Source: Flavobacteriaceae bacterium (GTDB lineage: Bacteria; Bacteroidota; Bacteroidia; Flavobacteriales; Flavobacteriaceae). Taken from it: a DNA stretch of 50,936 bases. Below the pieces are notes generated by a model. It was given only the letters and a program-made list of their open reading frames with translations. It had not been told where the DNA came from and searched no databases. Below are positions 1-50,936 of this stretch, one piece after another. Location: contig JAHDGB010000002.1 in NCBI GenBank assembly GCA_020627885.1, positions 1-50,936 of the forward strand, written 5' to 3'. Made by a program: the position numbers and the translations under genes. How positions within the stretch are numbered: position 1 is the first letter of the stretch; each line of letters starts with the position of its first letter.

Positions 1-108
1 ACAGTAGTAGTCCAAATTCACGAATTTGGACAACAGTAAAAATGAGTTTAAACGTGATAAAATAAGGATTCTTTAAAAAATCATGCTTTTTATTATCACT
101 ATTTGTAA
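1..108. other. Left-edge intergenic segment
   Basis: Non-coding stretch between the window edge and the 3' end of the ABC ATPase gene. The only structure I see is a short perfect inverted repeat at 10-31, annotated separately. There is no U-rich tract right after it, so it does not look like a simple intrinsic terminator. Confidence 0.6.
10..31. repeat. Palindrome GTCCAAATTC-AC-GAATTTGGAC, copy 1
   Basis: Perfect 10-bp inverted repeat with a 2-nt centre. A near copy with one arm mismatch and a different central base lies at 37804-37825 and is also followed shortly by ATGAGTTT. Two copies 38 kb apart suggest a dispersed short repeat or a binding site. The function is not known. Confidence 0.55.
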
Positions 109-1029
109 TTAAGACTTAAAAGGGTAATAATTTAAAAAAATTGTAGTGTTTTTGCCAATATTATTTTCATTCTCAAAAACAACAACATTCCCATTTAAAT
201 TGGCTTCAATTAAATAATAACTTCCTTTAAAATAAGATTGTATAATTGTGGCTTCTAGATGAGATTGTGTAACCACTTTTAATTGATTAGCATAAACAAT
301 TTCATTATTTATGCTATTAAATTCTCCAAAAAAAGAGGCCACTAAAGATGTTTTTGGATTGCTATATAATTCTTCTGGCGAATTATTTGCAGCTATAGTA
401 GTATTATTTAAAACAATCATCCTATCTGCGTAACCTAAAACATCTTCTTTATCGTGAGTGGCTACAATACAGGTAATGTTTTTTTCCTTTAAATACCTAA
501 ACACACTTCTTCTTAACGATTGTTTTTTAAAATTATCGATATGACTAAACGGCTCATCTAACAAAAGAATTTCGGGTTCTTTAGCCAGGGCCCTAGCCAA
601 TGCTACACGTTGTTTTTGGCCGCCAGAAAGCAATTTCACTTTCGTTTTAGATAATGCTTGTAATTCGACAACTTTTAATAACTCGGCAACCCGCTCATTT
701 TTTTCGCTAGGGTAAAAATTAGATAAAAACTGGCCTATATTCTCTTTAACAGAAATAAAGGGATCTAATTCAAATTCTTGCGCCACATATTTCATAAAAT
801 CGTAGCCAATAACCAAATTAAATTTGGGGCCTAATATCTCTTTATCCTTCCAAAAAATTTGACCTTCATTTAAATCATACTCGCCACGAATTAATTTTAA
901 CAAAGTGCTTTTCCCAGAACCACTTTCTCCTATAATTGACACATGTTCTCCTCGTTTTGCGTTAAAAGAAAGAGTACTTAAAACGGAAGTTTTAGTGTAA
1001 TTAAAAGAAATGTTTTTTACCTGAAGCAT
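109..1029 (-). CDS. ABC transporter ATP-binding protein with C-terminal TOBE-like region
   Basis: ATPase subunit of an ABC importer or exporter, 306 aa. The nucleotide-binding domain is complete: Walker A GESGSGKST near residues 35-43, signature LSGGQKQR near 134, Walker B ILLLDEP just after it, and the H-loop in ATHDKED. After about residue 230 a beta-rich tail resembles the TOBE domain of the FbpC/PotA-type importer ATPases, which binds or senses substrate. No permease or binding protein lies beside it in the window, so the substrate cannot be inferred. The start fits because MLQVKNISF is the usual first beta strand. ABC ATPase identity is secure; the importer subgroup is an inference from the tail. 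Confidence 0.9.
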   Translation of the reverse strand: MLQVKNISFNYTKTSVLSTLSFNAKRGEHVSIIGESGSGKSTLLKLIRGEYDLNEGQIFWKDKEILGPKFNLVIGYDFMKYVAQEFELDPFISVKENIGQFLSNFYPSEKNERVAELLKVVELQALSKTKVKLLSGGQKQRVALARALAKEPEILLLDEPFSHIDNFKKQSLRRSVFRYLKEKNITCIVATHDKEDVLGYADRMIVLNNTTIAANNSPEELYSNPKTSLVASFFGEFNSINNEIVYANQLKVVTQSHLEATIIQSYFKGSYYLIEANLNGNVVVFENENNIGKNTTIFLNYYPFKS

Positions 1030-1153
1030 TTTTTATCGAAACCTCTTATGGTTATTAAGCTTATATTATGAACTCCTTTAACGTTTTATGACTTATGTAA
1101 TAGGGTTTAGCCGCGTTCTAACGATTAAGATATCTACTATACTAATTTAGCTT

Positions 1154-3280
1154 TTATTTTGTTTTACTTGGCAATACATCGAACCCCATATTATACAATG
1201 TAAAACCAAAAATATCTGCGTGCTGTTCTATAATTTTACTTACTGGTGTACCTGCTCCGTGGCCAGCATCTGTTTCGACACGAATTAGAGTTGGGTTATT
1301 TCCAGATTGTTTGTCTTGTAATTCTGCTGCAAATTTAAAGCTATGGGCTGGTACAACACGATCGTCATGATCGCCAGTAGAAATTAGAGTAGCAGGATAA
1401 TTTATATTCTGTTTCACATTATGAACCGGAGAATAGCCTTTAAGGTATTTAAACATTTCTTCATTATCTTCAGCCGTTCCGTAATCGTAAGCCCATCCTG
1501 CTCCTGCTGTAAAAGTATGGTAACGTAACATGTCTAAAACACCAACTGCTGGCAATGCTACCTTCATTAAATCGGGACGCTGTGTCATAGTAGCACCAAC
1601 AAGTAACCCTCCATTAGAACGCCCACTAATTGCTAAATAATTAGAAGAGGTATAGTTGTTTGCAATAAGATACTCAGCTGCTGCAATAAAATCATCAAAA
1701 ACATTTTGCTTTTTAAGTTTAATGCCTGCTTTATGCCATGCTTTTCCATATTCGCCTCCACCTCTTAAATTTGCAACGGCATAAATACCTCCTTGTTCCA
1801 TCCATACTACATTTGCCACATTAAAAGTTGGCATTAAGCTAATATTAAAACCTCCATAGCCATAAAGGATTGTTGGGTTTTTCCCATTAAGGTTTATGCC
1901 TTTCTTATAGGTAATAATCATGGGTATTTTTGTACCGTCTTTAGAGTTATAAAATACTTGTTTGCTTTCGTAATCTTCTGTATTAAAGTCTATATTTGGT
2001 TTACGATATAATTCTGATGTTCCATTTTCAATATTATATTTATAAATACTCCCAGGAATAATATAATTACTGAAAGAATAATACAATTCTGAATCTTCTT
2101 TTTTGCTTTTAAACCCATTAACTGTTCCTACACCTGGTAATTTTACCGCTCTAATTAATTTACCATCATAACTATACTGAAATATTTTAGAAACGGCATC
2201 GACCATATACTCTGTAAAAAAAGACCCACCACCAATAGAAGGGCTTAGTACATGTTTTGTTTCTGAAATAAAATCTACCCAATATTTTGGTGTTGGGTTT
2301 GCAGCATCGACTGTTACTATTTTTTTATTAGGAGCATTTAAATTAGTTACTAAAAATAATTTACTCCCTACATTTTCTATAATATAAGTGTCGCTATTAG
2401 TATCTCCTAGAATTTCTACAAGTTTAGAATTTGGCTTAGTTAAATCTTTTATATACAATTTATTTCCTGAAGTTGACGTACTGGCAGAAATAATTAAATA
2501 CCGATTATCTTCAGTAACTTTACCATAAACATAACGGTGTTTTTCTGAAGGAATACCTCCATAAACCAATTTGTCTTTTTTCTGTGCTGTTCCTAGTTTA
2601 TGATAGTATACTTTATGTTGATCGGTTTTTGCAGATAAATCGCTGCCTTTAGGCTTATCGTAACTAGAATAATAAAACCCTTCGTTTTTATACCATGAAA
2701 TGCCACTAAATTTAATGTCGACTAATGTATCTTCAACAATTTTAGCTGTTTCCGTATTCATAATTAAAACTTTTCGCCAATCGCTACCACCTTCTGAAAT
2801 ACTATAAGCTAGCATTTTTCCATTTTTTGAAAAACGGGTGCTTCCAAGTGAAGTCGTACCATCTTTACTAAACGTATTAGGATCTAAAAATACTGTTGCT
2901 GTTTTTGGGTCGGCTTCTGTTTTATAACGATAAAGGATATACTGGTTTTGCAAGCCATCATTTTTATAAAAATAGGTGTAATCGCCTTCTTTAAATGGAG
3001 CACCAACTTTTTCGTAATTCCATAATTTCGATAAACGTTCTTTAAGCTCTTTTCTATATGGAATATTGTTTAAATAATTAAAAGTCGTTTCATTTTGGGC
3101 CTTAACCCATGCTTCGGTATCTGTACTTCTATCGTCCTCTAACCAACGATAGGGGTCTTTTACTTCTGTTCCAAAATAACTTGTAATTGTATTCCCTTTT
3201 TTTGTGTCAGAATAATTTACTGCAACTTTACAAGACATAACTAGTGATAATATTAATAAGCAAAATGCTATTTTTTTCAT
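1154..3280 (-). CDS. Prolyl oligopeptidase family serine peptidase (S9A), lipoprotein
   Basis: Peptidase that cleaves short peptides after proline, probably anchored in the periplasm or outer membrane. I start it at internal Met20 of the listed ORF (708 aa), because MKKIAFCLLILSLVMSC is a clean lipoprotein signal with the lipobox Cys at residue 17, while the 19 upstream residues are not signal-like. The first two thirds form the beta-propeller; the C-terminal alpha/beta hydrolase domain has YGYGGFN, the nucleophile elbow GRSNGG (usual family form GGSNGG), the Asp in TGDHDDRV and the His in DAGHGAG, so the catalytic triad is intact. Length matches the family. It lies downstream of asd, separated from it by a terminator hairpin, so it is probably transcribed on its own. 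Confidence 0.93.
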   Translation of the reverse strand: MKKIAFCLLILSLVMSCKVAVNYSDTKKGNTITSYFGTEVKDPYRWLEDDRSTDTEAWVKAQNETTFNYLNNIPYRKELKERLSKLWNYEKVGAPFKEGDYTYFYKNDGLQNQYILYRYKTEADPKTATVFLDPNTFSKDGTTSLGSTRFSKNGKMLAYSISEGGSDWRKVLIMNTETAKIVEDTLVDIKFSGISWYKNEGFYYSSYDKPKGSDLSAKTDQHKVYYHKLGTAQKKDKLVYGGIPSEKHRYVYGKVTEDNRYLIISASTSTSGNKLYIKDLTKPNSKLVEILGDTNSDTYIIENVGSKLFLVTNLNAPNKKIVTVDAANPTPKYWVDFISETKHVLSPSIGGGSFFTEYMVDAVSKIFQYSYDGKLIRAVKLPGVGTVNGFKSKKEDSELYYSFSNYIIPGSIYKYNIENGTSELYRKPNIDFNTEDYESKQVFYNSKDGTKIPMIITYKKGINLNGKNPTILYGYGGFNISLMPTFNVANVVWMEQGGIYAVANLRGGGEYGKAWHKAGIKLKKQNVFDDFIAAAEYLIANNYTSSNYLAISGRSNGGLLVGATMTQRPDLMKVALPAVGVLDMLRYHTFTAGAGWAYDYGTAEDNEEMFKYLKGYSPVHNVKQNINYPATLISTGDHDDRVVPAHSFKFAAELQDKQSGNNPTLIRVETDAGHGAGTPVSKIIEQHADIFGFTLYNMGFDVLPSKTK

Positions 3281-3309
3281 AATTAGTTTTATTTCAGCCC
3301 TAAAAGTAT

Positions 3310-3341
3310 AAAAAAAGCTTATGTTATATATTAACATAAGC
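3310..3341 (-). terminator. Intrinsic terminator of asd
   Basis: A 10-bp stem (GCTTATGTTA with its complement) and a 5-nt loop. On the minus strand the hairpin is followed by seven T residues. It sits just past the asd stop and before the S9 peptidase start. Confidence 0.8.
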
Positions 3342-3392
3342 CTTTAATTTTAAAGTAAAACCTTTTCAATATTCTAATAGAAATTTAGACTA

Positions 3393-4403
3393 TTAACTAA
3401 TTATATGTCTTGCTTTTAGCAGGTTTTCTTTTACTAAATATTCTGCTATTTGAACCGTATTTGTCGCAGCTCCTTTACGGAGGTTATCACTTACCACCCA
3501 TAAATTTAAGGTATTAGGTTGTGATCCATCCCTACGGATACGACCAACAAAAACATCGTCTTTACCGTTTGCATATAAAGGCATTGGATAGGTATTAACA
3601 TCGGTATTATCCTGAACTACTACGCCATCGGTTTCATTTAATAATTGACGCACTTGAGTTAAATCGAAATCATTTTCGAATTCAACATTTACGGCTTCGC
3701 TATGCCCACCGGAAGTAGGTATTCTTACTGCTGTTGCTGTTATTGCTATAGTTTTGTCATTAAGAATTTTTTGTGTTTCGCGAACCAATTTCATTTCTTC
3801 TTTGGTATAACCGTTTTCCTCAAAAATGTCGCAATGAGGAATCGCATTTTTATGTATAGGATAATGGTAAGCCATTTCACCTTTAATTCCTGCCATTTCA
3901 TTTTCTAACTGCTGTACCGCTTTTACGCCAGTTCCAGATATAGACTGGTAGGTAGACACAACAATACGTTTAATTTTATAAGCTTTATGAAGTGGTGCTA
4001 AGGCCATAACCATCTGAATAGTTGAACAATTTGGATTAGCAATAATCTTATCGCTTTCTGTTAATTCAGACGCATTAATTTCTGGAACAATTAACTTTTT
4101 GTTTTCGTCCATTCTCCATGCTGAAGAATTATCAATTACAGTGGTACCAACCTCAGCAAATTTTGGAGCCCATTCTAACGAAGTATTTCCGCCTGCTGAA
4201 AATAAAGCTATATCTGGTTTTGCTGCAACTGCATCTGCTAAACTTATTATGGTATAGTCTTGGTTTTTAAACGTTATTTTTTTGCCTACAGAGCGCTCTG
4301 AAGCAACAGGAATTAATTCGGTTACTGGAAAATTACGTTCTTCAAGTACAGTTCTCATTACATCGCCTACCATGCCTGTGGCGCCTACAACAGCTACTTT
4401 CAT
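3393..4403 (-). CDS. asd: Aspartate-semialdehyde dehydrogenase
   Basis: NADPH-dependent reduction of beta-aspartyl phosphate to aspartate semialdehyde, the branch point to lysine/diaminopimelate, threonine and methionine; cytosolic. The 336-aa length is normal. The N-terminal Rossmann motif is GATGMVG at residues 7-13, the active-site Cys lies in NPNCSTIQM, and the substrate-binding segment near IPTSGGHSEAV carries the expected catalytic His. It starts at MKVAVVGATG, as in homologues. It is bounded by a terminator on its 3' side and a 378-bp non-coding stretch on its 5' side, so it is probably monocistronic. Confidence 0.97.
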   Translation of the reverse strand: MKVAVVGATGMVGDVMRTVLEERNFPVTELIPVASERSVGKKITFKNQDYTIISLADAVAAKPDIALFSAGGNTSLEWAPKFAEVGTTVIDNSSAWRMDENKKLIVPEINASELTESDKIIANPNCSTIQMVMALAPLHKAYKIKRIVVSTYQSISGTGVKAVQQLENEMAGIKGEMAYHYPIHKNAIPHCDIFEENGYTKEEMKLVRETQKILNDKTIAITATAVRIPTSGGHSEAVNVEFENDFDLTQVRQLLNETDGVVVQDNTDVNTYPMPLYANGKDDVFVGRIRRDGSQPNTLNLWVVSDNLRKGAATNTVQIAEYLVKENLLKARHIIS

Positions 4404-4552
4404 TATCTATCTTATATTTATTTATGTTAATCAATTATCGTATATGCACTAAACACTTGTTTAGTATTACAAAATTAGACATTTAAACCAAAAAAAGACT
4501 TCAAATTTCTAAAAATGAGGTCTTTTAACAAAAAAGCGCTTTGCCTTTACGA

Positions 4553-4734
4553 TTTTGTATTAGAGGTGGTTTAAACTTTTTTGATTCTAGCGAAAAATAG
4601 TAATTTTTTGATCAATTGAAGTGTTTTTTGCACTTCATAGAAGCGCTACGAAGTAAGAAAAAGACGAAAATTGAGTGAAAAAAGACATTTTTATAGCGAA
4701 TTGAAAAAAGTTTAAATCACTTCTTATATAAAAA
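4553..4734. repeat. MITE-like element with long imperfect terminal inverted repeats
   Basis: The left arm (4553-4582) and the reverse complement of the right arm (4705-4734) agree at about 25 of 30 positions, sharing TTTAAACTTTTTT exactly, and weaker pairing continues inward for about another 15 nt. The centre holds a smaller hairpin, GAAGTG...CACTTC, near 4618-4636. There is no coding capacity. The right end abuts the mscL terminator. The architecture (about 180 bp, terminal inverted repeats, structured centre) resembles a miniature transposable element or a structured dispersed repeat. No clear target-site duplication was found. Confidence 0.55.
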
Positions 4735-4764
4735 AACCGGCCTTGATACTCAAAACCGGTTTTT
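4730..4764 (-). terminator. Intrinsic terminator of mscL
   Basis: Stem AAAACCGG/CCGGTTTT with a loop of about 15 nt. Minus-strand transcription would end in a run of T residues. It lies 18 bp past the mscL stop. Confidence 0.75.
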
Positions 4765-4781
4765 ATACTTTTAAATTGGTC

Positions 4782-5183
4782 TTACTTTTTTAGAGCGTCT
4801 CTAATTTCCATAAGAAGTTCGTTATCTGTTGGTCCTGCTGGTGGTGCATCTGGAGCTGGTTTTTTCATTTTGTTGTATGCTTTTACAATCATAAACATTA
4901 CAAAACCTACAATTAGTAAGTTAATAATAGTATTAATCCAACTTCCCCACATAATTGCATTTTCAGGTGAGGTTACTTTTCCTGCTGCATCTACAACTGC
5001 TTCATCTAAAACAATTTTTTTATCTGCGAAATCTATTCCACCAGAAAAATGGCCAACAAATGGCATAACAATATTGTTTACAAATCCGGTGACAACTGCT
5101 CCAATGGCACCAGCCATAATTACAGCGACAGCAAACTCAACAACGTTTCCTGTCATAATAAAATCCTTAAATTCTTTTAACAT
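4782..5183 (-). CDS. mscL: Large-conductance mechanosensitive channel MscL
   Basis: Inner-membrane homopentameric channel that opens under membrane tension to release solutes on osmotic down-shock. At 133 aa it is of normal size. The N-terminal amphipathic helix MLKEFKDFI is followed by TM1 (VVEFAVAVIMAGAIGAVV, a pore-lining Gly/Ala-rich helix), the hydrophilic periplasmic loop, TM2 near residues 84-104 (IINLLIVGFVMFMIVKAY) and the C-terminal helix ELLMEIRDALKK. Every family hallmark is present and the start is the family start. It is monocistronic with its own terminator. Confidence 0.97.
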   Translation of the reverse strand: MLKEFKDFIMTGNVVEFAVAVIMAGAIGAVVTGFVNNIVMPFVGHFSGGIDFADKKIVLDEAVVDAAGKVTSPENAIMWGSWINTIINLLIVGFVMFMIVKAYNKMKKPAPDAPPAGPTDNELLMEIRDALKK

Positions 5184-5280
5184 GTTTTTAAATTTAATTA
5201 GTTAATGATTAATTAATGTACTCACAATGTACTTAATTTATTTTAACATGCTTTAACAATTTTTGCAAAATAAATAGAAA

Positions 5281-6387
5281 TTACCGATAAAACACTCGTT
5301 TTATTCGCCGAGATACTGAGGTGAGTAACTCATAAGAAATAGACTGTATGGTTTGTGCTAAATCTTCGGCAGTAAATTCTTTATCAAAAAGAATAACCTC
5401 ATCTCCTTCTTTACAGTTTATATTGGAAACATCTACCATAATCATATCCATACAAACATTACCTATAATTGGTGCTTTTTTAGAATTAATAACAACATAG
5501 CCATTACCATTACCATAGTTTCTACTAATGCCATCGGCATGACCTATAGGAAGGGTTGCTGTTGTTGTTGTTTTAGAAGCGATATAAGCACGATTATAAC
5601 CTAAACTCTCTCCTTTATTAATAGTATGAATTTGAGAAATGACCGTTTTTAAAGTAGCAATCGGTTTTAGTTGCTTATTTATTTGAGGATCGTTACCATA
5701 TCCATACAAACCTATACCACTTCTTACCATATTGAAATGTGCTTCAGGGTAATTTATAATACCTGAGGTATTACATTGGTGCAATACCGGGGTATAGCCT
5801 AACTGTTTTATAAATGTAGTGGTAACCGTTTTAAAAATATTAATTTGATCTTTAGTAAATGCCACTTCATTTAAATCTTCACTTGCTGCTAAATGAGAGA
5901 AAAGTGATTTTACTTTTAATGTTTTTGTTAATTTTAGTTTCTCTAAAATAGATGCTATTTCTGATGCATCGAAACCTAATCGGTTTAGCCCAGTATTAAA
6001 TTTTATATGAATTGGATAGTCTAATTGTTTATTTTTTTTTGAAGCGCTAATAAAATAATTTAGCGTACGAAGAGAATAAATACTAGGCTCTAAATTGTAT
6101 TTAATGGCCAAATCAAAGTTTATGGGTTGCGGGTGTAATATTAAAATTGGTAAAGTAATTCCTGCGTTTCTTAATGCCACTCCTTCATAAACATAAGCTA
6201 CTGCAAAACAATCAACTTTTAAGCCTTGTAAATATTTTGCAATAACCTCTGCATCACCACCATAAGCAAAGGCTTTAACAACAGCTAAAAGTTTAGTGTT
6301 ATTACTAAGTTTAGATTTAATAAACTTAAAATTATGTTTTAAAGCTTTTAAATCTATTTCAAGAATAGTTTCTTGTACTTCAGACAT
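5281..6387 (-). CDS. alr: Alanine racemase
   Basis: PLP enzyme that interconverts L- and D-alanine for peptidoglycan. I use the internal start MSEVQETI (368 aa) rather than the listed MMQEI start: it gives the usual family length and an 8-bp overlap with the end of tdk (ATGTCTGA) instead of 44 bp. The PLP lysine is in VVKAFAYG (K38 in this numbering), where many homologues read VVKADAYG. The second catalytic Tyr is in the [10 protein letters not shown] segment of the C-terminal beta domain, and GNVCMDM is the usual substrate-site motif. The overlap implies translational coupling to tdk. Confidence 0.95.
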
Positions 6388-7024
6388 CTTTTTTATTCGG
6401 TTTTGAGAGATCTCTTGCATCACTCACCTTCATCTGTTTTATTTTTTCAGGCATTGTAGCTTTATAATATGCTGCACGGCTAAGCGGTTCATAATTTTCT
6501 GTTTCTCCTAATAAAACAAGGTCTTCATTTTTCGATTTTCTATAACTAAACTGTGCTAAATTTCCTGTTCGGGTACAAACAGCATGAACTTTAGTAACAT
6601 ACTCGGCCGTAGCCATTAGGTTTGGCATTGGCCCAAAAGGTTTTCCTTTAAAATCCATATCTAACCCTGCTACAATTACACGAATGCCTTTGTTTGCTAA
6701 ATCGTTGCAAACACGAACAATTTCATCATCAAAAAATTGTGCTTCGTCAATACCTACAACGTCACAACCATCTGCTAAAATAGGAATATTTACTGAAGCT
6801 GGTACTGGCGTAGAGCGAATTTCGTTTGCATCATGTGAAATTACCATTTCATTATCATAACGCACATCGATAGCGGGTTTAAAAATTTCTACTTTCTGTT
6901 TTGCAAACCGCGCACGCTTTAACCTTCGAATCAATTCTTCTGTTTTTCCAGAGAACATGGATCCGCATATCACTTCAATCCAACCAAATTGTTCTTTTTG
7001 ATTTACTGTATTTTCAAGAAACAT
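6380..7024 (-). CDS. tdk: Thymidine kinase (type II)
   Basis: Salvage kinase that makes dTMP from thymidine and ATP. The 214-aa protein has the P-loop GSMFSGKT (near residues 22-29), the DEAQFF Walker B/catalytic segment and the lasso region near [10 protein letters not shown]. Type II enzymes usually hold a structural zinc through two CxxC/H pairs; here only one Cys (AVCTRTG) is left at the first pair and the second pair is replaced, so the zinc site seems lost. The fold and catalytic motifs are otherwise complete, so I take it to be active. Its stop overlaps the alr start by 8 bp. Confidence 0.95.
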
Positions 7025-7198
7025 TTCGTAATTTTAGCACTAAATTGATTAAAATACCAATAAAAATAAAACGTTAATGCAATTAATTGTTCTTTTTTCG
7101 TTCTATTCATAGAGGTAAAATGTCATTTCGATAAAGGTGGCTCAAATTTATAAAAAAACAAAAGCCTACAATGTTTAAATACAAAAATTAAATTTAAT

Positions 7199-7954
7199 AT
7201 GAAGAAGAAGTTAGAATCAGAATTAATGAGTATTGCACATAAGATTCTAAAATTGAGAGGAAAGGAAGATGTTAATAAAATGCATAAAGAAGTTTCTATT
7301 TTATACGAAAAACTGACCGTATTAAAATTTGCTCAAGAAAATTTCGAAGAAGATTTACCCAAAATAGGAAATGGATCCTCTTTTTTTGGAATGCTAGACA
7401 CTGCTTTTAATAATAAAGTGACTGACTCAATAGAGGTTGAAGACAAGGTTTATGTTAACCTGGACGATTCTGAAGATGATGCTATAATGGAACCTGTTAT
7501 GGAAAAAATTAAAGACATTGTTGCTCAAATGCCCCAAGAAACTCAACAAGTAGATGCTTTAATAGAAGCTGTTACCAATGATAATAGCCCGCAATTACAT
7601 AAAAATGATTTAGAAGACATAACTGCCGATTTTAAAGATATTCCTGTTTTTGATAAAGTGAAAAAAACCGATACTTTTATAAAAGAAAAAGACGATAAAA
7701 AATCATTAAATGATAAACTTAAATCTGGAGGCTTAAATATAGGGCTAAATGATAAATTAGCATTTATAAAGCATTTGTTTAATGGTGAAAGTGGCGATTA
7801 TGATCGGGTCATATCTCAATTAAATACTGTTAACTCCTTTACTGAAGCACAGCGTTTTATTACAGATATGGTTAAGCCAGATTATAATAAATGGGAAGAC
7901 AAAGAAGAATACGAAGAACGCTTTATGCAAATTATAGAAGCAAAATTTGATTAA
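7199..7954 (+). CDS. Uncharacterised acidic cytosolic protein
   Basis: A 251-aa protein with no signal peptide or membrane segment. The N-terminal 60 residues are helical and coiled-coil-like (MSIAHKILKL...MHKEVSILYEKLTVLKFA), the middle is acidic and probably disordered with many Asp, Glu and Lys, and the C-terminal third (LNDKLAFIKHLFNG through YEERFMQIIEAKFD) looks like a compact helical domain. I recall similar proteins of unknown function in Flavobacteriaceae but cannot name a domain. It lies 92 bp upstream of rsmI on the same strand. The coding call is supported by length, codon use like its neighbours and a clean start. Confidence 0.85.
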   Translation: MKKKLESELMSIAHKILKLRGKEDVNKMHKEVSILYEKLTVLKFAQENFEEDLPKIGNGSSFFGMLDTAFNNKVTDSIEVEDKVYVNLDDSEDDAIMEPVMEKIKDIVAQMPQETQQVDALIEAVTNDNSPQLHKNDLEDITADFKDIPVFDKVKKTDTFIKEKDDKKSLNDKLKSGGLNIGLNDKLAFIKHLFNGESGDYDRVISQLNTVNSFTEAQRFITDMVKPDYNKWEDKEEYEERFMQIIEAKFD

Positions 7955-8046
7955 TAATTACCATCTGAAGTTTTTAGGTATAAAAACGATATACGATAAC
8001 TTAAATATACTTTTAATGCTACTTATTAGGAAAAAAGAAAAAGTTA

Positions 8047-8745
8047 ATGGGTAAGCTTTATATTGTTCCTACTCCTATAGGAAACCTAGAAGACATCACT
8101 TATAGAGCAATTACTGTTCTTAAAGCAGTAGATTTAATTTTAGCTGAAGATACTCGTACTTCAGGTAAATTACTAAAACATTATCAAATTACTACTAATA
8201 TGCAAAGTCACCATATGCATAATGAGCATAAAACGGTAACTCATATAATACGGCGGCTAAAAAATGGAGAAACTATAGCCCTAATTAGTGATGCAGGCAC
8301 ACCAGCAATTTCAGACCCAGGGTTCTTATTAACTAGAGCTTGTGTAGAAAATAATATTGAAGTAAACTGCTTACCAGGCGCAACTGCCTTTGTACCCGCA
8401 TTAGTAAATAGTGGTTTCCCTAACGATAAATTTGTATTCGAAGGTTTTTTGCCTGTAAAAAAAGGAAGACAAACCCGCTTAAAAATATTAGCCGAAGAAA
8501 CTCGAACGATAATTTTTTACGAATCGCCTCATAAGCTTATAAAAACATTGAGTCATTTTTGTGACTATTTTGGTGAAGAGCGCCCTGTTTCTGTATCTAG
8601 AGAACTTACTAAATTATACGAAGAAACTATTAGAGGTTCTGCAAAAACTGTTTTAGAGCATTATGCTAATAAACCTCCTAAAGGTGAGATCGTAATTGTG
8701 GTTGGAGGGAAAATAAACAATAAAAAAACGGTTAGTACCAATTAA
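8047..8745 (+). CDS. rsmI: 16S rRNA (cytidine(1402)-2'-O)-methyltransferase
   Basis: SAM-dependent tetrapyrrole-methylase-fold enzyme that 2'-O-methylates C1402 in the 16S decoding region. At 232 aa it is near the usual length, slightly short at the C-terminus. Diagnostic motifs are LYIVPTPIGNLEDIT at the N-terminus, LAEDTRTSGKLL, the glycine-rich ISDAGTPAISDPG, CLPGATAFVPALV and the FYESPHK segment. The start is 7 bases after an A-rich leader. It is followed 20 bp later by the UDG-like gene, so the two may be co-transcribed. Confidence 0.96.
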   Translation: MGKLYIVPTPIGNLEDITYRAITVLKAVDLILAEDTRTSGKLLKHYQITTNMQSHHMHNEHKTVTHIIRRLKNGETIALISDAGTPAISDPGFLLTRACVENNIEVNCLPGATAFVPALVNSGFPNDKFVFEGFLPVKKGRQTRLKILAEETRTIIFYESPHKLIKTLSHFCDYFGEERPVSVSRELTKLYEETIRGSAKTVLEHYANKPPKGEIVIVVGGKINNKKTVSTN

Positions 8746-8765
8746 GCATTTTTAGTCTTTAAGAC

Positions 8766-9338
8766 ATGGAATCCCTTTTAAATAAAATAAGAACATGCAG
8801 CATTTGTAAAAGCCATTTACCGTTAGGACCAAGGCCTGTAATTTCAATGCATAAAGATTCTAAAATTGTAATAATTGGCCAAGCGCCAGGAACAAAAGTG
8901 CATGCCTCAGGAATTCCTTGGGACGATGTTAGTGGGAGGCAATTGCGAAAATGGCTAGGCGTTACAGATACGGTTTTTTATGACGAAACAAAGTTTGCTA
9001 TTATGCCTATGGGGTTTTGTTATCCTGGCAAAGGAAAAACTGGCGATTTACCCCCCAGACCCGAATGTGCTCCAGAATGGCATGAGCTTTTATTAAAGCA
9101 AATGCCAAATATAGAACTCATAATATTAATAGGGTTATACGCCCAAAAATATTACTTAAAACAAGAGGCTAAAAAGACACTTACTGAAACAGTTAGCAGC
9201 TATAAAACCTATTTACCAAAGTACTTTACACTCCCCCACCCATCGCCCAGAAATCGATTTTGGCTAACCAAAAATCCTTGGTTTGAAAAACTGGTTTTAC
9301 CCGAACTAAAACTCAAAATTGCCGCTTTTTTAAAATGA
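8766..9338 (+). CDS. Uracil-DNA glycosylase family protein with Fe-S-type cysteines
   Basis: Probable base-excision enzyme of the UDG superfamily, 190 aa. Motif 1 is IIGQAPG (residues 36-42) and motif 2 is HPSPRN near the C-terminus. Four cysteines at 11, 14, 85 and 101 (CX2C ... CX15C) match the spacing of the [4Fe-4S]-binding cysteines in family 4 enzymes, so a cluster is likely. The catalytic residue of motif 1 differs from E. coli Ung (GQDPYH), as expected for the smaller families. Which lesion it removes cannot be read from the sequence. It lies 20 bp after rsmI. Confidence 0.85.
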   Translation: MESLLNKIRTCSICKSHLPLGPRPVISMHKDSKIVIIGQAPGTKVHASGIPWDDVSGRQLRKWLGVTDTVFYDETKFAIMPMGFCYPGKGKTGDLPPRPECAPEWHELLLKQMPNIELIILIGLYAQKYYLKQEAKKTLTETVSSYKTYLPKYFTLPHPSPRNRFWLTKNPWFEKLVLPELKLKIAAFLK

Positions 9339-9431
9339 TAGTCCGAACGATATTATTTGCTTTTAGACTAAAAAACATATTTATTTGCAAAGCTATCTTT
9401 AACTAAGATTTTACCCCAAACCTAAAACTAA

Positions 9432-10244
9432 ATGAAAAAACTAACCTACCTATTCGTTGTTTCTTTCCTAGTATTTTATTGTAGGGAAGACAATGAAACC
9501 ACTACTAATAATTATAGTACAGATAGTTCAACAGATGAGAAGTTACTTGTTAAAAAAATAGTCGAAACGTATTCGGGAGGAGAACATATTATAAATTTCA
9601 CTTACGATGGTAATAAATTAATTAAAATAACTGTAGATAGCGATATCGTTAATGATAGTAGCATTTTAACTTATGATGAAAATGACCTGCTAGTAAACAT
9701 TTATGAACAAACTGGTAATCTTCCAACGGATAATAATAATGTTATTATAAATACCTCTTTTAATTATAACTTTAATAACGAATTAGTATCGTATACCGAA
9801 CAATACGACGGTTGGCCCTATGCAATAAGACATGATGTGTCATACAATGAAAACAACGATTTAATAATAAAGTATTATAAAGAAGTGCCAAATAATACTC
9901 CAACATATGAAGGGGAAGTTGGGCATTCTTATGAAAATAAAAACAGGATTCGCGAAGACTACGACAACAACAGTATATACATTAGTTATAATTACGACAA
10001 TAGTAATGGTTTATTTAAAAATATACATGCCATTGAAGTGCTAAGAACACTAGATGAAATGTTATTAAATGAAATAGATTTTAATACAGGTGAAAACAAT
10101 CCTACAAATATTTATGAAGAAGATGGTGTTAATGATTATCATTTTGAGTACGAATACACATACAATGATAAGAACTATCCTATAAAAGCTATTTTTAAAG
10201 AAAATGGTGTTGTAGACTCTACTATTGAATACTTTTATGAGTAA
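9432..10244 (+). CDS. Exported protein with YD-repeat-like sequence
   Basis: A 270-aa protein with an N-terminal signal MKKLTYLFVVSFLVFYC. The Cys could be a lipidation site, but FYC is a weak lipobox. The mature part is rich in Asn, Tyr and Asp with spaced strands such as YDGNKLIKIT, YDENDLLVNI, YENKNRIRE and YNDKNYPIKAIF, which resemble the YD/RHS-like strand repeats common in Bacteroidota surface lipoproteins. No enzyme motif is visible. It is a single gene followed by a bidirectional terminator. The repeat resemblance is a pattern reading only, and the function is unknown. Confidence 0.8.
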   Translation: MKKLTYLFVVSFLVFYCREDNETTTNNYSTDSSTDEKLLVKKIVETYSGGEHIINFTYDGNKLIKITVDSDIVNDSSILTYDENDLLVNIYEQTGNLPTDNNNVIINTSFNYNFNNELVSYTEQYDGWPYAIRHDVSYNENNDLIIKYYKEVPNNTPTYEGEVGHSYENKNRIREDYDNNSIYISYNYDNSNGLFKNIHAIEVLRTLDEMLLNEIDFNTGENNPTNIYEEDGVNDYHFEYEYTYNDKNYPIKAIFKENGVVDSTIEYFYE

Positions 10245-10261
10245 AAACTAAATATAACAAA

Positions 10262-10300
10262 AAACACCTCATAGCATTTTAAAGCCTATGAGGCATTTTT
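10262..10300. terminator. Bidirectional intrinsic terminator
   Basis: Stem CCTCATAG/CTATGAGG with an 11-nt loop, flanked by A-rich and T-rich tracts. It separates two convergent genes (the YD-like protein and the AhpD-like gene). Confidence 0.8.
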
Positions 10301-10341
10301 TAATTATAAATTCACAGCTCTAAAATCGTATCAATCGGAGA

Positions 10342-10932
10342 TTACACGTGTTTTCCAACTTCAAAACCATGTTTTCCAAGGTATTGATTTCCACTATCAA
10401 CAGCATCATTCTCTAGAGTAGTACCCATAGAATCGTTCCAACGATTAAGGTAACCAAATAGAGAAATAACTCCAAGCATTTCTACAATTTCACCATCATT
10501 CCAATGCTCATGTAAACGCTTTTGAATCGTTTCATCTACAGCATTAGGGATTAAAGAAGCCGCTAAAGAGAAATCTAAAGCTGCACGTTCTGCCTCACTA
10601 AATGCTTGATGTGTTCTATATTCCCAAATATTATCTAATTGTTCTTGTTCTGCTCCATAACGTTCGGCTGCACGAATAGCATGGGCTTGGCAATAACGAC
10701 AGCCAGTAGCATTACTGCTTACCCAAGCAATCATACGTTTTAAAGCAGAAGTAACACGGCCTTCATTGGCCATTACTGCTTTGTTTAAATTAATAAAAGC
10801 TTTGCTAATCGCAGGGCGGTGTTGCATCGTTAAAACTGAATTTGGACAAAACCCTAATGTTTCATTAAAGAATGCCGCTAATTCTTTAGTTTCCGTATCG
10901 TGATTTGCAGATAATGGTGTTACTAAAGGCAT
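10342..10932 (-). CDS. Carboxymuconolactone decarboxylase / AhpD-like (peroxidase-related) protein
   Basis: A 196-aa all-helical protein of the AhpD/CMD superfamily. The redox motif CRYCQAH (CxxC followed by His) lies near residues 78-84 in the usual helix, preceded by the conserved basic and aromatic segment MIAWVSSNATG. Members with this motif act as disulfide reductants of peroxiredoxins or have peroxidase activity. It is transcribed divergently from the OsmC gene 59 bp away, which fits a shared role in handling peroxides. The true substrate is not known. Confidence 0.88.
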   Translation of the reverse strand: MPLVTPLSANHDTETKELAAFFNETLGFCPNSVLTMQHRPAISKAFINLNKAVMANEGRVTSALKRMIAWVSSNATGCRYCQAHAIRAAERYGAEQEQLDNIWEYRTHQAFSEAERAALDFSLAASLIPNAVDETIQKRLHEHWNDGEIVEMLGVISLFGYLNRWNDSMGTTLENDAVDSGNQYLGKHGFEVGKHV

Positions 10933-10991
10933 ATTGATTTGATTTTTATATAGTATTTTTGAATTATGAAATATAGAAAAAACTAAGCATT

Positions 10992-11414
10992 ATGTCGCAT
11001 AAAACAATAACAGTTTGGAAAGAAAATTTAATTTTTGAAAGTGATAACCCTAATGGATATACATTCCATGTTGGTCAATCGTCTGAAAAAGACGAAATAG
11101 TTAAGCCATTAGGACCTAAAGCTTTAATGTTATCGTCTTTAGCTGGGTGCTCTGGCTTAGATGTTGTCTCTATTTTAGAAAAGATGAAATCTAAAGTAAG
11201 CGATATTAAAATAGAAACTACTGGAGAATTAACAGACGAGCACCCTAAAACATACCATACTGTAACTGTAAATTATCATTTTTATGGCCCAAACTTAGAA
11301 GAAGATAAAATAAATAAAGCCGTAAAACTTTCGGTAGATAAATACTGCGGTGTCATGGAAATGTTTAGGCAATTTGCCGTAGTAAAAACTACAGTACATT
11401 TTCATAATGAATAA
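10992..11414 (+). CDS. OsmC family protein
   Basis: A 140-aa OsmC/Ohr-fold protein; family members reduce organic hydroperoxides with a pair of cysteines. Both are present, in LAGCSGLDVVSIL (near residue 55) and DKYCGVMEMFR (near 119), at family spacing. The first strand region (FHVGQSSEKDE) is short, more like the YhfA/OsmC branch than Ohr, so thiol peroxidase activity is probable but not certain. It is followed by recJ after 23 bp, so these genes likely form one operon with the downstream MFS transporter. Confidence 0.9.
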   Translation: MSHKTITVWKENLIFESDNPNGYTFHVGQSSEKDEIVKPLGPKALMLSSLAGCSGLDVVSILEKMKSKVSDIKIETTGELTDEHPKTYHTVTVNYHFYGPNLEEDKINKAVKLSVDKYCGVMEMFRQFAVVKTTVHFHNE

Positions 11415-11437
11415 CCTAGAACGTACTGTGAAAAATT

Positions 11438-13192
11438 ATGAATCTTGAGCATACTAAACAAGCAATTTCTACTCCCTTGAAAAATAAAAACAAGCAAACT
11501 CGTTGGCTAATAAAACCTCAGCCTGAACGCTCTAAAGTAGAAGCTTTGTCTAAAGTGCTTAATACCGATTTTACTGTTTCATCACTTTTAGTGCAACGTG
11601 GTATTGAAACTTACGATGTCGCTAAAACTTTTTTTAGACCACAGTTAAGCGATTTACACGATCCGTTTTTAATGAAGGATATGGAAAAAGCTGTGGTTAG
11701 AATAGAGCAGGCCATTACTAATAACGAAAACATATTGGTCTATGGCGATTATGATGTAGATGGCACAACCTCTGTAGCGCTTATGTCGTCGTATTTAAAA
11801 ACAATTCATCCAAATATTGCAACCTATATCCCGGATCGTTACGACGAAGGCTATGGGGTGTCATACAAAGGAATAGACTTTGCTTCAGATAATGACTTTT
11901 CTTTAATAATTACATTAGACTGTGGCATAAAAGCAATCGATAAAGTGGCTTATGCTAAAGAAAAAGGGATCGATTTTATTATTTGTGATCATCACAGACC
12001 AGGAAGTAAAATACCTGAAGCCATTGCCATTTTAGACCCTAAACAGAATGATTGTTATTATCCTTATAATGAATTATGTGGTTGTGGCGTCGGTTTTAAA
12101 CTTATTCAAGCTTTAGCCTCTAGAAAAGGGCAAACCATTAACGACCTTATTCCTTATTTAGATTTAGTTGCTACAGCTATAGGTGCAGATATTGTCCCTG
12201 TTACTGGCGAAAATAGAATTTTAGCATATTATGGATTACAAGTTATTAATAAAAACCCTAGAGCTGGGTTTAAAGCTATTATAAATCAGATAAAAAAAGA
12301 AACCCTAACAATTACTGATGTTGTGTTTATTATTGCACCAAGAATAAATGCTGCCGGACGAATGAAACACGGACAATATGCTGTAGACTTATTAACCGAA
12401 ACTAACATAGCACATTCTGAATCTATTGCTAAAGAAATAGAAACATTTAATACGAGTCGTAGAGATACAGATAAACAAATAACACAAGAAGCATTACAAC
12501 AAATAAAAGACAAAAATGAAGAACACTGCTTTACCACTGTGGTTTATAACCAAAATTGGCACAAGGGCGTAATTGGTATTGTAGCCTCTAGGTTAATTGA
12601 AACATATTATAGGCCCACATTAGTATTTACAAAAAGTGGTGATAAATTAGCTGCATCTGCACGCTCTGTAACTGGGTTTGATGTATATAATGCAATTGAA
12701 GCTTGCAGCGAATATATCGAACAATTTGGGGGGCATAAATATGCCGCCGGTTTAACACTAAAGGAAGAAAACTACAATGCGTTTAAAGCTAAATTTGAAG
12801 AAGTGGTTTCTAACACTATTAAAGAACACCAATTAACTCCTGAAATTAACATAGACCAACAAATTGAGCTTAATGTAATAGACAATAAATTGATGAGGGT
12901 TATAAAACAATTTGCGCCCTTTGGTCCAGAAAACAGAGCTCCTGTTTTTATGACAGAAGGGTTAAAAGATACTGGTTATGGTAAATGTGTAGGAGAAGAT
13001 AAAAGTCATTTAAGAATTACTGTAACCCAAAACGAACCTCAAAAATTAGTTTGCATAGGTTTTGGTCTAGGAAAAAAACTCGACTTAATAACTAATAAAA
13101 AACCATTTAAAGCCGTTTATGCTATTGATGAAAATGAATGGCAGGGAAAAGTAAGCTTACAATTAAAACTTAAAGACATTAAAGAGTTATAA
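11438..13192 (+). CDS. recJ: Single-stranded-DNA-specific exonuclease RecJ
   Basis: A 5'-3' exonuclease on single-stranded DNA, used in recombination and mismatch or base-excision repair. The 584-aa protein has the DHH phosphoesterase motifs in order: DYDVDGTTS (residues 104-112), TLDCG near 160, CDHHRPG (DHH at 184-186), and the DHHA1 region ending in FGGHKYAAGLTL. A C-terminal OB-like part follows (FGPENRAPVF). The N-terminal 20 residues before RWLIKPQPE look like an unconserved extension, so a slightly later start is possible. It sits 23 bp after osmC and 22 bp before the MFS gene. Confidence 0.96.
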   Translation: MNLEHTKQAISTPLKNKNKQTRWLIKPQPERSKVEALSKVLNTDFTVSSLLVQRGIETYDVAKTFFRPQLSDLHDPFLMKDMEKAVVRIEQAITNNENILVYGDYDVDGTTSVALMSSYLKTIHPNIATYIPDRYDEGYGVSYKGIDFASDNDFSLIITLDCGIKAIDKVAYAKEKGIDFIICDHHRPGSKIPEAIAILDPKQNDCYYPYNELCGCGVGFKLIQALASRKGQTINDLIPYLDLVATAIGADIVPVTGENRILAYYGLQVINKNPRAGFKAIINQIKKETLTITDVVFIIAPRINAAGRMKHGQYAVDLLTETNIAHSESIAKEIETFNTSRRDTDKQITQEALQQIKDKNEEHCFTTVVYNQNWHKGVIGIVASRLIETYYRPTLVFTKSGDKLAASARSVTGFDVYNAIEACSEYIEQFGGHKYAAGLTLKEENYNAFKAKFEEVVSNTIKEHQLTPEINIDQQIELNVIDNKLMRVIKQFAPFGPENRAPVFMTEGLKDTGYGKCVGEDKSHLRITVTQNEPQKLVCIGFGLGKKLDLITNKKPFKAVYAIDENEWQGKVSLQLKLKDIKEL

Positions 13193-13214
13193 CTGTTTTT
13201 GATGAAAAAGTAAT

Positions 13215-14477
13215 ATGACTAAAAACGACCCATACGCAGCATTACGATTTAAAGAATTTAATGTTTTTTTATTAATGCGTTTTATATTAGTTTTTGCTTG
13301 GTCTATGCAGTTTATCGTTATTGAATGGCAAGTGTATAGCCTTACAAAAAACCCTTTGTCGTTGGGGTTTATTGGGCTTATGGAAATTATCCCTGCTCTT
13401 AGTATGGCTTTATTTGCAGGACATATTGTAGATCAAAAAGAAAAACGAAATTTATTAGCGTTATGTATTGCTGCGTTTTCATTAATTAGTTTGGGTCTAT
13501 TTCTATTAACATGGCCAGAAATTATTAAAGATTGGTCTACTAATACGGTTTTATATTTCATATATGCACTCGTATTTTTTGGTGGGTTTTTAAGATCATT
13601 TTTTGGTCCAACCATATTCTCTTTAATTGCTTTAATTGTTCCTAAAAAAGCGTATCCTAATGCTGCAACATGGAGCAGCTCTACTTGGCAAATGGCTTCG
13701 GTTTTAGGGCCAGCAATAGCAGGGTTTTTAATATACAAAATAGGTGTGCACTGGGCGCTTTGTTTGGTTTTTTGCTTGGTAATGGTATCGTTGTTTTTTG
13801 TTTTTCAGATTAAACGAAAACCAATACTTAACCCAAAAATTGGAGAACCTGTTATGCAAAGTTTAAAGAAAGGCATTAAGTTTGTATATAAAACCAAAGC
13901 TATTTTAGGCGCTTTAACTTTAGATATGATTGCTGTACTTTTTGGAGGGGCAATAGCCTTACTTCCAATTTTTGCTCAAGATATTTTAAAAGTTGGCCCT
14001 GAGGGGTTTGGAATACTTCGTGCCGCACCTGCAGTAGGTGCATTTATTACCATGTTAATTACGGCCTATATTCCTATTAGTAAAAATGCAGGAAAGAAGT
14101 TATTAGCTTCAATTTTTGGTTTCGGAATTTGCATTATAGTATTTGGATTGTCTTCAGTTTTCTGGATATCTGTTTTAGCTTTATTTTTTAGTGGGGTAAC
14201 AGATGGTGTTTCAATGGTTATTAGGCAGACTATTCTTCAATTAAAAACTCCAGACGAAATGAGAGGAAGAGTAGCTTCGGTAAATTCTATGTTTGTAGGA
14301 TCTTCAAATGAATTAGGAGCATTCGAAAGTGGGGTAACAGCAAAGTTAATGGGTACAGTAACTGCAGTTGTTTTTGGAGGAACAATGACATTAATTACCG
14401 TTATTACTACTGGTCTGGTATTACCTTCATTTAGAAAATTAGATTTGACCGCCGATTTAGATAAAAATAAAGGGTAA
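13215..14477 (+). CDS. Major facilitator superfamily transporter
   Basis: An integral inner-membrane protein of 420 aa with about 11-12 predicted helices. The cytoplasmic loop between TM2 and TM3 has AGHIVDQKEKRNLL, a variant of the MFS motif A, and a second such loop follows TM8. The sequence style (DPYAALRFKEFNVFLLMRF at the start, RQTILQLKTPDEMRGRVASVNSMF near the end) matches the MFS_3/EntS-like exporters, which export siderophores or drugs. The substrate cannot be assigned. It is co-oriented with recJ at 22 bp and probably in the osmC-recJ operon. Confidence 0.92.
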   Translation: MTKNDPYAALRFKEFNVFLLMRFILVFAWSMQFIVIEWQVYSLTKNPLSLGFIGLMEIIPALSMALFAGHIVDQKEKRNLLALCIAAFSLISLGLFLLTWPEIIKDWSTNTVLYFIYALVFFGGFLRSFFGPTIFSLIALIVPKKAYPNAATWSSSTWQMASVLGPAIAGFLIYKIGVHWALCLVFCLVMVSLFFVFQIKRKPILNPKIGEPVMQSLKKGIKFVYKTKAILGALTLDMIAVLFGGAIALLPIFAQDILKVGPEGFGILRAAPAVGAFITMLITAYIPISKNAGKKLLASIFGFGICIIVFGLSSVFWISVLALFFSGVTDGVSMVIRQTILQLKTPDEMRGRVASVNSMFVGSSNELGAFESGVTAKLMGTVTAVVFGGTMTLITVITTGLVLPSFRKLDLTADLDKNKG

Positions 14478-14543
14478 AAGGGATAATATTGACCGCATTT
14501 TTTATAATTTTAAAAATAATTTACACTCAAAAAAATAATATAA

Positions 14544-15200
14544 ATGAAGAAAATTCTAATTAGTGTATCTATTATTATAATTGCTCTAATTGCTTTTGGA
14601 AAATACCAGCAATACAAACGATTTAATTCTACTGAAACAAAATATGTTGTAAGCAAAAGCGCTGATATAAATTACCATAATCAAGAAATGGTAATGAATT
14701 ATTATGATGCAGTAGAAGCATTAAATACTTATGTTTCTACACAATGGAATGCCAATGAAATAGATGTTATAAAACCAACAGAAGATGACGGATTTACAAG
14801 AATGAAAGTAGCAGAATATGCTCGTAAATTAGCTACAGTAAAATATTATGAAACGTTGTTGAAGCAGTCGAAATTATTGAAAAAAAATGGGCTCTCAAAT
14901 GAAGAAATTAAATTTATAGAACAGAAAGGAATTACATTTGAGGCGTATCAAAAAACATTAAAAAAAAATAAGATTAAAAGTTTGTTTAACCCATCCCAAA
15001 GTATAGGATTAGGAGAGAAGAGTGCTTTTATTTATGAAGTGCAAAAATTATTAATTAAAAAGGGTTATAACATTCCTTTAGATGGTGTTTTTGAAAAAAT
15101 AACTTCAGAAGCTGTGAAAGATTTTGAAGAAAAAAATAAATTATATGCAGATGGTGTACTGGATATTTTTACTTTGGATTTCCTATTACAGGATAGTTAA
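14544..15200 (+). CDS. Membrane-anchored protein with a C-terminal peptidoglycan-binding-like domain
   Basis: A 218-aa protein with an uncleaved or cleaved N-terminal hydrophobic helix (ILISVSIIIIALIAFG) and a helical, lysine-rich middle (residues 40-150). The last 60 residues (EVQKLLIKKGYNIPLDG...VKDFEEKNKLYADGVLDIFTL) read as a PG_binding_1 repeat. It therefore likely sits in the periplasm and touches the cell wall. No hydrolase domain is present. It stands 66 bp after the MFS gene and ends 61 bp before a convergent gene. The binding-domain assignment is by motif reading. Confidence 0.82.
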   Translation: MKKILISVSIIIIALIAFGKYQQYKRFNSTETKYVVSKSADINYHNQEMVMNYYDAVEALNTYVSTQWNANEIDVIKPTEDDGFTRMKVAEYARKLATVKYYETLLKQSKLLKKNGLSNEEIKFIEQKGITFEAYQKTLKKNKIKSLFNPSQSIGLGEKSAFIYEVQKLLIKKGYNIPLDGVFEKITSEAVKDFEEKNKLYADGVLDIFTLDFLLQDS

Positions 15201-15261
15201 CATTTTGTTTCAAGAATGCAGAGTCCGCATAAAAGAACTTGTGGTAGGATATAAGGTTTAT

Positions 15262-16017
15262 TTAAAAATATTTAAGCGTCATGATTTCTCCATCGAAAAC
15301 CCCATAGGTATAATGGGTAATCCAATCGCCAAGGTTTATATATTTTGAACCATCCTTTAAATTAATATCAAGAGGTAAATGTCTATGACCGAAAATAAAA
15401 AAATCGCGATGTTTTTCTTCTAATTTTCGCTTACAGTACACGACCAGCCATTCGTTATCTTCTCCTAAAAACTTAGCGTCTTCATCACCAGATATAAGCT
15501 TGTTTTTTACAGAAAAATAATGTCCTAAACGCATGCCAAAATCTGGATGCAAAACACGTTTAAATAACCATTTAGCTATAGGGTTAGTAAACACTTTTTT
15601 CATTCTTTTGTATCCTTTATCATAAGGGCCTAAACCATCGCCATGACCAATGAAAAAGGTTTTATTATTAAATGTAAATTCTTTAGGTTTATGGTACACT
15701 GGGATGTTAAGTTCTTCTTCAAAATAACCATTCATCCATAAATCATGATTTCCAACAAAATAGTAGATAAGGATTCCTGAATCGCTGATTTCGGCTAATT
15801 TTCCTAAAGTACGAGTAAACCCTTTTGGAATAACTCTTTTGTATTCCATCCAAAAATCAAATAAATCGCCTAACAAAAAAAGAGCAAAAGCATCTTCTTT
15901 AATTTCATCTAACCAAGCAACAAATTTTTTTTCGCGTGGAAGAGACTCGGCTTTAGTAGGCGCACCTAAATGATTATCTGATGCGAAATATATTTTCTTT
16001 CCTTTTGGAATTTGCAT
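15262..16017 (-). CDS. lpxH: UDP-2,3-diacylglucosamine diphosphatase (LpxH-type)
   Basis: Calcineurin-like metallophosphoesterase that hydrolyses UDP-2,3-diacylglucosamine to lipid X in lipid A synthesis, at the inner-membrane face. The 251-aa protein carries the dimetal motifs in order: SDNHLG (usual SDxHL), GDLFDFW, VGNHDLW, IGHGDGLG and FGHRHLPL. The FDFW segment is typical of LpxH rather than generic phosphoesterases. It is last in the minus-strand run MATE - small ORF - queD - lpxH, 63 bp after queD. Paralogues of this fold (LpxH2-like) exist, so the exact substrate is a family-level inference. Confidence 0.9.
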   Translation of the reverse strand: MQIPKGKKIYFASDNHLGAPTKAESLPREKKFVAWLDEIKEDAFALFLLGDLFDFWMEYKRVIPKGFTRTLGKLAEISDSGILIYYFVGNHDLWMNGYFEEELNIPVYHKPKEFTFNNKTFFIGHGDGLGPYDKGYKRMKKVFTNPIAKWLFKRVLHPDFGMRLGHYFSVKNKLISGDEDAKFLGEDNEWLVVYCKRKLEEKHRDFFIFGHRHLPLDINLKDGSKYINLGDWITHYTYGVFDGEIMTLKYF

Positions 16018-16080
16018 ATGGTAAATATAAATAATTCTTATATAGGCAAAAAAAGAATGTAGTTGCCTTAATGCCGCTAT

Positions 16081-16533
16081 TTAAACATTATCACTTGCAA
16101 ACCATTCTGCAAATGAAGTCGCCGTTTCTTGTAGTTTTAAAGAATGTAGTTTAATTGCTCCTGGTAATCGCTTTTTTATTTTTTCAGCAAAATCTACAAC
16201 CATCATTTCGCTAGTTGGCTGATAATCTACCAACAAAACATTGTGACCTCGTTCTTGTAATTCTTTCGCTAGTTCTATATGTGGTGTATTTTTATTAAAA
16301 ACCGTGGCATGATCAAAGACATTTACAATTTCTTCTTTTACGATTTTTTTAAGATCGCTAAAATCAATAACCATTCCATATTTAACATTTTCCGTATCCC
16401 TAATAGGAGTTCCTATAACAGTAACATTTAAACGATAGCTATGACCATGCACATTTTTACATTTTCCATCATAACCATAAAGTGCATGACCGGTTTCGAA
16501 AGAGAATTGTTTTGTAATGCGAATATTACTCAT
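16081..16533 (-). CDS. queD: 6-carboxytetrahydropterin synthase family protein
   Basis: T-fold enzyme converting dihydroneopterin triphosphate to 6-carboxytetrahydropterin on the way to 7-deazaguanines and queuosine. At 150 aa the zinc histidines are visible as H16 (TGHALYG) and H29/H31 (VHGHSYRL), with the catalytic Cys25 between them (GKCKNVHGH). The C-terminal glutamate segment LQETATSF that binds the pterin is also present. The start codon overlaps the stop of the upstream 33-aa ORF as ATGA, implying translational coupling. No other queuosine gene lies in the window. Confidence 0.93.
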   Translation of the reverse strand: MSNIRITKQFSFETGHALYGYDGKCKNVHGHSYRLNVTVIGTPIRDTENVKYGMVIDFSDLKKIVKEEIVNVFDHATVFNKNTPHIELAKELQERGHNVLLVDYQPTSEMMVVDFAEKIKKRLPGAIKLHSLKLQETATSFAEWFASDNV

Positions 16534-16631
16534 CGTTTACGCTTAATACGATTATAAAAATATACAATAATTAGCACTAAACCCAAAATAAGGAATAGGC
16601 CATTGCCTCCTAAAAAATTTAAAATATCCAT
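16530..16631 (-). CDS. Small single-pass membrane protein (33 aa)
   Basis: Too short for the ORF track. It runs from ATG at 16631 to TGA at 16530. The product begins MDILNFLGGNGLFLILGLVL, has one membrane helix of about 18 residues, and ends in the basic tail YNRIKRKR, which suits an N-out/C-in peptide. Its stop overlaps the queD start in the ATGA arrangement and its start is 28 bp after the MATE stop, so it fits inside a tight polycistron. Layout and topology support a real gene, but there is no direct evidence of translation. Confidence 0.65.
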   Translation of the reverse strand: MDILNFLGGNGLFLILGLVLIIVYFYNRIKRKR

Positions 16632-16659
16632 ACTTATTGTACTATTTAAGATTGTAAAG

Positions 16660-17994
16660 TTAGGTGTTTTGAGAGCGGTGTAAAAATTCTTTCCTAAATT
16701 TTATAATTAAAGGAAACCCTCTAGCAATAATCCATAAGGTAAAAGCTATGAAAATAGCATACAATTTAAAATTTAGAGCATCTAAAATATAAAGCGTTGG
16801 GATAAATATTAAAATTGTAGATAACAGCAGTAAATTTCTAAGGTCTTTCATTTTCCCCAAACCTTTGTACATTCCATCAAAAATAAAAGCTAAAGCACAA
16901 AGGGGTTGCATTGCTAATATTAACCAAAAAACACTATAAAATTTACCCAGAACAGCTGTGTCTTGGGTAAAAATTCTTCCAATAGGATAATAAAATATGC
17001 CCCCAATAATCGCTACTAAAAAACCAATAAAAATACCGTATTTAATGAGTTTATTACTTAATGCAATTAAAGATTTATAATCTTTTGCTCCCAATAGTTT
17101 TCCTGATAAAATATTTCCAGCACTAGCATATCCATCAATTATGAAAGCTCCTAAAAACCATAAATTTATACCTATGGTATAGGCTGCAATATACTCTTTA
17201 CCATAAGCAGTGGCAAATGACGTTGCAAAATACAATGCCGTATTTAAAGCTAATGTTCTAACAATTAAATTTCCTATCATTATCAAAAACCGTTTTATTT
17301 CTGAGTTAAAAGGAAGACTTACAACTAAAGAAATACTCGTCTTTGTAAGTAATAAGTATGCAGAACATATAGCCATTATTAATTGAGCAATTACACTTGC
17401 ATATGCAGCGCCTTGAATATGCATAGCAGGAATATAATTAGAAACCCCATAAACAAAAGCGATATCTAAAACAATATTTAATAACGAGCCAATAATGGCT
17501 ATTAACATGGGGTAATAAGTATTTTGTAACCCTCTAAAAGTTCCAAATACAGCAATAGTAAATAACGTAAAAGGAAAACCAAACACTCTAATCTCGTAAT
17601 AATCTACACAGTATTGCAAAATTACACCACTAGCATTGTATAGTTTAAAAATAAACTCAGACAAAGGGTAAGTTATTCCAATTATTAAGAAGCTTAATAA
17701 ACTAATTATTAAAATGGCTTGAGCTGGAAGTGTTTTAATAGCCTGAATGTTATTGGCTCCTACATATTGAGATACTATAGATGAAATTGCACTTCTAGTT
17801 TGTCCAAACACCCATATAAGCATAGACATAAATGTCGTAACTATTCCTACTGCTGCTAATGTTTCGGTGGGGTTTAAATTTACATTACCAACAATAGCAG
17901 CATCGGTTAAAGATAGAATAGGTTCAGATATCCCAGATATTAAAGCTGGAATAGCTAATTTGTTTATGGATTTTAAATTTAAGCTTTTAGTCAC
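16660..17994 (-). CDS. MATE family efflux transporter
   Basis: A 12-helix inner-membrane antiporter of 444 aa that exports cationic drugs or metabolites using Na+ or H+. The N-terminal half starts with INKLAIPALISGISEPILSLTDAAIVG, the usual DinF/NorM opening with the Pro-containing TM1, followed by LNPTETLAAVGI. The second half shows the matching repeat around residues 230-280 (YGKEYIAAYTIGINLWFLGAFIIDGYASAG). It looks closest to the DinF-like branch. It heads the minus-strand run to lpxH and has a divergent promoter region with the universal stress protein. Confidence 0.93.
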   Translation of the reverse strand: MTKSLNLKSINKLAIPALISGISEPILSLTDAAIVGNVNLNPTETLAAVGIVTTFMSMLIWVFGQTRSAISSIVSQYVGANNIQAIKTLPAQAILIISLLSFLIIGITYPLSEFIFKLYNASGVILQYCVDYYEIRVFGFPFTLFTIAVFGTFRGLQNTYYPMLIAIIGSLLNIVLDIAFVYGVSNYIPAMHIQGAAYASVIAQLIMAICSAYLLLTKTSISLVVSLPFNSEIKRFLIMIGNLIVRTLALNTALYFATSFATAYGKEYIAAYTIGINLWFLGAFIIDGYASAGNILSGKLLGAKDYKSLIALSNKLIKYGIFIGFLVAIIGGIFYYPIGRIFTQDTAVLGKFYSVFWLILAMQPLCALAFIFDGMYKGLGKMKDLRNLLLLSTILIFIPTLYILDALNFKLYAIFIAFTLWIIARGFPLIIKFRKEFLHRSQNT

Positions 17995-18138
17995 GTTACT
18001 TTAAGATATTAATAAATAAAGGTCTATTATTTAAAAACATGTTTATAGATTGCTAAGGTCGTAAAACTTTTTAGACATCATATACTGTTAAAGCAAGTCT
18101 AATTTTATAGAAGCATAGTAAATATCTATAACTTAATT

Positions 18139-18187
18139 TATGCAAAAATAGTAGCAAAAAATTATACATTATATTTATTTTTGCATA
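18139..18187. promoter_or_regulatory. Symmetric divergent promoter region (MATE / usp)
   Basis: A perfect 12-bp inverted repeat TATGCAAAAATA ... TATTTTTGCATA (18139-18150 and 18176-18187) with a 25-bp spacer. Each arm contains a match to the Bacteroidota -7 box TAnnTTTG pointing outward: TATTTTTG on minus toward the MATE gene (18143-18150) and TATTTTTG on plus toward usp (18176-18183). The promoter reading is by consensus only; good -33 boxes are not evident. Confidence 0.5.
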
Positions 18188-18256
18188 TCTAAAATAGAAG
18201 AAGCATTGTCTAAACTTCTATTTTTAAAATCATTAATTATTTTTATTTTTCTCAAT

Positions 18257-19054
18257 ATGAAATCAATTCTTGTTCCTGTAGGCTCTTCTAAAAACGCACA
18301 AAGTCATTTACAATATGCCATAGATTTTGCGAAAGAGTTTGGCGCAAAAGTTTATGTAATACAAGTTTATAATGTGTATACTAAAGCGGGTACAATGATA
18401 AAAATAGATCCGATTTTAGAGCGAGAAAGTTTAGATTTTTTAAACAGCCATGTGTCTAAAGTTGATAAAAAAGGCGTTGAGGTAGTCGTAAAAACCTTTA
18501 AAGGAAAACTAGTAAGTACTATAGAATTGATTTCAAAAAAATTAAATATAGATCTTATCCTATTAGAGCCTCGTATAAATTCTATTAAAGAAACAGTATA
18601 TCTAGGAAAAACTTCAGGGAAAATTATAAAGCAAACAAATATCCCTGCCTTAATTGTACCTGAAAACTATATTTACAAACCTATAAAATCTATTTTATTT
18701 GCAATAAAATCTGCAATTGTAAAAAAAACAGATGCATTAGTACCCTTAAAGGTAATTAAAAATAAATTCCTGACTGATGTTACTCTTTTATTGGTGAAAA
18801 CGCCATTTTATAATGATGGCGATTTTAATATTGGAGCCGGTATAAAAGAATTAATTTCTAACACTATAAAATCTGAAAACGCAACTACTTTTCATGGTGT
18901 TTTAGAGCATTATAAAGACTATAACCCAGATTTAATATGTGTTGTTAGGCGAAAACGTGGTTTTTTTAATAAACTATGGGAAAAAAACACCATTTTGAAA
19001 AAAGATTTTCATATGCCTACATACCCTGTATTAGTTTTAAGTGGCTTAAAATAG
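18257..19054 (+). CDS. Universal stress protein (two-domain)
   Basis: I start it at MKSILVPVG, internal Met18 of the listed ORF (265 aa), the standard first strand of the Usp fold; the upstream residues are hydrophobic but not conserved in the family. The first domain (residues 1 to about 135) ends in TNIPALIVPEN, the usual last strand. The second half (KPIKSILFAIKSAI...MPTYPVLVLSGLK) repeats the fold in a degenerate form. The ATP-binding G-2x-G-9x-G(S/T) motif is only partly recognisable (LGKTSGKI). The C-terminal portion plus leader was duplicated downstream (20108-20215). Confidence 0.88.
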   Translation: MKSILVPVGSSKNAQSHLQYAIDFAKEFGAKVYVIQVYNVYTKAGTMIKIDPILERESLDFLNSHVSKVDKKGVEVVVKTFKGKLVSTIELISKKLNIDLILLEPRINSIKETVYLGKTSGKIIKQTNIPALIVPENYIYKPIKSILFAIKSAIVKKTDALVPLKVIKNKFLTDVTLLLVKTPFYNDGDFNIGAGIKELISNTIKSENATTFHGVLEHYKDYNPDLICVVRRKRGFFNKLWEKNTILKKDFHMPTYPVLVLSGLK

Positions 19055-19281
19055 AACCCTTAAACTTTATTCTTTTAATCATAATTTTAGAGTTACAATT
19101 TTTCAAATTATAAAAATTTTTACGATAAATTTAACTTTTATCAAAAATTAACCAATAGACCATTAAAAACATATAGTTATCGATTTATATTTGAATTATT
19201 CATAATAGAATGTATCCTTGTAATCTCTCTTTGCTAAAGAAGAGAACCCCTTTATAAAAATATAACCATTAAACTATAAAG
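19055..19281 (+). promoter_or_regulatory. Leader and promoter of the truncated peptidase copy (duplicated unit A)
   Basis: A 227-bp region from the usp stop to the ATG, the same length as unit B (20216-20442) and closely similar along most of it. A -7 box TATATTTG is at 19186-19193. In unit B the same site is TATGTTTG, so the fixed positions of TAnnTTTG are kept while a spacer position varies. A conserved purine/pyrimidine-rich stretch (CTCTCTTTG...AAGAAGAGAACC) precedes the start. Confidence 0.65.
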
Positions 19282-19617
19282 ATGAAAAAGATTACACTAA
19301 TAGCAATGTTGCTTTATATTTCTGTAACGAGTTTAAATGCCCAACAACAAAATTTAACAATATATGGAAATATGTTACTTGATGACGCTCAAGTAATAAA
19401 AGCATCGCACCCCAATGAAATCGAAATTCTTGAAATAAATGGTGAAGTAGCTGCTGTACATATAAGTGAAGAGGCTACGCATTTATTACATGAATTAAAA
19501 GGTCATGGACCAGGATATAGATATGCCGCTGATGAGTTTGAGGCACTACAAGATTTAAGAAAAGTTAGATATGTGCCGTTAGGCGTAAACGATAGGGCAA
19601 ACACATTTAAAAATTGA
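19282..19617 (+). CDS. Secreted protein, truncated copy of the M28 peptidase N-terminal region
   Basis: A 111-aa protein with signal peptide MKKITLIAMLLYISVTSLNA, clearly paralogous to the first about 105 residues of the peptidase at 20443. Shared segments are NLTIYGNM/NLTIYGTM, NPNEIEIL/HPNEIEIL and ISEEATHLLH(E/D)L. Similarity fades near KVRYVPLG, and the reading frame ends just where the transposase relic starts, so the copy was cut by rearrangement. The frame, signal peptide and promoter are intact, so it may still be expressed. It has no catalytic residues and no T9SS domain. Confidence 0.75.
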   Translation: MKKITLIAMLLYISVTSLNAQQQNLTIYGNMLLDDAQVIKASHPNEIEILEINGEVAAVHISEEATHLLHELKGHGPGYRYAADEFEALQDLRKVRYVPLGVNDRANTFKN

Positions 19618-19620
19618 GTA

Positions 19621-19960
19621 GTTTTTCTAAACGTATCGTATGCTCAATAGCCGTTTCTAATGATTTCTGATTCCCTTTAACGGCAATTATATAATCTGCT
19701 TCGTTTTAATAACTTCTTCAACTATAGCCTTTTGACACCTCATAGCATCTATGGTAATGATACTGCCTTAATAAATACTTCTTTTAATAATTTTGGAATA
19801 GCGGTTATGTCATTGCTCTTGTCATCTACTCTGAATTGACCTAAAGATAGTCCTTGATTTGTAGCTTATGCTGTTAAAATATAAGGGCAAATTGAATTAG
19901 GGTTACTTTTTGTTTTAGCTCCTCTTATAGTTTTACCATTAATAGTAATATGTTATATCT
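19621..19960 (-). pseudogene. Decayed ISAs1-type transposase fragment
   Basis: Reading the minus strand and allowing frameshifts and stops gives, in family order, INGKTIRGAKTK, NQGLSLGQFRVDDKSNDITAIPKLL, ITIDAMRCQKAIVEEVI and ADYIIAVKGNQKSLETAIEH. These match the core of ISAs1-family DDE transposases (DGKTxRG, LGQxKVDEKSNEITAIPxLL, TIDAMGCQ, DYxxAVKGNQ). At least two frameshifts and a stop in place of the Trp of SAWA are visible. N- and C-termini are missing and no terminal inverted repeats were found, so this is a dead remnant. Confidence 0.85.
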
Positions 19961-20107
19961 CATTAAAATATTTTATGAGAAAAGTAATGTTAAATTGATG
20001 ACTGGATTCAAAATCATTATTTTTTTATCCCTACATGCAAATGGCTAAGGGTTTCTAATGTGCTATTAATAGAATATGTTATTTTCTTAAAAATTCAAAA
20101 AAATTAA
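19961..20107. other. Unassigned segment right of the transposase relic
   Basis: About 150 bp between the recognisable transposase core and the usp remnant. It may be the eroded 5' part of the transposase gene, but I could not read conserved motifs. No ORF of note. Confidence 0.4.
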
Positions 20108-20215
20108 ATGTGTTTACCCTGTGCAAAAGAGGCTTTTTTAATAAGCTGTGAGAGAAAGACACTATTTTGGAAAAAGATTTTGTAGCCTGTGTTCGTATTA
20201 GGTGGTTTAAAATAG
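20108..20215 (+). pseudogene. 3'-end remnant of a duplicated universal stress protein gene
   Basis: Aligns with the last about 35 codons of usp (18940-19054): KRGFFNKL, then TGA in place of TGG (Trp), then EKDTILEKDF, an 11-nt deletion, and PVFVLGGLK followed by a stop, against PVLVLSGLK in the intact gene. It sits in front of the M28 peptidase leader just as usp sits in front of the truncated copy, showing that the duplicated unit spanned usp, leader and peptidase. Confidence 0.82.
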
Positions 20216-20442
20216 AACTCTTAAACTTTACTCTTTTTAATCATAATTTAGAATTACAGTTTTATTATTTACAAAATTTTTATTATAAATTTAACTTTTA
20301 GCAAAAATTAACTAATAAACCATTAAAAACGCATCGTTATCGATTTATGTTTGAATTATTCACAATAGCACGTATACTTGTAATCTCTCTTTGTTAAAGA
20401 AGAGAACCACTTAATAAAAAAAATAACCAATAAACTATAAAA
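20216..20442 (+). promoter_or_regulatory. Leader and promoter of the M28 peptidase (duplicated unit B)
   Basis: A 227-bp region paralogous to 19055-19281. The -7 box TATGTTTG is at 20346-20353, giving a predicted 5' UTR of about 85 nt. Confidence 0.65.
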
Positions 20443-21951
20443 ATGAAAAAGATTACACTAATAGCGGTATTGTTTTGTGCGACAATATTTAACCTAAACG
20501 CTCAGGACAATTTAACTGTGCCTGAAAGACAAAACTTAACCATTTACGGAACAATGTCTCTAGAAGATGCTCTAGAAATAAATGAATCAAATCCTAATGA
20601 GATTGAGATATTAGCAACTAGTGATGAAGAAGCTGCTGTTAATATTAGTGAAGAAGCTACTCATTTACTACACGATTTAAGAGGAACTCATGGTCCGGGC
20701 TACCTAAACGCTTCTAATGCGATCGATGCGATAAAACAAATTAGACACGTTAGGACAGAACGAGTACAACAAATGAATTTTACTATATCTGAAGGCGAAA
20801 CTGTTGAAATGGCATTAGGAGTAATTAACAAATCAAATATAGAAGCTCAAATTGAAGAATTAGAAGGTTATGGTACCAGATACCATACCACAGCTTCGGC
20901 TCAAAGAGCTGCAGTAGATTTAAAAGCTAAGTGGGAAGCTATGGCAACAACTTATGGCAGAAACGATATTAGCGTAAGATTAGTTGATCACAGTAATGCA
21001 AGTGATAGTACGCCAATGAACTCTGTTGTAATGACGATTACGGGTGCAGAACTTCCAGATGAATTTGTCATTATTGGAGGGCATTTAGATTCTACTTCTA
21101 GTCAAGGGAATAATGTAGCTCCAGGTGGTGATGATGATGCTTCAGGAATATCTGTAATAACAGAAGCTACAAGAACACTTCTTGAAATTGGCTTTGTACC
21201 TAAAAGAACAATAGAGGTTATGGCATACGCAGCAGAAGAAGTTGGGCTATACGGATCTAAAGACATCGCGAGTAGATATGGACAAAATAATGTAAATGTT
21301 GTTGCTGTAGGACAGTTTGATATGGCTAATTATAAAAGCTCCACAAAAGATGTTTATTTTGTTTCAGACACTAATGCTATTGACCCAACTTTAACTAGTT
21401 TCTTTAAAGAATTATTAGATACCTACCACGGATCAACCAGCAATGATGAAATTACATATAGCACTACAACTTGTGGTTATGGTTGTTCAGATCATAGGTA
21501 TTGGTTTGAGAATGGCTATAAAACGGCCTTCCCTTTTGAATCTTCTTTCAGCGATTTTCAGCAAAACAACTCGATATACCACAAAAATAACGACTTGATG
21601 AAAAATGTCCCTAGTGGAGATGCAACACATGCTTTTAAATTTGCCAAGTTAGCTGTAGAGTATTTAATAGAAGTTTCTAAGAAATCGAGCCTATTATCTA
21701 CTCCAAACTTTGAAGAAGAAGGCTATGAGTTATTTGTTATAGATAACATTCTAAAGTTTAAATCCGACAGGTCAAGATCTGCAATTAAAGAATTAAAAAT
21801 ATATGATGTAACTGGTAAAGAAGTATTAAAGAAAACTAGTCTAGGAAACTCTGGAAAACTTTCTTTAAATGCGTTTACTGCTGGGGCCTATGTTGTAAAT
21901 GTTGTTTTGGACAATAAAACACAACTTTCTAAAAAAGTTATATTGAAATAA
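20443..21951 (+). CDS. Secreted M28 family zinc aminopeptidase with T9SS C-terminal sorting domain
   Basis: A 502-aa exported peptidase. Signal peptide MKKITLIAVLFCATIFNLNA; residues 22 to about 115 form a probable prodomain; then the M28 catalytic domain with two-zinc ligands H214 and D216 (GGHLDST), D231/D232 (GGDDDASG), E265/E266 (AEEVGLYGS), D293 (GQFDM) and H351 (CSDHRYW). The C-terminal about 80 residues (IYDVTGKEVLKK ... AGAYVVNVVLDN ... SKKVILK) form a type A sorting domain for the type IX secretion system, so it is exported or surface-attached. A bidirectional terminator follows. The parent gene of the truncated copy upstream. Confidence 0.94.
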   Translation: MKKITLIAVLFCATIFNLNAQDNLTVPERQNLTIYGTMSLEDALEINESNPNEIEILATSDEEAAVNISEEATHLLHDLRGTHGPGYLNASNAIDAIKQIRHVRTERVQQMNFTISEGETVEMALGVINKSNIEAQIEELEGYGTRYHTTASAQRAAVDLKAKWEAMATTYGRNDISVRLVDHSNASDSTPMNSVVMTITGAELPDEFVIIGGHLDSTSSQGNNVAPGGDDDASGISVITEATRTLLEIGFVPKRTIEVMAYAAEEVGLYGSKDIASRYGQNNVNVVAVGQFDMANYKSSTKDVYFVSDTNAIDPTLTSFFKELLDTYHGSTSNDEITYSTTTCGYGCSDHRYWFENGYKTAFPFESSFSDFQQNNSIYHKNNDLMKNVPSGDATHAFKFAKLAVEYLIEVSKKSSLLSTPNFEEEGYELFVIDNILKFKSDRSRSAIKELKIYDVTGKEVLKKTSLGNSGKLSLNAFTAGAYVVNVVLDNKTQLSKKVILK

Positions 21952-21970
21952 AAAATTAAATTTTATAAAA

Positions 21971-22011
21971 ACTAAAAAAGGTGATCATAATTTGTGATCA
22001 CCTTTTTTAGT
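21971..22011. terminator. Bidirectional intrinsic terminator
   Basis: A perfect 17-bp inverted repeat (core GGTGATCA/TGATCACC) with a 7-nt loop, with A-rich and T-rich outer arms. It separates the convergent M28 peptidase and AddB-like genes. Confidence 0.88.
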
Positions 22012-22019
22012 GATTTATT

Positions 22020-24776
22020 TTAATTAGTTTCTATCACCTTTTCGACAAAAGGAACATTGGTATCGTAAATTTCAATAATTAACTTTTTAAGTTCTTTCTC
22101 AAATGCATCTAGTATTTCGCTATTAATTAATGAACTTTTGTTTTTGTTATCTTTTTTTGTGAATTTTAAAAACCCAGATTTTAGGTTCTTAAACGAAATA
22201 ACCCCTGCCTCAATTGGCAAACTAACAGCAGCTTTCTTACTTAACATTAAGGCATAACAAAGAATCTGAAAGCTTTTACTGTACTTTTTATAGTCTTTTG
22301 TTATATCGTCCCAATTTTCTATTGTTAAGTGCTCTTGTTTTACCATACCAGATTTATAATCTATTACTCTATTTATGCCGTTAAATTCATCTACTCGGTC
22401 AACTTTTCCTTTTAAATAAACCGGGTATTTCAAATCTGGGATATTAATTAATATTTTTTCTGCTGTTTCAATATGTAAAATCTTAATCGTATTTCCTGCT
22501 TTTATGCTTTGTAATTCTTTATTTACAAAATTTAAAACATAACGTTTAGCAATTTCAAAAATAATAAGGTTTTTACCAGTGGTAACATTTCCTTGTTTAT
22601 ATTCTTCCTTAAAAAAATGAGTTACTTTTTGTGCTATCTTTTTTTTCATTTCATTAAGCACAGTTACGGTTAAATATTGGCTTTGTAAAGGGCGGTATAA
22701 ATCTTCTAAAGTATTGTGTATAATTGTACCTAATGTATTAAAAGCTATTGTTTCTTCTACTTCATTTAGAGTGTTTATATTTAAAATTTTTTCGTTATAA
22801 AAGTCTATAGGGTTTCTTATATAATTGGTTAATGATGATGGAGAAAACCCTTTATTAGATAATGTTACTAAACAATCTATTATTGCTTCATTTTTTTCAA
22901 CTTCATTTGTCATTTCCGTTATAGTTGGTGTTTTCGGAATTACAATTTTATGATTTATTTTATGAACTGCTTCTAATTCTAGTTGAGTTATAAAGCGGCT
23001 TTTTTCACCACTATTTAGCGCGTCGGTTTCCGTGTTATATAATATATACGCTGTCTTAGCACGCTGTAATAATCGATAAAAATGGTACGTATAGACAGCG
23101 TCTTTTTCCTTATAAGTTGGTAGTTTATTTTCTAACTTAATATCAAAAGGAATAAAAGAATTGTTACTTTTTCCAGATGGGAGAATTCCTTCATTTACAG
23201 AGGAAATAATAATAGTTTCAAAATCTAAAACACGAGATTCTAACATCCCCATAATTTGTAAGCCTTTTAAGGGTTCTCCTTTAAAATCTAAAGTTTCACT
23301 ACTTAACAATTCTTTATAAATTTCGAATAATGTAGCAATATTATTTATGTAATTGTGAAGGCTATTTAGCCTTAATAATTCTTTGAACAGAAGATAAAAC
23401 CTATAAGCATACTCTAATGCTAATAGGTTATTACTTTTATCTTTATCTAAATACTTTTTTATACTATATATAATACTTAGGCATGAATTTATAGCATTCT
23501 GAGTTGTTTTATTCCACGATCCAAAAACAGATGCTATTACATTTTCGTTGTAATTTATTAGTGCTTTTATTTGCTCATATTCAAGGTGAGTAATATTATT
23601 TTTATTTATATTTTCTATAGCTGTAACTGCATGGTTTTTTTCACCATCGTAAAATAAAGGCTTTATAAATTGATCTGATAAGATACTGATTACGTCTTTA
23701 TAGTAAAAAGAAGTATTTGTTTTTTTATGAAGAGTAAATAACTTATTATATAGTGAAGCCAAAGGAATAGATCTTAAAGGTAAGCCCATAGTTATATTTA
23801 ATGCCGTAATTTCCTTGGGAATGGAATTTAGTATTGGAATTAATAAACTTTCTTCTCCTAATATAATAGCTGTACTTTTTAAATCTTTATTATTTTTAAT
23901 TAATTCTTTTAATATTATTCCAACTTGTTTTGCTTGCCCTATATTTTTTGGGATGCCGATACTAGTTATATTTTTTTTACTGCAATAATTATTTGTTATC
24001 CATGTAAAAGGTTTTGTTTTATAATAACTCCAATTTTTTTTGTGTTCTTTAGTAAATAATGCTGCATCGTGGAGCTTGTTTGACATAAAGTGTTTATCAA
24101 TATCCCAATAAACTTCTGCCATTTCATTCTTCAATAATTCTTTAATTATGGTCTCTTCTGCACTATTTAATGCATTAAATCCTAAAAAGACATGCTTTAA
24201 GGTTTTGTTTTTTTCAATATATGAATCAAGGTTTTCTACAGCTTTTCTATAAATTAAACCCTGGTAACCTACTTTTTTTTGAAGTAGTTTATTAGAAAAC
24301 TCTTCATAGTATTTTGGCAATTTATCCCAAAATAAAAGGTAATTATTTATAAATTCTGTTTTATTTATATCTGTAGACCAATGATTTAAATCTTGAATGG
24401 CTTTTAAATAATTAAATATTTTGCTATTTGAAATTAAATAACGGTCTATTTCATTAAAATCTTGAAGTAAAATTTGTCCCCATTTAGAAAACACATTGAA
24501 TGGTTCTTGTTCTTTAGCAGCTGTGATTGAGCAATAAGCCGAATAACATTCAAATAGTAACTCTATATTACCTATTTTTTTCAGATTCGATAATTGCTCT
24601 ACAAACTCTTCTATACTTATAATATTAGGAGAGAAAATTGTTTCATGTATAATTTTTGATAATTCTGATCTTAAAACTGTTCCTGCCCGTTTACTTGGCA
24701 GTATAAATGTAATTTCAGAAAAATTAGCATTTTTTTGCTGTAAAAAATATAGTACATCAAAAATGAATGGTTTCAT
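22020..24776 (-). CDS. AddB-like protein with PD-(D/E)XK nuclease domain
   Basis: A 918-aa partner of the AddA-like helicase encoded further along the same strand, for double-strand-break end processing. The N-terminus (FILPSKRAGTVLRSEL) has the helicase-like fold but no Walker A lysine, so that module cannot hydrolyse ATP. Residues from about 700 form a RecB-type nuclease with GKVDRVDEF and VIDYKSG (catalytic Asp and Lys). Bacillus AddB holds an Fe-S cluster with Cys before the nuclease and near its end; here the first site reads YIRNPIDFY with Asn at the usual Cys, and the terminal Cys set is absent, so the cluster is likely lost. Confidence 0.88.
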   Translation of the reverse strand: MKPFIFDVLYFLQQKNANFSEITFILPSKRAGTVLRSELSKIIHETIFSPNIISIEEFVEQLSNLKKIGNIELLFECYSAYCSITAAKEQEPFNVFSKWGQILLQDFNEIDRYLISNSKIFNYLKAIQDLNHWSTDINKTEFINNYLLFWDKLPKYYEEFSNKLLQKKVGYQGLIYRKAVENLDSYIEKNKTLKHVFLGFNALNSAEETIIKELLKNEMAEVYWDIDKHFMSNKLHDAALFTKEHKKNWSYYKTKPFTWITNNYCSKKNITSIGIPKNIGQAKQVGIILKELIKNNKDLKSTAIILGEESLLIPILNSIPKEITALNITMGLPLRSIPLASLYNKLFTLHKKTNTSFYYKDVISILSDQFIKPLFYDGEKNHAVTAIENINKNNITHLEYEQIKALINYNENVIASVFGSWNKTTQNAINSCLSIIYSIKKYLDKDKSNNLLALEYAYRFYLLFKELLRLNSLHNYINNIATLFEIYKELLSSETLDFKGEPLKGLQIMGMLESRVLDFETIIISSVNEGILPSGKSNNSFIPFDIKLENKLPTYKEKDAVYTYHFYRLLQRAKTAYILYNTETDALNSGEKSRFITQLELEAVHKINHKIVIPKTPTITEMTNEVEKNEAIIDCLVTLSNKGFSPSSLTNYIRNPIDFYNEKILNINTLNEVEETIAFNTLGTIIHNTLEDLYRPLQSQYLTVTVLNEMKKKIAQKVTHFFKEEYKQGNVTTGKNLIIFEIAKRYVLNFVNKELQSIKAGNTIKILHIETAEKILINIPDLKYPVYLKGKVDRVDEFNGINRVIDYKSGMVKQEHLTIENWDDITKDYKKYSKSFQILCYALMLSKKAAVSLPIEAGVISFKNLKSGFLKFTKKDNKNKSSLINSEILDAFEKELKKLIIEIYDTNVPFVEKVIETN

Positions 24777-24828
24777 ATTTCAAAAATAATAGTTTTTATA
24801 GCCTTTAGCTTAAACATTAAGGAATAAA

Positions 24829-24866
24829 AAAACGCTTCGATAATAAAATATCGAAGCGTTTTAAAT
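24829..24866 (-). terminator. Intrinsic terminator of the ompA-like gene
   Basis: A 14-bp perfect stem (core CGCTTCGAT/ATCGAAGCG) with a 6-nt loop, followed on the minus strand by a T-rich tract. It lies 31 bp past the OmpA stop. Confidence 0.85.
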
Positions 24867-24896
24867 TATTAAGTATGTACTATACTTAGTTATTAC

Positions 24897-26324
24897 TTAT
24901 TTTCTAAGTTTAACTTCTGTACGTCTGTTATTAGCTCTACCTGCTTTAGTTGCATTGCTATCTATTGGATACTCTTCTCCAAATCCGTAAGCTACTAATC
25001 TATCATTAGCAATACCGTTACTAACTAAGTAATCTTTTACAGCATTAGCTCTTTTTTCAGATAATCTTTGGTTAGAAGACTTACTACCCACACTATCTGT
25101 ATGACCTTCAATTGTAAACTTAGATTCTGGATATTCTTTAAGAATAGCAGTTATGTTTTTAAGCACTTCGTAAGTTTGACTTTGGAAACTTGATTTTCCT
25201 GTATCGAATAAAATAATCTTTGCATAGCTATTTAATTTTTCGATAACTTCTTGAGTTGGTTCTGGAGCCGCTTCTGGACAACCATCATTAGCTACAGTTC
25301 CTTTTACTTTAGGACATTTATCGTTTCTGTCTTTTACACCATCGCCATCTGTATCTGGGTCTGGACATCCATCGTTAGAAGCAGGACCCGCTTCATTTGG
25401 ACATTTATCTTTAGAATCTGTCACACCATCGCCATCTGCATCTGGACATCCTCTTAAAGCCTTAAGACCTTTAACTGTAGGACAATCATCTTTAGCGTCA
25501 GTTACACCATCACCGTCAGAATCTGGACAACCGTTCAATTCAGCTAAACCAGCAGTATTTGGACAATCATCTTTAGAATCTTCAATACCATCACCATCAG
25601 AATCTGGACAACCATTAAATTCTTCTAAACCAGCAACCTCAGGACAAGCATCGTCTTTATCGTATATACCATCACCATCAGTATCTTTTCCTCCGAATTT
25701 CACAGAGATTCCTGCAGAATGTTGGAAATGAGACGTTAAATATTCTTTGAAAGAATTTTTATATTTAGACTCTATAGATAAACCAATGTTATCAGTAAAC
25801 CAGTAGTTTAACCCTAAAGAACCATTTAAAGTTCCAGCTCCAACTGTATTGTTAGATCCTGAAGAGGTAGAAAATGTATTGTATGGTCCTTCTTCAATCC
25901 AAGAATAACCACCACCAATACCTACTACAGGCTGTAACTTCGTTTTTGTTAAGTTATAACGAACATTAGCATCAAGTGCGTAATAAGATAAATCATTAAC
26001 CATAGCGGTAACATTATCTTCAAATTGACCCCATTTTTTAATTTGGTTTAAAGACCCCCCTATTTGAGCAGTTAATCCATTCCCGATGTACCTAGATACA
26101 GAAATTGTAGATAGAGATGGAAGAATGTTCCAATGGTCATCTACGTTTAAAAATTCATCAAAGAAATCACCTTGTGGTGTATCTTCTCCGACTGGATAAA
26201 CGTCAACAGCGTTTACACCAAAGTTTACAGCCCAAGGGTTGTCTTCATCTTGTGCATTAACGTTGCTGAAGCTTAGTACAAGCAACATTGTGAACAATAA
26301 TCTGCTAAGATTTTTCATATTCAA
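24897..26324 (-). CDS. OmpA family protein with thrombospondin type 3 repeats
   Basis: A 475-aa outer-membrane protein that anchors the envelope to peptidoglycan. It has a signal peptide (to about NVNAQ) and an N-terminal OmpA-type beta-barrel (residues 30-210, ending HFQHSAGISVKFGG). Five calcium-binding TSP3 repeats follow (DTDGDGIYDKDDACP, then similar DSDGDG and CPD units, with paired Cys). The C-terminal OmpA domain has ILFDTGKSSFQ, the peptidoglycan-binding IEGHTDSVGS and NQRLSEKRANAVKDYL. Highly expressed homologues are typical major porin-like proteins in Flavobacteriaceae. It has its own promoter and terminator. Confidence 0.96.
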   Translation of the reverse strand: MNMKNLSRLLFTMLLVLSFSNVNAQDEDNPWAVNFGVNAVDVYPVGEDTPQGDFFDEFLNVDDHWNILPSLSTISVSRYIGNGLTAQIGGSLNQIKKWGQFEDNVTAMVNDLSYYALDANVRYNLTKTKLQPVVGIGGGYSWIEEGPYNTFSTSSGSNNTVGAGTLNGSLGLNYWFTDNIGLSIESKYKNSFKEYLTSHFQHSAGISVKFGGKDTDGDGIYDKDDACPEVAGLEEFNGCPDSDGDGIEDSKDDCPNTAGLAELNGCPDSDGDGVTDAKDDCPTVKGLKALRGCPDADGDGVTDSKDKCPNEAGPASNDGCPDPDTDGDGVKDRNDKCPKVKGTVANDGCPEAAPEPTQEVIEKLNSYAKIILFDTGKSSFQSQTYEVLKNITAILKEYPESKFTIEGHTDSVGSKSSNQRLSEKRANAVKDYLVSNGIANDRLVAYGFGEEYPIDSNATKAGRANNRRTEVKLRK

Positions 26325-26386
26325 ATATTTAATTTTAAGTGTTAAATTAGAAGCAAATTTAAGTTGTTAAATAATATTAACAAAGA

Positions 26387-26394
26387 CAAATATA
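26387..26394 (-). promoter_or_regulatory. Predicted -7 box of the ompA-like gene
   Basis: The minus strand reads TATATTTG, a full match to TAnnTTTG, about 62 bp upstream of the start codon and in the only intergenic gap before the gene. This is a consensus match only. Confidence 0.5.
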
Positions 26395-26453
26395 TAAAAA
26401 TATTCAATATTTGAATTATTTCTTTTTTTAGATATTAACTAGATGTTAACAAT

Positions 26454-27647
26454 TTAAATAACATTTAATGATCGTCCAACTGCGATAAAGGCAGATATAG
26501 CGCAATCTAAGTGTTCTTTTTCATGTGCCGCAGAAAGTTGCACTCTAATTCTAGCTTTGTCTTTAGGAACAACCGGAAAAAAGAAACCAATAACATAAAT
26601 TCCTTCTTTTAAAAGCATATTTGCCATTTTTTGAGAGAGTTTTGCGTCATATAACATTACAGGAACTATTGCAGAATCACCATCTACTATATCAAAACCT
26701 GCAGTTTTCATTCCTTTTTTAAAATAATTAGTATTCCATTCCAATTTATCTCTAAGTGTGGTGTCATTTTCCAACAAGTCAAATACTTTAATTGATGCTC
26801 CAACAATTGCTGGGGCTAAAGAGTTTGAAAATAAATAGGGTCTCGATCGCTGACGAAGTATTTCTATAATTTCTTTTTTGCCTGTAGTATATCCTCCCAT
26901 TGCTCCACCAAGTGCTTTTCCTAGTGTGCCAGTAATTATATCTATACGGTCCAAAACACCTTTATCTTCTAGTGTTCCTCTCCCTGTTTCTCCTATAAAA
27001 CCAGCAGCATGGCATTCATCTATCATTACCAAAGCATCGTATTTATCAGCTAAATCACATATTTCATCAAGCGGGGCTACTAATCCATCCATAGAAAACA
27101 CGCCATCGGTAACTATTATTTTAAATCTTGCATCATTAGCGTTAGCAGTTATTAATTGCTGTTCTAAATCTGCCATATCATTATTCTGATATCTATACCT
27201 AGCCGCTTTACATAAACGAACGCCATCAATTATTGATGCGTGATTTAATGAATCCGATATAATTGCATCTTCTTTTCCTAACAAAGGTTCAAATACTCCG
27301 CCGTTAGCATCGAAGGCCGCTGCGTATAATATAGTGTCTTCAGTACTATAAAAATTAGCTATTTTTTTTTCTAAATCTTTATGTATGTCTTGAGTACCAC
27401 ATATAAAACGAACAGAAGACATCCCAAATCCATGACTATCCATAGCGTCTTTCGCTGCCTGAATAACCTCTGGATGGCTTGATAAACCTAAATAGTTATT
27501 TGCACAAAAGTTAAGCACTTTTTGCCCTGTATTTAGGGTGATTTCCGCACCTTGAGGAGAGGTAATTACTCGTTCTTCTTTAAATAACCCATCGTCTTTT
27601 ATACTTTGTATTTCTTTTTCTAAATGATCCTTTATATTACTATACAT
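26454..27647 (-). CDS. kbl: Glycine C-acetyltransferase (2-amino-3-ketobutyrate CoA ligase)
   Basis: A PLP enzyme that splits 2-amino-3-ketobutyrate with CoA into glycine and acetyl-CoA in threonine degradation. The 397-aa length is typical. [41 protein letters not shown] and the PLP-lysine segment [15 protein letters not shown] are present. The close relatives biotin synthase BioF and ALA synthase share the fold, but the [11 protein letters not shown] and YLFSNSLAP signatures favour Kbl. Its usual partner tdh is not in the window. It lies between the AddA-like and OmpA genes on the same strand. Confidence 0.94.
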
Positions 27648-27749
27648 AGTGAAAAATATTTTTGCAAATTTATATGAAATGAGAACAATAACACATCTAA
27701 TTAGTATAAAAAAAGCCGTGTTCTATTAAAGGGGCCTTAGATCAATTAT

Positions 27750-30700
27750 TTAAACATGTACAACTTCAATGGCTGTATTTATATATACCAATATTTTGCT
27801 TGATACATGATATTTCATACTCTCAATAACTTCCTGATAATCGAATAGCTGTTGTTGATGCTTTGGGCTTTTTAAACCCGTTTTATAATCTATTATTACG
27901 ATTTCATTTTTCTTGTTGAGGTTTAGCCTATCTGGAATATGTGTTTTTCCGGATTTCGATAATATTGGACGCTCATTATATATAATATCATCGTTATTAA
28001 AATACAGTTTAAGTTTAGGGTGTGAAACAATACCCATTATAGTTTCTTTAATTTCTATTGCCTGAGTTTCATCTATTATAGCTGAAGTAACAAAACTATT
28101 TATAACAATATCAACATCGCTACTTGTTACTATCTTAGAAAGAACTTCATGAATAAGATTTCCTTTTTCTATAGCATCTTCTTGCATTGTATCCCATAAA
28201 AAACCAGAAGTCGTAACTATTTTAATATTATGCTCTTTTTTTGATGTAGAAATAAACAAAGACTGTTCTTGGGTATTATTCTCTAATATATTTTTAGCCA
28301 AACTCTTTAAAGGAGTGCCGTAACTATAACTCTCTTGGTTTTTATCGTATACCCCTTGGTCTTTTAGATAATTAATAAAAAGTCCTGAAAAATATTTTGG
28401 GTTTTCTTTTTTTTCTGAAATGATATGCAATTGCTCAACTGGCCTTGTTAAGGCAACATACAGTAAATTAATATTATCTAACTCTAATTGGCTTTGAGTA
28501 ATGTTTTGTATTTCCTTACCTTGGTCTCCATACATTTCAAAATCACTATTATAATTTATCAATGTTGTTGAAAATCCATTATACACCTTAGGATCTATAG
28601 CATACCATTTTTTAGATTGTTTATGGTCATAGATATACTCTTTTACATGGGGAAATATAACTACTGGAAACTCTAGCCCTTTAGATTTATGAATAGTCAT
28701 GATTTGAACAGCATTTTGCCCTTCAGGAGAAATAATACTTAAATTTTCTTTTTTCGATTCATAGTATTCTAAATAAGATGCTATGTCTGTCGTTTTTTTC
28801 TGGGAGTATTCAAAAACAAAATCTAAATAATATTGTATGTAAGCATTCGAAGTTTCTGCAAAATGAAATGTTCTAATAATTGTTTCTACCAAATCATAGA
28901 GTGGCAAATGAGACAGTTGTTTTGGATTACATATAATATTAAAGCGTTCAAAACTCTTAAAAACAATCTCTATTGGCTTATTTGCAAGTGATTCAAAATA
29001 AGCATGCTTATCTTTAATATTATTGCTATTAGAGATGTAATAGAGAACATTTAATTTTAAAAGGTCATTGTTTGGTTGTATTAAATAGTTTAATACCGAA
29101 TTTATCAATTTTACTTCATTCGAATATTTAATAAGTTGAGTTTCTGCAGAGATAATTTTAATATTATGCTTACTAAGAAGCTTAGATATAGAAACACCAT
29201 ATTTTTTACTCCTTACCAGAATACATATATCTTTATAACTATAACCATTTTCAATACAACTACTAACTGTTTTTAAGACACACTCTGTATAATCTTCGTC
29301 TTTCGGGCTTTCTAAAAATGTTAGGTTTACATATCCTTTTTCTAATTTTACTGTATTTTGTTTTGAATTTGTATATAAGCTAGAATAGTCCTTATTACAG
29401 AAAGCATTATTAGCTAAATAAGAAAAAAAACTGGAATTAAAACTTACAATTTCTTCATAACTGCGATAGTTTTCTTTAAGCCGTTTTAACTCAGGTTTTA
29501 CATAAAAAGGGCTTTTTCCATTACTTAAATTTATAAATTGTTCAGCTTTACCACCTCTCCACCTATAAATGGCCTGTTTGGCATCACCAACTAACATAAC
29601 ACTTCCTTTTTCTTTTCCAGAAATAGAGCTATCTATTAAAGGGATTAAGTTTTCCCATTGTAATATTGAAGTATCTTGAAATTCATCAATAAAATAATTT
29701 GAAAACTTCTCTCCTAAACGCTCATATATAAAAGGTGTTGGTTGGCCTTTAATTTCCTTCCTAATAATAGTGTTAAACTCAGAAATGAGTATTTTATTCT
29801 GCTCTTTTTTTAATGTATTAAGTTCTTTATTAATTGCATTTAAAACAGATAATGGCGTTATGTTCTTGTAAAAAGAGCTCAAAAACTTGTGTTGAAAAAC
29901 CGCTGTTTTTGTTTTGATAAATGCAGATAGTAACTTAGGCTGCATTGTGTTTATAATAGTAGCAATATCATCACTTACTCTTTTTGGATACAACACTCCT
30001 CCTTCTAAAAGTATATATTGCCATTTGTTATTAAACTTAATATTGAAATTTTCATTTTTAAGTTTTGTAAAATGATTGGGCAAGTATTTATTACTAAAAT
30101 CTTCAACGGCGATACCAGATTCGTTTATTAAGTTAAGAATATTATCAGATTTATTTATTATTTCATTTTTTAAACTGTAAATCAAATCTTTAACAAGTGT
30201 CTTTAATAAATCAAAATCATCAAGGGTTTTGTCCTTAATCTGCTCTACAAAAGCAATATCGTTTTCATTAATTAGTGTTTTGGCAATATCATTAAAATCT
30301 CTTGTTAAATCCCAACTTTTGTCATCATCCGCTTTTTCAATAGCAAATTCTACCAGAACTTTAGTTAATTTTTTATTTACACCCGCTTTAGCAATTAAAC
30401 TATCTACTGCTTCATTTAGTATTGAATTTTGGTCTAATTCAACTTCAAAATTTAAAGGCAATTTTAAATCGTAAGCAAATGTGCGAATAAGCTTATGAGT
30501 AAATCCATCTATTGTTAAAATTTCGAAAGCAGCATAATTATGTAAAATGAGGTTTAATATGTTTTTTGATTTATGGTGTAGCTTATTTTTATCTATTACC
30601 AATTCTTCAATAATTATATTAAACATTAGTGTAGGCTCTTGAAGAATTTCTGGATTAGAAAAATCGGTAAGATTTTTTATAATTCGAGACTTCATTTCTG

Positions 30701-30857
30701 CAACTGCCTTATTAGTAAAGGTAATTGCTAAAATAGATTTGAAGGCGTCGTTCCTATCACTTTTAAACAAAACGATTAAATACGATTTTACTAATGTAAA
30801 AGTTTTACCACTGCCAGCAGAAGCATCGTATATAATGAATGGCGTTTGTTTAGACAT
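27750..30857 (-). CDS. AddA-like UvrD-family helicase-nuclease
   Basis: A 1035-aa superfamily 1A helicase with a C-terminal RecB-like nuclease, the ATP-driven half of an AddAB-type complex. Motifs in order: Walker A DASAGSGKT (residues 11-19), motif Ia ITFTNKAV, Walker B FIDEFQDTS, motif III LVGDAKQAIYRWRGG, motif IV LKENYRS, motif V TIHKSKGLEFPVV, motif VI LLYVALTRPVEQLHI. Near the end DRLNLNKKNEIVIIDYKTG supplies the nuclease Asp and Lys. The AddB-like partner is 3 kb downstream with ompA and kbl between. It is divergent from the sod gene. Shorter than B. subtilis AddA, but all motifs are intact. Confidence 0.93.
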   Translation of the reverse strand: MSKQTPFIIYDASAGSGKTFTLVKSYLIVLFKSDRNDAFKSILAITFTNKAVAEMKSRIIKNLTDFSNPEILQEPTLMFNIIIEELVIDKNKLHHKSKNILNLILHNYAAFEILTIDGFTHKLIRTFAYDLKLPLNFEVELDQNSILNEAVDSLIAKAGVNKKLTKVLVEFAIEKADDDKSWDLTRDFNDIAKTLINENDIAFVEQIKDKTLDDFDLLKTLVKDLIYSLKNEIINKSDNILNLINESGIAVEDFSNKYLPNHFTKLKNENFNIKFNNKWQYILLEGGVLYPKRVSDDIATIINTMQPKLLSAFIKTKTAVFQHKFLSSFYKNITPLSVLNAINKELNTLKKEQNKILISEFNTIIRKEIKGQPTPFIYERLGEKFSNYFIDEFQDTSILQWENLIPLIDSSISGKEKGSVMLVGDAKQAIYRWRGGKAEQFINLSNGKSPFYVKPELKRLKENYRSYEEIVSFNSSFFSYLANNAFCNKDYSSLYTNSKQNTVKLEKGYVNLTFLESPKDEDYTECVLKTVSSCIENGYSYKDICILVRSKKYGVSISKLLSKHNIKIISAETQLIKYSNEVKLINSVLNYLIQPNNDLLKLNVLYYISNSNNIKDKHAYFESLANKPIEIVFKSFERFNIICNPKQLSHLPLYDLVETIIRTFHFAETSNAYIQYYLDFVFEYSQKKTTDIASYLEYYESKKENLSIISPEGQNAVQIMTIHKSKGLEFPVVIFPHVKEYIYDHKQSKKWYAIDPKVYNGFSTTLINYNSDFEMYGDQGKEIQNITQSQLELDNINLLYVALTRPVEQLHIISEKKENPKYFSGLFINYLKDQGVYDKNQESYSYGTPLKSLAKNILENNTQEQSLFISTSKKEHNIKIVTTSGFLWDTMQEDAIEKGNLIHEVLSKIVTSSDVDIVINSFVTSAIIDETQAIEIKETIMGIVSHPKLKLYFNNDDIIYNERPILSKSGKTHIPDRLNLNKKNEIVIIDYKTGLKSPKHQQQLFDYQEVIESMKYHVSSKILVYINTAIEVVHV

Positions 30858-30983
30858 ATAAACAGAATCTTTGTTTAGGCAAAGTATAAACCTTTTGGCA
30901 AATTTATCAATACTTCTGCTGTTAAAGTATTACTAAAAACATATTCTAAAAAGTATTAATTTTTTATTGATGGCTTTAATCAG

Positions 30984-30991
30984 TAATTTTG
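30984..30991 (+). promoter_or_regulatory. Predicted -7 box of sod
   Basis: TAATTTTG fits TAnnTTTG. It lies inside the upstream part of the listed ORF, so the transcript would start near 30996, downstream of the ORF-track start, which supports [10 protein letters not shown] as the true start. Confidence 0.5.
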
Positions 30992-31032
30992 GAATCACTA
31001 ATAATATTAACAATCAAATTAAAATTATAATT

Positions 31033-31641
31033 ATGGCTTTTGAATTACCAAAATTAAAATATGCTTATGATGCCTTAGAGCCTCATATTGATGCTCGTAC
31101 AATGGAAATACATCATTCAAAACACCATCAAGGCTATACCAATAAATTAAATGCTGCTATAGAAGGGACTGATATTGCAGGAAAGGGTATAGAAGAAATC
31201 CTTACTAATTTAGATATGAATAATAAAGGTGTTAGAAATAATGGAGGTGGATTTTATAACCATTCTTTATTTTGGGAAATAATGAATCCTGAAGGTAAAG
31301 GGCGTTTGTCTGGAGACTTAAAAGATGCTATTGAAGCAGCTTATGGCTCTTTCGATGCTTTTAAAGATGCCTTTAGTAAAGCCGCAGCAACACAGTTTGG
31401 TTCTGGCTGGGCATGGTTATGTGTACATAAAGGCGGTAAAGTTGAAGTATGCGCTACACCAAATCAAGATAACCCATTAATGCCTAATGTTTCTTGCGGG
31501 GGTACTCCTATACTTGGGTTAGATGTTTGGGAGCATGCTTATTATTTAAATTATCAAAACAGACGTCCAGATTACATAGAGGCTTTTTTCAATGTTATTA
31601 ATTGGAATGAGGTTGAACGTCGTTATGTTGAAGCGAAATAA
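31033..31641 (+). CDS. Superoxide dismutase (Fe/Mn family, Mn-like)
   Basis: Converts superoxide to O2 and H2O2; probably cytosolic since no signal peptide is present. I start it at [20 protein letters not shown] (202 aa), the family N-terminus, and not at the listed upstream Met. Metal ligands are H in [13 protein letters not shown] in GFYNHSLFW, and D and H in [10 protein letters not shown]. The [16 protein letters not shown] segment has the Gly pair seen in MnSOD (FeSOD usually reads NNAAQ.WNHTFYW), so Mn or cambialistic use is likely. A long palindromic terminator follows. Confidence 0.95.
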
Positions 31642-31659
31642 ATAGTTAGCTTCACACAT

Positions 31660-31723
31660 AATCAACTAAAAAATAAAACCAGCTAGTTATGTATAACTAG
31701 CTGGTTTTATTTTTTAGTTGATT
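31660..31723. terminator. 31-bp perfect palindrome, bidirectional terminator of sod
   Basis: Two perfectly complementary 31-nt arms around a 2-nt centre (core CCAGCTAGTTAT/ATAACTAGCTGG), with T-rich outer arms. It starts 18 bp past the sod stop. Unusually long and perfect for a terminator. Confidence 0.85.
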
Positions 31724-31747
31724 CCTATAACAAAAACAATTATAAAT

Positions 31748-31818
31748 AAAAAAGGTGAACAGATGTTCACCTTTTTTGCCCCAAATCTACCATGAACTTA
31801 ACCTACTTATGTTATGGT
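31748..31818 (-). ncRNA. Putative small RNA, copy 1
   Basis: About 70 nt from a predicted start near 31818 to the T-run of a terminator (GGTGAACA-TC-TGTTCACC then T6 in RNA sense). The 5' part can form UACCAU/AUGGUA with a roughly 20-nt loop, joined by AGAUUUGGGGC to the terminator hairpin. Copy 2 at 32083-32156 is nearly identical from the TACCAT arm through the T-run, while the flanks are not similar. No start codon with a sensible ORF is present. I do not recognise an Rfam family by eye. Confidence 0.6.
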
Positions 31819-31823
31819 AAGTT

Positions 31824-31831
31824 CAAATATA
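31824..31831 (-). promoter_or_regulatory. Predicted -7 box of sRNA copy 1
   Basis: The minus strand reads TATATTTG, a perfect TAnnTTTG match, about 6 bp ahead of the conserved block. The aligned position in copy 2 is TATATTTA (32161-32168), one mismatch. Confidence 0.55.
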
Positions 31832-31873
31832 ATTAAGATAGAACTCTATTCCACTAAAATTAGTTAAACTGTC

Positions 31874-31892
31874 AAAAAATCGGTTTAACCGA
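31874..31892 (-). terminator. Minus-strand hairpin with T-run between the sRNA copies
   Basis: TCGGT/ACCGA stem with a 3-nt loop, followed on the minus strand by six T residues. It would stop read-through from copy 2 before copy 1, making the two units separate transcripts. Confidence 0.6.
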
Positions 31893-32082
31893 GTTTTCTG
31901 ATAAAAGATAAATATATCAAAAATGTTTTTTAATAATTTAGAGCATTAAATATGCTGAAGTATAATGTTATCTATATTTTAAAAGAATATATCTCTATGA
32001 TAAGATTTAATAGCTAGAATATAAACAGTAAAAAAATTTAATTTGTATGAGAAAAAGAGGCATTAAAAAAATGAATGTGTAT

Positions 32083-32156
32083 AAAAAAAGGCGAACAGAT
32101 GTTCACCTTTTTTTGCCCCAAATCTACCATGAACTTAACCTACTTATGTTAATGGT
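32083..32156 (-). ncRNA. Putative small RNA, copy 2
   Basis: Same unit as copy 1, starting about 80 bp past the purF stop. It differs mainly by one extra base in each of two positions and by GGC for GGT in the terminator stem. On the minus-strand RNA this keeps a U-G pair (GGUGAACA with UGUUCGCC), while on the plus strand it would be a C-A mismatch, which supports minus-strand transcription. It could be a free sRNA or the processed 3' end of the purF transcript. Confidence 0.6.
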
Positions 32157-32238
32157 ATTGTAAATATATACTTAAAATCAATACTAAAATAAAGTATTAG
32201 ATTAAACGCTATTATTTCTGTTTAAGTGATAAATCATT

Positions 32239-34137
32239 TTAATAAGCACGCTCTTTATTTCCTTCATAAAAATTAATGAATGCCCTATTTACGACTCTAT
32301 TTCCTCCAGAGGTAGGATAATTCCCTGTAAAATACCAATCTCCTATATGATTTGGGCAAGCTTTATGAAGGTTTTCAATTGGTTGAAAAATAATTTTTAC
32401 CTCAGCATTTACACTTTCATCACTTAACAATTCAGAAATTTTATCAGAAATTTGTTCTGGGGTAAAATTGTTATAAATTTCTTTTACAAAATTTTTCACC
32501 TCAGCATCCTTCAGGTTTACTTGCGCTTTGCATTTTTTATAAACCGCTTCAACAAGGCTATATTTGTTATTTTCTTTAAGCAATTCTAGAGCTGCCCTAA
32601 ATGCAACAAGACTTTCTAAATTTGCCATATCTATACCATAACAATCGGGATAACGTATTTGCGGTGCGGAAGATACAACTACAATCTTTTTAGGGTGTAG
32701 TCTATCCATCATTTTTATAATACTTTTCTTTAAAGTTGTTCCACGAACAATACTATCATCAATAATTACTAGGTTATCAGTAGGTTTTATAACACCATAA
32801 GTAACATCGTAAACATGGGCTACCAAATCGTCTCTACTACTATCTTCTGTAATGAAAGTTCTAAGTTTAGCATCTTTAATAGCTATTTTTTCTATTCTTG
32901 GACGCTCTTTTAAAATTTCTACAACTTGCTCTTTAGTAAGGTTTCCATCACCATCTAATATCGCTTGTGTTTTCCTTTTATTAAGAAATTCTTCAACGGT
33001 TTCTATCATTCCAAAGAATGATGTTTCTGCAGTATTTGGGATATAAGAGAATACTGTATTAGCAGTGTCCTTATCTATCGCTTTCAAAACTTCTGGCATT
33101 AGCAATTTACCAAGCTCTTTTCGCTCTTGGTATATCTCCGCATCACTACCTCTAGAAAAATAAATACGCTCAAAGGAGCAAGCTTTACGTTCTAAAGGTT
33201 CTAAAATTCTTTTAAATGAAACATCTCCAGATTTTTTAATAATAATGGCTTTCCCTGGATCCAATTCTTTAACGTTATCAAAATCAACATTAAAAACAGT
33301 TTGAATAACAGGACGCTCGGAAGCCACAACAACTACTTCATCGTCTTTATAATAATAAACTGGTCTAATCCCAGCCGGATCACGCAAAACAAAAGAGTCC
33401 CCATGACCTAAAAGACCCGCTAAAGCATAACCTCCATCCCAATTTTTAGAAGCTCTTTTCAAAATTTTAGCAACATTTAACCGCTCGGCAATTAATGGAG
33501 AGCATTCATTTTTGCTATAACCTTCTTTCTTTAATTTTTTATATACTTTACTAACAGAGTCATCTAAAAAATGACCTATTTTTTCCATTATGGTAATTGT
33601 ATCTGTATATTCCTTTGGGTGCTGCCCTAAATCGATTAAGTTTTTAAAAAGTTCCTTAACATTAGTCATGTTAAAGTTTCCTGCTAAAATAAGATTACGA
33701 TGCATCCAATTATTTTGTCTTAAAAAAGGATGTACGCTTTCTACGCTATTTTTTCCAAACGTACCATAACGTACATGTCCTAAAAGAACTTCTCCTATAT
33801 ATGGTATATTCTTTTTTTGTAGTGAAACATCATCATTATATTCTGGATGATTCGTTAATTCCTTATTAATACGTTCATTTATTTGTGCAAAAATATCTTG
33901 AATTGGTTGTTGCTCAATAGAACGTACACGACTAATGTAACGTTCGCCTGGCTTAGTATCTAACTTAATACTAGCAAACCCAGCTCCGTCTTGGCCTCGA
34001 TTATGCTGTTTTTCCATAAGTAAATACATTTTGTTCACACCATAAAAAGCACTTCCGTATTTCTCTTTATAAAACTCTAAGGGTTTTAAAAGTCTAATAT
34101 GTGCTATGCCACATTCATGTTTTAGAGCATCACTCAT
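32239..34137 (-). CDS. purF: Amidophosphoribosyltransferase
   Basis: First committed step of purine synthesis: PRPP and glutamine give phosphoribosylamine. The 632-aa protein is longer than the E. coli enzyme (about 505 aa), as I know for Bacteroidota. The N-terminal glutamine-hydrolysing domain has the nucleophile Cys at residue 9 (KHECGIAH), so an 8-residue leader must be removed to free it; KQHNRGQDGAGFAS and GHVRYGTFG follow. The PRPP-binding loop is VIIDDSIVRGTT near residue 455. The Cys pairs that bind Fe-S in the B. subtilis enzyme are not obvious. It follows the S8 protease gene after 55 bp. Confidence 0.93.
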   Translation of the reverse strand: MSDALKHECGIAHIRLLKPLEFYKEKYGSAFYGVNKMYLLMEKQHNRGQDGAGFASIKLDTKPGERYISRVRSIEQQPIQDIFAQINERINKELTNHPEYNDDVSLQKKNIPYIGEVLLGHVRYGTFGKNSVESVHPFLRQNNWMHRNLILAGNFNMTNVKELFKNLIDLGQHPKEYTDTITIMEKIGHFLDDSVSKVYKKLKKEGYSKNECSPLIAERLNVAKILKRASKNWDGGYALAGLLGHGDSFVLRDPAGIRPVYYYKDDEVVVVASERPVIQTVFNVDFDNVKELDPGKAIIIKKSGDVSFKRILEPLERKACSFERIYFSRGSDAEIYQERKELGKLLMPEVLKAIDKDTANTVFSYIPNTAETSFFGMIETVEEFLNKRKTQAILDGDGNLTKEQVVEILKERPRIEKIAIKDAKLRTFITEDSSRDDLVAHVYDVTYGVIKPTDNLVIIDDSIVRGTTLKKSIIKMMDRLHPKKIVVVSSAPQIRYPDCYGIDMANLESLVAFRAALELLKENNKYSLVEAVYKKCKAQVNLKDAEVKNFVKEIYNNFTPEQISDKISELLSDESVNAEVKIIFQPIENLHKACPNHIGDWYFTGNYPTSGGNRVVNRAFINFYEGNKERAY

Positions 34138-34192
34138 TGGTTGTAGGGTTGTTTAATTAGTTGTTTATTATTAGTTCTATTTTTACATCTCT

Positions 34193-35806
34193 TTATTGTA
34201 ATTGAGAAGCCATTATTAAGGCATTATAAGCATTTACCATTTTTCCAGATTTAGAAATATCTGAAAGCGATTTTACATTGTTAGGATCTCCTCCAACAAC
34301 AACTTTAGTCGATATTGACAAACCAGAATTTAAAATGATTTGTTTTACTTGCTTAGCTTTTAATTTTGGGTATTGAGACATAATTAATGCCGCAACACCT
34401 GCCACAGCAGGTGCAGCCATGGATGTGCCGCTATTAGGCTTGTATTTATTTTTTGGAATTGTTGAATATATTTTTCCTCCTGGAGCAAATACATCTACAT
34501 TGTTTTTTCCATAATTAGAAAAACCAGCAACAACTTCGCTACCATATTTTGGCGCCAAAGCTCCAACCGTTATAGTAGTTTCTGAAACTTCAGGGCCATT
34601 ATTTACATTGTCCTCTGGAAAATTAGAGGCAACATCAATATTTTCGCTAGAATTCCCTGCAGCATGAACAAAAATAACCCCCTTTTTAGAAGCGTAAGCT
34701 TGAGCATCTCTTACCCAATCGCTATGAGGAGAGTAACTTTTACCAAAACTACCATTTATAATCTTCGCACCATTATCTACAGCATATCTAATTGCCAGAG
34801 CAATGTCTTTATCATATTCATCTCCATTTGGCACAGCTCTCAAACTCATTATTTGAACATTATTTGCAACACCATTTGCTCCTTTGCCATTGTTTCGTTC
34901 TGCGGCAATAATACCTGCTACATGAGTGCCATGACTTTCAGATTCTTTTACAGGGATTACATTGCCATTACCATAACCGATATCATTTAAATCGTTAATA
35001 TTATCGTTTGTTTTACGTCCTTTAAAATCTTTGTTAAGATTATAGTTTAATTGGTCTGTAAAATGCTCGACACCACTTTTAATTTCTTTTAAAGCACCTT
35101 CCATAGATTCTAAACCATTACTATAAGCAAAATTAGCCATCTGTACAGCTTTCTTTAGCTTCTCATCTTCCGTTTTTATAGCTCCAACTTCTTCTTGTGA
35201 ATAATCCGATTTTTTAAAATGATCGGTTAATGTATTATGAGCCTCAGAAATTTGTTGATAAATCTGATCATACCGCTCTTTATTAGTTTTGGCTTCTTTA
35301 TACTTTTTCTCAAGTTCGGCTTTAGCTTCATTAAATCTTGGAGCACTTGTATTCCCACTTGCTACTAAACGAACAAATTCTAATTGTTCATTATAACCAT
35401 CGCCCAAGAAATTCCAACCATGGATATCGTCTACATAACCATTATTGTCATCATCTTTTCCATTCCCTGCGATTTCTTTTCTATTTGTCCAAAGTACACC
35501 ATCTAAATCCTCATGCTCAATATCTATCCCAGAATCTATAACTGCTACAATTACAGTTTGCCCTCTCTTTCCTTTAATAATTTCTGAATAAGCCTTATCG
35601 ACACTCATTCCTGGAATCGTATCTCTTTTAAGATCTAAATGACCCCAATTTTTCTTTTCAGCTTCGGTTAAAGCTCCTTCTTTTAATGGAGTCTTATCTA
35701 TATTTTCTATAGGAGTAGAAAGAATTGGAGCCACTCCTCCGCCACAGCTAAATAGTAATATTCCTGCCATTGCAGAAAACCATATCGGTTTATTAATAAA
35801 ATTCAT
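34193..35806 (-). CDS. S8 family serine peptidase (subtilisin-like), lipoprotein
   Basis: A 537-aa exported protease. MNFINKPIWFSAMAGILLFSC is a lipoprotein signal with Cys at 21. The catalytic triad is complete: Asp in VIDSGIDIEHEDL, His in ESHGTHVAGI and Ser in GTSMAAPAVAG. An insertion of about 150 residues between the Asp and His regions, helical and Lys/Glu-rich (KAELEKKYKEAKTNKERYDQ), is larger than in classical subtilisins. No T9SS domain is present, so it stays lipid-anchored. It is 13 bp after the MBL hydrolase gene and likely shares its transcript. Confidence 0.94.
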   Translation of the reverse strand: MNFINKPIWFSAMAGILLFSCGGGVAPILSTPIENIDKTPLKEGALTEAEKKNWGHLDLKRDTIPGMSVDKAYSEIIKGKRGQTVIVAVIDSGIDIEHEDLDGVLWTNRKEIAGNGKDDDNNGYVDDIHGWNFLGDGYNEQLEFVRLVASGNTSAPRFNEAKAELEKKYKEAKTNKERYDQIYQQISEAHNTLTDHFKKSDYSQEEVGAIKTEDEKLKKAVQMANFAYSNGLESMEGALKEIKSGVEHFTDQLNYNLNKDFKGRKTNDNINDLNDIGYGNGNVIPVKESESHGTHVAGIIAAERNNGKGANGVANNVQIMSLRAVPNGDEYDKDIALAIRYAVDNGAKIINGSFGKSYSPHSDWVRDAQAYASKKGVIFVHAAGNSSENIDVASNFPEDNVNNGPEVSETTITVGALAPKYGSEVVAGFSNYGKNNVDVFAPGGKIYSTIPKNKYKPNSGTSMAAPAVAGVAALIMSQYPKLKAKQVKQIILNSGLSISTKVVVGGDPNNVKSLSDISKSGKMVNAYNALIMASQLQ

Positions 35807-35819
35807 TTTTAATTTATGT

Positions 35820-36683
35820 TTAGTTAAAGATCTCTTTACAGGTATAGGTGTTTTTTAATCGCACCCCTTTTTCGGTATGTTTTACAGTAATAATTTCATT
35901 ATGCGCATCGTGCTCCAAAAATAAGTAATAATTATGATCTGCTGCGAAATTCAGGAATTTTTCTTTTTCATCTATTGTTAGTAACGGTCTTGTATCATAG
36001 CCCATTACATAAGGAATGGGCAAATGCCCTACAGTTGGTAATAAATCGGCCATAAAGCATATTGTTTTTTCGCCATGTTGTATCATAGGAATCATTTGTT
36101 TTTCAGTATGACCATTAGCAAAGAAAATATCAAAACCTAATGCCGAGTTTTTTAAAACATCTCCATCTTTAGGGAGCTTAGTAAATTTTAATTGTTCGCA
36201 ATCCTGCATAGGCAAAATATTTTCACTTAAAAAAGAGGCCTTTTCTCTACGATTTGGCTGTGTCGCCCAATCCCAATGGTTTTTATTACTCCAAAACTGT
36301 GCATTTTTAAATGCAGGTTCTAACAACGTTCTGTCTTTATTATATTGTATGCTTCCTCCACAATGATCAAAATGTAAATGCGTCATAAACACATCGGTAA
36401 TATCATCACGATGAAATCCTTTTTTAGCAAGAGATTTATCTAAGCTATCATCTCCCCATAAATTATAATAGCCGTAAAACTTATCACTTTGCTTATTTCC
36501 CATACCTGTATCTATTAAAATAAGACGCTTGCCATCTTCAATTAATAAACAACGAGCTGCAATATCTATCATATTGTTATTATCAGCTGGATTAGTTCTG
36601 GACCATAATGATTTTGGTACCACACCAAACATAGCGCCTCCATCTAATTTAAAATTGCCTGATTTTATAGGGTATAAGTTCAT
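35820..36683 (-). CDS. MBL fold metallo-hydrolase
   Basis: A metallo-beta-lactamase-fold hydrolase of 287 aa from MNLYPIKSG, which I prefer over the listed upstream start because the extra residues (MLIIIKMFRNK) are unlike family N-termini; MFRNKMNL is another option. Zinc motif THLHFDHCGG (HxHxDH) is near residue 115, with further ligands in ANGHTEKQM, FMADLLP and the final FLEHDAH. The layout resembles quorum-quenching lactonase-like or N-acyl-hydrolase-like members, but no substrate can be given. It starts the minus-strand run with the S8 protease and purF. Confidence 0.88.
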   Translation of the reverse strand: MNLYPIKSGNFKLDGGAMFGVVPKSLWSRTNPADNNNMIDIAARCLLIEDGKRLILIDTGMGNKQSDKFYGYYNLWGDDSLDKSLAKKGFHRDDITDVFMTHLHFDHCGGSIQYNKDRTLLEPAFKNAQFWSNKNHWDWATQPNRREKASFLSENILPMQDCEQLKFTKLPKDGDVLKNSALGFDIFFANGHTEKQMIPMIQHGEKTICFMADLLPTVGHLPIPYVMGYDTRPLLTIDEKEKFLNFAADHNYYLFLEHDAHNEIITVKHTEKGVRLKNTYTCKEIFN

Positions 36684-37275
36684 TTTATTTCTAAACATTT
36701 TGATTATTATTAGCAAGCAATAGGTTAAAAAAAATGATTAAACTGCTTCTATATGTATTACTAATTTAACTACATTCATTTTTTAACCCAATTCAACACT
36801 ATAGCTTTGACGCGCAAAGTTATAATTCCCTTACCAAAATTGAAGACATTTTTTGCATATATATATTTTTGTATCTACAAAAACTAAAATGTAATGGTAA
36901 GTACTTGTTAGCTAATTGTATTAGTTAATGCTAGAATTTATGTATTCTGGCCTTTCCAAAAAACATGGAATGTATGAAGGTTAGCTTCTAAAATATAACT
37001 CTTCTTTAGATTTGGGAACTCAACAACGTTTCTATTTCGATCAATACACAAATGGGAAGATGTAGATATATTAATGAGGAGCCGTATGTGGTTTATGCCT
37101 TTTTAGCAATTACCGCATGCTGTCGTATTTAAAACGAAAATAAAAAAGGAAATGGGGTGTACCGAAAGTACCAACCATGTTTAAAGTTGACTATGGTATT
37201 TTGATAGTCATTTATTATGCTTAGCATTAGTACTTCGCTAATTTCTGATATTTAATATTTTAAGAGAAGTATATT
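36684..37275. other. Gene-poor stretch with possible mobile-element relic
   Basis: About 590 bp with no credible ORF. Near 37071-37091 the plus strand reads TTAATGAGGAGCCGTATGTGG, close to the 5' half of group II intron domain V (GAGCCGTATG...), and GTATGTGGT (37084-37092) can pair with ACCGCATGC (37112-37120). The 3' half and the GAAA tetraloop expected of domain V are absent. I see nothing else definite. Confidence 0.4.
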
Positions 37276-37590
37276 TTAGTATGGTTTCGGTATTTTTTTT
37301 CTTTTAATAGTTTTTTTTCGTTTTTGAAATATGCTTTTATTAATACGATAATGCAATTTTTTTTTAGAAACGGCACTATAATCAGTAGCATTTAATTCAG
37401 CTATTTTATTTACTGCTATACTATTATCACTAAGTTTTTTAGTGCTTTTACTTTTATACTTAATCGTATCATTAAAAACCAATGATGATGTTTGTATGGA
37501 TTTTACCTCTACTATGCCTCCATTTTGACTATACAAATGGTTTATAGTAAAGTAAAAAAATAGTATTAATATAAAGAGTGTCTTTTTCAT
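37276..37590 (-). CDS. Small secreted protein with basic C-terminus
   Basis: A 104-aa ORF with a convincing signal peptide MKKTLFILILFFYFTINHLYSQ (cleavage after SQ or YSQ likely). The mature protein of about 82 residues is Ser/Lys-rich and ends in a very basic tail (KRKKTIKRKKIPKPY). No domain is recognised. It stands alone between two non-coding stretches, so support comes only from the signal peptide and base composition. Confidence 0.65.
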   Translation of the reverse strand: MKKTLFILILFFYFTINHLYSQNGGIVEVKSIQTSSLVFNDTIKYKSKSTKKLSDNSIAVNKIAELNATDYSAVSKKKLHYRINKSIFQKRKKTIKRKKIPKPY

Positions 37591-37689
37591 GTGTTTTTGT
37601 TCTTAAAAGACAAAACGCTTTTAAGTCTTTTTCATAATATTAATAATTCGGTTTATTTATAAAATGATAAATTGTGCTTTTAATATAAA

Positions 37690-37716
37690 ACAAATACGAG
37701 CTAGCATCGTATTTGT
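37690..37716 (-). terminator. Candidate terminator downstream of sulP
   Basis: A perfect 10-bp stem with a 7-nt loop. On the minus strand it is followed by TTTTATATT. It lies 283 bp past the sulP stop, so it is a weaker assignment than the others. Confidence 0.5.
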
Positions 37717-37803
37717 TCTTTCAACACAACCAATCAATAAATCATTTTATTTTTTGTTTTGGCAAATGTAAGGCCTTGTTTAAGGTAAAAACAAGAAGAG
37801 CAT

Positions 37804-37825
37804 GTCCAAATTCATGAATTTAGAC
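37804..37825. repeat. Palindrome GTCCAAATTC-AT-GAATTTAGAC, copy 2
   Basis: Near-perfect inverted repeat with one mismatch (A for G in the right arm), matching copy 1 at 10-31 at 20 of 22 positions. See copy 1. Confidence 0.5.
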
Positions 37826-37998
37826 TACCAATTCATGAGTTTTTAAAAATTGTTTTTAAGTTAAACGTTGTGAACATTGAGATTACAGCCATTTTTGATG
37901 AAAAACGCATTTTTTAAGAATGACTTATGTAAATGATAAAAAAAAGCCTTTAAGATCGTTTTTAACTTGTAATTATTTAAATAAACACGTTTTAGGGC

Positions 37999-40197
37999 TT
38001 AATTTAATACCATTTGCAAGCGTTTACCAAAATCTAAAAGTGCTTTTATTTCTTTAATACTCGCTAAACGTTCTTTGCCAAAAATTAAAAGACTATGACC
38101 ATTAGATTCTACGTGGTAATATGGATTACTTTCAAAAAATTGAGTAATTTCTTTATTGAAAAACACCTTAATTTTCTCTTCATCTTCACCTAAAAGGTAA
38201 AAATGTTTTGAAAAATCATTGTCCTCTTGTATAATAATATCCTTAAACCCTGCAAAAGCATAGACTTTCTCTAAAAATCCTTCGCGATCGAGAGTAAATT
38301 CTGGAATTTTTTTATCGAGTTTAATGTGAAGCATCGTAGAGCGTATAACTTCTTTAGCTATAAACTCTCCCTCCGAAAACTCTATATCAAACAAATTTAA
38401 AGGCTTTTCTTTATTAGATACTTGGTTGTATATGTAGTTAATTTTTTTGGTTTTAAAAAACAGGTAATTGTTTAAAAAATGAGTGTCTTTTTGTTTTTTA
38501 GAATTGTAGTTTAAATTATGAAAACTCTTCCCCAAAACAGCCATATTTTTCTGTCTTTTAGTAAGATTGTTTTTAATAATATTTGGCACTGGGAGTAATC
38601 GTCTTAATGCAAAAGGGTGTTTAGAATCGGTATCATGCATTTCTAACCCAACAACATCTAAATGCCCTCCTCGTTTAGAAAACAATTCACGATAACTATT
38701 AAGACTCTCCATAACAGTATGGTCTACGAATTCGCATAAAGAAAAATCGATAATAACATCATTGTCTTCTGAAATAGCATCTAACTTATCTTTAAGCTTA
38801 TAAAAATTTAAGAAACTACAAAAATGCTTTACACTAATATAATAGTCGTTTTGAGCACCTTCTTCTGCATACATTAAAACATTAGGTTTTAAAACGTTTC
38901 GAAAAAATATAGAAAAACTATTATTAATTATAATATGGATAATGAAGGTTATAATAACTCCGGAGGCAATTCCTGTTATTAACCCCACCTTAAGGGTAAC
39001 TATAAGTGTTACGAAAAAAATAACAAGTTGTTCTTTACCTATTGAAAAAATATTCCTGATTGTTAAAGGTGAAGCAAGTTTGTATCCCGTATATACTAAT
39101 ATAGCCATTAATGCTGGTAAAGGAATTCGAGTTAATTGAGAGCTAAATAATACTATAAAAATGACTAAAAAAGTAGCGTGAAAAAAGTTAGCCGAGCGGT
39201 TACTTCCTCCATTATTGACATTTACAGAGCTTCGTGCAATTACAGTTACTACATTTAATCCTCCAAGAAAACCACTTCCAATAGTAGCCAATCCAAGAGC
39301 TTTTAAATCTCTATTAACATTAGAACGTCGTTTGTCTGGATCTAATTTATCCACAGCTTTAATACTTAAAAGCGACTCTATACTTGCTATAAGAGTTAGC
39401 GCTAATACGCTTGTCCAAAAGGGAAAAGTTCCTGTTTTACTAAAATTTATTGTTGGTAGCTGATTAATAATTTCTGAAAATTCAGGAATACCAGATATCA
39501 TATATTGAGATGAAATGGGGTTTTTTTTAAGTGCAATTAACTCAAAATAATAACTAATGGCTATAGAAATAATTACAATCCACATTGGAGCTGGTATTAA
39601 TTGCAGATATTTGTTCCTTAATTTTGAATAGAACATCATAATAGCAAAACTTAAAACACCAACAATAGCAGCATAAATTAAACCTTCATTGGTATAATAA
39701 ATAGCATCTCTAATTGTAAAAGGAATTTCTAATAAATAATCTATAGTATCTTCTCGTTTAATTTTATGGGCCAACATAATATGAAACTGTTTCCCTAAGA
39801 TAATAAGACCAATAGCAGCCAACATGCCTTGAATAGCTGAAGAAGGAAAGAAGTCGGCTAATTTTCCTAACCTTAAAAAACCAAGAATCGATAATAAAGC
39901 GCCAGAGCAAATAATTGCTGCATAGGCGCTTTCAATACCTAATGTCGTTATTGTTACCAAAAGAACCCCAACTAAACCATTACCAGGACCAGAAATAGTA
40001 ACATGGCTTCCGCCCAATATAGAAACAGTTATGCCTCCAACTACTGCAGCAATAATACCAGCAATTGGCGGTGCATCGCTAGCCATAGCTAAACCCAAAC
40101 CTAAAGGCAAAGCAATAAGACTAACAACAAAACCTGAAAAAATATTTTTAGGTAGTGCTTTAAAAAAACTAACGTTGTTATTTTTTTTAGTGCTCAT
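37999..40197 (-). CDS. SulP family anion transporter with STAS domain
   Basis: A 732-aa inner-membrane transporter of the SulP/SLC26 family for sulfate, bicarbonate or similar anions. The membrane domain (residues 10-420) opens with GFVVSLIALPLGLGLAMASDAPP, GGSHVTISGPG is the family signature and about 12 helices follow. A STAS domain is near residues 450-540 (VIIDFSLCEFVDHTVMESLNSY). The remaining 170 residues form a cytosolic extension (KIPEFTLDREGF, DFSKHFYLLGEDE, YHVESNGHSLLIF) known from Bacteroidota SulP proteins. Its start overlaps the stop of the upstream tandem universal stress protein as ATGA, so the two are coupled. Confidence 0.92.
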   Translation of the reverse strand: MSTKKNNNVSFFKALPKNIFSGFVVSLIALPLGLGLAMASDAPPIAGIIAAVVGGITVSILGGSHVTISGPGNGLVGVLLVTITTLGIESAYAAIICSGALLSILGFLRLGKLADFFPSSAIQGMLAAIGLIILGKQFHIMLAHKIKREDTIDYLLEIPFTIRDAIYYTNEGLIYAAIVGVLSFAIMMFYSKLRNKYLQLIPAPMWIVIISIAISYYFELIALKKNPISSQYMISGIPEFSEIINQLPTINFSKTGTFPFWTSVLALTLIASIESLLSIKAVDKLDPDKRRSNVNRDLKALGLATIGSGFLGGLNVVTVIARSSVNVNNGGSNRSANFFHATFLVIFIVLFSSQLTRIPLPALMAILVYTGYKLASPLTIRNIFSIGKEQLVIFFVTLIVTLKVGLITGIASGVIITFIIHIIINNSFSIFFRNVLKPNVLMYAEEGAQNDYYISVKHFCSFLNFYKLKDKLDAISEDNDVIIDFSLCEFVDHTVMESLNSYRELFSKRGGHLDVVGLEMHDTDSKHPFALRRLLPVPNIIKNNLTKRQKNMAVLGKSFHNLNYNSKKQKDTHFLNNYLFFKTKKINYIYNQVSNKEKPLNLFDIEFSEGEFIAKEVIRSTMLHIKLDKKIPEFTLDREGFLEKVYAFAGFKDIIIQEDNDFSKHFYLLGEDEEKIKVFFNKEITQFFESNPYYHVESNGHSLLIFGKERLASIKEIKALLDFGKRLQMVLN

Positions 40198-41123
40198 TGA
40201 ATTATTAATACATCTGTTGGTAATTCTGTTAAAATATGCTCAATATCATGAGGAAATAAACGGTCCCAAAACGACATTTTTGCAGGGGCATTCATAACTA
40301 ATAAATCCGCCCTAGATATTTGAGCATAATGCCCTATAGAATACCCTCTTTTACCAAAAATAGGTTGTGATTTTATTGAAATGTTCTCAATGTATTCTTT
40401 AGGAATATCGTCTATAATATGTTTAACCCTTGTGTTTTCTCGCAATCTAATACGCTCTTTAATAATGGTTGCCTTTCTAAGAGACTTATCGTCGTCGATC
40501 TTAATGGCGACTTGGTTTTGCGTAATCTCTTCTACTATTGTTATTTTTTCAGCATTAAGTTGTTTCCCTACATAAAAAGCAGAACTAATAGTTTGTATTG
40601 TTTTTGAGTCTTCTAGTCCATTAACAACAATGTGTTTACAAGGAATACGGTTAATTGAAGGGTTTGTAAGTAATAAAATAGAACACTTAGCTCGCCTAGT
40701 AATTTTTCGCGCAATAGAACCTAAATAATATTTCACGAAATTTTCACGTTTTAATGCTCCTAAAATTAAGAGTTCAACCTTTTTTTCTTCAGCAGAAGAT
40801 AAAATAACATCTACTGGTTTACCTGTTTTGAATACAACTTCATAATTTAGGCTGTCTTTTTTAAACGTATTGAGAATAATTTTCAGTGTTTTTATTTTGT
40901 CTTCAGATTGCTCTCCAACATGAATTAAAACCAATTTCGATTTAAAAAACAGCGCTAGTCTAGACGCTTCATACAAGTTAGGCTTTAAATTTGGAGAAAA
41001 AGCAACTCCAATTCCTAAAACATTAAATGGTTTTATAGACACTTCGTTTATCTTCAAAAATTTTGGAAGGGAAGATACTCTTTTTATAAAAATTTTATGC
41101 TCAATAGAGTTAGATTTTAACAA
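40194..41123 (-). CDS. Universal stress protein (tandem domain)
   Basis: A 309-aa protein with two Usp domains. The first (residues 30-160) has FNVLGIGVAFSPN and, near its end, LGSIARKITRRAKCSILLL, which fits the ATP-binding G-x2-G-type segment in degenerate form. The second (residues 165-309) ends TELPTDVLIIQ. Translation is coupled to the SulP gene by the ATGA overlap, suggesting it regulates or reports on that transporter. Its start is 32 bp from the divergent antiporter start. The two-domain call is by strand pattern; function is inferred from the neighbours. Confidence 0.87.
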   Translation of the reverse strand: MLKSNSIEHKIFIKRVSSLPKFLKINEVSIKPFNVLGIGVAFSPNLKPNLYEASRLALFFKSKLVLIHVGEQSEDKIKTLKIILNTFKKDSLNYEVVFKTGKPVDVILSSAEEKKVELLILGALKRENFVKYYLGSIARKITRRAKCSILLLTNPSINRIPCKHIVVNGLEDSKTIQTISSAFYVGKQLNAEKITIVEEITQNQVAIKIDDDKSLRKATIIKERIRLRENTRVKHIIDDIPKEYIENISIKSQPIFGKRGYSIGHYAQISRADLLVMNAPAKMSFWDRLFPHDIEHILTELPTDVLIIQ

Positions 41124-41155
41124 AATGATTAATTTCCATGAAAAAATAAAATAGA

Positions 41156-42991
41156 ATGTTAGAATTAGCTGGGATTATTATTTTAGGAATATTAGCACAA
41201 TGGGTCGCTTGGAAGTTTAAAATACCTGCCATCTTACCATTAATATTAATAGGGTTATTAGTGGGCCCAGTTGCTGCAGAGTTCCTAAGTCAAGATGGCA
41301 CTAAATGGATAGAGCCTATATGGAATGGAAACGAAGGTTTATTTCCTGGTGAAAGTTTATTCTACTTTGTATCATTAGCCATTAGTATTATTCTTTTTGA
41401 AGGTGGGTTAACATTAAAAATGAGTGAAATTAAAAATGTTGGACCTGTTATAAGTAAATTAATCTCACTAGGGTCACTTGTAACTTTTTTGGGAGCAGGA
41501 ATAGCTGCTTATTATATTTTTGGTCTAAGTTGGAAAATTTCATTTTTATTCTCTGGTCTAATAATTGTAACAGGACCAACAGTGATTACTCCAATTTTAC
41601 GTAATATTCCGCTTAAAAAAGACATTTCGGCTGTTTTAAAATGGGAAGGCATTTTAATAGATCCAATAGGCGCTTTGGTTGCCGTCTTGGTATTCGAATT
41701 TATTAGTGTAGATGCAGGAGGAGAATTCACAATAACTGCTTTAATAGAGTTTGGAAAAATTATATTATTTGGAGCTACTTTTGGATTTACCTTTGCTCAT
41801 TCTATGAATTTTATAATTAACAAAAAATGGGTGCCACACTACCTTTTAAATGTATTTTCTTTAGCTGCTGTACTTGGTGTTTTTGTTTTGTCTGATGCTT
41901 TTGCGCACGAATCTGGCCTACTAGCAGTTGTGGTCATGGGTATGGTATTAGGAAACTCTGAATCTTCTTATATTAAAGAACTTTTATATTTTAAAGAGTC
42001 TTTAAGCGTATTGCTCATTTCAATACTCTTTATTTTGCTATCTGCTAATATTAATTTTGATGAGTTACTATTAATTTACAATTGGAAAACTGTTGCACTC
42101 TTTGCTGTTGTAATATTTATAGTTAGGCCGTTAGGTGTGTTTTTAAGCACTCGTGGTTCTTCCTTGAAACTAAAAGAAAAACTATTTATAAGTTGGGTAG
42201 GGCCAAGGGGAATTGTAGCAGCAGGTATTGCCTCTCTTTTTGGTTTAAAATTAGCAAAAAATGGTGTTCCAGGCGCAGAATACATAACCCCTCTAGTATT
42301 TGTAGTTGTATTGGGAACCGTATTATTAAATGCAACAACTGCGCGTTTATTTGCCAAATTAGTAGGTGTGTTTTTAACAAAAAGCAGTGGTATCTTAATC
42401 ATTGGGGCTTCAAAAGTATCTCGTATAATTGGAAATTATTTAGAATCTAATGGACGACATGTTGTACTCATTGACAGCAATCAAACTAATATTGAAAAAG
42501 CCAATGAATTAGGCTTAGAAGCCATAGCGACAAACATCTATTCTGATACACTAACAGACAATATTGAATTAAACGATATAGGCTATCTAATGGCGCTTAC
42601 AGGGAATACAGAAATTAATAAATATGCTATTAACAAGTTTAAAGATCAATTTGGTGAAAACGGAGCATTTAGATTGGTATCTACCAAAGAAATGAAAGAT
42701 AATAAAAATAACCCTAAAGAAGGTTTATTTTCTCATACCGATGATTATATTCGTTTAACTGAGGTTGTTAAAAAACACCCAACTATACAGGAAATAGTGT
42801 TAATTGATAAAGCCCATTATAACCGTTTAATTCAAGTTACAAATAATGATATAAATACCATTCCATTATTTATAAAAGACCTTGATGGAGAGTTTCATAT
42901 CATTTCTTCATATAACACAGAAGTAGAAACAATAAAGAAAGGCTATTCCTTGGTTTACATTGGAAAACAAATAGATATTAACACCAATTAA
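41156..42991 (+). CDS. Cation:proton antiporter with RCK/TrkA-N domain
   Basis: A 611-aa monovalent-cation/H+ antiporter of the CPA1 (NhaP/YbaL-like) kind. About 12 membrane helices fill residues 1-410, including KIPAILPLILIGLLVGP, the ion-site segment around GILIDPIGALVAVL, and SWVGPRGIVAAGIASL. A TrkA-N/RCK-type nucleotide-binding domain follows (ILIIGASKVSRIIGNYLESNG, about residue 415 on), with a C-terminal part that may be TrkA-C-like. It is divergent from the coupled Usp-SulP pair with only 32 bp between start codons, so the two promoters must overlap one another's 5' regions. The ion carried is unknown. Confidence 0.92.
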   Translation: MLELAGIIILGILAQWVAWKFKIPAILPLILIGLLVGPVAAEFLSQDGTKWIEPIWNGNEGLFPGESLFYFVSLAISIILFEGGLTLKMSEIKNVGPVISKLISLGSLVTFLGAGIAAYYIFGLSWKISFLFSGLIIVTGPTVITPILRNIPLKKDISAVLKWEGILIDPIGALVAVLVFEFISVDAGGEFTITALIEFGKIILFGATFGFTFAHSMNFIINKKWVPHYLLNVFSLAAVLGVFVLSDAFAHESGLLAVVVMGMVLGNSESSYIKELLYFKESLSVLLISILFILLSANINFDELLLIYNWKTVALFAVVIFIVRPLGVFLSTRGSSLKLKEKLFISWVGPRGIVAAGIASLFGLKLAKNGVPGAEYITPLVFVVVLGTVLLNATTARLFAKLVGVFLTKSSGILIIGASKVSRIIGNYLESNGRHVVLIDSNQTNIEKANELGLEAIATNIYSDTLTDNIELNDIGYLMALTGNTEINKYAINKFKDQFGENGAFRLVSTKEMKDNKNNPKEGLFSHTDDYIRLTEVVKKHPTIQEIVLIDKAHYNRLIQVTNNDINTIPLFIKDLDGEFHIISSYNTEVETIKKGYSLVYIGKQIDINTN

Positions 42992-43119
42992 AAAAAATAA
43001 CGTCTTCTTTTTATAGAAGGAAAACACACCTTCAACTTCTTTTTAACCCGGTTTATCAGAATTGACTATAATACTTTAAACAAAAGCGACACCTTCGTAT
43101 TGTCAAAAAAACGAACAAT

Positions 43120-45486
43120 ATGAATTTTAAAATCAACACTTTTATTACCCTTTTCTTGTTAGTATTCTCATCAAATGCTCAAAACACAATAAAAGGAATA
43201 ATTACTGAAGCTCCAGAAGCAGCACTTCCATTTGCTAATATTATTTTACATGAAGTTGATAATGAAATACCTATTACAGGTGTAATTAGTAATGACGATG
43301 GAAATTATATTTTTGAAGCCATAAAAGATGGAAACTATTGGATAGAAGTTTCTATGCTGGGTTTTCAAACCGAAAAAACAGAACCTTTCAATCTTAAAAC
43401 AACAACCAAAATTCTTGACTTTACTTTAAAAGAAGAAGCGCAAGCCCTTGGGGAAGTTGTTATAAAAACAAAGCGCCCAGTAATACGACAAACGGCTGAA
43501 AAACTGATTGTCGATTTAGAAAAGTCTGAATTGATAAACACCAACTTACAAGACGTTATGAAACGTGTTCCTGGAATTATAGTAACCAACAATGGTATAA
43601 GCTATGCTGGGCAAAATAATGTTCGTATTCTTATTAACGGGAAAACTACAGATTATATGGACATGGACACCTTACTAAGAGATATGCCTGCTAATAATAT
43701 AGCTCGTGTAGAATTAATAGAGCAGCCTGGCGCAGAATATGATGCCGAAGGTTCTGGGCCTATTATAAACATAATTTTAAAGAAAAATGTACAATTAGGA
43801 ACGCATGGAAATATTACAACCTGGGTAGGAGAAGATGAAGGTATTGAGTATGGCACAAGTGCTTCTATAGCAAGTTATAAAAACAAGTTAAATTGGCAAG
43901 CTGGCTTAGGGTTTTCAAACCCTACTTGGAGAGAAGACTTATTTATTAAACGAAGTGTTGATAACGAAGTGTACGACCAAGTAACAATATCTCCTTATGA
44001 TCCAAAACGAATAAATGCAAGTGCCAGTATAGATTACTATATAACTAACGAACACTCAATAGGTCTTGGAACACGAAGAAATACAACCAAATCTGATAGG
44101 GTTTCTACCAGTTCTACTGCAATTAGTAATGACACTGAAACGAATACATTATTGTCTCAAAATAGTTTTGATCGTGATCAAGTAGTATTTAACATTAACC
44201 CCTATTATGAGTTTAAAAATGAAAACCATAAACTCGTTGTCGATTTTAATTATGTAGATTATACAAACGATAATTTTAATACGCTTTCTGAGTTGCCTGG
44301 TAGTACAATTCCGTTTACGAGCCAACGCTACATACAAGATGGAAATTATGAAATAAAAACTTACAAGGCAGATTATTCTAGATTATTTTCAGACGATTTA
44401 AAATTAAGTGTAGGTAGCAAATATGCACAAGTAAATACCGATAGCGATTTACGTACTTTTTTACAAAACAATTCTGGAGGCTTCGATCTTATAACCAATC
44501 AAAGTAATCGTTTTTTAGTCGATGAAACTATTTTTGCAGCCTATTCTAAGCTTAACTTAACCAAAGGAAAATGGTCTTTCTCTGGTGGTTTAAGATATGA
44601 AGATAGTAATACAAAAGGCACCTCAACAACAACAAATGAAACTAGAGTACGTAAAATTTCTAAATTATTCCCAAGCGCATCATTAAGTAGAAAAATTAAC
44701 GAAAAGTTAGGAGCAAGTGTATCGTATAGCTACCGTATTCGCAGACCTAATTACAACTCACTAAACTCATTTGTTACATTTTACGACCCCTACTCGTCAG
44801 AGCAAGGAAACCCAAACTTAAAGCCATCGTTTACCAATAATTATCAGTTTAATTTAACATACGACAGTCAACCATTTTTTACTGTTGGGTATAGCGAAAC
44901 CAAAGATGATTTATTTGAGCTTATCACTCAAGACGATGCAAGCGCACAAATACAACGTTCTATCATAAATTTAACCGAGAGACAGAACTGGAATTTTAGA
45001 TTATTTGGCCCGTTAGATTTTATAAAAGGTGTGGAAGGTTTCACTGGTTTTATTGTTAATTATAACGATTTTCAGTCTAAAGGATTATCGCCAGAGTTAG
45101 ACCTTAACAAATGGAGTTTATTTTGGTTTACCCAAGCAAGTTATGAATTGCCCTGGAAAATTAATGCCGAGTTAGAAGGACATTATGGAACAGGAGCTTT
45201 AGAAGGCCAATTAGATGTAGAATGGCTGGCTGGGTTAAATTTTTCGTTTGGAAAAAAATTCTTTGATGATAAATTAAAAGTAAATTTAGGTTTCAACAAA
45301 ATGCTAAATAGAGGCTTTATAAGTACTGTTAATTACGATAATGTTTCTGCAAATATTAAGAGTATTGACTCCAGACAAAACATTCAATTAAAACTAACCT
45401 ATAGTTTTGGCTCTAAATTTAGTAAAAAGAAAAATAGAGGAAACGCATCTAAAGAGGAAGAAAACAGAATTGATGACAACAACTAG
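43120..45486 (+). CDS. TonB-dependent receptor-like outer-membrane beta-barrel protein
   Basis: A 788-aa outer-membrane protein. Signal peptide MNFKINTFITLFLLVFSSNA; a carboxypeptidase-regulatory-like beta-sandwich at residues 24-110; a plug-type domain (VMKRVPGIIVTNNG...VRILINGKTTDYMDMDTLLRDMPANNIARVELIEQPGAEYDAEGSGPIINIILKK pattern, in pieces); then a long barrel. It matches the outer membrane beta-barrel family that lacks a clear TonB box. The Lys/Asn/Asp-rich tail after the last strand (KNRGNASKEEENRIDDNN) is unusual. It is first of the four-gene cluster and its end overlaps the next gene's start by 14 bp. Confidence 0.9.
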   Translation: MNFKINTFITLFLLVFSSNAQNTIKGIITEAPEAALPFANIILHEVDNEIPITGVISNDDGNYIFEAIKDGNYWIEVSMLGFQTEKTEPFNLKTTTKILDFTLKEEAQALGEVVIKTKRPVIRQTAEKLIVDLEKSELINTNLQDVMKRVPGIIVTNNGISYAGQNNVRILINGKTTDYMDMDTLLRDMPANNIARVELIEQPGAEYDAEGSGPIINIILKKNVQLGTHGNITTWVGEDEGIEYGTSASIASYKNKLNWQAGLGFSNPTWREDLFIKRSVDNEVYDQVTISPYDPKRINASASIDYYITNEHSIGLGTRRNTTKSDRVSTSSTAISNDTETNTLLSQNSFDRDQVVFNINPYYEFKNENHKLVVDFNYVDYTNDNFNTLSELPGSTIPFTSQRYIQDGNYEIKTYKADYSRLFSDDLKLSVGSKYAQVNTDSDLRTFLQNNSGGFDLITNQSNRFLVDETIFAAYSKLNLTKGKWSFSGGLRYEDSNTKGTSTTTNETRVRKISKLFPSASLSRKINEKLGASVSYSYRIRRPNYNSLNSFVTFYDPYSSEQGNPNLKPSFTNNYQFNLTYDSQPFFTVGYSETKDDLFELITQDDASAQIQRSIINLTERQNWNFRLFGPLDFIKGVEGFTGFIVNYNDFQSKGLSPELDLNKWSLFWFTQASYELPWKINAELEGHYGTGALEGQLDVEWLAGLNFSFGKKFFDDKLKVNLGFNKMLNRGFISTVNYDNVSANIKSIDSRQNIQLKLTYSFGSKFSKKKNRGNASKEEENRIDDNN

Positions 45487-46633
45487 TTCTACAAAAATGG
45501 TATTAAGAGAAAATAAAACGATTACAGACTATCTATTTGTATTAGGATTACTATTACAGGTTGTCGCTCAAACATTATTTACTTTAACTAATAAATTTAA
45601 TCTTTTAGAACCTATTGATTTTATTCACTGGACTCTTTTAATTGGTGTTGTTTTAATTATTCCTGGAACATTAAGTTTTGTAAAAGGATTAACGTCTAAA
45701 ATTGGTGTCGTTATCGCTTTTATGGGGATTATTACTCAAATAGGAATGTGTGCTATCGACTTTGTATTATGGAGTTTTAAAGATAACTATGAAGCAAAAA
45801 ATGCATTATACGACCAATTGGTTAGCGAACCATCAATATGGCAAGTGTTTATTACTGTTGGGCCAGCACTTACATTTGTTGGTTTTGTAATTGTATCTTA
45901 TGCTTATTTTAAAAGTAATTTAAAAGGGTTTACCCTTCTTAACCTTGGCGCTATTCTAGTGGCAATAGGAGGGCTAATTTTTACAGATATGCTACTTATA
46001 AAAATTCTTGGGTACATTCTCTTTTCAGTTGGGGTATTAATGTTGTATTTTCAAAAAAAAGAAGACAAATTAAATCACAATAAGGCATATAATATCTTAT
46101 TTGTCATAGGTTTACTTTTTGAAATGGTTGGGCAAATTTTACTAGCTCCAGGAAATGATTTTGTTTATGCATTAAAACCTATCGATTTCGCCCATTGGTC
46201 TCTTCTTTTAGGCGCAGCATTAATGATGCCCAAAATAGTAAACTTCCCAAAAAAAATAATAACTTATATAGGTGCGCCAACAGCTTTAATTGGCGCTGTA
46301 TGCATTATAGGAATGTGCATATTAGATTTTATATGGTGGAATATGACTTTTCAAGAAATGAGAAACGAATTTGCAAGTCACATTTCTCAATTTCCTTCCA
46401 TATGGAAACCTTTTATTACTACTGGAACCAGTTTTTTGAATATTGGGTTGTTAATTCTTAGTTTAAATTACATTAAGCAAAACAAGCTGGCGTTTATACT
46501 TATAATTTTGGCTACCCTTATTATATTTGGAGGAAGGTTTATTCCTCATAGACTAATTCTAGTATATTTAATGACAGCAATTGGATTTGGAATAATATTC
46601 TTTTATAAAAAAACGGTTATAAATGAACACTAA
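45473..46633 (+). CDS. Internally duplicated integral membrane protein of unknown function
   Basis: A 386-aa protein from MTTTSSTKMV, the start that overlaps the barrel gene by 14 bp; Met at 45497 is an alternative that gives no overlap. About 10-12 membrane helices. The halves are clear repeats: EPIDFIHWTLLIG with KPIDFAHWSLLLG, IGMCAIDFVLW with IGMCILDFIWW, and PSIWQVFITVG with PSIWKPFITTG. No known transporter, kinase or protease motif is seen. It overlaps the downstream histidine kinase by 11 bp, so it should be made with it. The conserved His-Trp, Asp and Trp residues inside helices suggest a binding or conducting site, which is inference. Confidence 0.88.
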   Translation: MTTTSSTKMVLRENKTITDYLFVLGLLLQVVAQTLFTLTNKFNLLEPIDFIHWTLLIGVVLIIPGTLSFVKGLTSKIGVVIAFMGIITQIGMCAIDFVLWSFKDNYEAKNALYDQLVSEPSIWQVFITVGPALTFVGFVIVSYAYFKSNLKGFTLLNLGAILVAIGGLIFTDMLLIKILGYILFSVGVLMLYFQKKEDKLNHNKAYNILFVIGLLFEMVGQILLAPGNDFVYALKPIDFAHWSLLLGAALMMPKIVNFPKKIITYIGAPTALIGAVCIIGMCILDFIWWNMTFQEMRNEFASHISQFPSIWKPFITTGTSFLNIGLLILSLNYIKQNKLAFILIILATLIIFGGRFIPHRLILVYLMTAIGFGIIFFYKKTVINEH

Positions 46634-47633
46634 GCTTAATAAATCGGACCTGTTTTTAGTAGTTTGCTACTTTATAGTCGATTTTACTATTCAAGCGTGG
46701 GATTACTATAGAAATGGGAATAAACTAATAGAATATCTAATTGATTTCCCTGTAGAACTGATTACGACTTGTACTATTATTTATCTGTTTATTTTTTGGA
46801 CAATTCCAAAATTTGTAATCGAAAAAAAATACTTCACATTTACACTTCTAGGCGTATTTATAATGATTTTTTTTACTGCTATAGAATACACTATTGGTTT
46901 TTGGACTGGAGATAATGACTGGTCTAAGTTCCCCAAAGGGTTTGATTTTATTTTAAAAATGATAAATAGGTGTAGTCAAAATATTTCGCTTTTGTTTGCA
47001 TTATTACTAACCAAAAAGTTTTATGAAGGAAAAACAGAACTATTAGAAATTGAAAAACAGCAAAAAGAAAACGAATTAAAATTATTACGAAGCCAAATAG
47101 ATCCTCATTTTTTATTTAATAATTTAAATACGCTAGATAGTTTAATCGATACAAATTCTGAAAAAGCGAAAGAATATATTAATAGATTATCTTTAATTTA
47201 CCGCTACCTTATTCGTACTAAAGATGCTGAAGTTATGGAGCTTTCTGAAGAAGTCCGTTTTGCCGAAAACTACATATTTTTAATTAAAACACGTTTTGCA
47301 AACGATTATGATTTTAATATTATAAATAACAATTCATTAGAAGATACATTTATCCCTACAGGTGCCTTGCAAGCGGTTCTTGAAAATGTGGTGAAACACA
47401 ATAAAGTGCTAAATGATGCAACAATTAAAACTGATATTTTAATAGAAGAAGAGTGGTTAACAGTTACAAACTCCAAATCTAATTCCGGTACAAATACCGA
47501 ATCTTTGGGTACAGGACTAAAAAACCTGAAAGCACGCTATGAATTATTAATTGATAAGCATGTGCAGATTATAGAAACAAATACAGAGTATAGAATATCG
47601 ATTCCTATTATTAAATTAAGTAACGAAAATTAG
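46623..47633 (+). CDS. LytS/YehU-type sensor histidine kinase
   Basis: A 336-aa kinase of the His_kinase (PF06580) class. About four membrane helices (residues 10-130) without an extracellular domain, then the phospho-acceptor segment LLRSQIDPHFLFNNLN (His162) and an ATPase domain with LENVVKHN (N box) and GTGLKNLKARYELL (G box). The absence of a large periplasmic sensor suggests the signal enters through the membrane or through the duplicated membrane protein encoded just before it (11-bp overlap). The cognate regulator follows after 94 bp. Confidence 0.93.
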   Translation: MNTKLNKSDLFLVVCYFIVDFTIQAWDYYRNGNKLIEYLIDFPVELITTCTIIYLFIFWTIPKFVIEKKYFTFTLLGVFIMIFFTAIEYTIGFWTGDNDWSKFPKGFDFILKMINRCSQNISLLFALLLTKKFYEGKTELLEIEKQQKENELKLLRSQIDPHFLFNNLNTLDSLIDTNSEKAKEYINRLSLIYRYLIRTKDAEVMELSEEVRFAENYIFLIKTRFANDYDFNIINNNSLEDTFIPTGALQAVLENVVKHNKVLNDATIKTDILIEEEWLTVTNSKSNSGTNTESLGTGLKNLKARYELLIDKHVQIIETNTEYRISIPIIKLSNEN

Positions 47634-47727
47634 AGCAGATGAACCATTCATAACTCAACTATAAATATAAAAAGTAATGAGTATATGAATGCACCATGTG
47701 ACCATTAAAAAACAATAATAAAAACAC

Positions 47728-48492
47728 ATGAAAATTTTAATTTTAGAAGACGAGATACCTGCATACCAAAAACTTACTAATTGCTTACATGTTTTTTTCT
47801 CTGAAGAAATTGCACATGATTGGGCTCGGTCTAAAACAGATGGAGAACGGCTTTTAAAATCTGAAACATACGATTTTATATTGTCAGATATTCAGTTACT
47901 TGATGGCATTTCCTTTGATTTATTTGATCGTATTGAAATTAATTGCCCTATAATATTTTGTTCAGCTCACGACGATTATTTATTTCAAGCATTTAACACC
48001 AATGGTATCGCCTACATATTAAAGCCATATACCCAAAACGATTTTAATAAGGCTATAGAAAAATACCAATCTCTATTTAAACAAGGCAGCTATAAAACAT
48101 TAGACCACTCTACTATAACAGCTTTAAAATTGGCTTTAAAAGATGAACACACCAATTACAAAAAACGATTTGTTATAAAAAGAACAAAAGGCATTCAATT
48201 ATTAAATGTAGTAGATATAAGTACGATTGAAGCCTCTGGCGATTTTTGTATTGTTATAGATAATACTGGGAAAAGGCACACTATTTCTCAAAGTATAGGC
48301 GCACTAAATGCACAATTAAACCCTAAAAAGTTTTATCGTATTAATCGTAGCGAAATTATACATATTAACTTTATAGAAAATATAGAAAATCATTTTAAAA
48401 ATAGACTGTTAATTACCATGTCCGGATGCAAAGAAAAAGTAATGACTAGCTCTTCTACAACATCCGATTTTAGAAAATGGATAGAGCAGTAA
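47728..48492 (+). CDS. LytTR family response regulator
   Basis: A 254-aa transcription factor. The receiver domain has ILEDE, the phospho-acceptor Asp54 in ILSDIQLLDG, FCSAHDDY and KPY, all at the usual places. From about residue 145 a LytTR DNA-binding domain follows (IKRTKGIQLLNVVDISTIEASGDFCIV, FYRINRSEIIHINFIENIE). Such regulators bind pairs of short direct repeats. Its partner is the LytS-type kinase immediately upstream. Likely targets are the barrel/membrane-protein genes of the same cluster, though this is not shown. Confidence 0.94.
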   Translation: MKILILEDEIPAYQKLTNCLHVFFSEEIAHDWARSKTDGERLLKSETYDFILSDIQLLDGISFDLFDRIEINCPIIFCSAHDDYLFQAFNTNGIAYILKPYTQNDFNKAIEKYQSLFKQGSYKTLDHSTITALKLALKDEHTNYKKRFVIKRTKGIQLLNVVDISTIEASGDFCIVIDNTGKRHTISQSIGALNAQLNPKKFYRINRSEIIHINFIENIENHFKNRLLITMSGCKEKVMTSSSTTSDFRKWIEQ

Positions 48493-48592
48493 AGAGGGCT
48501 TAATTAAAGTGATACTGAACTGATAATTTTTAATAAAAATAATAGGCTACAAAACTAAATGAAAGTATATTTAATTTTACTTCAATGGTATA

Positions 48593-49315
48593 CTATATAG
48601 TATTTTCTTTAATCGTTTTTTTGCTTTCAACAGTTATTTCTGAACCTTCAGTAAGCATCACCGTTTCTGGCTCCATCTTATTTAAAAACTCAAAATCATT
48701 TCCATAAACAATTCCAAAATCAACTTTTATTTCAGAGCTTATAATATCATATTTACGCCATTTGGGATGGGTAACTTCATATTCATTAGTCACTTTTTCA
48801 TTTACTTTTGCATACCCCCAATAGTGCTCTGTGATAAACTCGATTTCACTATTTTCTTCAATTTCTGAAGGCTCTAAATGGGCAATTATTTTAAACAAAT
48901 GCCACTGCATATTCTTTTTCCATTGATATTCTACAACTCTATGGATTTCGTTTTCCATCCATTCATGCCTCATAGGCAACGTTTCATAATGTTCTTTATA
49001 TACTGTATTTGCAACAAAAGTTAGAGCTGGTTTTGGAACTATTTCTTTAATAAAAACAACACCACGTTTCCAAGTATTGTTCTCAAATCTTTTAACATAA
49101 AATCTTAAATTTACTTCTTCAAAATTAGTATGAAATGGAATTTTTATACCTATCAATTTTGTATTTACAAACATAAACCCCACTAAACTAACAAAGCATT
49201 TACCCTCCCAAAGATCAAGTTCTGTCCCGAAAGGAATATATTTAGACAACGTGTTTGGGTTAATGACATAATTAGCAATTGCTAATTTCCTCCATTCTGC
49301 ATTCAAAAAACTCAT
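48593..49315 (-). CDS. DUF2071 / YqjF-like protein
   Basis: A 240-aa cytosolic protein matching the YqjF-like (DUF2071, acetoacetate decarboxylase-like fold) family. Hallmarks are the N-terminal WRKLAIANYVINPNTLSKYIP, FVSLVGFMF, NFEEVNLRFYV and GVVFIKEIVPK. No catalytic role is established for the family. It is monocistronic as far as seen, and converges with the LytTR regulator gene. Confidence 0.88.
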   Translation of the reverse strand: MSFLNAEWRKLAIANYVINPNTLSKYIPFGTELDLWEGKCFVSLVGFMFVNTKLIGIKIPFHTNFEEVNLRFYVKRFENNTWKRGVVFIKEIVPKPALTFVANTVYKEHYETLPMRHEWMENEIHRVVEYQWKKNMQWHLFKIIAHLEPSEIEENSEIEFITEHYWGYAKVNEKVTNEYEVTHPKWRKYDIISSEIKVDFGIVYGNDFEFLNKMEPETVMLTEGSEITVESKKTIKENTI

Positions 49316-49370
49316 TTTTTCAATACTACTTATTCATATTAAAAATAACGAAACTTTTTCACTTATAAAA

Positions 49371-50381
49371 CTAATCCTTATTTAAAGAAGTAAGCTGTAT
49401 TTTGGAAGACTTTCTCACACCCGTGGCCGATTTTGCCTCCTTAACATCCATAATAGTTGAGTTTAAATCGAACGAAGCATCGAATAAAATGGGAGTGCTT
49501 CCTGCTCTTTTAAGCGCCTTAACCACAAATGAAAAACGATTTCCTTTTTTTAATGCTGGCCCTTCCATAAGAACCTGTCCGTTTGGATTAATTATATGTA
49601 TACGATGGCTTCCTGTTTCTTCATCTTTATTGATAAGCACATGGTATTTTATAAAATGCCCCCCAGGACAGAAATCATCTTCAGAAATCGATGCTATGAT
49701 ACCATTGGTATTAAAATCGAATTTATTTGTTGCCACTTCTTCGTTTAAAAATAGGGAAAGGTTCTTTCCTTGGCAATTGAGTTTTTGAGCTTTTTCAACA
49801 GCCAATGGAACCGCCATATAAGCATCGTCCAATTCAGCAATAATTTCGGCAGCTTGAAGTGCAGATAGTTTTTGTTTCTTAATTATTTTTGCCTCTATCC
49901 CTCTAAAACTTTCAAAAGCTTCAGGTTTAGATTTTGGAAGTATTTCTTTGTTATCGCCAAGCCGATAGCTAATAAGTGTTTTTGCAAACTGTGCCTTTCG
50001 CAATTCGGAAACGCTATTTCTTTTTTCTTTAGCAAAAGCCGTAATCTTCTCGACACTTTTAGCATTACCCTTATAAGCTAATACTTGAAGAATGTTTCTA
50101 TTTATCATTACATGTTCTTTTCCTAGGAAGTTTTCCAAAGTCCGAACCGATTTTAATTTGTGACCTAATTTTAAAACTAAATTGCTTTTAACAACAGGTT
50201 GCTCACTTTTATCCTTTAAAACTTTTCCAAAAAAGCTACTGGGATCCATATTTTTCTTCGTTGATAATAAATTAATTGCACTAATTCGTTTTTCTATAAC
50301 CTCGCCCTTTGTACTACTAATTTCAATTAGTTTTTTTTGGGTCGTGCGACTACTTATTTTTCCTATATCGTTACTATACAT
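49371..50381 (-). CDS. Uncharacterised protein with HEAT-like N-terminal half
   Basis: A 336-aa protein without a signal peptide or membrane helix. Residues 1-150 look like repeated helical pairs (ISAINLLSTKKNM..., MINRNILQVLAYKGN, ELRKAQFAKTLISYRLGD), in the style of HEAT/ARM repeats. The C-terminal part (IIASISEDDFCPGGHFIKYHVLINKDEETG, LMEGPALKKGNRFSFVVKALKRAG) is mostly beta. I do not recognise a family. It starts 17 bp after the metalloprotease stop, so both are likely in one transcript. Confidence 0.78.
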   Translation of the reverse strand: MYSNDIGKISSRTTQKKLIEISSTKGEVIEKRISAINLLSTKKNMDPSSFFGKVLKDKSEQPVVKSNLVLKLGHKLKSVRTLENFLGKEHVMINRNILQVLAYKGNAKSVEKITAFAKEKRNSVSELRKAQFAKTLISYRLGDNKEILPKSKPEAFESFRGIEAKIIKKQKLSALQAAEIIAELDDAYMAVPLAVEKAQKLNCQGKNLSLFLNEEVATNKFDFNTNGIIASISEDDFCPGGHFIKYHVLINKDEETGSHRIHIINPNGQVLMEGPALKKGNRFSFVVKALKRAGSTPILFDASFDLNSTIMDVKEAKSATGVRKSSKIQLTSLNKD

Positions 50382-50398
50382 GAGTTTTTAATTTAAAG

Positions 50399-50936
50399 TT
50401 AACAACCAGAATTGGTTAAACAGTGGCTTTTCATTTTATTTCCCTGAGAACTTGTTAGGTTTACCGAAGTCCTCATATTTCCACTAGGAACACTACCACT
50501 TTGCTGCATCAAGTTATTATCAGTGCTATTTTTATGTTTCAGTTTTAAATAATGACCAACTTCGTGAGCAAAAGTTCTAGAAGCTTGTTCTGGGCCCCAA
50601 AGACCAAATACCGAACCATTCATTCCTTTATCGTCTTTGTCTTCGCAAGGCCCATTAACTGCAGACCTTCCCAATATTACCCCTGTACCACTTGGAACAT
50701 TGAGTATAATAGGAACAAAAGTGTCTATTCCATCATTCGGAACTGACCAAGTATCAGTAATATCCTCCATCTCTCCTTTTGTAGTACAATTGTCATGCCC
50801 TTGTGCATCAGCTGTGGTTACCGAGTAATGTTCTATACGCCCCACACCAATCCCTCTTGTGCGGTATATATTTCTAATTCGATAAATGCAATAATCGATA
50901 AGATGAAAATGATCGTTACTAGGCAAACTTGTATCT
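50399..50936 (-). CDS. Metzincin-like zinc metalloprotease, partial (5' end beyond window)
   Basis: The listed ORF begins at a TTG codon, but the frame is open to the window edge (upstream codons read DTS), so the real start lies outside. The C-terminal part has the zinc motif HEVGHYLKLKH (HExxHxxxxxH; the usual Gly of HExxHxxGxxH is Lys here) followed by a Met-turn candidate NNLMQQSG. The pieces resemble pappalysin/reprolysin-type proteases. Several Cys (DNCTTKG, GPCEDKD, HCLTNSGC) could form disulfides, fitting a secreted enzyme. The signal peptide cannot be seen. Confidence 0.8.
   Translation of the reverse strand, partial: DTSLPSNDHFHLIDYCIYRIRNIYRTRGIGVGRIEHYSVTTADAQGHDNCTTKGEMEDITDTWSVPNDGIDTFVPIILNVPSGTGVILGRSAVNGPCEDKDDKGMNGSVFGLWGPEQASRTFAHEVGHYLKLKHKNSTDNNLMQQSGSVPSGNMRTSVNLTSSQGNKMKSHCLTNSGC

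Follow-up and report, generated by a model that had tools for sequence, protein, structure and literature searches.

The window analysed here, a 50,936-nucleotide stretch of DNA from a Flavobacteriaceae bacterium, likely contains two redundant trans-acting small RNAs (sRNAs) that block translation of a microprotein, within one LytTR-type regulon. No RNA evidence is available for this reading. The sequence does establish conservation and synteny of the sRNA units, their promoter architecture, their complementarity to a target at a fixed position, and the co-occurrence of sRNA and target. Multicopy trans-acting sRNAs are already a known kind of regulator; what is new is this sRNA family and its partner microprotein family.

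Two putative sRNA genes downstream of purF

The features of the locus, in positions of the window, are as follows.

31033..31641, plus strand: Fe/Mn superoxide dismutase gene (sodA), the conserved convergent neighbour; Pfam Sod_Fe_N/C and synteny
31748..31818, minus strand: putative sRNA copy 1 (sodA-proximal), 71 nt, with predicted 5' hairpin, pairing core and terminator; family model 97.5 bits, fold z -4.8
31748..31777, minus strand: predicted intrinsic terminator of copy 1; family stem retained despite sequence changes in 259 of 262 distinct copies
31778..31813, minus strand: pairing core of copy 1 (AACATAAGTAGGTTAAGTTCATGGTAGATTTGGGGC); complementary to the target leader and almost unchanged across 268 copies
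31824..31831, minus strand: putative -7 promoter box of copy 1 (TATATTTG); TAnnTT at a fixed distance, with T at -8 in 268 of 268 copies
31858..31871, minus strand: proximal direct repeat of putative promoter 1 (CAGTTTAACTAATT); repeat pair with 20-bp period in 217 of 264 distinct family promoters
31878..31891, minus strand: distal direct repeat of putative promoter 1 (CGGTTAAACCGATT), 20 bp upstream of the proximal repeat; a 'separate hairpin' in the preliminary description discussed below
32083..32114, minus strand: predicted intrinsic terminator of copy 2; one U-G wobble, on the minus strand only; fold and family stem retention
32084..32156, minus strand: putative sRNA copy 2 (purF-proximal), 73 nt; family model 87.3 bits, fold z -4.4
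32115..32150, minus strand: pairing core of copy 2 (same sequence as copy 1, AACATAAGTAGGTTAAGTTCATGGTAGATTTGGGGC); near-invariance and target complementarity
32161..32168, minus strand: putative -7 promoter box of copy 2 (TATATTTA); TAnnTT at a fixed distance
32195..32208, minus strand: proximal direct repeat of putative promoter 2 (CGTTTAATCTAATA); family promoter repeat pair
32215..32228, minus strand: distal direct repeat of putative promoter 2 (CACTTAAACAGAAA), weaker; 20 bp upstream of the proximal repeat, adjoining the purF stop codon
32239..34137, minus strand: purF-like glutamine amidotransferase gene, the conserved upstream neighbour; Pfam GATase_6/7 and synteny

The two copies share 96% identity across 74 nt. 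A covariance model built from relatives' copies scores them at 97.5 and 87.3 bits, as against 21 bits for the next-best match in the window, and each unit folds better than all 200 of its dinucleotide shuffles (z -4.8 and -4.4). No family reached its cut-off in an Rfam search of the window, and the sRNA has no Rfam entry; sub-threshold matches other than FopS, which is discussed below (STnc40, sraA and miRNA models), were rejected as terminators or chance. A separate promoter and intrinsic terminator for each copy are inferred from sequence alone, transcription being untested. Just past sodA, at 31662-31724, lies a long, almost perfect hairpin with T-runs on both sides, likely a strong bidirectional terminator between sodA and the sRNA array.

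The pairing core of the sRNA reads AACAUAAGUAGGUUAAGUUYAUGGUAGAUUUGGGGC. Across 268 copies, the block TAAGTAGGTTAAGTTYATG has one variable C/T position and otherwise differs by only a single A; about 50 copies have one A inserted ahead of GATTTGGGG. Core position 25, immediately before AUGGU, is C in 183 and T in 85 of the aligned copies. Target sites likewise favour C- or U-type pairing at this position, and paralogous sRNAs may therefore prefer different target sites. The terminator stem changes freely in sequence, with 41 apical arms, yet still pairs in 259 of 262 distinct copies, as expected for an element kept for its structure only. In copy 2, the terminator includes a U-G wobble that exists only in a minus-strand RNA; the plus strand would have a C-A mismatch. 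The 5' hairpin is a model prediction without covariation support: 98.7% of its cells are canonical across copies, and no two-sided covariation was found among the aligned copies, whose sequence hardly varies. Because there is no two-sided change, the support for this hairpin is its predicted fold and a single divergent copy (L076, genome G017) with a different loop, the same ACCAUAA/UUAUGGU stem and the same AGAUUUGGGGC linker. A coding gene in the unit was rejected, given an unconserved frame, the A insertion in the core and variable terminator lengths.

An alternative explanation is that there is no sRNA gene here, only a repeated element or an opposite-strand transcript. Consistent with this, each unit, read on its plus strand, matches the target leaders in sense, and its terminator is almost symmetrical. 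However, the minus strand is indicated by promoter boxes whose distance is fixed in 268 of 268 copies and by a terminator wobble that pairs on that strand only, and the copies are syntenic rather than dispersed. We regard this alternative as virtually ruled out.

A preliminary description of the window, made without database searches, had proposed two near-identical minus-strand units of about 70 nt downstream of purF, preceded by TAnnTTTG-like boxes and bearing a terminator G-U pair possible only on the minus strand (GGC for GGT). These claims held, the boxes being TATATTTG and TATATTTA and the G-U pair lying in unit 2. A hairpin plus T-run thought to isolate the two transcripts did not hold up: CGGTTAAACCGATTTTTT (about 31874-31891) forms only a 4-bp stem, and since that stem coincides with promoter 1's distal direct repeat, a promoter element is a better interpretation than an insulator. 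Two further claims held in part, in that the flanks differ but include conserved promoter boxes, and the 5' hairpin is predicted by folding without two-sided covariation. The proposal of paired paralogous sRNAs acting on mRNAs is supported by conservation, the lack of an Rfam entry, the non-coding character of the units and a candidate target, with transcription inferred. A coding gene or known repeat, which would have refuted the proposal, is unsupported, the frame being unconserved and the copies syntenic; no Rfam family exceeded its cut-off, so no well-characterised RNA was matched. The nucleotide and covariation comparisons it suggested revealed a widespread family in Flavobacteriaceae, with the terminator stem retained and the 5' hairpin lacking covariation.

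Distribution and promoters of the sRNA family

A nucleotide search found the unit in most genomes of the same family, often as tandem copies about 200 nt apart. The covariance model matched 241 of 301 sampled Flavobacteriaceae genomes, and 213 of the 250 good ones. Six of 295 genomes in a class-wide draw matched, all of them Flavobacteriaceae; the filters were strict, and weak relatives were possibly missed. Conservation at the purF locus was assessed in 80 loci from named or binned organisms (Bizionia, Lacinutrix, Olleya, Winogradskyella, Algibacter, Gelidibacter and others). At least one unit is present in 79 of these and two units in 61, the sole exception (L223) being on a short contig. 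The gene order purF - sRNAs - sodA - UvrD/RecB-like helicase is retained in most loci, and examined loci carry between one and six sRNA copies. Additional copies, some with different terminators, were seen elsewhere on the chromosome (L070, L071, L079 and L081).

The T of the TAnnTT box is at -8 in every one of the 268 copies, and this fixed distance places the RNA 5' end near ACCAU. Two direct repeats with a 20-bp period are found in 217 of 264 distinct sRNA promoters (consensus GTTTATCTAAAA, with versions such as GTATTTCGTCCGATTA). LytTR-type sites consist of a direct-repeat pair of about 10 bp with a separation of about 11-13 bp, and the LytTR site of YpdB is GGCATTTCAT, occurring twice (PMC4847170). 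The period in the sRNA promoters is slightly below the 21 bp of YpdB, and GCATTTCAT resembles the YpdB GGCATTTCAT. From this resemblance only, and without binding data, we infer that the half-sites are probably bound by a LytTR-type response regulator. These genomes do contain LytTR regulators. In a same-genus genome, a LytTR response regulator gene (G001:C19:45877-46578, L014) adjoins the sRNA array.

Predicted pairing with the messenger of a microprotein

Repeated stretches of 25-35 nt complementary to the sRNA core occur at another conserved locus, which lies downstream of scoB with an ABC transporter gene opposite; initial weak, core-only DNA matches proved to be the opposite strand of this locus. 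Evidence for specific pairing came from 30 scoB regions, 24 from sRNA-bearing and six from sRNA-less genomes. In the 24 sRNA-bearing genomes, core pairing downstream of scoB averages -33.2 kcal/mol, as compared to -20.0 +/- 1.1 for shuffled sRNAs, whereas the corresponding means in the six sRNA-less genomes are -20.2 and -19.6. In genome G026, the scoB-downstream site is the best non-self site across 2.0 Mb. Target leaders resemble GCCCCAAAUCUACCAURAACUUAACCUACUUAUG, in which the final AUG is the start codon.

The open reading frame (ORF) downstream of scoB has 33-42 codons, encodes a product of the form ...NLP...LTKKxFML, and ends in LTKKxFML or similar. It was called in 20 of 24 sRNA-bearing genomes and in none of the six sRNA-less ones (Fisher p 3.5e-4), a value that is indicative only, since the genomes are related; the co-occurrence counts overstate independence for the same reason. 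Neither the complementary sites nor the ORF is present in any of the six genomes examined that lack the sRNA. Variant ORF endings occur in two more sRNA-bearing genomes (L089 and L113), two or three such genomes (G009, G002 and G033) have no target downstream of scoB, and core-target pairing is weak in the clade of G003, G013, G020 and G028. Differences among the ORFs are distributed 52/32/91 by codon position, most being at third positions, a pattern that is coding-like as inferred from the sequences. A search of Pfam and NCBIfam gave no match for the ORF. Members of the family, which occurs in many Flavobacteriaceae (L065-L069, L072, L073, L075, L085-L106 and L357), were missed by annotation. 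In genome G007 (L069/L095), the ORF is seemingly frameshifted with three sRNA sites intact, which could reflect a pseudogene, an assembly error or a sponge-only RNA.

Target messengers carry 1-4 sites (2-4 in most close relatives), with a mean of 2.55 versus 1.15 in shuffles across 20 genomes. One site lies across the AUG in 18 of the 20, usually at about -30 to +3; a second, at about +7 to +37, is usual, and a third, at about -61 to -32, is frequent. Even where genomes have diverged, the position of the start-codon site is exactly retained. Four sites, one of them at -30 to +3, and a GCATTTCATCGA box ahead of the microprotein are present in the window's own genome (L093, L357). The segments GUAGG and UUGGGG, suggested as seeds in the preliminary description, held up in part: the pairing region is most of the core, not these alone.

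In the proposed mechanism, two redundant sRNA copies would be transcribed from their own promoters (TAnnTTTG plus two half-sites 20 bp apart), and the sRNA core would pair with the leader and early coding region of the microprotein mRNA at one to four sites. With the stretch from -30 to +3 paired, the start codon would be inaccessible and translation would cease; as a site in this position covers the start codon, translational repression is the simplest reading, albeit an inferred one. The sRNA and its target would probably form a feed-forward or feedback loop in one regulon, given the similar box in their promoters. That the units are transcribed, that the effect is repression, which regulator acts and what the microprotein does are all inferred.

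Two other interpretations of the scoB-downstream RNA were considered. The first is that it acts mainly as a sponge, whose tandem sites titrate the sRNA away from other mRNAs in the regulon, with the short ORF being secondary. In support of this model, each RNA has two to four near-perfect sites, beyond the need of a simple target, and other box-linked mRNAs have weaker sites. However, substitutions in the conserved ORF follow a coding-like pattern, and the exact position of the start-codon site, even in diverged genomes, is as expected for translational control. We consider a mainly sponge role unlikely, although target and sponge roles might both hold. The second interpretation is a trans-encoded pair resembling type I toxin-antitoxin systems, with a toxic microprotein and the multicopy sRNA as antitoxin. 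The microprotein is short and cationic with a hydrophobic C-terminal half, the antisense pairing across the start region is long and near-perfect, and sRNA and ORF co-occur. Arguing against this, the two genes are not adjacent, the sRNA is vertically conserved at one chromosomal place with a regulator-type promoter, other mRNAs carry weaker sites, and no clear membrane segment is apparent by eye in the microprotein. In the absence of toxicity data, this explanation appears very improbable, and translational repression of the microprotein remains the preferred reading.

Known sRNAs, a possible wider regulon and significance

By analogy, the nearest functional counterpart is FopS of Bacteroides (Rfam RF04319), for which initiation is blocked at the start region (PMC11697453). 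Like the flavobacterial sRNA, FopS is a multicopy Bacteroidota sRNA of about 70 nt with a 3' terminator and a pairing region near the 5' end covering translation starts, and the two have UUCAUGGU..AGAUUU in common. Unlike FopS, the flavobacterial sRNA has a different genomic place, promoter repeats and main target, and SusC targeting is unsupported. A third alternative, that the present sRNA is a flavobacterial branch of FopS repressing SusC-type glycan transporters, draws on the UUCAUGGU-AGAUUU shared with the FopS consensus and on a sub-threshold Rfam score of 20.7-21.2 bits. However, that score falls far short of the 56-bit gathering cut-off, an equally good alignment was reached by 268 of 5000 dinucleotide shuffles, and the 17 SusC-like start regions of the window's own genome fall at the 21st-95th percentile of energies, none being strong. 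Moreover, no FopS match in this genome exceeds the cut-off, and its listed matches do not include the sRNA units. With the score, shuffle and SusC pairing tests all failed, neither FopS membership nor SusC targeting is supported, leaving next to no room for this alternative. The FopS partner RbpB is an RRM protein, and the own genome has one weak RRM domain match (24 bits).

Other systems share parts of this arrangement. Rfp18 of Flavobacterium psychrophilum is likewise a conserved flavobacterial sRNA thought to pair with mRNAs, but it is described as pairing with metalloprotease mRNAs through a third stem-loop, whereas the present sRNA has two hairpins (PMC9723704). The OmrA/OmrB and Qrr sRNAs of Proteobacteria are near-identical copies under response-regulator control, with redundancy and several mRNA targets. 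The flavobacterial sRNA resembles them in its copies and, by inference only, in redundancy, response-regulator control and several mRNA targets, and differs in having one target with tandem near-perfect sites; to our knowledge, there is no sequence relation between them. Type I toxin-antitoxin RNAs pair extensively in antisense with a microprotein mRNA, unlike the present system, in which the target is at a distant locus, the sRNA is multicopy with a regulator-type promoter, and weaker sites occur in other mRNAs. No description of the flavobacterial sRNA was found in the literature searched, although the F. psychrophilum Rfp catalogue (PMC9723704) might include the transcript under a number.

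Evidence for a wider regulon came from the promoters. Target promoters bear GYATTTCATCGA boxes similar to the sRNA promoter repeats. A promoter model trained on other genomes' sRNA promoters was run over 2.4 Mb of G026, for which gene-upstream pairing averages -17.0 and the best 1% is -25.4. Among its better hits are mRNA promoters followed by 170 nt that pair at -25 to -42; these mRNAs encode the microprotein, one large secreted protein and several more that are secreted or short. Other, equally scoring hits lack either a gene or pairing. The pattern is directly visible in leaders such as AGCCCCAACTAAATTTAACCTATTTATG, and mean pairing at 25 intergenic box sites is below that of all 200 shuffled sRNAs. 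When gene starts were tested on the basis of boxes, p was 3e-4, from six genes only. The window's own genome has seven box matches versus one in a reversed control, and the regulon test there gave no significant pairing signal without the microprotein mRNA. A fuzzy direct-repeat search yielded 62 matches versus 57 in reversed sequence, indicating that most loose matches are noise. On the plus strand of G026 (L232-L351) near 2150449, a direct-repeat promoter is followed by AGCCCCAACTAAATTTAACCTATTTATG and a 24-codon ORF, which might be a second microprotein target. The start region of a LytTR response regulator gene of G026 matches the core (rank 5 of 2082), with weaker pairing in G001 (-19.3); this possible target is suggestive in one genome, a lead rather than proof.

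We are confident of the single microprotein target and only tentative about the wider regulon, which in at least one genome seems to include mRNAs for secreted proteins whose sites are weaker, their pairing being inferred. A bolder reading, possible but not one we would yet favour, is a regulon of two layers spanning the Flavobacteriaceae. A single LytTR-type regulator would activate both the mRNAs and the multicopy sRNA, the sRNA core would be antisense to a shared leader (GCCCCAAAUCUACC...UUAACCUACUUAUG), and the microprotein mRNA would double as a multi-site sponge. If this is true, an anti-leader RNA holds the microprotein and a secreted-protein regulon in check.

Post-transcriptional control in Bacteroidota is known mainly from Bacteroides. 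Flavobacteriaceae are a large family of marine and freshwater bacteria, and they mostly lack Shine-Dalgarno initiation. About 80-85% of sampled Flavobacteriaceae have the sRNA, its core nearly frozen and its partner specific and testable, making an RNA family and a microprotein family that annotation has missed. The arrangement suggests how a group mostly without Shine-Dalgarno initiation can be controlled, by RNAs placed over the start codon. As inferred from sequence and without expression data, the sRNA is likely a conserved off-switch in an undescribed regulatory circuit.
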